A DNA stretch of 35,932 bases from Candidatus Atribacteria bacterium (lineage in GTDB: Bacteria; Atribacterota; Phoenicimicrobiia; Phoenicimicrobiales; Phoenicimicrobiaceae). The position numbers were made by a program, and so were the translations under genes. The stretch spans positions 1 through 35,932 of the forward strand of contig DSEL01000151.1 of assembly GCA_011056645.1 (NCBI GenBank), in the 5' to 3' direction. Below the pieces are notes generated by a model that was not told the DNA's origin, searched no databases, and saw nothing but the letters and a program-made list of their open reading frames with translations. Below, piece after piece: positions 1-35,932 of this stretch. Within the stretch, counting starts at the first letter, position 1. The number at the start of each line of letters is the position of its first letter.

Positions 1-441
1 GAAACTTTTTACGATCTTGAGGAAATAAAAGTCGCACTTCAAGCTGCGAAAGAAAATTCTAATCTAATGGTGTTAGCTTCGATGACTTTTAATCAAAATT
101 TAAAGACACTATATGGAGTCGACCCGGAAAGAGCAGTAGTAGTCCTTGAAAGTGAAGGAGCAGATGGAGTAGGAGCTAATTGTGGTAACGGTCCGGAAGT
201 TCTATATGAGGTCTTAAAAATAATGCGAAAGGCAAGTAAGACTTATTTAATGGTTGAACCTAATGCGGGAATGCCTGAATTGCTTAAAGGCAAAGTAGTG
301 TATTCTGCATCTCCAAAAATAATGGCTGACTATACTGAAAAATTTGTTCAATTAGGATTAAATTTAATTGGTGGATGTTGTGGTACTACACCTTTACATA
401 TTAAGGCAATGTCCGCTAAAATAATATTTAAAAGTAGGTGA
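1..441 (+). CDS. Homocysteine S-methyltransferase domain protein (5'-truncated by window edge)
   Basis: The reading frame is open from base 1 and ends at TGA 439-441, so only the C-terminal ~146 residues are visible. It matches the end of the homocysteine-binding barrel of MetH/BHMT. The zinc-ligand cysteines are visible: one in GANCGNG and the paired Cys-Cys in GGCCGTTP near the C-terminus. It would transfer a methyl group from a methyl-corrinoid (or other donor) to homocysteine, giving methionine. The protein stops just after the domain, so no pterin or B12 module follows in the same chain. Those modules appear as separate proteins at 13875, 14525 and 16465, which suggests a split methionine synthase. 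What lies upstream of base 1 is unknown. ilvD starts 6 bases after the stop. Confidence 0.85.
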   Translation, partial: ETFYDLEEIKVALQAAKENSNLMVLASMTFNQNLKTLYGVDPERAVVVLESEGADGVGANCGNGPEVLYEVLKIMRKASKTYLMVEPNAGMPELLKGKVVYSASPKIMADYTEKFVQLGLNLIGGCCGTTPLHIKAMSAKIIFKSR

Positions 442-447
442 TAAATT

Positions 448-2109
448 ATGCGTAGTGATTTAGTAAAGAAAGGTGTGGCTAGAACTCCCCATCGTTCTCT
501 GCTTAAAGCCTTAGGAATAACCGATGAAGAAATGAAAAAACCATTTATTGGAGTCGCCCAGGCAGCCAATGAAATTATTCCCGGGCATCTTCATTTAAGA
601 AATATAGCTCAGGCGGCAAAGGACGGGATAAGAATGGCCGGTGGAGTTCCCTTTGAATTTTCAACTATCGGGGTGTGTGATGGATTGGCTATGAACCATG
701 AAGGGATGAAATATTCTCTCCCCAGCAGAGAGTTGATAGCTGATTCTATTGAAGTGATGGCCAAAGCCCATGCCTTTGATGCCCTGGTCCTTGTCCCCAA
801 TTGCGATAAAATAGTACCCGGAATGATTATGGGTGCCTTAAGAGTGAATGTGCCGACTATTTTAGTCAGCGGCGGACCTATGTTAGCCGGATGTTATCAG
901 GGGAAAAATATATCCTTGAGCAATGTCTTTGAAGCGGTAGGGAAGTTTCAAACCGATTCTATAAGCGAGCAAGAATTAAAAGAAGTAGAAGATTATGCCT
1001 GTCCGGGGATTGGTTCTTGTGCCGGTCTATTTACCGCTAATTCGATAAATATTTGGGTGGAAGCAGCAGGAATAGCTCTCCCTGGTAACGGAACCATCCC
1101 GGCGGTGGATGCCCGTAGAATAAGGTTAGCTAAACATGCTGGAATGAAAATAATGGAATTATTAGAAAAAGAGGTTAATTTTTTAGATATCATTACCAAA
1201 AAATCTATAGAGAATGCGATCGCTGTAGAGATGGCCTTAGGGGGTTCTTCCAATACCATGCTCCATACTTTAGCGATTGCCTCTGAAGCAGGACTTCCTT
1301 TTAATATAGATGATTTTGACCGGATAAGGGAACAAGTCCCGCAATTGTGCAGCCTTTCTCCTGCCGGAGAGCACTATATTCAGGATTTAGATAAAGCGGG
1401 TGGCATTTCAGCTTTGCTTAAGGAGCTGAGCAGGAAGAAGATCATTCATTTAGGAGAGATGACTGTAAGCGGTAAAAATATTGGTCAGAATATTGAAAAT
1501 GCTTTTATATTGGATCATAAAGTTATAAGAACCATAGAAGATGCCTATAATCCCAAAGGAGGTATTGTCTTTTTAAAAGGTAATCTGGCTCCTCAGGGCG
1601 CAGTAGTAAAAAGTTCGGCAGTTCACCCTGACATGTTGAAACATCAAGGACCAGCCAGGGTCTTTGATTCAGAAGAGGAGAGTACCAAAGCCATTTTAGA
1701 AGGCAAAATCAAAAAAGGAGATGTTATAGTTATCCGTTATGAAGGACCTAAGGGCGGTCCTGGAATGAGGGAGATGTTAACTCCTACATCGGCCATTGCT
1801 GGTATGGGACTGGATAAAGAAGTAGCTTTAATTACCGATGGACGTTTTTCCGGAGCTACCAGAGGAGCATCTATTGGCCATATTAGTCCTGAAGCAGCCG
1901 CAGGAGGTCCAATAGCAATTGTTCGAGAAGGGGATATGATTGAAATTGATATACCTCAAAAAAGATTGAACCTTAAGTTAGCAGAGGAAGAGATAAATCA
2001 AAGATTAGAAAAAATAAAATTACCCTCTTCTGCCGCAAAATCAGGTTATCTGAAATATTATGCTAATTTTGTTGGATCTGCTGATAAAGGAGCCATAAGA
2101 AATATTTAA
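448..2109 (+). CDS. ilvD: Dihydroxy-acid dehydratase
   Basis: Dehydrates 2,3-dihydroxy-isovalerate and 2,3-dihydroxy-3-methylvalerate to the 2-keto acids, the third common step of valine and isoleucine synthesis. The 553-residue length is normal. Iron-sulfur/Mg region motifs are clear: PNCDK with Cys119-Asp120-Lys121, and CPGIGSCAG with Cys185 and Cys191. The C-terminal [15 protein letters not shown] signature is present. The first cluster position reads PGHLHL, as in the E. coli-type enzyme, where [2Fe-2S] plant/mycobacterial enzymes have a cysteine. This suggests the oxygen-sensitive [4Fe-4S] type. A ribosome binding site (AGGTGAT) overlaps the stop of the preceding gene, so the two may be co-transcribed. 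It lies upstream of the T-box and is not itself behind it. Confidence 0.97.
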
Positions 2110-2146
2110 TTATCAGATAAAATATTAAAAATAGTTTGAACTCCTA

Positions 2147-2175
2147 TTGACATTTATGTTTAATTGTTGTAATCT
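2147..2175 (+). promoter_or_regulatory. Candidate sigma-70-type promoter upstream of the ilvB leader
   Basis: A perfect -35 TTGACA (2147-2152) is followed after 17 bases by TAATCT (2170-2175), a weak -10. Transcription would start near 2182, about 20 bases before the first paired strand of the T-box leader, which is the expected geometry. The -10 is a poor match, so read-through from ilvD remains possible. Confidence 0.5.
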
Positions 2176-2202
2176 ATTTTTTAATAAATAAAAATTGTAC
2201 AC

Positions 2203-2487
2203 CACGAAGGAAAAAGTAGGCAAGCCGAGATGGTTAAAGAGAGCCGATGGTTGGTGCGAATTGGTACCAAAAGTTTGCCGAAGATCTCACCTTCAATAAT
2301 TTATACACAGGTGAAATTGGATAGTAACCTGTGACGCTTCAAAAGCGTTATCTATTGTCTACTAATTAAGGATAAAGGCAGGGAAGATTTAGTTCTCCTT
2401 TTCTTTATTAAATTAGGGTGGTACCACGAATAACTTTCGTCCCTATTTTAATCTTTATGGATTAAAATGAAGATGAAAGTTTTTTTG
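2203..2487 (+). promoter_or_regulatory. T-box leader RNA (tRNA-sensing antitermination element)
   Basis: The diagnostic T-box sequence AGGGTGGTACCACG lies at 2415-2428. Upstream is a stem I with AGTA (2215-2218), AGAGAG (2238-2243) and the GAA partner of loop E at 2280-2282. The lower stem can pair GAAGG (2206-2210) with CCTTC (2290-2294), and GGCAA (2219-2223) with TTGCC (2275-2279). The enclosed right-hand loop reads GAAGATCTCA. The specifier is best read as CTC (2286-2288, leucine), because it is followed by the conserved purine. ATC (2284-2286, isoleucine) is the alternative. Uncharged tRNA binding should form the antiterminator and allow transcription into ilvB-N-C. The element sits between ilvD and ilvB. 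Confidence 0.93.
2433..2487 (+). terminator. Intrinsic terminator of the T-box
   Basis: The arm ACTTTCGTC (2433-2441) pairs with GATGAAAGT (2472-2480) with one G-U pair. Nested inside, ATTTTAATC (2444-2452) pairs perfectly with GATTAAAAT (2460-2468). A T-run (2480-2486, with more T after) follows. The 5' arm directly follows the T-box sequence, so it competes with the antiterminator in the standard way. Confidence 0.88.
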
Positions 2488-2495
2488 TTTTTTTG

Positions 2496-2608
2496 GGAGT
2501 ATGCCTAGGGTTCCGTCTAATCAATTAAGGTAAGAGCCTGGACCGAGTGGCATAAAATGCTAATATCATAGTATTAGTATTACACCGTGGGTAAAAAAGA
2601 CCCCAGCG
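2496..2608 (+). promoter_or_regulatory. ykkC-class riboswitch aptamer, probably ppGpp (subtype 2a) type
   Basis: Conserved ykkC-class blocks appear in order: CTAGGGTTCCG (2505-2515), CTGGACCGAG (2538-2547), small hairpins at 2550-2577, then ACACCGTGGGT, an A-rich loop and ACCC (2582-2603). This family includes aptamers for guanidine, ppGpp and PRPP. The ppGpp subtype is known to precede branched-chain amino-acid genes, which fits ilvB directly downstream; PRPP switches usually precede purine genes and guanidine switches precede exporters or carboxylases. The aptamer 3' strand (ACCC, 2600-2603) is also the start of the terminator 5' arm. Ligand binding should therefore block termination, making an ON switch. 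Family call is fairly sure; ligand is inferred from context. Confidence 0.78.
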
Positions 2609-2665
2609 GATAGGTCCCTTTTGTTTTAACTAACAAAATGGATTTACTCGCTGGGGTATTTTTAT
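2600..2665 (+). terminator. Intrinsic terminator of the ykkC-class riboswitch
   Basis: ACCCCAGCG (2600-2608) pairs perfectly with CGCTGGGGT (2649-2657). The stem continues with several G-U pairs and is capped by TTTTGTT/AACAAAA (2619-2638). ATTTTTAT follows at 2658-2665. It shares its 5' arm with the last aptamer helix, so the two structures are mutually exclusive. Confidence 0.88.
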
Positions 2666-2735
2666 ATGCAAAATTAAAAGTGCGATATAAATTATTTATT
2701 AATTTATATTAAATGATAGAAAGGGGATGGATAAT

Positions 2736-4406
2736 ATGAAGTTAACCGGAGCGCAAATAGCAGTAGAGTGTTTAAAAAAAGAAGGTGTAAAGGTAATATT
2801 TGGCATCCCGGGTGGGGTAATAATGCCTTTATATGATGTTCTTTATAGTGAAGCCTCAATAAAACATATACTTACCAGACATGAACAGGGAGCAGCTCAC
2901 GCTGCTGACGGATATGCCCGTGCTACCGGTAAAGTGGGTGTTTGTATAGCTACTTCCGGACCGGGAGCTACTAATTTGATCACCGGTTTGGCCAATGCAC
3001 ATCTTGACTCTATTCCTTTAGTCGCCTTTACCGGACAGGTGCCTACTAACTTAATTGGCACCGATGCTTTTCAAGAAGTGGATATTAGCGGCATTTCCTT
3101 ACCCATTACGAAAAATAATTATGTAGTAAGAGATGTAAAAGATTTGGCCAGGATTATAAAAGAAGCTTTTTATATTGCCAGAACAGGAAGACCCGGGCCA
3201 GTATTAATAGACTTTCCAAAAGATATTCAATTGGCAAAAACCGAGTTTAAATACCCTGAAAGTGTCAACTTAAATGGTTATAAACCAACTTTTAACGGGC
3301 ATGTTCAACAGATTAAAGCAGCAGCGCAAGAAATAAACAATGCTAAGAAACCAGTAATCTATGCAGGAGGAGGAGTTATTTCATCTAATGCATCCGCTGA
3401 ACTAAGAGATTTGGTTTTCAAAACCAATATTCCGATTACGACTACTTTAATGGGTTTGGGCTCTTTCCCGGAAACTCACTTTTTATCTTTGGGAATGTTG
3501 GGCATGCATGGTACTCCTTGTGCAAATTATGCTATGTGTGATGCTGATTTAATTATTGCTTTAGGAGTAAGATTTGATGATCGAATTACCGGGAAATTAG
3601 ATGAATTTGCTTTGAAAGCTAAAATAATCCATATTGATATTGACCCGGCTGAAGTAGGTAAAAATACCTTGGTAGATATTCCCATCATAGGTGATATTAA
3701 GAGTGTATTGGGAAAACTGAATAAATATATTCTTAAAAAAGAAGAACGAGAGTGGTTAAATGCCATAGAAGATTTTAAAAGAAAATATCCCTTAAAATAT
3801 ATTCGCAACGAAGAACTGAAACCACAATTTGTTATGGAAACCATTAATGAAATTGCCAAGGAAAATACCATTATTGTGACCAGTGTGGGGCAGCACCAAA
3901 TGTGGGCTGCTCAGTATTATCAACATACCGAACCTCGCGGTTTTATTTCTTCCGGAGGACTGGGGACCATGGGATTTGGTTTTCCGGCTGCCCTTGGGGC
4001 AAAGGTAGGCTGTCCCGAAAAAACGGTCATTTGTATTTCAGGGGATGGCAGTTTTCAAATGAACCAACAAGAAATAGCAACCGCTGTTAGTAATAATTTA
4101 GCTATTACAGTTATTATTATGAATAATGGTTTTTTGGGAATGGTGAGACAATGGCAAGAATTATTTTTTGATAAAAGATATGCTGAAACTACTTTAAATG
4201 GGAATCCTGATTTTGTAAAGTTAGTTGAAGCTTATGGGGGAATAGGAATAAGAGTGAATAAAAAACAGGAATTATATCCGGCTTTAGAAAAAGCCCTTTC
4301 CCTGAGTAAGTTTGTATTAATTGATTGCCTTATTCCCAAAGAAGAAAATGTATTTCCTATGGTAGCCCCAGGCTCACCGATATCTAAAATGATAGGAGTT
4401 GAATAA
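2736..4406 (+). CDS. ilvB: Acetolactate synthase, large (catalytic) subunit
   Basis: Condenses two pyruvates to 2-acetolactate, or pyruvate with 2-oxobutyrate to acetohydroxybutyrate, using ThDP and FAD. I place the start at ATG 2736 (MKLTGAQI), with AAAGGGG at 2720-2726 as a well-spaced ribosome binding site. The in-frame ATG at 2727 abuts that site and is unlikely. Length is 556 residues, normal for the family. The catalytic glutamate lies in TRHEQGAAHAADGYARATG (Glu50). The ThDP-binding segment GDGSFQMNQQE...NN is near the C-terminus and is followed by MVRQWQELFF. It is the first gene behind the tandem T-box/ykkC leader, and ilvN starts 2 bases after its stop. Confidence 0.97.
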   Translation: MKLTGAQIAVECLKKEGVKVIFGIPGGVIMPLYDVLYSEASIKHILTRHEQGAAHAADGYARATGKVGVCIATSGPGATNLITGLANAHLDSIPLVAFTGQVPTNLIGTDAFQEVDISGISLPITKNNYVVRDVKDLARIIKEAFYIARTGRPGPVLIDFPKDIQLAKTEFKYPESVNLNGYKPTFNGHVQQIKAAAQEINNAKKPVIYAGGGVISSNASAELRDLVFKTNIPITTTLMGLGSFPETHFLSLGMLGMHGTPCANYAMCDADLIIALGVRFDDRITGKLDEFALKAKIIHIDIDPAEVGKNTLVDIPIIGDIKSVLGKLNKYILKKEEREWLNAIEDFKRKYPLKYIRNEELKPQFVMETINEIAKENTIIVTSVGQHQMWAAQYYQHTEPRGFISSGGLGTMGFGFPAALGAKVGCPEKTVICISGDGSFQMNQQEIATAVSNNLAITVIIMNNGFLGMVRQWQELFFDKRYAETTLNGNPDFVKLVEAYGGIGIRVNKKQELYPALEKALSLSKFVLIDCLIPKEENVFPMVAPGSPISKMIGVE

Positions 4407-4408
4407 TA

Positions 4409-4927
4409 ATGAGACATACTATAGCAGTTTTAGTAAAAGATCATCCCGGTGTCCTGGCCAGAGTAGCCAGCTTATTTACCCGTCGTGGTTTTAATATTGA
4501 GAGTCTGGCGGTTGGTCATACCGAGGAAATTGATATTTCCAGGATGACTATTGTAGTCAAGGGGGATGAACGGACCTTGGAACAAATCACTAAACAGCTG
4601 AATAAATTAATTGATGTGGTTAGAGTTAAAGATATTTCTCCTAAAAATTCAGTTGAAAGGGAATTGGCTCTAATAAAAGTAAGTACTAATTCCTTGCCCG
4701 CCCGCTCGGAGATAATTCAAACGGTAGATATTTTTAGAGCAAATATAATTGATGTTAATAGTCAGATAGTAACCATTGAAACTACCGGAACAGAGGAAAA
4801 GATTAATGCCTTGATCGAACTATTACGTCCTTTTGGATTAAAAGAAGTCGTACGGACCGGAAAAATTGCTCTATCTAGGGGGAGTGCTACTACGTCAGTG
4901 TTAAAAAATAAAACGGAAAATAATTAA
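4409..4927 (+). CDS. ilvN: Acetolactate synthase, small (regulatory) subunit
   Basis: Regulatory partner of the catalytic subunit encoded just upstream. It stimulates activity and confers feedback inhibition by valine. The N-terminal ACT domain (about residues 3-75) starts with TIAVLVKDHPGVLARVASLFTRR and contains the typical GFNIESLAVG segment. A second ALS small-subunit domain fills residues 80-160. The 172-residue length is normal. It starts 2 bases after the ilvB stop, indicating translational coupling. The last ~12 residues are polar and poorly conserved in type. Confidence 0.96.
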   Translation: MRHTIAVLVKDHPGVLARVASLFTRRGFNIESLAVGHTEEIDISRMTIVVKGDERTLEQITKQLNKLIDVVRVKDISPKNSVERELALIKVSTNSLPARSEIIQTVDIFRANIIDVNSQIVTIETTGTEEKINALIELLRPFGLKEVVRTGKIALSRGSATTSVLKNKTENN

Positions 4928-4935
4928 AATTATGA

Positions 4936-5967
<1,032 letters not shown>

Positions 5968-6122
5968 ATTCGTATCTCGCGAAGAAAAGAAAAATATCCA
6001 GGTAATCATTATAGATTGTAGGAGATAAGGTTTAGTGCTGTTTAAATCCTTAATTAACTAATTGGCGAATTGGAGAATTGGTAAATCGGAGAATTGGTGA
6101 ATTGATAAATGAGGTGAAAAAT
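5968..6122. repeat. Intergenic gap with degenerate repeat words
   Basis: At 5969-5984 is a TTCGTATCTCGCGAAG word related to those at 8550-8585 and (inverted) 16383-16407. From 6059 to 6108 the sequence is a loose tandem of GAATTGG/GAATTGGT/AAATTGG units. The same unit type recurs at 12942-12984. The tail of the gap carries the GAGGTGA ribosome binding site (6111-6117) of pheA. No terminator is evident. Confidence 0.6.
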
Positions 6123-6944
6123 TTGCAAAACAGAGTGGCATTTCAAGGAGAAAGGGGAGCCTTTAGCGAGATTGCGGCCATTAAATTTTTTGGTTCTTCT
6201 ATTCATCCGATAGTTTGCAAAACTTTTAAGCAAGTATTCCAAAGGATAAATGATAAAGAAGCCGACTATGGTATTCTTCCTATAGAAAACTCTCAAACCG
6301 GTGGAATAAATGAAGTCCATGACCTTTTGTTAAATCAGGGATTATTTGCGGTGGGAGAAATAAAATTAAGAGTTAAACATTGTTTAATAACCAAAGAAGA
6401 GATTGATTTTAAATTGATTGAAAAAGTGTATTCGCATCCTCAAGCGCTAGCTCAATGCGAAAAATTTCTCTCTACAAGATTACCTCATTGCCAGATAATT
6501 CCGGTTTATGATACGGCCGGGAGCGTAAAAATAATTAAAGAAGTAAAAGAAAATAATGTCGCGGCCATTGCCAGTAATTGGGCAGCAGAACTTTACGGTC
6601 TAAAAATACTGGATTCAGGGATTCAAGATAACAAATATAATTATACCCGTTTTTTGGTTTTATCGGAGGAAATATCTTCGGATCCTAAAAATAATAAAAC
6701 TTCTATTATTTTTGCAGTAGTGAGCAAGCCTGGAGCGCTTTATCGTTGTCTTAGGGAATTTGCTTTAAGAGAAATCAATATAAATAGATTGGAATCACGA
6801 CCTAGTAAAAGAGAGCCGTGGGAGTATATTTTTTATACTGATTTTGAAAAGGGATTGCAGGCACAAGAAACTCAAGAAGCATTAAAATCTTTGAAAGCCT
6901 GTACTACTTTTATAAAAATTATCGGGAGTTATTATTCCGAGTAA
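6123..6944 (+). CDS. pheA: Prephenate dehydratase with C-terminal ACT domain
   Basis: Converts prephenate to phenylpyruvate in phenylalanine synthesis. Start TTG 6123 is preferred: GAGGTGA lies 6 bases upstream and the protein begins MQNRVAFQGERGAFSE, the usual N-terminus. The longer frame opening at 6078 reads through the repeat and is rejected. The periplasmic-binding-like catalytic domain spans roughly residues 3-185, including IENSQTGGI and NYTRFLVL with the catalytic Thr-Arg-Phe. The ACT domain (195-270) carries GALYRCLREF and ESRPSKREPWEY, the phenylalanine-binding GALV/ESRP-type motifs, so feedback inhibition is likely. No chorismate mutase domain is fused. It is an isolated aromatic gene inside branched-chain genes. 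Confidence 0.95.
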   Translation: MQNRVAFQGERGAFSEIAAIKFFGSSIHPIVCKTFKQVFQRINDKEADYGILPIENSQTGGINEVHDLLLNQGLFAVGEIKLRVKHCLITKEEIDFKLIEKVYSHPQALAQCEKFLSTRLPHCQIIPVYDTAGSVKIIKEVKENNVAAIASNWAAELYGLKILDSGIQDNKYNYTRFLVLSEEISSDPKNNKTSIIFAVVSKPGALYRCLREFALREININRLESRPSKREPWEYIFYTDFEKGLQAQETQEALKSLKACTTFIKIIGSYYSE

Positions 6945-6989
6945 AGGTTTCAAAGCAGAAATATTAAAATAAAATAGGGGGGAGGCAAG

Positions 6990-8522
6990 ATGACAGATAA
7001 TATATTAATTTTTGATACTACACTTCGAGACGGAGAACAATGTCCGGGTGCATCACTTAACACTGATGAAAAATTGGAGGTAGCCAGGCAATTAGAGAAT
7101 CTTAAAGTTGATGTAATAGAAGCAGGCTTCCCCATTGCTTCACCAGGAGATTTTGAAGGGGTAAAATTAGTTGCTCAAACCATTAAAGGTTGTAGTATTG
7201 CCGGTTTAGCTCGAACAATAAAAAAAGATATTGAAAGAGCCTGGGAAGCAATCAAATATTCCGAAAGACCGCGAATCCATACTTTTATTGCCACTTCTCC
7301 CATTCACATGAAATATAAACTGCAGCTTTCTCCCGAACAAGTTTTAGAACAAGCAATTGAGGCAGTAAGATATACCCGCAAGCTCTGTCCGGAAGTGGAA
7401 TTTTCTGCCGAAGATGCCAGCAGGAGTGAGAAAGAATTTTTATACAGAATTTTTAAAGAAGTAATCAAGGCCGGTGCCACTATCGTAAATGTACCTGATA
7501 CGGTAGGATATGCTCAACCGGAAGAGTTTGGCAGATTAATAAAAAATATTAAAGAAAATGTTTCTAATATTGAAAAGGCGGTCATTAGTGTCCATTGTCA
7601 TAACGACCTGGGCTTGGCGGTGGCCAATTCCTTGGAAGCAATCAAAAATGGAGCCACTCAAATAGAGTGCACTATAAATGGAATTGGCGAGAGAGCAGGA
7701 AATGCATCTTTGGAAGAAGTGGTGATGGCTATTCATACCAGGAAAGATCTTTATCATAAAGTTACCCGGATTAATTCCACACAAATATATCCTGTCAGCA
7801 GATTGGTGAGCAAATTAACTGGCTTTACAATTCAACCCAATAAGGCAATAGTGGGGAAAAATGCCTTTGCCCATGAGGCAGGAATTCATCAGGCTGGAAT
7901 CTTGAAAGAGCGTACTACTTATGAAATTATGACCCCTCAATCAGTAGGATTGGAAAGCAATAGCTTGGTTTTAGGAAAACATTCGGGACGGCACGCTCTA
8001 AAGAATAAATTGGAAGAGATGGGCTATGTCTTGGATAAAGAAAAATTAAATGAAGTATTTGAAAAATTTAAGAAATTGGCCGATAAGAAGAAAGAGATTT
8101 TTATTGAAGATTTAGAGGCAATTGTATCCGAAGAAATAATAGGGAAAGTCCCCGAGACTTTTTGCTTGGACTATTTTCATATCAATACCGGTAATAACAC
8201 TTTACCTACCGCAACCGTAAGATTATTATTTCAAGATAAAAAATTTGAAGATGCAGCCTGTGGAGATGGTCCGGTAGATGCTTCTTTTCGAGCTATAGAT
8301 CGTATTACCAAATTAAAGCTAAAATTAGTAGATTACAATGTTCGTGCTTTAACCAAAGGTAAGGATGCTCAAGGGGAAGCAACTATTAAGATAAGGGATG
8401 CAAAAGGAAATATTTTTACAGGTAGAAGTACAAGTACGGACACTTTGGAAGCCAGTATCAGAGCTTATCTTAAGGCAGTAAATAGAATAGTATACAATTT
8501 AGTTTCAACTACTCATGATTAA
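6990..8522 (+). CDS. leuA: 2-Isopropylmalate synthase
   Basis: Condenses acetyl-CoA with 2-ketoisovalerate, the committed step to leucine. The 510-residue protein has an HMGL-like TIM barrel (about 1-270) with [14 protein letters not shown] at residues 9-22, the metal-binding HCHNDLG, and NGIGERAGN. This is followed by a linker with FAHEAGIHQAG and LGKHSGRHAL, and a C-terminal allosteric (LeuA dimer) domain from about residue 365. The latter ends in the substrate-dispersal type segment GDGPVDASFRAID and TGRSTSTDTLEASIRAYLKAVNR. Leucine feedback is therefore expected. The ribosome binding site is GGGGGAGG just upstream. A second, divergent family member (cimA) lies 249 bases downstream. Confidence 0.96.
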   Translation: MTDNILIFDTTLRDGEQCPGASLNTDEKLEVARQLENLKVDVIEAGFPIASPGDFEGVKLVAQTIKGCSIAGLARTIKKDIERAWEAIKYSERPRIHTFIATSPIHMKYKLQLSPEQVLEQAIEAVRYTRKLCPEVEFSAEDASRSEKEFLYRIFKEVIKAGATIVNVPDTVGYAQPEEFGRLIKNIKENVSNIEKAVISVHCHNDLGLAVANSLEAIKNGATQIECTINGIGERAGNASLEEVVMAIHTRKDLYHKVTRINSTQIYPVSRLVSKLTGFTIQPNKAIVGKNAFAHEAGIHQAGILKERTTYEIMTPQSVGLESNSLVLGKHSGRHALKNKLEEMGYVLDKEKLNEVFEKFKKLADKKKEIFIEDLEAIVSEEIIGKVPETFCLDYFHINTGNNTLPTATVRLLFQDKKFEDAACGDGPVDASFRAIDRITKLKLKLVDYNVRALTKGKDAQGEATIKIRDAKGNIFTGRSTSTDTLEASIRAYLKAVNRIVYNLVSTTHD

Positions 8523-8771
8523 CTGGTTACTTAGTTACTTGGTTGCAAATTCGTATCTCGTATCTCGTGAATCGTATTTCGTGAAGAGAATAGAGGTTAG
8601 ATGATAGAATTCAGGAGCCAGGAGTCAGAATGAAAAGTAAGAAATGTTGTTGCTAAGCTGTAGTAATCTCATTATGAGGCGATACTATTTTGATACTATC
8701 CTATACGCTAAACACTGTACGCTCCATGTTCGATTTTCACTAACGACTAATCTAAAAGGAAGTGATTAAAA
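8523..8771. repeat. Intergenic gap packed with several degenerate repeat words
   Basis: Four word types follow each other: a GGTTACTTAGTTACTTGG type (8525-8542), a TTCGTATCTCGTATCTCGTG type with further partial copies (8550-8585), CAGGAGCCAGGAGTCAGAA (8612-8630), and a GATACTAT...CTATACGC type (8681-8710). The segment 8547-8572 matches the reverse complement of 16383-16407 with one mismatch in about 24 bases. No ORF or terminator is convincing. The final bases (AAGGAAGTGA, 8757-8766) give the cimA ribosome binding site. Confidence 0.65.
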
Positions 8772-10322
8772 TTGAATCGGAAAATAGAAATTATGGATAC
8801 TACCCTAAGAGACGGAGAACAAATGAAGGGAGTAAGTTATTCTCCTCAGGAGAAATTGACTATTGCCAAAATTTTACTGGAAGATGTAAAAGTAGATAGA
8901 ATTGAAATTGCCAGCGCAAAAGTAAGTAAAGGAGAATTACAATCTGTAGCAGAAGTAATTGATTGGGCTCAACAGTCTAACCGTGTAGATAAGATAGAAA
9001 TTTTAGGATTCGTAGACAAAACAGAATCGGTGGATTGGATAGGTACTCTTGGTGGAAAAGTAATGAATATTCTTAGCAAAGGTTCAATGAATCATCTGAC
9101 AAATCAACTAAGAAAGACCAAAGAGCAGCATGTTCGAGACATAAAAGAAACTGTTGCCTATGCCAGAACTAAGGGGATTGCTTGTAACATATATTTGGAA
9201 GACTGGTCTCAGGGGATGCTTAATTCTCGAGACTACGTTTATTTTCTTTTAGATAGTCTTCAGGGGGAAGCGATAAAACGCTTTATGTTGCCTGATACCC
9301 TTGGAATTCTCTATTCTTCACAAGTTTATCAATTTATTAAAGAGGTTTTGACAAGATATCCTGAACTTAGTTTTGATTTTCATGCTCACAATGATTATGG
9401 CTTAGCTACTGCAAATACTTTAATTGCAGTCGAAGCCGGAATAAAGGGAGTCCATTGCACAGTGAACGGTATGGGAGAACGTACAGGAAATGCTCCTCTG
9501 GAAGAAGTAGTGGTTGGGCTTCATGATTTTCTTAAAATTAAAACCGGGATAAAAGAAAAACACTTATTTCATCTCAGTAAAACGGTTGAAGCCTTTTCTG
9601 GTCACCGCTTATCTTTAAATAAACCAATATGTGGTTCCAATGTCTTTACGCAAACCGCCGGAATTCATGCAGATGGAGATAAAAAGGGTAATCTTTATGT
9701 TACCTCCCTTTTTCCTGAACGATTTAACCGTAAGAGACAATATTCTTTAGGTAAATTAAGTGGGAAATCTAATTTAGAATATAATTTGGAAGAAATTGGC
9801 ATTGAACTTACCAAGGCACAAAAGAAACGTGTGTTAGAGAGAATTATTGAACTTGGTGACAGAAAAGAAACCATTACTGTAGGTGATTTACCTTATATTA
9901 TTTCAGATGTTTTGGAAACGCCTCAAGAAAAAACCTTTAAATTGATATTATGCAACATAGTAACCAGTATGGAATTGAAGCCTATTGCTGTGGTTAAACT
10001 ACTATATAATGATAAGATAAAGGGCAAAGAGACACAATTGGAAGAGAGTGCCCAGGGAGATGGAGGATATGATGCGTTTATGAATGCTATTCGAAAAATT
10101 GCGAAAAAAATAGATTATCCCTTACCGTCTCTTTTGGATTATACGGTGAATATACCTCCGGGAGGAAAAACGGACGCTTTGGTACAATGCACCATTACCT
10201 GGGGGTGGCAAAATCATAAAACTTTTATTACTAAAGGAGTAAATCCCGATCAAGTTTTAGCAGCTATAGAAGCGACCGAAAAAATGCTGAATATCATTGC
10301 TTTTCAGAAAACACTTAGTTAA
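8772..10322 (+). CDS. cimA: (R)-Citramalate synthase, Leptospira CimA type
   Basis: Predicted to condense pyruvate with acetyl-CoA to (R)-citramalate, opening the threonine-independent isoleucine route; LeuCD and LeuB then yield 2-oxobutyrate. TTG start with AAGGAAGTGA upstream. The 516-residue protein has a catalytic barrel with [22 protein letters not shown] near residue 77, IYLEDWS near 144-150, the HAHNDYG metal motif and NGMGERTGN. The linker contains [16 protein letters not shown] and LGKLSGKSN, and the regulatory domain has [11 protein letters not shown] and [10 protein letters not shown]. These segments agree closely with my memory of Leptospira interrogans CimA, rather than with LeuA or homocitrate synthase. 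No threonine deaminase lies in the window, consistent with this role. Confidence 0.87.
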
Positions 10323-10413
10323 CATATAACTAAACAGCGAACTAAATGCCAATAACTATTATTCACTAGTGACTTGTACTATAACAATATCTAATTAATC
10401 GGAGGATTATTTT

Positions 10414-11580
10414 TTGGCTATGCAAAGAACCTATGAGGAGATTAATACTAAAATTAAAAGTGGTAAAGCGGTTGTGGTGACTGCCGAGGAAATTATTCCT
10501 ATAGTCCGGGAAAAAGGTTTAGAAAAGGCTGCAGAAGAAATTGATGTGGTGACTACCGGTACTTTTGGGCCCATGTGTTCCTCGGGGGTAATATTAAATT
10601 TTGGGCACAGTGATCCCCCTATCCGCATGCAACAAGTTTGGTTGAATGATGTTGAGGCTTATGCAGGATTAGCAGCAGTGGATGTCTATTTGGGAGCTAC
10701 TCAACTTTCTGAAAACCGGGGGATGGAATATGGAGGAGCTCATGTCATTGAAGATTTAATTTCGGGGAAAAAGATTAAGCTAAAGGCTATATCCCAGGGA
10801 ACCGATTGTTATCCGCGGCGGGAGATAGAAAGTTATGTAACCAAAAAAAGTATAAATCAAGCAGTATTGTTTAATCCGCGAAATAGTTATCAAAACTATA
10901 ATGTGGCGGTCAATACTTCTGATAGAAAGATATATACTTATATGGGGATCTTGCTTCCTAAAATAGGAAATGCAAATTATTGTACCAGCGGTCAACTAAG
11001 CCCTTTAATCAATGATCCTCAATTTAGTACTATCGGTATCGGTACCCGCATCTTTTTAGGAGGAACGCAAGGTTATATAGCTTGGGAAGGAACGCAATTT
11101 TGCCCTCAAGCGCTAAAGGACGAGGAAGGTAAAGTCATCTATAAAGGAGGTACTTTAGCAGTTATTGGAGATTTAAAAGAAATGAGCACAGATTATATTC
11201 GTGCGGCGACTTTTAAAGGATACGGAGTGACCTTGGTGGTAGGTATAGGAATACCAATTCCTATTTTAAACATTGAAATAATGAAAAATGTAGCTATAAA
11301 GGATGAGGATATTTGGACGGAAATAATTGACTATAGTTTCCCGCACTTAAAAAAACCCTCTTTGGGCTGGGTGAATTATAAGCAATTAAGGGAGGGGGAA
11401 ATTACGATTCAAGGGAAAATTGTTCCCACCTCTCCTCTTTCCAGTTATGCGAAAGCTCGAGAAATATCTCAAAAATTAAAAGAAGAAATATCCGGGGGAA
11501 AATTTCTTTTACAGGAAGCGATTCAAAAATTTCCTAAAGAATGTGAATTCAAATCTTTATCGGAAATTCATTTAAAATAA
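10414..11580 (+). CDS. DUF39/COG1900 homocysteine biosynthesis protein
   Basis: Family members were shown in Methanosarcina acetivorans to be needed for making homocysteine from aspartate semialdehyde and sulfide, together with a NIL-domain ferredoxin. The start is TTG 10414 with GGAGG 8 bases upstream. The 388-residue protein begins with TYEEINTKIKSGKAVVVTAEE. It has conserved cysteines in TFGPMCSSG (Cys55) and GTDCYPRRE (Cys132), plus NANYCTSG (Cys180). I take Cys55 and Cys132 to be the functionally important pair. The archaeal relative carries a C-terminal CBS pair; this protein ends without one. The next gene is the NIL-ferredoxin partner and the one after is UPF0280, so the three-part set is complete. 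Cytoplasmic. Confidence 0.9.
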   Translation: MAMQRTYEEINTKIKSGKAVVVTAEEIIPIVREKGLEKAAEEIDVVTTGTFGPMCSSGVILNFGHSDPPIRMQQVWLNDVEAYAGLAAVDVYLGATQLSENRGMEYGGAHVIEDLISGKKIKLKAISQGTDCYPRREIESYVTKKSINQAVLFNPRNSYQNYNVAVNTSDRKIYTYMGILLPKIGNANYCTSGQLSPLINDPQFSTIGIGTRIFLGGTQGYIAWEGTQFCPQALKDEEGKVIYKGGTLAVIGDLKEMSTDYIRAATFKGYGVTLVVGIGIPIPILNIEIMKNVAIKDEDIWTEIIDYSFPHLKKPSLGWVNYKQLREGEITIQGKIVPTSPLSSYAKAREISQKLKEEISGGKFLLQEAIQKFPKECEFKSLSEIHLK

Positions 11581-11682
11581 TTTGATGTTTATTCCCCGAA
11601 AAGTAAAAATATTTTGAATTTTACTATAAGGACTAATGATTATGCACGGTCCACTAATTTGTCTAAAAAGGAATGATGTAAA

Positions 11683-12090
11683 ATGATAAGCAAAAAAGTA
11701 ATTTTTACCTTTTCTCCTCGAAATGTTGAGCGGCCGGTAACCTACCAGCTGATAAAAGATTACGGCTTGTGGGTCAATATTTTACAGGCAAAATTTAAAC
11801 CAAGTGTGGGAGGAAAGTTAGTTTTAGAACTAAAAGGAGAGACTGCGCAGATAGAGGAAGGTTTAAACTTTGTCCGACAGGCAGGTGTAAGTATTGAACT
11901 ATTAGAGCAAGAGGTAATATGGGATGAGAAGAAGTGCAGTGATTGCGGAGCGTGTATCTCTATTTGCCCGACCGGTGTATTATCTTTAGACAAAGCAACT
12001 TTCAAATTGAAGTTTGATTACGAAAAATGTATTGTTTGCGGTAATTGTGTGGAGGCTTGCCCTTTACAGGCAATCAAAGTTACTTTTTAA
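11683..12090 (+). CDS. NIL-domain ferredoxin, partner of the DUF39 protein
   Basis: A 135-residue fusion. Residues 3-77 form a NIL domain, the ACT-like ligand-binding fold also found in methionine ABC ATPases. Residues 80-130 hold two [4Fe-4S] ferredoxin motifs: Cys85, 88, 91 and 95, then Cys116, 119, 122 and 126. In methanogens such proteins work with DUF39 to incorporate sulfide into homocysteine, presumably delivering electrons. The NIL domain could sense methionine or a related ligand, though that is inference. It lies 102 bases after DUF39 and 29 bases before the UPF0280 gene. Confidence 0.9.
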   Translation: MISKKVIFTFSPRNVERPVTYQLIKDYGLWVNILQAKFKPSVGGKLVLELKGETAQIEEGLNFVRQAGVSIELLEQEVIWDEKKCSDCGACISICPTGVLSLDKATFKLKFDYEKCIVCGNCVEACPLQAIKVTF

Positions 12091-12119
12091 GAAGATCTAA
12101 AACAAGCGAGAAAAAAGTA

Positions 12120-12872
12120 ATGATTTTTCCTCAAACTAATACAACTGAATATGGAGAAAGAAAATATCGAAATTTAATTGAAGAAAAGGATCTAATTTCT
12201 TTTCAAATAACGGAAGAAGAAAGCGATATATTTATTAGAGCAAATCAAGAATTGAATTTCTATGCAAGACAGATAGTCTCAAACTATAGAAGACAAATAG
12301 AGAATTATATTTATAGTCACCCCTTATTTAAAAGTACTCTTTTGCCTTATTCTCAGGATAAAAAAGCTCCCCAGATTGTCCAATTTATGATTCACGCTTC
12401 AGCATTGTGTAGGGTTGGGCCAATGGCTTCGGTTGCAGGAGCAATAGCTGAATTCGTCGGAAAAGATCTTTTAAATTATTCCTCTGAAGTGATAGTGGAA
12501 AATGGAGGAGATATTTTTATAAAGAGCAATAAAGAAAGAAAAGTAAGTATATTTGCCGGAAGTTCTCCTTTTAGCCAGAGAATTATTTTAAAGATAGAAG
12601 CAAAAGATAATTATGTGGGGGTTTGCACCTCTTCTGGAACGGTGGGTCCTTCTTTAAGTTTTGGAAAAGCAGATGCGGTTACTGTAATTTCTAATTCTGT
12701 TTTACTTGCCGATGCTGCTGCTACAGCAGTAGGGAATATGATTAAAACAGAAAAAGATATAGAGCAAGGATTAATTAATGCCCAAAAGATAAAAGATGTC
12801 AAGGGTATAGTAATAATAAAAGATGATAAAATGGGTCTATGGGGAGATATTAACTTTACTGTGGTAAAATAG
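12120..12872 (+). CDS. UPF0280/COG2122 family protein (ApbE-like fold)
   Basis: A 250-residue protein from ATG 12120. The frame is open further upstream into the ferredoxin gene (from 12045), but that extension overlaps a real gene and looks artefactual. The C-terminal half shows the ApbE-related core: MASVAGAIAEFVGK, VENGGDIFIK, GVCTSSGTVGPSLSFGKADAV and ADAAATAVGN. COG2122 proteins co-occur with DUF39 and NIL-ferredoxin, and one in Methanosarcina was linked to efficient sulfide assimilation. Its exact chemistry is unknown to me. The ApbE-like fold raises the possibility of flavin or sulfur-carrier chemistry, but the residues needed for flavin transfer were not confirmed. The ribosome binding site is weak. 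Confidence 0.85.
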   Translation: MIFPQTNTTEYGERKYRNLIEEKDLISFQITEEESDIFIRANQELNFYARQIVSNYRRQIENYIYSHPLFKSTLLPYSQDKKAPQIVQFMIHASALCRVGPMASVAGAIAEFVGKDLLNYSSEVIVENGGDIFIKSNKERKVSIFAGSSPFSQRIILKIEAKDNYVGVCTSSGTVGPSLSFGKADAVTVISNSVLLADAAATAVGNMIKTEKDIEQGLINAQKIKDVKGIVIIKDDKMGLWGDINFTVVK

Positions 12873-13028
12873 AAAAAGATGAGATTTATAGATTGGCAGA
12901 CTAATAAGCGCTGTGAAGACGGATGATACTGAGTAACAATTGAATCGAGAATTAGTAAATTGGTGAATTAGTAAATTGGTTAATTTAAAAATTAAACATT
13001 TTTTACCGAAAAGGGGAATATAAACATT
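12873..13028. repeat. Intergenic gap with AATTGGT/AATTAGT tandem words
   Basis: Positions 12949-12984 are a loose tandem of GAATTAGT, AAATTGGT, GAATTAGT, AAATTGGT and TAATTT. This is the same word family as at 6059-6108. The remainder is AT-rich with no ORF; GGGG at 13014-13017 serves proC. I see no terminator. Confidence 0.6.
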
Positions 13029-13844
13029 ATGCTTACCAATAAAAAAATTGCTATAATAGGCGTAGGAAAAATGGGAGAGACTCTCCTTAATGGCATGATC
13101 AAAAATAATTTCGTGAAGAAAGAAAATGTAGCCGGTAGTACCGCCCAGGAAGAGCATGCCCAAGAGTTGAACAAAAAATATGGCATTCAAACTTTTATTG
13201 ATAATAAAGAAATGATCTCGGGGAAAGATATAATTATAATGGCAATTAAACCCCAGATGATGAAAAAAGTACTTTTAGAGATCAAAGAAGTTATTTCAGA
13301 AAAACAATTAATCATCTCTATCGCTGCGGCTACCAGTACTCAATTCATAGAGAAATGTTTGGAAAAGAATATCCCGATAATCAGGGCGATGCCTAATACG
13401 CCTGCTTTAATTAATGAAGGGATGACCGTTCTTTGTCCTGGTAAGTATATTGATGAAGAGCACGTTCAGATGGCTATGGATATCTTTGGTGCAATCGGAT
13501 TAGTGGAGGTTATTCACCAGGAGGAATTGATGGATGTAGTAACTGCCTTATCGGGCAGCGGTCCGGCATACACTTATATAGTTATTGAGTCTTTAACTGA
13601 GGGAGGAGTAAGAATGGGTTTACCTCGTGAATTAGCTAAAAAACTAACTGCACAAACCCTATTAGGAGCAGCAAAGATGGTATTGGAAACTGGAATGCAT
13701 CCCGCTTTATTGAAGGATGCTGTGACTACTCCTGCCGGAGTAACGGTAGATGGATTGATGGAATTAGAAGATGGAGGAATAAGGGTAGCTCTTATTAAGG
13801 CAATTAGCCGAGCCACAGAAAAATCTAAGGAAATTTCTCGATAA
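13029..13844 (+). CDS. proC: Pyrroline-5-carboxylate reductase
   Basis: Reduces 1-pyrroline-5-carboxylate to proline with NAD(P)H. The 271-residue length is normal. The N-terminal Rossmann motif IGVGKMGETLLNGM occurs at residues 10-23. IRAMPNTPA and the substrate-binding LSGSGPAYTY follow. The C-terminal dimerisation helices carry the TTPAGVTVDGLMELE segment, a close match to the family signature. Start ATG 13029 is preceded by AAAAGGGG. The gene sits between the homocysteine and methyl-transfer gene groups. No proA or proB is in the window, so proline synthesis is completed elsewhere or P5C comes from another source. Confidence 0.95.
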   Translation: MLTNKKIAIIGVGKMGETLLNGMIKNNFVKKENVAGSTAQEEHAQELNKKYGIQTFIDNKEMISGKDIIIMAIKPQMMKKVLLEIKEVISEKQLIISIAAATSTQFIEKCLEKNIPIIRAMPNTPALINEGMTVLCPGKYIDEEHVQMAMDIFGAIGLVEVIHQEELMDVVTALSGSGPAYTYIVIESLTEGGVRMGLPRELAKKLTAQTLLGAAKMVLETGMHPALLKDAVTTPAGVTVDGLMELEDGGIRVALIKAISRATEKSKEISR

Positions 13845-13874
13845 AAAGGTATGTAATAAGAGAGGAGATAATCT

Positions 13875-14510
13875 ATGGTAGAGTTAAAGGAATTACAAGA
13901 AGCTCTATTGCGAGGCGATATTTTAAAAGTAAAAGAGATAACCCAAGAAGCTTTACGAGAAAAAAGAGAACCCCGGGAAATTTTAGAGCAAGGCTTGATT
14001 AAAGGAATGAATATTGTGGGAATAAAATTTAAGAATAATGAAATATTTCTGCCTGAAGTATTATTGGCTTCCCAAGCGATGCATAGCGGGCTGACCTTAC
14101 TGCAACCCAAATTAATCAAAGATGGAATAAAAGCCGTAGGCAAAGTGATCATAGGTACTGCAAAAGGTGATTTACATGATATTGGCAAGAATTTAGTAGC
14201 CATGATGTTAAGAGGGGGAGGGTTTGAAGTAATAGATTTAGGTATAGATGTCTCTCCTGAAAAATTTTTGAAAGCTTACCGGGAACATCAACCGGATATT
14301 GTCGGTATATCCGCTCTGCTTACTACCACCATGATCGCTATGACGGACGTTTTAACTGTTTTTGAAAAAGCAGGCTTAAGAAGTTCAGTTAAAGTAATGG
14401 TAGGAGGAGCACCGGTTACCCAAGAATTTGCTAATGAAATTAATGCAGATTTATATGCCCCGGATGCTGCTTCGGCGGTAGATAAAGCAAGGGAGTTATT
14501 AAAAATTTAA
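13875..14510 (+). CDS. Corrinoid (B12-binding) protein, MtaC/MetH-module type
   Basis: A 211-residue methyl carrier. An N-terminal helical cap domain (about 1-85) includes EIFLPEVLLASQAM. The C-terminal Rossmann-like cobalamin domain (about 88-211) has the base-off/His-on motif GDLHDIGKN, with Asp99, His101 and Gly104, and GISALLTTTM and VGGAPVT at 176-182. The architecture equals module 3 of MetH and the stand-alone corrinoid proteins of methyltransferase systems. It lies 14 bases before a methyl-pterin methyltransferase gene. With the homocysteine domain (1-441) and reactivation protein (16465) it likely forms a split methionine synthase. A role in another methyl transfer cannot be excluded. 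Confidence 0.93.
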   Translation: MVELKELQEALLRGDILKVKEITQEALREKREPREILEQGLIKGMNIVGIKFKNNEIFLPEVLLASQAMHSGLTLLQPKLIKDGIKAVGKVIIGTAKGDLHDIGKNLVAMMLRGGGFEVIDLGIDVSPEKFLKAYREHQPDIVGISALLTTTMIAMTDVLTVFEKAGLRSSVKVMVGGAPVTQEFANEINADLYAPDAASAVDKARELLKI

Positions 14511-14524
14511 GGGGATAGTTTGAT

Positions 14525-15355
14525 ATGTTGATTATTGGTGAAAAGATAAATTCCAGCCGGAAAGACATTAAAAATATGGTGGAAAGCAAAAATAAAGAAT
14601 TTATTCAAGAGATAGCCCAAAAACAGGTTGAAGGCGGAGCCAAGATGTTGGATTTAAATATCGGGACAATTAGAAAGAACGAACCGGAAGATATGAAGTG
14701 GTTGGTAAAGACGGTGCAAGAAGCAGTGGACACCCCTTTATGTATTGATAGTCCCAATCACGAAGCTATAAAAGCGGGGTTAGAAGTCTATGATTGGAAT
14801 AGAGGTAAAGCTCTGATTAATTCGGTAACGGCAGAGAAAGAAAAATTGAAGTTAATCATTCCCTTGGTAAAAAAATATCAGTGTTCGGTGGTTGCCCTTA
14901 CTATGGATGAAGGGGGTATTCCTCAGGGCGTAAAAGAAAGATTTAAAATTGCTGATAAATTAGTGAGAAAACTTACTCAGGAAGGAATTCCCGGAGAAGA
15001 TATATATATTGATCCTTTAACTTTACCGGTAAGCGCTAATATTCAAAATTGTAATATTGTTTTGGAGACTTTAAACAAGATAAAGGATTCACATCCCAAA
15101 GTGAAAACAATTATTGGATTAAGCAATATTTCCTACGGATTACCGGAGAGAAGATTAATTAATCAAGGTTTTGTAGTTTTAGCCATGGCAGCTGGTCTCG
15201 ATGCAGCAATATTGGATTCCACTGATCAAAAAATAATGGCTTTGATCCAAGTAACCAGTCTTTTGTTGGGTAAAGATGAATTTTGCGGGGAATATATTAA
15301 GGCTTTTCGTGAAGGAAAATTATGTTCTGGCGTTTTTTTAAAAGGGAGATTGTAA
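14525..15355 (+). CDS. Methyltetrahydrofolate:corrinoid methyltransferase (AcsE/MetH pterin-binding type)
   Basis: Transfers the methyl group of 5-methyl-tetrahydrofolate to the cob(I)amide of a corrinoid protein, here presumably the product of the gene just upstream. The 276-residue TIM barrel begins MLIIGEKIN and has GGAKMLDLNIG (Asp43, Asn45), CIDSPNHE (Asp75), LINSVTAEKEK (Asn99) and IDPLTLP (Asp163). These agree with the pterin-binding Asp/Asn set of Moorella AcsE. GLSNISYGLPERRLIN and AMAAGLDAAILD complete the fold. AcsE-type enzymes serve the Wood-Ljungdahl pathway or methionine synthase; no CODH/ACS gene is in the window, and the neighbours favour methionine. Confidence 0.9.
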   Translation: MLIIGEKINSSRKDIKNMVESKNKEFIQEIAQKQVEGGAKMLDLNIGTIRKNEPEDMKWLVKTVQEAVDTPLCIDSPNHEAIKAGLEVYDWNRGKALINSVTAEKEKLKLIIPLVKKYQCSVVALTMDEGGIPQGVKERFKIADKLVRKLTQEGIPGEDIYIDPLTLPVSANIQNCNIVLETLNKIKDSHPKVKTIIGLSNISYGLPERRLINQGFVVLAMAAGLDAAILDSTDQKIMALIQVTSLLLGKDEFCGEYIKAFREGKLCSGVFLKGRL

Positions 15356-15391
15356 TTTTATCCAAAATAAAGAAAGGCGGATATAAAGTTA

Positions 15392-16255
15392 ATGAATCTA
15401 AGAGAAAAATTAGCAGCGAATAAGTTTGTAGTAACAGTAGAATTAGATCCCCCAAAAACGTTGAATATAGAGAAAATATTAAGAGAAGTAAATAATGCCG
15501 ATTTTAGAAAGGTTGTAGATGCGGTTAATGTTACCGATTGTCCATTGGCTAAATTAAGAATGAGCCCGATTGCCCTTTCTCATATTATTCAGGATAAAAT
15601 AGGATTAGAGGCCATTTTTCATATAACCTGCCGAGATAGAAATTTATTAGGCTTACAGGCCGAACTTTTAGGAGCGTCTGCATTAGGAGTAAGGAATATT
15701 CTGGCTTTAACCGGAGATCCTCCCGAGGTGGGTGATTATATTATGGCGACTGGTGTTTTTGATGTTGATTCCATCGGATTGGTAAAGATGGTAAATAAAT
15801 TAAACCATGGATATGAATATAGTGGAAGTAAACTTAAAGATAACACAGATTTTTTTATCGGGATAGCGGTTAATCCCACCGCTCGAAATTTAACCAAAGA
15901 GATAGAAAGATTTGAAGAAAAAGTATCGGTCGGAGCTAATTTTATTCAAAGCCAACCTATTTATGATATAGGGCTATTGGAAAGTTTTTTAAAGCTTACC
16001 GCTCATATCAATATACCAAAAATTATTGGAATTATGCCTTTGAAGAGTTATGAGATGGTTGAATATTTGAGTGATAATTTGTCCGATATCTTTATTCCTC
16101 CCGAAGTTAAGGAGAGAATGAGAGGGAAGAGCATAGAAGAGGGAGTAACGATATCCCGAGAACTGATTGATGAAATAAGTAAATTTAAAGATGTAGCCGG
16201 AATTCATATCTTTCCTTTGCGAGATATGAATTTAGTCTGCCGTTTGTTCGATTGA
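15392..16255 (+). CDS. metF: Methylenetetrahydrofolate reductase
   Basis: Reduces 5,10-methylene-THF to 5-methyl-THF, the methyl donor for the neighbouring corrinoid methyltransferase. A 287-residue flavoprotein-type TIM barrel: VTVELDPPKT at the N-terminus, then AVNVTDCP, FHITCRDRN, LALTGDPPEVGD (the family hallmark), GIAVNPTAR, FIQSQPIYD and IPKIIGIMPL. The ending GIHIFPLRDM is typical. No zinc/iron-sulfur MetV partner is adjacent, so the electron donor (NAD(P)H or ferredoxin-linked) cannot be read. AAAGGCGG upstream gives a good ribosome binding site. It follows the methyltransferase gene by 36 bases. Confidence 0.94.
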   Translation: MNLREKLAANKFVVTVELDPPKTLNIEKILREVNNADFRKVVDAVNVTDCPLAKLRMSPIALSHIIQDKIGLEAIFHITCRDRNLLGLQAELLGASALGVRNILALTGDPPEVGDYIMATGVFDVDSIGLVKMVNKLNHGYEYSGSKLKDNTDFFIGIAVNPTARNLTKEIERFEEKVSVGANFIQSQPIYDIGLLESFLKLTAHINIPKIIGIMPLKSYEMVEYLSDNLSDIFIPPEVKERMRGKSIEEGVTISRELIDEISKFKDVAGIHIFPLRDMNLVCRLFD

Positions 16256-16464
16256 TCGTTTGTGTATAGTGGATAGTCGTCAGTATTTAGTGCACCGGTT
16301 AGTTGGTTAGCCAGTTGACTGATTTGTTATTAATCTATTAACTAACTAACTATTTAACCAATTAACGAGCTAACTACTTTTTATTCACGAGATACGAGAT
16401 GCGAATTAGAACTTGCGTGAAAATGGAATTCTTATACAATTCAATTAGAAGATGAGAGATATGT
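16256..16464. repeat. Intergenic gap with repeat words, one set self-complementary
   Basis: It begins with GTGTATAGTGGATAGTCGTCAG (about 16262-16283), then GGTTAGTTGGTTAGCCAGTTGACTG (16298-16322) and TTAACTAACTAACTATTTAACC (16338-16359). TAGTTGGTTAG (16300-16310) can pair with CTAACTAACTA (16342-16352) apart from one G-U pair. At 16383-16407 lies an inverted copy of the TTCGTATCTCG word from 8547-8572. No ORF is seen, and no T-run marks a terminator. Confidence 0.65.
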
Positions 16465-17154
16465 ATGAAGGTAATAAAAGATATTAAATTAAATATAGAC
16501 AGGGAGGCAGTATTACGATACCAGGGGTATAGTCAAAAAAAGGTTAAAATACCTAATCAAAGCATTCTGCAGATTACCGAAGAGGAAATTAATCGAGGTT
16601 ATGATCTTTTTATGCCCCAAGGCATTTATTCCTTAATTAAAATAGTTGACTTTGCCTCCAAGGGAAGAATTAATTTAGAAAACGGACTGACCTTTAAATT
16701 CCCCAATGCAATTATCAGGCAATTAGAGGGAGTAAGTCATTTTCTGTTAGGGGTCGTAACTATTGGGGCAGTGATGGAAAAAAAAGTTGTTGAGTTATTC
16801 TCTCAAGGAGAATTTCCTCGGGCATTAGCTTTGGATGCAGTAGGGACCGTAGCAGTCGAGGATTTTAGTCGAAGTGTTAGAAAGTTAGCCCGTAAAGAAG
16901 CAGAAGAACAAAACTTTAAAACAAGTAGACATTTTTCTCCCGGATATAATGGATGGGAAGTGTCGCAGCAAGGTGTTATCTTCCAAAGCATTCCTGCTAA
17001 TAATATTGGAGTAAGGTTAAGCAAAGGTTACATGATGTTACCCCAAAAATCATTGTCCTGGGCAATCGGTACTGGGAAAGAAATAATGGCTCCTTCCCAA
17101 GAGGATAATGACTGCGAAAACTGTCAGCATAAATACTGTACCTATAAATATTAA
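16465..17154 (+). CDS. Stand-alone methionine synthase reactivation (AdoMet-binding) domain protein
   Basis: Matches module 4 of MetH, which rescues oxidised cob(II)alamin by reductive methylation with S-adenosylmethionine. The 229-residue protein has AVGTVAVEDFSR, then the AdoMet-site segment SRHFSPGYNGWEV (Arg155 to Trp164), and GVRLSKGYMMLPQKSLSWAIGTG. A C-terminal cysteine cluster (Cys217, Cys220, Cys225) is typical of the stand-alone form. With the B12 protein (13875) it completes a split methionine synthase; acting on another corrinoid protein is the alternative. ATG 16465 follows a weak GAGA-type site. leuC starts 24 bases after its stop, tying methionine and leucine genes together. 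Confidence 0.9.
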   Translation: MKVIKDIKLNIDREAVLRYQGYSQKKVKIPNQSILQITEEEINRGYDLFMPQGIYSLIKIVDFASKGRINLENGLTFKFPNAIIRQLEGVSHFLLGVVTIGAVMEKKVVELFSQGEFPRALALDAVGTVAVEDFSRSVRKLARKEAEEQNFKTSRHFSPGYNGWEVSQQGVIFQSIPANNIGVRLSKGYMMLPQKSLSWAIGTGKEIMAPSQEDNDCENCQHKYCTYKY

Positions 17155-17178
17155 ATTTCACTAAACAAGGAGAAAATA

Positions 17179-18441
17179 ATGGGAAAAACAATTGTAGAGA
17201 AGATATTCTCTACTCATACAGATACCCCTAATTTTAGGGTAGGAGATATCATTAAAGCTCGGGTGGACTTTGCCTTTGCCAATGACATCACTGCGCCCAT
17301 TGCAATAAAATATTTTAAAGAAAGTGGTGCCAGACAAGTATTTAATCAAAAGAGAATTGGTTTAATCCCTGATCATTTTGCTCCCAATAAAGATATAAAA
17401 TCTGCAGAACAGTGTAAGCTATTAAAAGAATTTGCTCAGGAGTACGGAATAGAGAATTATTTTGAAATAGGTAAAATGGGAGTAGAACATGCCCTACTAC
17501 CAGAAAAGGGATTGGTGCTTCCCGGTGAAGTGATAGTAGGGGCAGATTCTCATACTGGCACTTCCGGAGCATTGGGTGCTTTTGCTATCGGAGTGGGAAG
17601 TACCGATTTAGCAGCGATTATGGCCTTAGGTGAGGTCTGGCTTAAAGTGCCGCCTACCATAAAATTTATTTATTCCGGGAAATTAAATAAATGGGTCAGC
17701 GGAAAAGATCTGATCCTTTATACTATTTCCAGGATTGGAGTCGATGGAGCAAATTATAAGGTGATGGAATTTAACGGGGAAGTGATTAAAGGACTTTCTA
17801 TGGATAACCGCTTTACCATGTGTAACATGGCCATAGAGGCAGGGGCTAAAACCGGAATTATCGAACCCGATGAGATTACTATGACATATCTAAAAGGGCG
17901 AGCCAAGAGACCTTTTAAGGTTTATCAAAGTGATCGCGATGCTCATTATGAGAAAATTATAGAGATTGATGTCGGTAAAATTGAGCCTCAAGTAGCTTTT
18001 CCTCATTTACCGGAAAACGCTAAACCGATTAGCGAAGTAAAAGAGATTAAAATTGATCAGTCTATTATCGGTTCCTGTACTAACGGGAGGATAGAAGATT
18101 TACGTATAGCCGCAGAAATCCTAAAAGGGCAGCAAGTTCATCCTAAAGTCAGATTGATTATTATTCCGGCAACTCAAGATATCTACCTGCAAGCTATTCG
18201 AGAAGGTTTAATTGGTATCTTCATTAATGCAGGTGGAGCAGTTAGTACTCCTACCTGTGGTCCATGTTTGGGCGGATATATGGGTATTTTGGCTAAAGGG
18301 GAAAAGGCAATTTCTACCACAAACAGGAATTTTGTAGGAAGGATGGGACACCCCGAAAGCGAAGTATACCTGGCCAGTCCTGCTCTTGCTGCTGCTTCTG
18401 CTATTTTAGGCAGAATAGCCAGTCCCGAGGAGGTAAAATGA
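17179..18441 (+). CDS. leuC: 3-Isopropylmalate/citramalate dehydratase, large subunit
   Basis: Aconitase-family [4Fe-4S] subunit that isomerises 2-isopropylmalate to 3-isopropylmalate. With CimA in the same cluster it should also isomerise citramalate to 3-methylmalate. The 420-residue length fits the archaeal/anaerobe LeuC-HACN type, shorter than E. coli LeuC. Cluster cysteines are visible at Cys300 (GSCTNGR), Cys360 and Cys363 (PTCGPCLGG). [23 protein letters not shown] is well conserved. It begins after an AAGGAG site and ends one base before the small subunit. A homoaconitase reading is possible from sequence type alone, but context favours leucine/isoleucine. Confidence 0.94.
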
Positions 18442-18442
18442 A

Positions 18443-18952
18443 ATGACGATTAAAGGCAAAGTATGGAAATTTAAAGACAATATTGATACCGATGTAATAA
18501 TTCCTGCTCGTTATCTTAATACCTCTGAACCTAAAGAGTTAGCTTTGCATTGCATGGAAGATTATGATTCTGAGTTTGTTAAAAAAATGACTCGGGGTGA
18601 TATTATAGTGGCTGGTAGAAACTTTGGTTGCGGGAGTTCCCGCGAACATGCACCCATTGCCTTAAAAGCAGCAGGTGTATCTTGTATTATCGCTCAATCT
18701 TTTGCTCGAATCTTTTTTAGAAACGCCATAAACATTGGTCTTCCCATCTTTGAATCCGAAGAAATTGCAGATCAATGTTCCGAAGGTGATTTTCTAAAAG
18801 TGGATACAGCCAGAGGAATAATAGAAAATATTAATAAAGATAGAGTTTACGAAATAAATCCCTTACCAGTCTTTATTCAAAATATTATTTCTTCGGGTGG
18901 ATTAAGAGAATATGTTAAAGAAGAAATAAAGAGGAGAGAAAAAGATGTATAA
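18443..18952 (+). CDS. leuD: 3-Isopropylmalate/citramalate dehydratase, small subunit
   Basis: Swivel-domain partner of the preceding large subunit. The 169-residue length is that of the archaeal-type small subunit. It shows [20 protein letters not shown], where the YLNT loop is the substrate-recognition segment, and [12 protein letters not shown], the aconitase signature containing the catalytic serine. It starts one base after the leuC stop, with GAGGAGG of the leuC tail as ribosome binding site. It overlaps the next gene by 8 bases. It should accept both isopropylmalate and citramalate, since only one leuCD pair is present. Confidence 0.95.
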
Positions 18953-20087
18953 TATAGCTTTAATTCCCGGTGATGGGATAGGACCGGAAATAATAAGAGA
19001 AGGCAAGAAAGTAATTAAAGCAGTATCCAAAATATTTGCCATAGATATAAATTGGATTGAATATCCTTTTGGCGCTGAACATTACCTGAAAACCGGAGAA
19101 TTATTACCCGATAGCGCCTTAAAAGAGATTGAGGATATGGATGCAATCTACTTTGGAGCTATTGGTGATCCCCGAGTAAAACCGGGAATTTTAGAAAAAG
19201 AGATATTATTGAAAGCCAGGTTTTACTTTGACCAGTATATTAATCTACGTCCTATCAGATTGTATAAAGGAGTTCCTTGTCCCCTGAAAGATAAAAGCCC
19301 GAAGGATATTAATTTTTATGTGGTTAGAGAAAATACAGAAGATTTTTATATAGGAATAGGGGGAAGGTTTAAAACCAAGGCGAACCAGGACCATCTGGAA
19401 GTAAAAAGAAAATTATATAAAGCTAAAATAGAAGTAGGTTTTAATTTAGAACAAGAAGAAGAGATGGCTTATCAGGTTGGTTTGATCAGCAGATCTGGGG
19501 CTAAAAGGGTAATTAAGTATGCTTTTGAGTTAGCCAAAAAGAAGAATTTAGAAAGGGTAACTTCAGTAGATAAAGCTAATGTGTTAACAGATATTTATGG
19601 ATTATGGAGAGAAATATTTGGAGAAGTTTCCCGCCAGTATCCTGGTATCGAGACTGAGTTTAACTTTGTTGATGCCGTTGCCATGTTTTTTATTCAAAGA
19701 CCCGAATGGTATCAAGTGGTAGTTACTCCGAATATGTTCGGAGATATTATTACCGACCTAGCAGCGATGATCCAGGGGGGGTTAGGAATAGCTGCCGGAG
19801 GAAATATAAACCCTGAAGGTGTATCTATGTTTGAACCTGTGCATGGTTCTGCCCCTGATATAGCCGGTAAAAACATTTCTAATCCCACTGCCACAATACT
19901 TTCCGGTGCAATGATGTTAGATCATTTAGGAGAGACTAAAGCTGCTCGAGCCATAGAGGATGCAATAGAAAAAATCTTCATGGAAGGTAAAATAAAGTCT
20001 CATGACTTGGGAGGAAATTCATCTACCATCAAAATAGGGGATGAGATTATAAAAAAATTATGGCAAGTATCACAGTTCAGCAAATAA
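18945..20087 (+). CDS. leuB: Isopropylmalate/3-methylmalate dehydrogenase (beta-decarboxylating dehydrogenase family)
   Basis: Oxidises and decarboxylates 3-isopropylmalate and probably 3-methylmalate using NAD+. The 380-residue protein is longer than the usual ~355. The substrate helix reads KEILLKAR, keeping the two leucines (Leu88, Leu89) and Arg92 that recognise isopropylmalate, then NLRP (Arg102). However, the next motif is [17 protein letters not shown], where classic LeuB has an ELTGG-type sequence. That makes it closer to tartrate/homoisocitrate dehydrogenase relatives. Lys in VDKANV and the GDIITD aspartates are present. [10 protein letters not shown] indicates NAD rather than NADP. 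The overlap with leuD supports a leucine/isoleucine role. Confidence 0.85.
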
Positions 20088-20212
20088 TCGCCTTTAAATT
20101 TTTTGGGTAAATTCAAACTGCCTCTAATCTTATCATTTGAGCACCATAACCTTCCAATTTTCCGTATTTTTATCTTTGGTTTATTAGATATTATGTAAAA
20201 AATATTCTAATT

Positions 20213-20241
20213 ATTGTTGACAATATACAATCGACAATATA
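20213..20241 (+). promoter_or_regulatory. Candidate GntR operator repeats
   Basis: ATTGTTGACAAT (20213-20224) has perfect 5-base inverted arms. GACAATATA occurs twice, at 20219-20227 and 20233-20241, 14 bases apart. All overlap the -35/-10 region of the promoter just before the GntR gene. This suggests autorepression by the adjacent FCD-family regulator. Confidence 0.5.
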
Positions 20242-20245
20242 AAAT
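20217..20245 (+). promoter_or_regulatory. Strong candidate promoter for the GntR gene and downstream cassette
   Basis: TTGACA (20217-20222), a 17-base spacer and TAAAAT (20240-20245). Five of six -10 bases and all -35 bases match the sigma-70 consensus. It lies about 40 bases before the GntR start codon (20288). The preceding 200-base gap (20088-20287) is otherwise AT-rich and holds no ORF. Confidence 0.75.
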
Positions 20246-20287
20246 ATTTACAAGAATAGTTGGATCTTTGAAAAGGAGTGGGGAATT

Positions 20288-20971
20288 ATGAAAGAGTATT
20301 TCGAAGATTTAGGAAACTACCTATCCCTTAAAGACAGGGTTTACCAGGACATAAAATTTAAGATAATAATAGGTACTTTAAAGCCGGGTACCCGTTTGCC
20401 GGAAGAAGAATTGTCAAGAGCAATGAATATCAGTAGAGCACCCATTAGAGAAGCCTTTAATCGGTTGGAAAAAGAGGGATTTGTTACTGTTATTCCCCGA
20501 AAAGGAGCAGCAGTCTCTAAAGTTACCACTCAAATAATAGAAGATCTCTTTGAAATTAGAGAAACATTAGAATCACTGGCAATTAAAAATTCTATAGGTA
20601 AGATATCCTTAGAGGAATTAGAAAAAATAGGAGTTAGCTTTAAAAAATTTATTAACAAATCCACAGAACCAGAAAATTGTATCAAGTATTTAGCTTTAGA
20701 TAAAAAATTTCATGACCTTCTTATTAAAAGTTGCGGCAATAAAAAGCTGATTAACTTATTAGCTAATCTTCAAGAACAGATCCATTGGCTGAGAAACATA
20801 TCTCTCAAAAGAATTACTTTTGCCGGTTCAGTAAGAGAACATTTGGCAATTATTGAGGCCATACAAAAGAATGACAAAAAACTTATTCTTGAAACCTTAA
20901 TCCAACACTTAGAAAGAGCAAAAAGATCTTCTCTTGAGGCAATAGATGTCCCTGATTCCAGCCATAAATAG
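20288..20971 (+). CDS. GntR-family transcriptional regulator, FCD subfamily
   Basis: A 227-residue DNA-binding protein. The N-terminal winged helix-turn-helix (about residues 12-78) contains GTLKPGTRLPEEELSRAMNIS, then RAPIREAFNRLEKEGFV and PRKGAAVSK. The C-terminal helical FCD domain (about 85-215) has an acidic/His metal-site arrangement (LDKKFHDLLIKSC and REHLAIIEAIQKND). FCD regulators usually bind small carboxylates or hydroxyacids. It starts after AAAGGAGTGGGG and is followed 46 bases later by the FAD oxidoreductase. With palindromic repeats over its own promoter, it probably controls itself and the flavoprotein cassette, perhaps through to korC. Confidence 0.9.
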   Translation: MKEYFEDLGNYLSLKDRVYQDIKFKIIIGTLKPGTRLPEEELSRAMNISRAPIREAFNRLEKEGFVTVIPRKGAAVSKVTTQIIEDLFEIRETLESLAIKNSIGKISLEELEKIGVSFKKFINKSTEPENCIKYLALDKKFHDLLIKSCGNKKLINLLANLQEQIHWLRNISLKRITFAGSVREHLAIIEAIQKNDKKLILETLIQHLERAKRSSLEAIDVPDSSHK

Positions 20972-21017
20972 TTTTAGAGATAGCAAGAATTTATTTATTT
21001 GTTTTTAAAGGGAAAAG

Positions 21018-22550
21018 ATGAAAACAATAAACCATGATTTTCACATAATTATAATCGGAGGCGGTGTAGTTGGTTGTGCTATTGCCCGAGAATTATCTAA
21101 ATACAAAATTAAGATTGCAGTTTTAGAAAAGGAAGATGATGTTGGCTGGGGAACAAGCTGTCGAAATAGTGGAGTGGTTCATGCCGGATTTAATAATAGA
21201 CCGGGTACCTTGATGGCTAAATTTTGTGTTGAGGGGAATAAATCTTTTGAAGATCTTTGTCATCAACTTGGAGTGCCTTACAAAAAGATAGGGAAATTAG
21301 TGGTCGCCCAAAAAAAAGAAGAGCTCAAAGATTTGCAAAAATTAAAGCAGCAGGGTGATGCGAACAGAGTAGACAACTTACAAATTATTGGCCTGAATGA
21401 ACTGAAAAGGCTGGAACCCAATTTGGTCGGAATAGCTGCCCTTTATTCTCCCGAAACCGCTATCACCTCTCCTTACCTTTTAACCATTGCCCTGGCTGAA
21501 AATGCCCTGAATAATGGAGCTTCTTTCTTTCTAAATACCGAAGTAAAAGATATTAGCAGATTAGATAATTCTTACTTTAAAATTAGCACTAACCGAGGAG
21601 AATTTACTTCTTCCTATGTAATTAATAGCGCTGGTCTCTATGCTGATAGAATTGCCCGAATGGCTGGAATAAAAAAATTCAGCCTCTATCCTTGTCGGGG
21701 AGAATACCATATCTTGGATAAGAAAGCCTCTTGGATGATAAATCATCTGGTTTATCCGGTTCCCCAAGATGGTACCGGGGGGTTGGGAGTTCATCTGACT
21801 CCTACTATTGATGGTAATATTTTAATTGGTCCCAGCAATGAATATATTAACAGAAGAAATGATTTTTCTAGCACTTTCCCAATAATGAAAATGCTTTCTG
21901 CTGAAGCCTATAGCTTTTTACCTTTAATTTCATCAGGTGATATCATTCGTAGTTATTCTGGTCTTCGAGCCAAACAAGTTCCCTCTTCTGTTGGCGGATT
22001 TTGGGATTTTGTGATAGAAGAAAGCGATACAGTGAATAATTTTATCAATCTAATCGGAATTGAATCTCCAGGATTGACCGCCGCTCAACCAATTGCTCAA
22101 AGAGTAGTTAACATCATCAATAAAAAAGAAAGATTAAATTCCAATTTTAGCTTTAATCCTTTCAGAAAAGGAATTTTAAAATTTGAAGAACAGGATGAAG
22201 AGACCAAGAAAGCCTTAATCAAACAAGATTCTAACTACGGAGAGATCGTCTGCCGTTGTGAAAAAATTACCAAGAAAGAAATATTGGAAGCAGCCAACAA
22301 TCCTTTGGGGGCTAAAAGTCTGATCTCCATTAAATATCGCACCCGGGCTATGATGGGAAGATGCCAGGGAGGATATTGTCAAACCAGAATTATGGAGATA
22401 TTAAGAGAATACTTTGAGCTTGATCCCAAGGAAATTACCTTAAAAGGAAATGATTCTTATCTGTTAAACGGATATAGAAGCAATAAGGAAAATAATCAAT
22501 CATGTCAGAAAAAGAAGTTATTATCATTGGAGGAGGGGCTGCTGGTTTAG
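21018..22550 (+). CDS. FAD-dependent dehydrogenase (LhgO/GlpA-like) with BFD-type [2Fe-2S] domain
   Basis: A 510-residue flavoprotein. The FAD motif IIGGGVVGCAIARELSK is at residues 12-28, followed by GTSCRNSGVVHAG and a DAO-fold domain to about residue 370. The tail carries four cysteines (Cys412, Cys414, Cys449, Cys454) in VCRCEKITKKEI and GRCQGGYCQTRI, a BFD-like [2Fe-2S] domain. The HAG...GTLMAKFCVEGN segment resembles L-2-hydroxyglutarate oxidase/dehydrogenase. The gene order with the next two genes resembles the anaerobic glycerol-3-phosphate dehydrogenase cassettes of Thermotoga and clostridia. The substrate is therefore either a 2-hydroxyacid or glycerol-3-phosphate. The next gene overlaps its 3' end by 49 bases. 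Confidence 0.85.
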   Translation: MKTINHDFHIIIIGGGVVGCAIARELSKYKIKIAVLEKEDDVGWGTSCRNSGVVHAGFNNRPGTLMAKFCVEGNKSFEDLCHQLGVPYKKIGKLVVAQKKEELKDLQKLKQQGDANRVDNLQIIGLNELKRLEPNLVGIAALYSPETAITSPYLLTIALAENALNNGASFFLNTEVKDISRLDNSYFKISTNRGEFTSSYVINSAGLYADRIARMAGIKKFSLYPCRGEYHILDKKASWMINHLVYPVPQDGTGGLGVHLTPTIDGNILIGPSNEYINRRNDFSSTFPIMKMLSAEAYSFLPLISSGDIIRSYSGLRAKQVPSSVGGFWDFVIEESDTVNNFINLIGIESPGLTAAQPIAQRVVNIINKKERLNSNFSFNPFRKGILKFEEQDEETKKALIKQDSNYGEIVCRCEKITKKEILEAANNPLGAKSLISIKYRTRAMMGRCQGGYCQTRIMEILREYFELDPKEITLKGNDSYLLNGYRSNKENNQSCQKKKLLSLEEGLLV

Positions 22551-23734
22551 CCGCTGCCGTTGCCTGCAAGCAGAAAGGGATAGAGGAACTTCTCCTTATT
22601 GAAAGGGGAGGCTATTTAGGAGGTATCTTAAACCAGTGTATCCATGACGGATTTGGGCTGGAAAAGTTTCACATCTCCCTGGCTGGTCCGGAATATGCTC
22701 AACGATATATTGAACAGTTATTAGATCAAGAGATCCCTTACTTATTAAATAGTATGGTAGTAAGTCTTACTCCTCAAAAAGAAGTGGTGGTAATGGGCAG
22801 TAACGGTTTACAGCATTTTCAAGCCAAAGTAGTTATTCTGGCCATGGGCTGCCGTGAGCGAACCCGGGGAGCTATTGGGATACCGGGAGCTCGACCATCC
22901 GGTATCTATACGGCCGGTGTGGCACAAGAATTAATTAATTTAAAAGATTATATGGTGGGGGAAAAAATAGTCATATTAGGTTCGGGAGACATTGGCTTGA
23001 TCATGGCTCGACGCCTAACCCTGGAAGGAGCAGAGGTTATCACCGTTGCCGAGAAACTCCCCTACAGTAGCGGTCTTCCCCGAAATATCAATCAATGCTT
23101 GTATGATTTTAATATTCCCCTTTTGCTCAACCATACCGTAGTAGATATAGAGGGAAATGGACGTTTATCCGGCGTAACCATTGCTCAATTGGGCAAACGA
23201 GGAGGAATTATCCCGGGAAGTAAGCAGAAAATAGCTTGTGACACGCTGCTTCTCTCGGTAGGTCTCATACCAGAGAATGAACTTTCCCTGGAAGCAGGTA
23301 TTCTGTTAGACCCCATCACCGGAGGACCGCAAGTCGACCAAAGAGGTCAGACCAGTCTCCCCGGCATCTTTGCCTGCGGGAATGTTCTGCAGGTACATGA
23401 TATTGTAGATAATGTCTCATTGGAAGCCGAATATATTGTAGAGGGAGTGGCAGAATATCTAAGGGGGAAACCAAGGAAAGAGTGCAATATAAAAGTAGAA
23501 TTGGAAAAGGGTTTAAGATATGTTGTGCCTCAAACTTTAAATAGCCTTAAAGATACACTCTTTTCCTTTCGGGTGAATCAACCGGGAGAAAAGAAGGCTT
23601 TAATCTTTCATGATGGTGAAAAAGTTATCAAGAAAAAATCTTTCCCCCGGGTAAATCCAGCAGAGATGATCAGGGTGAAGTTATCCTCGAGAGAATTAGA
23701 GGATCTAAAATCACTAAAGGTAAGGTTGGTTTAA
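22502..23734 (+). CDS. FAD/NAD(P)-dependent oxidoreductase of the dehydrogenase cassette
   Basis: A 410-residue two-dinucleotide-domain flavoprotein. The FAD motif IIIGGGAAGLAAAVA lies at residues 7-21, and the second nucleotide motif VILGSGDIGLIMARRL lies near residue 160. GGYLGGILNQCIHDGFGLEKF is characteristic of the subunit that pairs with GlpA-like proteins in anaerobes (Thermotoga TM1433 type). IFACGNVLQVHDIVD is the FAD-ribityl-binding segment. It probably passes electrons from the partner dehydrogenase to NAD(P) or another carrier. Its start lies 49 bases inside the preceding gene in another frame, so translation is likely coupled. Physiological acceptor unknown. Confidence 0.85.
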   Translation: MSEKEVIIIGGGAAGLAAAVACKQKGIEELLLIERGGYLGGILNQCIHDGFGLEKFHISLAGPEYAQRYIEQLLDQEIPYLLNSMVVSLTPQKEVVVMGSNGLQHFQAKVVILAMGCRERTRGAIGIPGARPSGIYTAGVAQELINLKDYMVGEKIVILGSGDIGLIMARRLTLEGAEVITVAEKLPYSSGLPRNINQCLYDFNIPLLLNHTVVDIEGNGRLSGVTIAQLGKRGGIIPGSKQKIACDTLLLSVGLIPENELSLEAGILLDPITGGPQVDQRGQTSLPGIFACGNVLQVHDIVDNVSLEAEYIVEGVAEYLRGKPRKECNIKVELEKGLRYVVPQTLNSLKDTLFSFRVNQPGEKKALIFHDGEKVIKKKSFPRVNPAEMIRVKLSSRELEDLKSLKVRLV

Positions 23735-23736
23735 CT

Positions 23737-24105
23737 ATGGAGAGAGAATTTGTTTGTATCATCTGTCCCAACGGATGCCGCATCAAAGTAGAATATGAAG
23801 GAACAAACATTAAAAATATTACCGGGCAGGAATGCCTTAAGGGAAAAGACTATGTAGAAAACGAGATTATCAATCCCCTAAGGGTCTTCACCGGCTCGGT
23901 TGAGGTAGAAAATGGAGATTTTCCCTTGGTTAGTGTTAAAACTACTTTTCCCGTCCCCAAAAAATATTTAAAGAAAATAGGAGAGATGACCCGTCGGATT
24001 AAAGTTGAAGCTCCTATTGACCTTGGCCAGATAGTAGCTGAGAATTTATTGAACGAGAATATAGATTTGGTAGCTACCCGGAAAGTAAATACAATAATTA
24101 ATTAA
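23737..24105 (+). CDS. DUF1667 family protein, third subunit of the flavoprotein cassette
   Basis: A 122-residue protein with an N-terminal cysteine set in FVCIICPNGCRIKV and QECLKGKDY (Cys7, Cys10, Cys14, Cys33). These probably bind a metal or iron-sulfur cluster. The middle reads NPLRVFTGSVEV and the end KVEAPIDLGQIVAENLL. These are typical of DUF1667, which almost always sits after the two oxidoreductases seen here. Function is not established; an electron-transfer or assembly role for the dehydrogenase complex is inferred. It begins 2 bases after the previous stop. Confidence 0.88.
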   Translation: MEREFVCIICPNGCRIKVEYEGTNIKNITGQECLKGKDYVENEIINPLRVFTGSVEVENGDFPLVSVKTTFPVPKKYLKKIGEMTRRIKVEAPIDLGQIVAENLLNENIDLVATRKVNTIIN

Positions 24106-24151
24106 ATTAAGATAAAGAATTCATTTTGATTTGATACGGAGGAAGAACCTT

Positions 24152-25300
24152 ATGAAATTACATGAATATCAGGCAGAAGAAATATTTTCAAAATATGGCA
24201 TTGATATTCCACCGGGGGGATTGGCCAAAATACCCCGGGAAGCAAAGGAAATAGCGCAGAGTATTGGTGTACCGGTAGTACTTAAATCTCAAGTTTTAGT
24301 AGGAGGAAGAGGAAAAGCCGGAGGAGTAAAGATTGTAGATCGCCTGGCTGAAATAGATATCGTGGCAGATAAGATGCTAAAAACTGAGATAAAAGGATAT
24401 AAACCTGAAGGATTGTTAGTTTTAAAAAAAATAGAGATCCAGAAGGAAATGTATTTAGGGATTACCATTGACAGAACTTTAGGAATTCCCATCATTATGA
24501 TTTCTTCTGAAGGTGGTATTAATATAGAAGAGGTAAATAGAGAAAATCCAGAAAAAATATTTAAACTGCCGGTTGATCCTTTACAAAATTTATATCCCTA
24601 TCAAGTTATAAGTCTGGTTAAAAAAATTGGATTAAGCGGTGAACCTTTAATAAAAACCGTAAATATAATAATAAAATTGTATAAAATATTTAGAGAATAT
24701 GATGGTCTAATTGCAGAAATAAATCCTTTAGTGCTTACTGAAGACAAAAAAGTGTTTTGTGTAGATGCAGTTTTAGAGATAGATGATTCAGCTCTTTTCC
24801 GGCATCCTAAATTAAATAGAAAAAGATGGGATGCTATGAGCGGAAGAGACCAGAGATTAATGAAAAAAGGAGCTACTTTTGTTAAATTGGATGGAAACAT
24901 TGGATTAATCTGCAGTGGAGCTGGATTGGCTATGGCCACCATGGATATGATAAATGATTATCCCGGGTTATCTCCCGCAAATTTTTTGGAAACAGGAGGC
25001 GGGATAACTTCTGACTTAATGGTGGATTGTATGGAGCTTGTTTTAGAGCAACCTGAATTAAAAGCAATATTAATAAACTTATATGGAGGGATAAATCCTA
25101 TTCATGAAGGAGCTAAGGGAATAGCTAAGGTGATTAAAGAAAAAAAAGTGAGTATTCCCATGGTAGCGAAGGCTTTAGGTAATCACCAAGAAGAAACTTG
25201 GAGTACCTTAGAAGAAGTAGGGGTTCATGTAATTAAGGAATCCGAAACTCAGAAAGCAGTAGAATTTCTCGCAAAATTGTTGGGGGTTAAAGCAAAATGA
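24152..25300 (+). CDS. sucC: Succinate-CoA ligase (NDP-forming), beta subunit
   Basis: Converts succinyl-CoA, phosphate and NDP to succinate, CoA and NTP with the alpha subunit next door. ATG 24152 is chosen: GGAGG lies 9 bases upstream and the protein begins MKLHEYQAEEIFSKYGI, the normal N-terminus. The upstream TTG at 24131 is inside the ribosome binding region. The 382-residue protein has the ATP-grasp domain (KSQVLVGGRGKAGGVK, IEIQKEMYLG, AEINPLVL) and the C-terminal CoA-ligase-like domain (FLETGGGITSDLMVDCME, INLYGGINP). It overlaps sucD by 4 bases (ATGA). A related acyl-CoA ligase (for example malate-CoA) is possible, but kor genes downstream favour succinate. Confidence 0.9.
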   Translation: MKLHEYQAEEIFSKYGIDIPPGGLAKIPREAKEIAQSIGVPVVLKSQVLVGGRGKAGGVKIVDRLAEIDIVADKMLKTEIKGYKPEGLLVLKKIEIQKEMYLGITIDRTLGIPIIMISSEGGINIEEVNRENPEKIFKLPVDPLQNLYPYQVISLVKKIGLSGEPLIKTVNIIIKLYKIFREYDGLIAEINPLVLTEDKKVFCVDAVLEIDDSALFRHPKLNRKRWDAMSGRDQRLMKKGATFVKLDGNIGLICSGAGLAMATMDMINDYPGLSPANFLETGGGITSDLMVDCMELVLEQPELKAILINLYGGINPIHEGAKGIAKVIKEKKVSIPMVAKALGNHQEETWSTLEEVGVHVIKESETQKAVEFLAKLLGVKAK

Positions 25301-26175
25301 GTATTTTAATTAATAAAAAGACCAGGGTATTAGTTCAGGGCATTACCGGGAATATTGGTGCAACTCAAACAAGTTATATGTTAAAAGAAAGAACCAAGAT
25401 AGTGGCAGGGGTAACTCCGGGAAAAGGAGGCTTAAAAATTGAAGGTGTTCCTGTATTTGATACGGTAGAGGAAGCAGTCAATCATTTTTCAATCGATGTT
25501 TCACTTTTATTTGTTCCTGCAAGTGTAGCCAAAGATTCAGTTATTGAGGCAATTGATGCAGGGATTAAAACAATGGTTCTAATAACCGAGCATATTCCGG
25601 TACATGATGTAATGGAGATGAAGGCTTATGCTTTGCAGAAAAATGCTACTTTAATTGGTCCGACTACCCCGGGCATCATTACTCCCGGTGAGTGTAAGAT
25701 AGGTATTTTACCGGCAAATATGTTTTGTCGAGGTCAAGTCGGCATCATTTCCAGGAGCGGAACATTGGCTTACGAAGTGGCAGCAAATTTAGGCGCAATA
25801 GGGGTAGGGCAGAGTACGGTAGTTGGCATGGGTGCCGATAGGATTGCCGGGACTAATTTAGTGGATATTTTAAAATTATTTAATCAAGATAAAGATACCA
25901 AAGTGGTGGTTATAGTTGGGGAAGTAGGCGGAACTCAAGAAGAAGATGCTGCAGAATTCATTAGGGAAAAAATGTCTAAACCGGTTGTCGCTTATATTGC
26001 CGGAACTTCAGTACCTCCGGGGAAGAGAATGGGACATGCAGGAGCAATCATCGAAGGCGGCAAAGGAAGCGCTAAAAGCAAGGTTGCATCCTTACTGGCC
26101 GCCGATGTAAGAATAGCTAATATGCTTTACGAAATCCCTTCTTTAGTGAAAAATTTGTTTCATGATAACCAATAG
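25297..26175 (+). CDS. sucD: Succinate-CoA ligase, alpha subunit
   Basis: CoA-binding partner of SucC. The 292-residue protein has the N-terminal CoA-binding Rossmann domain with GITGNIGATQTSYM and GVTPGKGG. GPTTPGIITPGECKIGI follows, then the ligase domain with ISRSGTLAYEVAANL and the phosphohistidine segment GKRMGHAGAIIEGGKG. The active-site histidine is present, so it should be a working NDP-forming ligase. It overlaps sucC by 4 bases and leads into the kor genes, coupling substrate-level phosphorylation to 2-oxoacid oxidation. Confidence 0.91.
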   Translation: MSILINKKTRVLVQGITGNIGATQTSYMLKERTKIVAGVTPGKGGLKIEGVPVFDTVEEAVNHFSIDVSLLFVPASVAKDSVIEAIDAGIKTMVLITEHIPVHDVMEMKAYALQKNATLIGPTTPGIITPGECKIGILPANMFCRGQVGIISRSGTLAYEVAANLGAIGVGQSTVVGMGADRIAGTNLVDILKLFNQDKDTKVVVIVGEVGGTQEEDAAEFIREKMSKPVVAYIAGTSVPPGKRMGHAGAIIEGGKGSAKSKVASLLAADVRIANMLYEIPSLVKNLFHDNQ

Positions 26176-26221
26176 AGTAAAAAAGGAAATTGACAATGAT
26201 TGGGAGGTACAAAGTAAGAGA

Positions 26222-26428
26222 ATGGTTCAAATAAGTAAAGATGCATGCAAGGGTTGCGGAATATGTATTGCCCTTTGTCCGGTTAAAATATTAGAATTTT
26301 CCGGTGAGTTAAACAATAAGGGATTCCGTTTCCCCAGAATAACCAATGAAGAAAAATGTACAAAATGTGAAAACTGTATGATCTATTGTCCAGATTTTGC
26401 TATCGTGGTGAGTAAAAATGCAAAATAA
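26222..26428 (+). CDS. korD: 2-Oxoacid:ferredoxin oxidoreductase, ferredoxin-type delta subunit
   Basis: A small two-cluster ferredoxin subunit that carries electrons out of the 2-oxoacid oxidoreductase. The cysteine sets are CKGCGICIALCP and CTKCENCMIYCP, each of the [4Fe-4S] CxxCxxCxxxCP kind. I favour ATG 26222 (68 residues, beginning MVQISKDACKGC). A GGGAGG at 26202-26207 is its only ribosome binding site, although the 14-base spacing is long. The frame also opens at ATG 26162, overlapping sucD, without a visible binding site. The stop overlaps the korA start by 11 bases. The order D-A-B-C is a common arrangement of the enzyme. Confidence 0.88.
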   Translation: MVQISKDACKGCGICIALCPVKILEFSGELNNKGFRFPRITNEEKCTKCENCMIYCPDFAIVVSKNAK

Positions 26429-27569
26429 AATTACTATAAGAAAAACTGATTTTATCCAGGGAAATATAGCCTGCGCAGAAGGGGCTATTGCTGCAGGATG
26501 TAATTTTTTCGCCGGTTATCCCATAACTCCCGCTTCGGAAATTGCTCATCATATGTCTCAAAGAATGTTTGAAGAGGGAGGGACTTTCATCCAGACCGAG
26601 GATGAAATTGCCGCTATTGCCAATATTATCGGTGCCTCCTGGGGAGGAGCAAAGTCGATGACTGCTACTTCCGGGCCGGGGATTAGTTTAATGTTAGAAA
26701 ATATTGGTCTGGCAGTCGTTACTGAAACGCCTTGTGTTATTGTAAACGTGCAAAGAGGAGGTCCCTCTACCGGAAGCCCAAGCGTCCCCCTACAAGGAGA
26801 TATGCTTCAAGCAAAATTTGGCTCACATGGGGAGTATCAGATTATTGCCTTAGCACCTTCTTCTCCGCAAGAAATGTTTGATTTTACTATTGAAGCTTTT
26901 AATAAATCGGAAAAATATCGTGTTCCGGTCTTTATATTAGCGGATGGATTAGTTGGTCATATGAGAGAAAGAGTTGATTTTCCTTTTACTGATGAGATTA
27001 TATTAGTGGAAAGAAAACAATTGCTAACTTATCAGGGAATGCATCAAAAGATATTTTTAGATGAAGAAGTAGCCCCAATGCCTATTTTTGGGAAAGGTCT
27101 GAAGGCGAATATTACCGGCTCTACCCATAAAGAAGATGGGTTTAGGAATGTATCCGATCCAAAAATTATGGATGTTGCTATTAAAAAACTTAGCAATAAA
27201 ATATTAAAACACAAAGACGATATTGTCATGATAGAAGAGGAATACCTGGAAGATGCAGAAGTAGCAATATTTTCTTACGGAGTAGTGCATCGAGCAGTCT
27301 TAGAAGCGGTTAAATTAGCCCGAGAAAAAGGATTAAAAGTCGGTAGTTTTAGGCCGATTACTTTATGGCCTTTTCCCCAAGATCAAGTTGAGGAATTATC
27401 TAAAAAAGTTAAAACAATTATAGTATGTGAAAATAATTTAGGACAGATATTGCCATTTGTTCAAGCGGCTGTTAATGGTAATGCTAAAGTTAAATTTTTA
27501 CCTCCTCGAATTTTAGGTACCCTTTATCGTCCCGAATATATTTTAGATGAAATTAAGGAGGTCATATAA
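26418..27569 (+). CDS. korA: 2-Oxoacid:ferredoxin oxidoreductase, alpha subunit
   Basis: Pyrimidine-binding subunit of a KorABCD-type enzyme, most likely oxidising 2-oxoglutarate to succinyl-CoA with reduced ferredoxin. The 383-residue protein shows FFAGYPITPASEIAHHM at the N-terminus, ATSGPGISLMLENIGLA and VQRGGPSTGSPSVPLQGD, then a C-terminal domain with GSFRPITLWPFP. These are Kor/Vor alpha features. Specificity between 2-oxoglutarate and other 2-oxoacids cannot be fixed from sequence; adjacency to sucCD argues for 2-oxoglutarate. It overlaps the delta gene by 11 bases and the beta gene by one. Confidence 0.91.
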   Translation: MQNKITIRKTDFIQGNIACAEGAIAAGCNFFAGYPITPASEIAHHMSQRMFEEGGTFIQTEDEIAAIANIIGASWGGAKSMTATSGPGISLMLENIGLAVVTETPCVIVNVQRGGPSTGSPSVPLQGDMLQAKFGSHGEYQIIALAPSSPQEMFDFTIEAFNKSEKYRVPVFILADGLVGHMRERVDFPFTDEIILVERKQLLTYQGMHQKIFLDEEVAPMPIFGKGLKANITGSTHKEDGFRNVSDPKIMDVAIKKLSNKILKHKDDIVMIEEEYLEDAEVAIFSYGVVHRAVLEAVKLAREKGLKVGSFRPITLWPFPQDQVEELSKKVKTIIVCENNLGQILPFVQAAVNGNAKVKFLPPRILGTLYRPEYILDEIKEVI

Positions 27570-28402
27570 TGGAAAGAGCTGTTGAACATCCTTTAAAAAA
27601 ATATTTCCGAGGAGAAATAAATTACACTACTTGTCCTGGTTGTGGAAATGGCATTATTTCCCAAAGCATTTTAAGGGCAATTGACGAATTAGGGTTAAAT
27701 TTTGATGATGTAGCCTTTGTATCAGGTATCGGTTGTTCAGGGTGGATTCCCAGTCCTTCATTTAATACCGATCTTTTGCATGTTACCCATGGTCGTTCTG
27801 CCGCTTTTGCTACCGGACTAAAATTAGCTGTACCTAAGATGAAAGTAATTGTTTGTGCCGGTGATGGAGATACCAGTGCGATCGGAGGAAATCATCTTAT
27901 TCATGCCGCCAGAAGAAATATTGATCTAACGCTCATTTGTGTTAACAATCAAATTTTTGGAATGACTGGAGGACAAGTAGCGCCATCTACTCCTTATGAT
28001 TCCAAGACAACGACTACACCTTATGGAAGCATCGAAAGACCTTTCGATTTAAGTAGTTTAGCCATTGCTGCCGGTGCTACTTTCGTAGCCCGTTGGACGA
28101 CTTACCAGGTTCGTCCCTTGAAGAATTCCATAAAGAAAGCGATTATGCATAAAGGATTTTCCTTTATTGAAGTAGTTTCGCAGTGTCCTGTTCAATACGG
28201 TAAAGTCATCAGCAAGAGAAATAATGCGGTAAGTATGTTACTGGATTATAAAAAATATTCGGTGAATATAAGTAAAGCCAGGAGTATGAGTGAAGAGAAA
28301 TTAAAAGACAAGATCATCGTAGGAGAACTTGTGGAGAAGAAAAACATCCCGGAATTAACCGATGAAATAAAAAGGCTGCGCAAGGAGGCTGCAAGAAAAT
28401 GA
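27569..28402 (+). CDS. korB: 2-Oxoacid:ferredoxin oxidoreductase, beta (ThDP-binding) subunit
   Basis: Catalytic ThDP subunit of the Kor enzyme. The 277-residue protein has TTCPGCGNGIISQ with cluster-type cysteines, SGIGCSGWIPS, THGRSAAFATGLKLA, and the ThDP/Mg motif GDGDTSAIGGNHLIHAARRN...NNQIFGMTGGQ. All elements of the beta subunit are present. The ATG overlaps the korA stop (TAATG), with AAGGAGG 8 bases upstream. Cytoplasmic heterotetramer with the products of the neighbouring genes. Confidence 0.93.
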   Translation: MERAVEHPLKKYFRGEINYTTCPGCGNGIISQSILRAIDELGLNFDDVAFVSGIGCSGWIPSPSFNTDLLHVTHGRSAAFATGLKLAVPKMKVIVCAGDGDTSAIGGNHLIHAARRNIDLTLICVNNQIFGMTGGQVAPSTPYDSKTTTTPYGSIERPFDLSSLAIAAGATFVARWTTYQVRPLKNSIKKAIMHKGFSFIEVVSQCPVQYGKVISKRNNAVSMLLDYKKYSVNISKARSMSEEKLKDKIIVGELVEKKNIPELTDEIKRLRKEAARK

Positions 28403-28947
28403 AGAAAATGGAAATAAGATTAACCGGTATGGGTGGTCAGGGTGTGGTATTATCAAGTGTTATTTTGGGGAGAGCCGCTTCGGTTTATGATAAAATCAAT
28501 GCCGTTCAAACACAAACTTATGGTTCTGATATGAGAGGCGGAGATGTATGTACGGAAGTGATCGTTTCGGAAGAAAAAATTATTTATCCGGTTATTAATA
28601 ATCCTGATATACTTATTGCTTTAAATCAGAAAGCCTTTGATGGTCATGTTAACGACCTCAAATCAGACGGAGTTGTTATCACTGATTCTGATTTAGTAAA
28701 GGTATCATATTTAAAAGAAGGTGTTATTCATTATCATAAGTCATTTAATAAAATTGCGCTTGAGGAATTAAAGAAAAAAAACGTTGCTAATATGATTATG
28801 TTAGGCTTTCTTTATAAAAAGATTGGAGTGGTATCTTACCATGCCATAAAAAAAGCAATGTTTGATCTCATCCCGGATACAACCCAAGAATTAAATATGA
28901 AAGCGTTAGATTTCGGAGTTAAATTAGCAGAACAATCTATCAGTTGA
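28399..28947 (+). CDS. korC: 2-Oxoacid:ferredoxin oxidoreductase, gamma subunit
   Basis: A 182-residue subunit with the characteristic N-terminus RLTGMGGQGVVLSSVILGRAAS, then TQTYGSDMRGGDVCTEVIVS and NPDILIALNQKAF. It binds the CoA side of the reaction in this family. ATG overlaps the korB stop by 4 bases, with AAGGAGG-like sequence upstream. It ends the sucCD-korDABC run; the aminotransferase gene follows after 35 bases without a visible terminator, so the transcript may continue. Confidence 0.92.
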   Translation: MKKMEIRLTGMGGQGVVLSSVILGRAASVYDKINAVQTQTYGSDMRGGDVCTEVIVSEEKIIYPVINNPDILIALNQKAFDGHVNDLKSDGVVITDSDLVKVSYLKEGVIHYHKSFNKIALEELKKKNVANMIMLGFLYKKIGVVSYHAIKKAMFDLIPDTTQELNMKALDFGVKLAEQSIS

Positions 28948-28982
28948 TCTAATAGAATAAAGAAAGTTGAGGTATTTATCTA

Positions 28983-30149
28983 ATGATTGGTCTCGGAGCA
29001 AGTGATCGTGTAAAGGGGATAAATTTCTCCAAAATACGAGAAACAACTAATAAAGCAAAAAAAATGAAGAATGAAGGATTTGATGTTATAGAATTTTCTC
29101 AAGGTAGGCCTGATTTTGATACACCACAACATATTATCGATGCGACCGAAGAGGCCTTTAAAAAAGGAATGGTGCATTATGATTTAAGTGCCGGGACGCA
29201 AGCCTTGAGAGAGGCAATTGCCTATCGAATAAAAGAAGATTTCCAATTAGAGGTGGGAATAGATGAGATCATTGTGACCGTGGGGGCTTCCGAGGCAAAT
29301 TATCTTGCTACCCAAACTTTGTTGAACCCAGGGGATGAAGTATTAATTCCCGATCCGATGTATGTATACTATAAGGGATGGTCTTTTTTGGGAGGAGCAA
29401 AAGACATAAGCGTACCTTTAGATATTATTTTGGAACAACCTGAAAATTTAGAAAACTATATAACTGACCGAACAAAATTAATTATTTTAACCTCACCCCA
29501 TAACCCGACTGGTCAAGTCATTTCCCGGAATTCATTAGAAGTAATTGCTGGATTGGCGAAAAAATATAATTTTTTTGTTATTTCCGATGATATTTACAAT
29601 AAAATGATATACCAAGAAGATATCAATTATATTAGTATAGCGAACTTAAAAGATATGCGGGAGAGAACTTTTATTATTGGGAGTCTTTCTAAAACTTATG
29701 CCATGGATGGTTGGCGAGTTGGTTATCTAATTGGACCGAAGAATATTATCAGAGAGGCGCTTAAAATGCATCAGCATATCTTAAGTTGTCCCAATACTTT
29801 TGTTCAGGAAGGAGCAAGAATAGCATTAACTTCCTCTCAAGATTGTGTGGAAGAGATGGTTAAAGAATTTGGTCGAAGAAGGATGCTAATGATGTCTTAT
29901 TTTGATCAAATGGAGATTCCCTATAAACCTCCCCAGGGGGCTTTTTATATTTTTCCTTCCATCAAAAAATTCGGAATGGACTCCGAGAAATTTTGTGAAT
30001 ATCTATTAAATGAAGCAAAAGTAGCCATAGTTCCCGGAAATGCCTTCGGAAAATTAGGAGAAGGCTATGCACGATTTTCATACACGACAAATTATAAAAC
30101 CATTGAAAAAGGAATGGAGAGAATCAAAACTGCCCTTGAAAAATTATAA
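28983..30149 (+). CDS. PLP-dependent aminotransferase, class I/II (AspC-like)
   Basis: A 388-residue fold-type I aminotransferase. Visible landmarks are SQGRPDFDTPQHI near the N-terminus, TVGASEANYLA, SPHNPTG (cofactor-ring Asn), ISDDIYNKMIY (Asp/Tyr), the PLP lysine in GSLSKTYAMDGWRVGY, and the carboxylate-binding Arg in YARFSYT. This is the aspartate/aromatic aminotransferase superfamily. The amino donor and acceptor cannot be assigned. By position it could interconvert glutamate and 2-oxoglutarate, supplying the Kor enzyme, or serve the carboxylate locus that follows. No branched-chain (class IV) aminotransferase is in the window. Confidence 0.9.
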   Translation: MIGLGASDRVKGINFSKIRETTNKAKKMKNEGFDVIEFSQGRPDFDTPQHIIDATEEAFKKGMVHYDLSAGTQALREAIAYRIKEDFQLEVGIDEIIVTVGASEANYLATQTLLNPGDEVLIPDPMYVYYKGWSFLGGAKDISVPLDIILEQPENLENYITDRTKLIILTSPHNPTGQVISRNSLEVIAGLAKKYNFFVISDDIYNKMIYQEDINYISIANLKDMRERTFIIGSLSKTYAMDGWRVGYLIGPKNIIREALKMHQHILSCPNTFVQEGARIALTSSQDCVEEMVKEFGRRRMLMMSYFDQMEIPYKPPQGAFYIFPSIKKFGMDSEKFCEYLLNEAKVAIVPGNAFGKLGEGYARFSYTTNYKTIEKGMERIKTALEKL

Positions 30150-30193
30150 TCTAAATTCATTTTATCAAAATTATTTTTAAATTGGAGTTTATC

Positions 30194-31453
30194 ATGACGG
30201 ATATTAATTTACAATTTAGAAAAGTTTATCAAAAATTTAATAATACTTATTTAGAAGATATACCTAAAACCATCAAAGATGAGTTTTCTCGTATTCAGTT
30301 AGATAAAAAAATCAAACCCGGAATGGAAATTGGAATAACCGTTGGAAGTAGAGGGATTGATAATCTTCAATTAATTTTAAAAAGCATTATTAGTGAAGTT
30401 AAAAATAGAAAGTGTGTGCCTTTTATTTTAACCGCAATGGGATCTCATGGGGGGGCAACTTCCGAGGGACAAAAAGATGTACTGGCCAATTATGGAATTA
30501 CAGAAGAAAGTATGGGTGTACCAATAAAAGCTTCTATGGAAACGGTAGAATTGGGTCAACTTAAAAATGGCTTACCGATATTTTTCGATAAAATTGCGTA
30601 CTTAGCTGATGGAATTATTGTGGTAAATCGGGTGAAGGTACATACAGCTTTTAAAGCAGAAATTGAAAGTGGTTTACATAAAATGTTATCTGTAGGATTA
30701 GGCAATCATCAAGGTGCGAAATTGGTCCATTCTCTTGGAGTAAAAGGGCTTCGGGATTATATGTTCGAATTTGCGAAATTAATCCTTGAAAAAGCACCAA
30801 TTTTAGCAGGGTTTGCTATTTTAGAGAATGGTTACGATCAAACCCTTAAAATTATGGCAGGCGTACCGGAAGACTTTGTTCGAATAGACAAAGAATTACT
30901 CAGGGAATGTAAACAAATATTGCCGACACTTCCGGTAAAAAAGATAGACATTCTTATTATTCAAGAAATGGGCAAAAATATAAGTGGAACAGGAATAGAT
31001 ACTAATGTCATTGGTGGGATAAAAGATTTTCAGCCAGATGAGTACGAGCCCCCGGTGATTAAAAAAATATTGATTTTAGATTTAACCCCGGAAACTCACG
31101 GAAACGCTTTGGGGATAGGAATGGCTGATATGATTACCAGGAGATTATATGAAAAAATAGATTTCAAAGCGACGAATATGAATACTATTACTACAACTTT
31201 TCTCGATAGGGCAAGAATTCCGATGGTCTTTGATACGGACAGAGAAGCAATTGAAGTAGGATTAAAAACTGTATGGAACCTGCCAGGTGTAATTCCCAGA
31301 ATTGTTATCATAAAAAATACCTTAAAGCTTGATGAGATGTATGTATCAGAGCCGATATGGGAAGAAATAAAAGAGAAAAAGAATATTTCTTATGAATTAT
31401 CTTGGGCAAAAATAGAATTTAATTCTGAGGGAAATTTAAAATTAAATATATAG
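30194..31453 (+). CDS. LarA-like/DUF2088 protein (nickel-pincer racemase family)
   Basis: A 419-residue protein from ATG 30194 (GGAG 6 bases upstream; the TTG at 30182 is part of that site). The N-terminal DUF2088 domain has VGSRGID, FILTAMGSHGGATSEGQ, NRVKVHTAFKAEIESGLHKM and LGNHQGAKLVH. By spacing, Arg53, His85, His150, Lys163 and His179 correspond to the substrate- and pincer-binding residues I recall for lactate racemase LarA; this is my manual alignment. It may therefore racemise or epimerise a 2-hydroxyacid using the nickel-pincer cofactor. No larB, larC or larE genes are in the window. Substrate unknown; the neighbouring lyase and transporter suggest a carboxylate. Confidence 0.82.
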   Translation: MTDINLQFRKVYQKFNNTYLEDIPKTIKDEFSRIQLDKKIKPGMEIGITVGSRGIDNLQLILKSIISEVKNRKCVPFILTAMGSHGGATSEGQKDVLANYGITEESMGVPIKASMETVELGQLKNGLPIFFDKIAYLADGIIVVNRVKVHTAFKAEIESGLHKMLSVGLGNHQGAKLVHSLGVKGLRDYMFEFAKLILEKAPILAGFAILENGYDQTLKIMAGVPEDFVRIDKELLRECKQILPTLPVKKIDILIIQEMGKNISGTGIDTNVIGGIKDFQPDEYEPPVIKKILILDLTPETHGNALGIGMADMITRRLYEKIDFKATNMNTITTTFLDRARIPMVFDTDREAIEVGLKTVWNLPGVIPRIVIIKNTLKLDEMYVSEPIWEEIKEKKNISYELSWAKIEFNSEGNLKLNI

Positions 31454-31570
31454 GAAATTAAAAAAATATTAAATAATGGAAATGTTGCAGGTTTTAATAG
31501 CCGGTGGGTAGATTATGCTTTAGTAGATCAGGGCAGCTACTGACTAAGCTTTATCAGGGATTAAATAGTG

Positions 31571-31586
31571 TTTCTTTGCAAAGAAA
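31571..31586. promoter_or_regulatory. 16-base perfect palindrome, operator candidate
   Basis: TTTCTTTGCAAAGAAA is fully self-complementary and lies 27 bases before the start of the lyase gene at 31613, within the 159-base gap 31454-31612. No T-run follows, so it is not a terminator. It could be a dimeric repressor site for the lyase-transporter group. Confidence 0.45.
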
Positions 31587-31612
31587 GTAATTAGTGTGAA
31601 AGGAGTAAAGAT

Positions 31613-32497
31613 ATGACAGTTCATCCTAAGGGTATTATACCTCCAATGGTAACCCCATTAGACAGGGAGGAAAATATAGATAAAAAAGCAATCGGTAGAG
31701 TAGTGAATTACCTGATAGAAGGAGGAGTGCATGGTCTATTCCCCTTGGGAAGTACCGGAGAATGGTATGGTCTTAGTATCAACCAGAAAAAAGAAATTAT
31801 CGAAACGGTAATGGAAGCAAATCATGGAAGGGTTCCGGTTTATGTTGGTACTGGCGCTACCACTACCAAAGAAACGATCCAACTCACCAAGTTAGCTACT
31901 GATATAGGTGTTGATGTTTTATCGATAATTACGCCGGTTTTTATTTCCCCCAATGAACAAGAATTATTTAATCATTACCAGGCAATTGCTCGCAGTACAG
32001 ATTTACCCATTATTCTTTACAATAATCCTGGACGAACGGGGATTAATCTTAGTGTTGATCTGGTAGTCAAACTTAGCAAGATTGATAACATTATAGGGAT
32101 TAAAGATAGTAGCGGTGACATGGCCCAGGGAGCTGAATATATAAGAAGAACTAACAATGATTTTTCTGTCTTAGCCGGGAGAGATACGTTGATATATGGA
32201 TTTTTAGCTTACGGAGGGAAAGGGGCTATTGCTGCTACGGCAAATATTGTTCCTAAGATAGTGGTGAAAATTTATGAAGAGTATCAAAAAGGCAATTACC
32301 AGGAAGCTTTAAAGGCACAGTTTCAATTAGCTCCCCTACGCATGGCTTTCAGTTTAGGAAGTTTTCCGGTGGTTGTAAAAGAAGGTTTAAACCTTTTAGG
32401 TATCGAAGTAGGTTCTACTTTAAAGCCGGTGCAACCCTTAACAGAAGAGGCTAGAGAGAAACTAAAAGAAGTGCTGTATAGTATGCAGGTTTTATAG
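31613..32497 (+). CDS. DapA/NanA-family class I lyase or synthase
   Basis: A 294-residue TIM barrel of the dihydrodipicolinate synthase/N-acetylneuraminate lyase superfamily. The Schiff-base lysine is Lys164 in IGIKDSSGD, and Tyr136 lies in YNNPGRTG. The 2-oxoacid carboxylate loop reads GSTGEWYGL (residues 46-54), where DapA proper has a GTTGE-type loop. This, and the location between a LarA-like protein and a TctABC transporter, argue for a catabolic aldolase of a sugar acid or hydroxy-oxoacid. It probably does not make lysine. AAAGGAG precedes the ATG by about 8 bases. Substrate not assignable. Confidence 0.88.
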   Translation: MTVHPKGIIPPMVTPLDREENIDKKAIGRVVNYLIEGGVHGLFPLGSTGEWYGLSINQKKEIIETVMEANHGRVPVYVGTGATTTKETIQLTKLATDIGVDVLSIITPVFISPNEQELFNHYQAIARSTDLPIILYNNPGRTGINLSVDLVVKLSKIDNIIGIKDSSGDMAQGAEYIRRTNNDFSVLAGRDTLIYGFLAYGGKGAIAATANIVPKIVVKIYEEYQKGNYQEALKAQFQLAPLRMAFSLGSFPVVVKEGLNLLGIEVGSTLKPVQPLTEEAREKLKEVLYSMQVL

Positions 32498-32747
32498 AAT
32501 AGGGAATCTTAAAAAGAAGAAATAATTTAAAAAACATAAAAATCCTTTGACTTAAAGTGGATATAAAAATGTTCTGATAATAATTATACAAAAAAGGTCG
32601 ATATTAAATAACACTAACATGGAATGCAAAATTATCGTAGATAAGTTATACGATAGGATGGAGGTGATTTTATAGTTTAATTGCTGCTTAGAATTTATAA
32701 TTAGTTAAAATTAAAAATTTAAAAAAATAAAAAAGGAGTATTTTAAA
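32498..32747. other. 250-base AT-rich gap before the transporter operon
   Basis: It holds a TTGACT (32547-32552) without a well-spaced -10, so no promoter is claimed. At 32660-32667 there is an orphan GGAGGTGA, a near-perfect ribosome binding site, followed only by stop codons. AAAAGGAG at its end serves tctC. I see no hairpin terminator and no ORF. Confidence 0.5.
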
Positions 32748-33731
32748 ATGAAATTTAAATCGAAATTGATGATTCTTTTTATTCTTTTGATGCTATCTTT
32801 TGTAACGTTGGTTAGTATTGCAGCCGAATATCCCGAAAAGGACATTAGAATGGTTTGTCCCTGGGGCGCGGGCGGAGGAACAGACGCTATTACCAGAAAG
32901 ATTTCGCAAATAGCTGAAAAAGCTCTTCCTGTTTCCATTTATGTTGAAAACTTAGAAGGTGGAATGAGCGGAACCGGTGTATATTCCGTAATGCAATCTA
33001 AGCCCGATGGAAGTACCCTTGGAACGCTCACTTACGATAGCGTTATTACTGTTCCCTGGAAAGAATTGGTTCCGGGATATAGTTTGGACAAGTTAGTTTT
33101 GTTATGCCGACTCACCAGTGAAGCTGATGCTTTAGTGGTTCGTCAAGACTCAAGATTTAAAAACTTTGAAGATCTCGTAAAAGCCGCCAAGGAAAAACCA
33201 GAAAGTATTAATATAGGTATACAAGAATTGGGTTCGAGAACACATATTGCAATTTTACAGCTTCAAGAAAAAGTAGGGGTTACATTTAATGTAATTTCCT
33301 ATACAGGTGGCGCTGCTCCTCAAAAAGAAGCATTGCTTTCCGGAGAAGTAGAAGTCATTATCACCAGCTTGGGCGATTTTGCACCACTAATCAATTCTGG
33401 GCAAGCACGCGGTTTGGTAGAATTATCAGGAACCAGAAATGTAAAATTTACTGATGTACCAACTTTAAAAGAATTGGGTTACAATTTAGAAGTACTCAGC
33501 TTTGTTTTAGTTGCTGCTCCTGCTGGAACCCCAGAAGATATACTAGCAAAGCTTGAGAAAACATTTGACGATGCTTACCATTCAGATGAATTTTTGGATT
33601 GGCTTAACCAAGTTGGCGTAACCTCAGCGTGGTTGGGAAGAGCAGACGTAAATAAATGGGCAACTGATACTCAAACCAAGTATTTTGATATTCTAAATGA
33701 CTTAATTAAACAAGGTATTATTGAGGAATAA
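32748..33731 (+). CDS. tctC: Tripartite tricarboxylate transporter, solute-binding protein
   Basis: Extracytoplasmic receptor of a TTT-family secondary transporter. Residues 1-25 form a signal peptide: basic start MKFKSK, then a hydrophobic stretch ending near SIAA-EYP. No lipobox cysteine is present, so it is probably secreted or released. The mature protein shows YPEKDIRMVCPWGAGGGTDAI, the usual TctC/Bug N-terminal pocket, and SKPDGSTLG. It ends in typical TctC C-terminal helices at 327 residues. Ligands of this family are di- and tricarboxylates and similar acids; the actual ligand is not readable. Followed by a strong hairpin and the two membrane subunits. Confidence 0.92.
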   Translation: MKFKSKLMILFILLMLSFVTLVSIAAEYPEKDIRMVCPWGAGGGTDAITRKISQIAEKALPVSIYVENLEGGMSGTGVYSVMQSKPDGSTLGTLTYDSVITVPWKELVPGYSLDKLVLLCRLTSEADALVVRQDSRFKNFEDLVKAAKEKPESINIGIQELGSRTHIAILQLQEKVGVTFNVISYTGGAAPQKEALLSGEVEVIITSLGDFAPLINSGQARGLVELSGTRNVKFTDVPTLKELGYNLEVLSFVLVAAPAGTPEDILAKLEKTFDDAYHSDEFLDWLNQVGVTSAWLGRADVNKWATDTQTKYFDILNDLIKQGIIEE

Positions 33732-33740
33732 ACAAGGTAG

Positions 33741-33782
33741 CAATCAACCTTTACCCTTTACCAAAAGGGTAAAGGTTGATTG
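33741..33782 (+). promoter_or_regulatory. Intercistronic hairpin between tctC and tctB
   Basis: CAATCAACCTTTACCCTTT (33741-33759) and AAAGGGTAAAGGTTGATTG (33764-33782) form a perfect 19-bp stem with a 4-base loop. No T-run follows, so it is not a classical terminator. It may protect the tctC message or reduce read-through, giving more binding protein than membrane subunits. The tctB ribosome binding site (AGGAGGG, 33786-33792) begins 3 bases later. Confidence 0.8.
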
Positions 33783-33799
33783 TACAGGAGGGTAGTGAT

Positions 33800-34276
33800 A
33801 TGTTGATTAATTTTAAACATAAGATAAATAATACAACGATTATCTGTATTATGATATTTATCTGGAACACAATATATATGATTGAAGCTATTAATATGGG
33901 TTCACCTATAAGAAAAGGAAGGGTTGATGTTAATTTTTTCCCGATAGTAATTTCTTGCTTAATGTATCTTATAACATTATATCTATTGATTGATTCTTTG
34001 AAACAAAAAAAAGAAATAATTGATTTTAATTTGACAAATAAAACTAAACCCATACTAATCATTATCTTTACCGTTATTTATATTCTAATTTTAAAATCGA
34101 CCGGTTATATGTTATCTTCGATTCTTTATATTTTTAGTATCATTTCAATTTTCGATTCTAAAAAAAGAAAGCTGTATATAAAAATTATCTACGCTGTCAT
34201 TATTACTGTTCTAATATTTTTGTTATATGAAAAAATATTTGCAATAAGATTGCCTAAATTGGGAGGTATATTTTAA
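33800..34276 (+). CDS. tctB: Tripartite tricarboxylate transporter, small membrane subunit
   Basis: A 158-residue, four-helix membrane protein. Start ATG 33800 follows AGGAGGG by 7 bases; the upstream TTG at 33776 lies inside the hairpin and is rejected. Hydrophobic segments fall at about residues 14-32, 47-65, 82-100 and 125-145. There is a conserved-type N-terminal segment with a Gly/Pro turn (NMGSPIRKGRVDVNFFPIV). Sequence conservation in TctB is low, and the assignment rests on topology and its place between tctC and tctA. It overlaps tctA by one base (TAATG). Confidence 0.85.
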   Translation: MLINFKHKINNTTIICIMIFIWNTIYMIEAINMGSPIRKGRVDVNFFPIVISCLMYLITLYLLIDSLKQKKEIIDFNLTNKTKPILIIIFTVIYILILKSTGYMLSSILYIFSIISIFDSKKRKLYIKIIYAVIITVLIFLLYEKIFAIRLPKLGGIF

Positions 34277-35784
34277 TGGAAAATATACAAGGTATACTAA
34301 ATGGTTTTGTCGTATTAACAAATCTAACTATCTTTATTTATTTAGTTATAGGGTTTTTTATAGGCATGTTTTTTGGGGCGGTACCAGGACTCACTTCTTG
34401 TTTAGCAATAGCCTTGATTTTACCTTTAACTTATAGTATGGATATCGTGAGTTCTTTGGTTATGTGTATGGGGATATTTATGGCCGGTATATATTCGGGA
34501 AGTATTACCGCTATTACTATTAATATACCGGGTGCTCCTTCTGCAATGATGACTGCTTTAGAAGGGAATAAATTAATGCAAAATGGTCAAGGAGCAAAAG
34601 CCCTGGGACATGCTGCTTTTGGTTCAATGATAGGTGGAACGATCGGAAGTATTTTATTAATGCTGATTGCTCCTTTTTCGTTAAAATTAGCTTTAATGAT
34701 TAGAACGCCTGGAAAATTTTCTCTAATTCTATTTGCACTGGTGGTTATTATTCTGATTAATCGAAAGTCTTTGGCAAAGGGTGCAATTGCTACCTTCCTG
34801 GGAATTATGCTTGCTACAATAGGAATTGACTTAATGAAACCGATGGTACGTTTTAATTTTGGTTTTAATGTTTTAACTGAAGGGATAGATTTAATGGCGG
34901 TAATTATTGGCACATTTGCCGTTAGTGAAGTATTGATCCAAGCTGAAAAAAGCCAAGATGAAGTCAGTGTAAAAAAAGAAGAAACTGAGCATAAATTAAA
35001 TAGGCGGGATTTTATTCCAAAATGGAAAGATATTAAAGAAATTGGGATAGTATCCTATATTAAAAGTGCATTGATTGGTTTTTTTGTTGGTGTGCTTCCG
35101 GGAGCAGGCGGTTCAATGGCTGCTTTTATTTCCTATTCCGAAGCGATAAGGGCATCAAAACATCCGGAAAGGTTTGGTACTTCAGAAACAGTAGAAGGTA
35201 TAGCGGCAGCTGAAACGGCGAATAATGCCATGTGTGGCGGAGCTCTGGTTCCCATGTTAACTTTTGGTATCCCGGGAGATGCAACAACAGCAGTTGTATT
35301 AGGAGTATTAATTATTAATGGATTACAGCCCGGACCTCAATTAATGAGTACGCAATTTCATTTGGTCGCTCCCATGTTCGCTGCTTTATTTGTAAGTGCT
35401 TTGATATTGTTGCCTTTAAGTCTTTTTCTGCTTGGACCTTATTGTATAAAAATAGTTTTAATAGATAGAGGTATATTATATGCCAGTATTGCAACAGTAG
35501 CAATCGTTGGAGCTTATGTTAGCACCTTTTCGATTTTTCAGATGTTCATGGCTTTAATTATGGGAATCATCGCTTATATCCTTAGAAAGCAAAATTTTCC
35601 AGTTGTTTGTCTATTGTTAGGTTTTATATTAGGGCCTATGGCAGAAGATTATTTCAGAAGAGCCCTTTCCCTTGGGCATGGCAATCCTTTAATTTTCTTT
35701 AGAAGTGCCGATAGTGTCTTCTTTTTAGTTCTAACAATAGTATTTTACTATTTCTTAATTGTTCGTCGTCGACCGGGAAAATAG
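34276..35784 (+). CDS. tctA: Tripartite tricarboxylate transporter, large membrane subunit
   Basis: The transport channel subunit, 502 residues with about 10-12 membrane helices. TctA signatures are GMFFGAVPGLTSCLAIALILPLTY, GIYSGSITAITINIPGAPSA (the first repeat) and FFVGVLPGAGGSMAAFISYSEA, ETANNAMCGGALVPMLTFGIPGDATTAV (the second repeat). The inverted-repeat gly/pro-rich loops are thought to form the substrate site. Uptake is driven by an ion gradient. It is co-translated with tctB. After the stop there is an 81-base AT-rich gap, then a probable dehydrogenase gene. Confidence 0.94.
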   Translation: MENIQGILNGFVVLTNLTIFIYLVIGFFIGMFFGAVPGLTSCLAIALILPLTYSMDIVSSLVMCMGIFMAGIYSGSITAITINIPGAPSAMMTALEGNKLMQNGQGAKALGHAAFGSMIGGTIGSILLMLIAPFSLKLALMIRTPGKFSLILFALVVIILINRKSLAKGAIATFLGIMLATIGIDLMKPMVRFNFGFNVLTEGIDLMAVIIGTFAVSEVLIQAEKSQDEVSVKKEETEHKLNRRDFIPKWKDIKEIGIVSYIKSALIGFFVGVLPGAGGSMAAFISYSEAIRASKHPERFGTSETVEGIAAAETANNAMCGGALVPMLTFGIPGDATTAVVLGVLIINGLQPGPQLMSTQFHLVAPMFAALFVSALILLPLSLFLLGPYCIKIVLIDRGILYASIATVAIVGAYVSTFSIFQMFMALIMGIIAYILRKQNFPVVCLLLGFILGPMAEDYFRRALSLGHGNPLIFFRSADSVFFLVLTIVFYYFLIVRRRPGK

Positions 35785-35865
35785 ATAGAATAATGGTTGA
35801 AAAAAAAGATTTATTTTGTGATTAAGAAAATAAAAAATTATTATATTCAAGAAAAGATAACCAAG

Positions 35866-35932
35866 ATGATAAAAAAATTTAAAGTTCTATTATTAGAAAA
35901 TATTGATCAGAAAGGAATTGATATTCTTAAGA
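35866..35932 (+). CDS. Probable D-2-hydroxyacid (phosphoglycerate-type) dehydrogenase, 3'-truncated by window edge
   Basis: Only 22 codons are visible: M-IKKFKVLLLENIDQKGIDIL-K. This pattern (KVLL...ID..GI.IL) is typical of the first strand and helix of D-3-phosphoglycerate/D-2-hydroxyacid dehydrogenases. The ribosome binding site is weak (AAGA). If right, it would add a hydroxyacid-oxidising enzyme next to the LarA-like protein and the transporter. The identification is tentative because so little is present. Confidence 0.5.
   Translation, partial: MIKKFKVLLLENIDQKGIDILK

Follow-up and report, generated by a model that had tools for sequence, protein, structure and literature searches.

The window, the whole 35,932-nt stretch of Candidatus Atribacteria bacterium DNA analysed here, carries the ilv and leu genes for branched-chain amino acid synthesis within one merged operon. 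The genes that concern us are the following:

2736-4406, + strand: ilvB, acetolactate synthase large subunit (TIGR00118, 841 bits; RBS-like AAAGGGG upstream)
4409-4927, + strand: ilvN (TIGR00119)
4972-5967, + strand: ilvC (TIGR00465)
6078-6944: pheA, between ilvC and leuA
6990-8522, + strand: leuA (TIGR00973)
8772-10322, + strand: citramalate synthase-like gene, possibly cimA (best match NF042433, 656 bits, below the cut-off of 950)
17179-20087, + strand: leuC, leuD and leuB (TIGR02083, TIGR02084 and NF002898)

We placed the start of ilvB at 2736, in preference to the first in-frame ATG (2727). Between the citramalate synthase-like gene and leuC-leuD-leuB lie several C1/corrinoid and proline genes. 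The window IlvB shares 90% identity with the protein of Candidatus Atribacteria bacterium RBG_19FT_COMBO_35_14, a genome that has the same leader RNA tandem as the one described below. Also within the operon, positions 10414-11580 encode a protein that partly matches methanogenesis marker 16 (TIGR03287, 132 bits, cut-off 364), and this gene is kept at the same operon place in the window's family (f1). Near the contig end, a 124-aa ORF (67-441) matches homocysteine S-methyltransferase models over 118 internal residues only; a relative (L151, genome G034) has a full 301-aa ORF that is 87% identical over this part, and the window copy looks truncated, either at the contig end or through a frame break.

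The leader upstream of ilvB contains these features:

2147-2175, + strand: promoter, TTGACA 2147-2152, 17-nt spacer, TAATCT 2170-2175 (read directly)
2192-2447, + strand: T-box leader with stem I, stem III and antiterminator (RF00230, 112.5 bits, E 2.5e-24 over the whole window)
2280-2294, + strand: specifier strand, S-turn GAA 2280-2282, G 2283, AUC 2284-2286, CUC 2286-2288, A 2289, CCUUC 2290-2294 (read directly)
2415-2444, + strand: T-box sequence AGGGUGGUACCACGA and antiterminator, UGGU bulge 2419-2422 (read directly, RF00230)
2432-2494, + strand: terminator 1, stem 2432-2481, U-tract 2480-2494 (-20.3 kcal/mol, z -7.22)
2495-2618, + strand: putative ykkC subtype 2a (ppGpp-type) aptamer (RF00442, covariation, markers of PMC6031431)
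2495-2498 and 2615-2618, + strand: aptamer P0, GGGA/UCCC (covariation)
2500-2505 and 2549-2554, + strand: aptamer P1
2548, 2583 and 2604-2605, + strand: aptamer marker bases, U2548 (position 49), C2583 (position 75) and bulged C2604-A2605, with A2605 at position 96
2600-2663, + strand: terminator 2, stem 2600-2657, A, UUUUU 2659-2663 (-34.0 kcal/mol, z -8.34)

An initial annotation had described two antitermination elements in series before ilvB-N-C, a T-box and then a ykkC-class element, and we confirmed this observation by Rfam matches, comparative markers and mutually exclusive pairings between aptamers and terminators. A scan of the region returned both RF00230 and RF00442, the latter at 2494-2611, so that a significant ykkC match does occupy the 2490-2610 interval. 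The T-box scored above the RF00230 gathering score of 93 bits. For each of the two terminators, none of 200 shuffled sequences folded with an energy as good. UCCC 2440-2443 of the antiterminator is taken up by the 5' arm of terminator 1, and the two pairings are thus mutually exclusive. The 5' arm of terminator 2 is the aptamer 3' half (the 3' strands of P3 and P0), which makes aptamer and terminator 2 mutually exclusive as well; this overlap recurs in most of the ykkC loci compared. The second, independent terminator that had been proposed at 2600-2665 was therefore borne out, as was the complete T-box with a terminator of its own. The first unit does not end at 2487, as proposed, since its U-tract reaches 2494; nor does the second element, which is indeed downstream, follow a few bases later: P0 begins at 2495, leaving zero spacer between the T-box unit and the aptamer.

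A single promoter (2147-2175) serves both elements, each with its separate terminator, in one 5' UTR. With a -10 hexamer that fits in just three of six positions, it went unlisted in a simple promoter scan; relatives in f1 have TTGACA and TAATCT, TAAGCT, TATAGT or TATATT at the equivalent position. The same scan, which passed over 2147-2175, listed no + strand promoter-like site between the T-box and the aptamer.

Which ligand the second element senses was judged from several markers. The RF00442 (ykkC / guanidine-I) match to the + strand reached 50.3 bits (E 5.5e-8, 661-nt scan), under the gathering score of 63 bits, as expected since the Rfam model represents subtype 1 and the aptamer belongs to subtype 2. 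The scan of this region gave no hit to a ppGpp or PRPP family of Rfam. A model of our own, R1, gave 134.6 bits, a circular score since the window aptamer is among its members, and was excluded from the evidence. A pyrimidine at position 49 sets subtype 2 apart from guanidine-I, which has A there (PMC6031431), and position 49 was C or U in all 38 aligned aptamers. A G at position 96 marks PRPP and not ppGpp aptamers, and G96A converts a PRPP aptamer to a ppGpp aptamer with an ~40,000-fold change in specificity (PMC6031431). The window retains C75 (C2583) and has A2605, not G, at position 96. This numbering depends on the register of P3, which is fixed by covariation: locus L128 has A2590/U2602 in place of G/C, and the wobbles G2591-U2601 in L135 and U2592-G2600 in L124 are in register, leaving C2604-A2605 bulged and A2605 at position 96. 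The Rfam alignment sets G2606 opposite C2583, a hint of PRPP that we rejected, given that P3 covariation dictates the other register.

P0 can form at 45 of 46 loci (GGGA/UCCC, GGAA/UUCC, CAGAA/UUCUG, UGGRA/UUCCA) through A-U, G-C and G-U exchanges; two-sided changes were seen in 17 of the 30 consensus pairs of the aptamer alignment, and C78-G79-U80 pairs with G97-C98-G99 by covariation in this ilv-type pocket. Among the relatives examined, a Rel protein scored above the family cut-off in 21 of 21, and CodY in 0 of 21. Other members of the class in the phylum precede genes for a branched-chain amino acid-binding ABC protein and BrnQ-like, GDH-like and GAF-domain proteins (named by eye from translated starts). 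Taking together the markers at 96, 49 and C75, the covarying closing helix, the gene context, the conserved Rel and the absence of CodY, we conclude that the second element very probably senses ppGpp, in line with the ppGpp subtype suggested initially. We considered it improbable that the element binds another ligand of the ykkC family, be it PRPP, guanidine or a nucleoside diphosphate (subtype 2c). The ykkC classes are nearly alike in consensus and one base can switch the ligand (PMC6031431, PMC7266159), and the same genome carries a PRPP switch (L014); against this stand the pyrimidine at 49, the lack of G at 96 and downstream genes that are of branched-chain amino acid metabolism, not purine, NUDIX or guanidine genes. 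Guanidine-I was rejected on U2548 instead of A at position 49, on 50.3 against 63 bits and on gene context; PRPP was rejected on A2605 instead of G at position 96 and on gene context. The PRPP switch of L014, part of a guanine-PRPP tandem before purE, provides an internal contrast, with the PRPP sequence CCCAGGCGG at the position-96 site.

Guanine-PRPP tandems, a known arrangement found here in Atribacterota, precede purE (L014, L137, L139) or a purC-like gene (L138, named by eye). We also observed a second ppGpp-type aptamer subtype in the same genomes, bulge-less, with U at position 78 and a continuous helix at positions 95-98, before genes for a GAF-domain protein (L095-L102, L106, L113) or a branched-chain amino acid-binding ABC protein (L012, L108, L115, L118, L131). 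The 3' pocket of the ilv-type, CAGC with a 2-nt bulge, is not identical to that of this bulge-less liv-type, and sensitivity, affinity or ligand could differ between them.

Very probably, the T-box/ppGpp-riboswitch tandem controls the merged ilv-leu operon, with a predicted high output upon uncharged tRNA combined with high ppGpp. RNA polymerase would initiate from the promoter at 2147-2175. Terminator 1 would be passed only when an uncharged tRNA docks on stem I and, by pairing its ACCA end with the UGGU bulge, stabilizes the antiterminator. Within a few bases the ykkC subtype 2a aptamer would be transcribed, and ppGpp would stabilize P0 and the 3' pocket, whose strand otherwise forms the 5' arm of terminator 2; in the Cba ppGpp riboswitch, ligand-stabilized pairs of the closing helix resist invasion by the terminator (PMC10687018). 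Both terminators would have to open, such that high output is expected only with uncharged cognate tRNA and high ppGpp together. The identity of the ligand, the direction of the switches and the AND behavior are what we infer here: both elements are ON switches by their anatomy, and their arrangement in series predicts an AND gate. Because ppGpp is synthesized in response to uncharged tRNA, the two inputs are correlated; what the gate sets may be a threshold and not a true AND.

We next consider how the two elements are distributed. ykkC-class RNAs occurred in 21 of the 50 genomes of the phylum surveyed, all in two families of one order, f1 (that of the window) and f2. T-box-to-ppGpp-type tandems numbered 19 in 15 genomes of these two families, with the T-box first in every case: nine carried AUC/CUC, six were of Leu type and four of Ile type. 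The elements come apart in some relatives, indicating that the switches evolve as separate modules. Before ilvB, G027 has only a T-box, as does G041 (there of the Ile form), and a ppGpp-type element stands alone before ilvD in G036 and before ilvB in G034, where just a tail resembling a T-box terminator is left, an apparent loss of the T-box. Such separation would fit the idea that only one element matters, the other being vestigial and the pair no gate, which we hold to be very improbable: in the window both aptamers, pockets and terminators are intact, most family members keep the pair, and G034 itself has a full tandem before ilvD in the same operon as its ppGpp-only ilvB.

We then turned to the codon read by the T-box. 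The S-turn motif AGUA (2215-2218) partners GAA 2280-2282, and downstream of this GAA an AUC (Ile, 2284-2286) overlaps a CUC (Leu, 2286-2288) ahead of the lower helix CCUUC (2290-2294). To calibrate the frame, we used T-boxes of the same genome, before pheS (UUC), trpB (UGG), leuS (CUC), thrS (ACC), hom (ACC) and argC (AGA). Their codons lie one base past the S-turn GAA, where a GAA is present, and one base ahead of the lower helix, except on the 7-nt argC strand, which has AGA in both places. The window strand, GAA-G-AUCUC-A-CC, is also 7 nt in length versus the usual 5, and has AUC in the first place and CUC in the second. The +0 rule of TBDB, which fixes the codon frame next to the lower helix, gives CUC (Leu) for the window. 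A host tRNA complementary to both CUC and UGGU exists, namely tRNA-Leu(GAG), with the 3' end ...GGCACCA and discriminator A73, and UGGU 2419-2422 can pair with its ACCA. The cognate tRNA of the window T-box would thus be at least tRNA-Leu(GAG), via CUC. We did not find tRNA-Ile(GAU) among the assembled tRNAs of this genome, probably owing to an assembly gap.

The T-boxes of this genome showed further features. The argC leader (L008, G000:C152:4393-4589), whose 7-nt strand AAGAGAG holds AGA (Arg) in both positions, has a second T-box/terminator unit downstream, and the leader of a trpB-like gene (L004/L011, G000:C226:5169-5597) has, besides a T-box, a second and incomplete one made up of antiterminator and terminator only. 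The leuS T-box leader (L005, G000:C85:3302-3622, - strand) encloses a complete tRNA-Ala(GGC) gene (about 3364-3439), which sits after stem III and before the antiterminator and caps a GUAGAU/AUCUAC-like helix. The nesting was seen in 15 genomes of both families (also loci L262-L270, L201, L203, L208, L209 and L247), and in the window's own genome this is the sole tRNA-Ala(GGC) found. Release of this tRNA would require processing of the riboswitch leader, and its production would not depend on read-through into leuS. Our literature search found no precedent for a tRNA gene nested in a T-box leader, and the case may merit separate study.

Neither the overlapping AUC/CUC specifier nor the Ile/Leu split in f2 described below was part of the initial annotation. 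We regard it as possible, without favoring it, that the window T-box reads two codons, with tRNA-Ile(GAU) on AUC and tRNA-Leu(GAG) on CUC each able to open terminator 1, giving (Ile OR Leu shortage) AND ppGpp. Such a reading extends the tandem explanation and does not contradict it. AUC is at the usual distance from the S-turn and CUC at the usual distance from the helix (TBDB +0). All f1 ilv leaders have 7 nt from the S-turn GAA to the lower helix, whereas 5 nt is commonest among the parsed T-boxes of the order, with length counts that are indicative only, as the automatic parser fails on or misparses some T-boxes. AUCUC is invariant in 10 of 10 f1 leaders from five genera, even though the leaders share as little as 66% identity with that of the window and the flanking bases vary between G and A; these ten leaders are, however, related by descent. 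The overlapping codons also match connected pathways, with one operon for Ile and Leu in f1. A precedent is an Asn/Glu T-box with overlapping codons that binds both tRNAs (Saad 2013, via PMC4052509). The missing tRNA-Ile(GAU), probably an assembly gap, counts against a two-codon reading. So does the register shift, which is two bases in the window and reportedly one base in the Asn/Glu T-box. The overlap could also be inherited and silent, given that for B. subtilis ilv-leu, itself a merged operon, a leucine response via a single CUC is reported (Marta 1996, cited in PMC2494555).

Comparison with f2 bears on the same question. Each f1 genome has one IlvB operon, with ilv and leu genes merged; each f2 genome has two, one with a T-box(AUC) and ppGpp-type element before ilvBNC (L105, L116, L110, L111) and one with a T-box(CUC) and ppGpp-type element before ilvBN-leuA-cimA-leuCDB (L119, L124, L126, L130, L132, L142). 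The f2 leaders each have a 5-nt strand whose sole codon matches its own operon, which favors two codons being read in f1. The IlvB tree was built with outgroups, since three monophyletic leader groups without an outgroup yield only one unrooted topology. In this tree f1 (98/93), f2-Ile (100/100) and f2-Leu (100/100) each formed one group, and the f2 Ile and Leu copies were sisters (83/80), again in favor of the two-codon reading. Two histories are conceivable. The ancestor may have had a two-codon T-box whose codons were parted once the operon had duplicated, or f1 may have added an overlapping Leu codon to what was an Ile T-box; under both, AUC is retained throughout the f1 spread. That the T-box reads Ile alone, through AUC, with CUC incidental, is unlikely in our view. 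The window leader is nearer the f2 Ile leader (stem III GCGUUA, GGUACCACGA), at 45-51% identity versus 37-43% for f2 Leu, but the helix-adjacent +0 frame is CUC, leuABCD lie within the operon, and the other calibrated T-boxes set their codon one base from the lower helix. Tentatively, then, and a shade less firmly than the two-codon reading itself, the f1 leader might be a three-input RNA gate, (Ile or Leu shortage) AND stringent response, and the f2 duplication might have split the codons between two tandems in a manner like subfunctionalization. If only CUC is read, the window tandem is simply another member of the published kind.

The tandem would extend all-RNA AND gates to Atribacterota, and, with no CodY found in the relatives, the ppGpp-type aptamer could connect branched-chain amino acid synthesis to the stringent response. 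The f1/f2 pair amounts to a natural experiment, in which two overlapping codons in a single operon can be set against two operons of one codon each. It makes two questions testable: whether the reading of two amino acids by natural T-box specifiers extends past the single case studied, and whether AND is truly what T-box/ppGpp tandems compute.

Among known systems, B. subtilis ilv-leu receives its stringent input via CodY/GTP, whereas CodY was not found in the window's relatives. The B. subtilis T-box shares with the window a CUC specifier on a merged ilv-leu operon (Marta 1996, cited in PMC2494555). With ppGpp riboswitches of subtype 2a (PMC10687018, Cba; PMC6031431, G96A structure), the window aptamer shares the core motif, the pyrimidine at 49, C75, no G96, the closing add-on helix and a terminator made from the aptamer 3' half, but differs in its pocket strand, CAGC with a 2-nt bulge. 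The two-codon T-box of Clostridium acetobutylicum, as described via PMC4052509 (Saad 2013), likewise has overlapping codons in one specifier loop for connected pathways; it serves Asn/Glu, whereas the window, a candidate only, has Ile/Leu, a two-base shift and an attached ppGpp-type switch. The closest match is the T box(Leu)/ppGpp tandem, published in 2018 and 2022 as a predicted AND gate (Sherlock 2018, PMC5912903; PMC9481103), with behavior that these sources treat as a prediction awaiting an in vivo test (PMC9481103, PMC6031431). Table 2 of PMC9481103 gives 16 T-box-first tandems and 15 in reverse order, and no T-box(Ile)/ppGpp tandem is among its entries. The AND-gate reading of the window tandem is therefore an already published design and not new. 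The window is like the published tandems in both riboswitch classes, separate platforms, gene class and T-box-first order, and differs in its Atribacterota host (lineages are not given in the text of those papers) and in the AUC/CUC overlap; the sister family f2 differs in its Ile version. What is new here is the phylum, the Ile/ppGpp version and the overlapping AUC/CUC codons.
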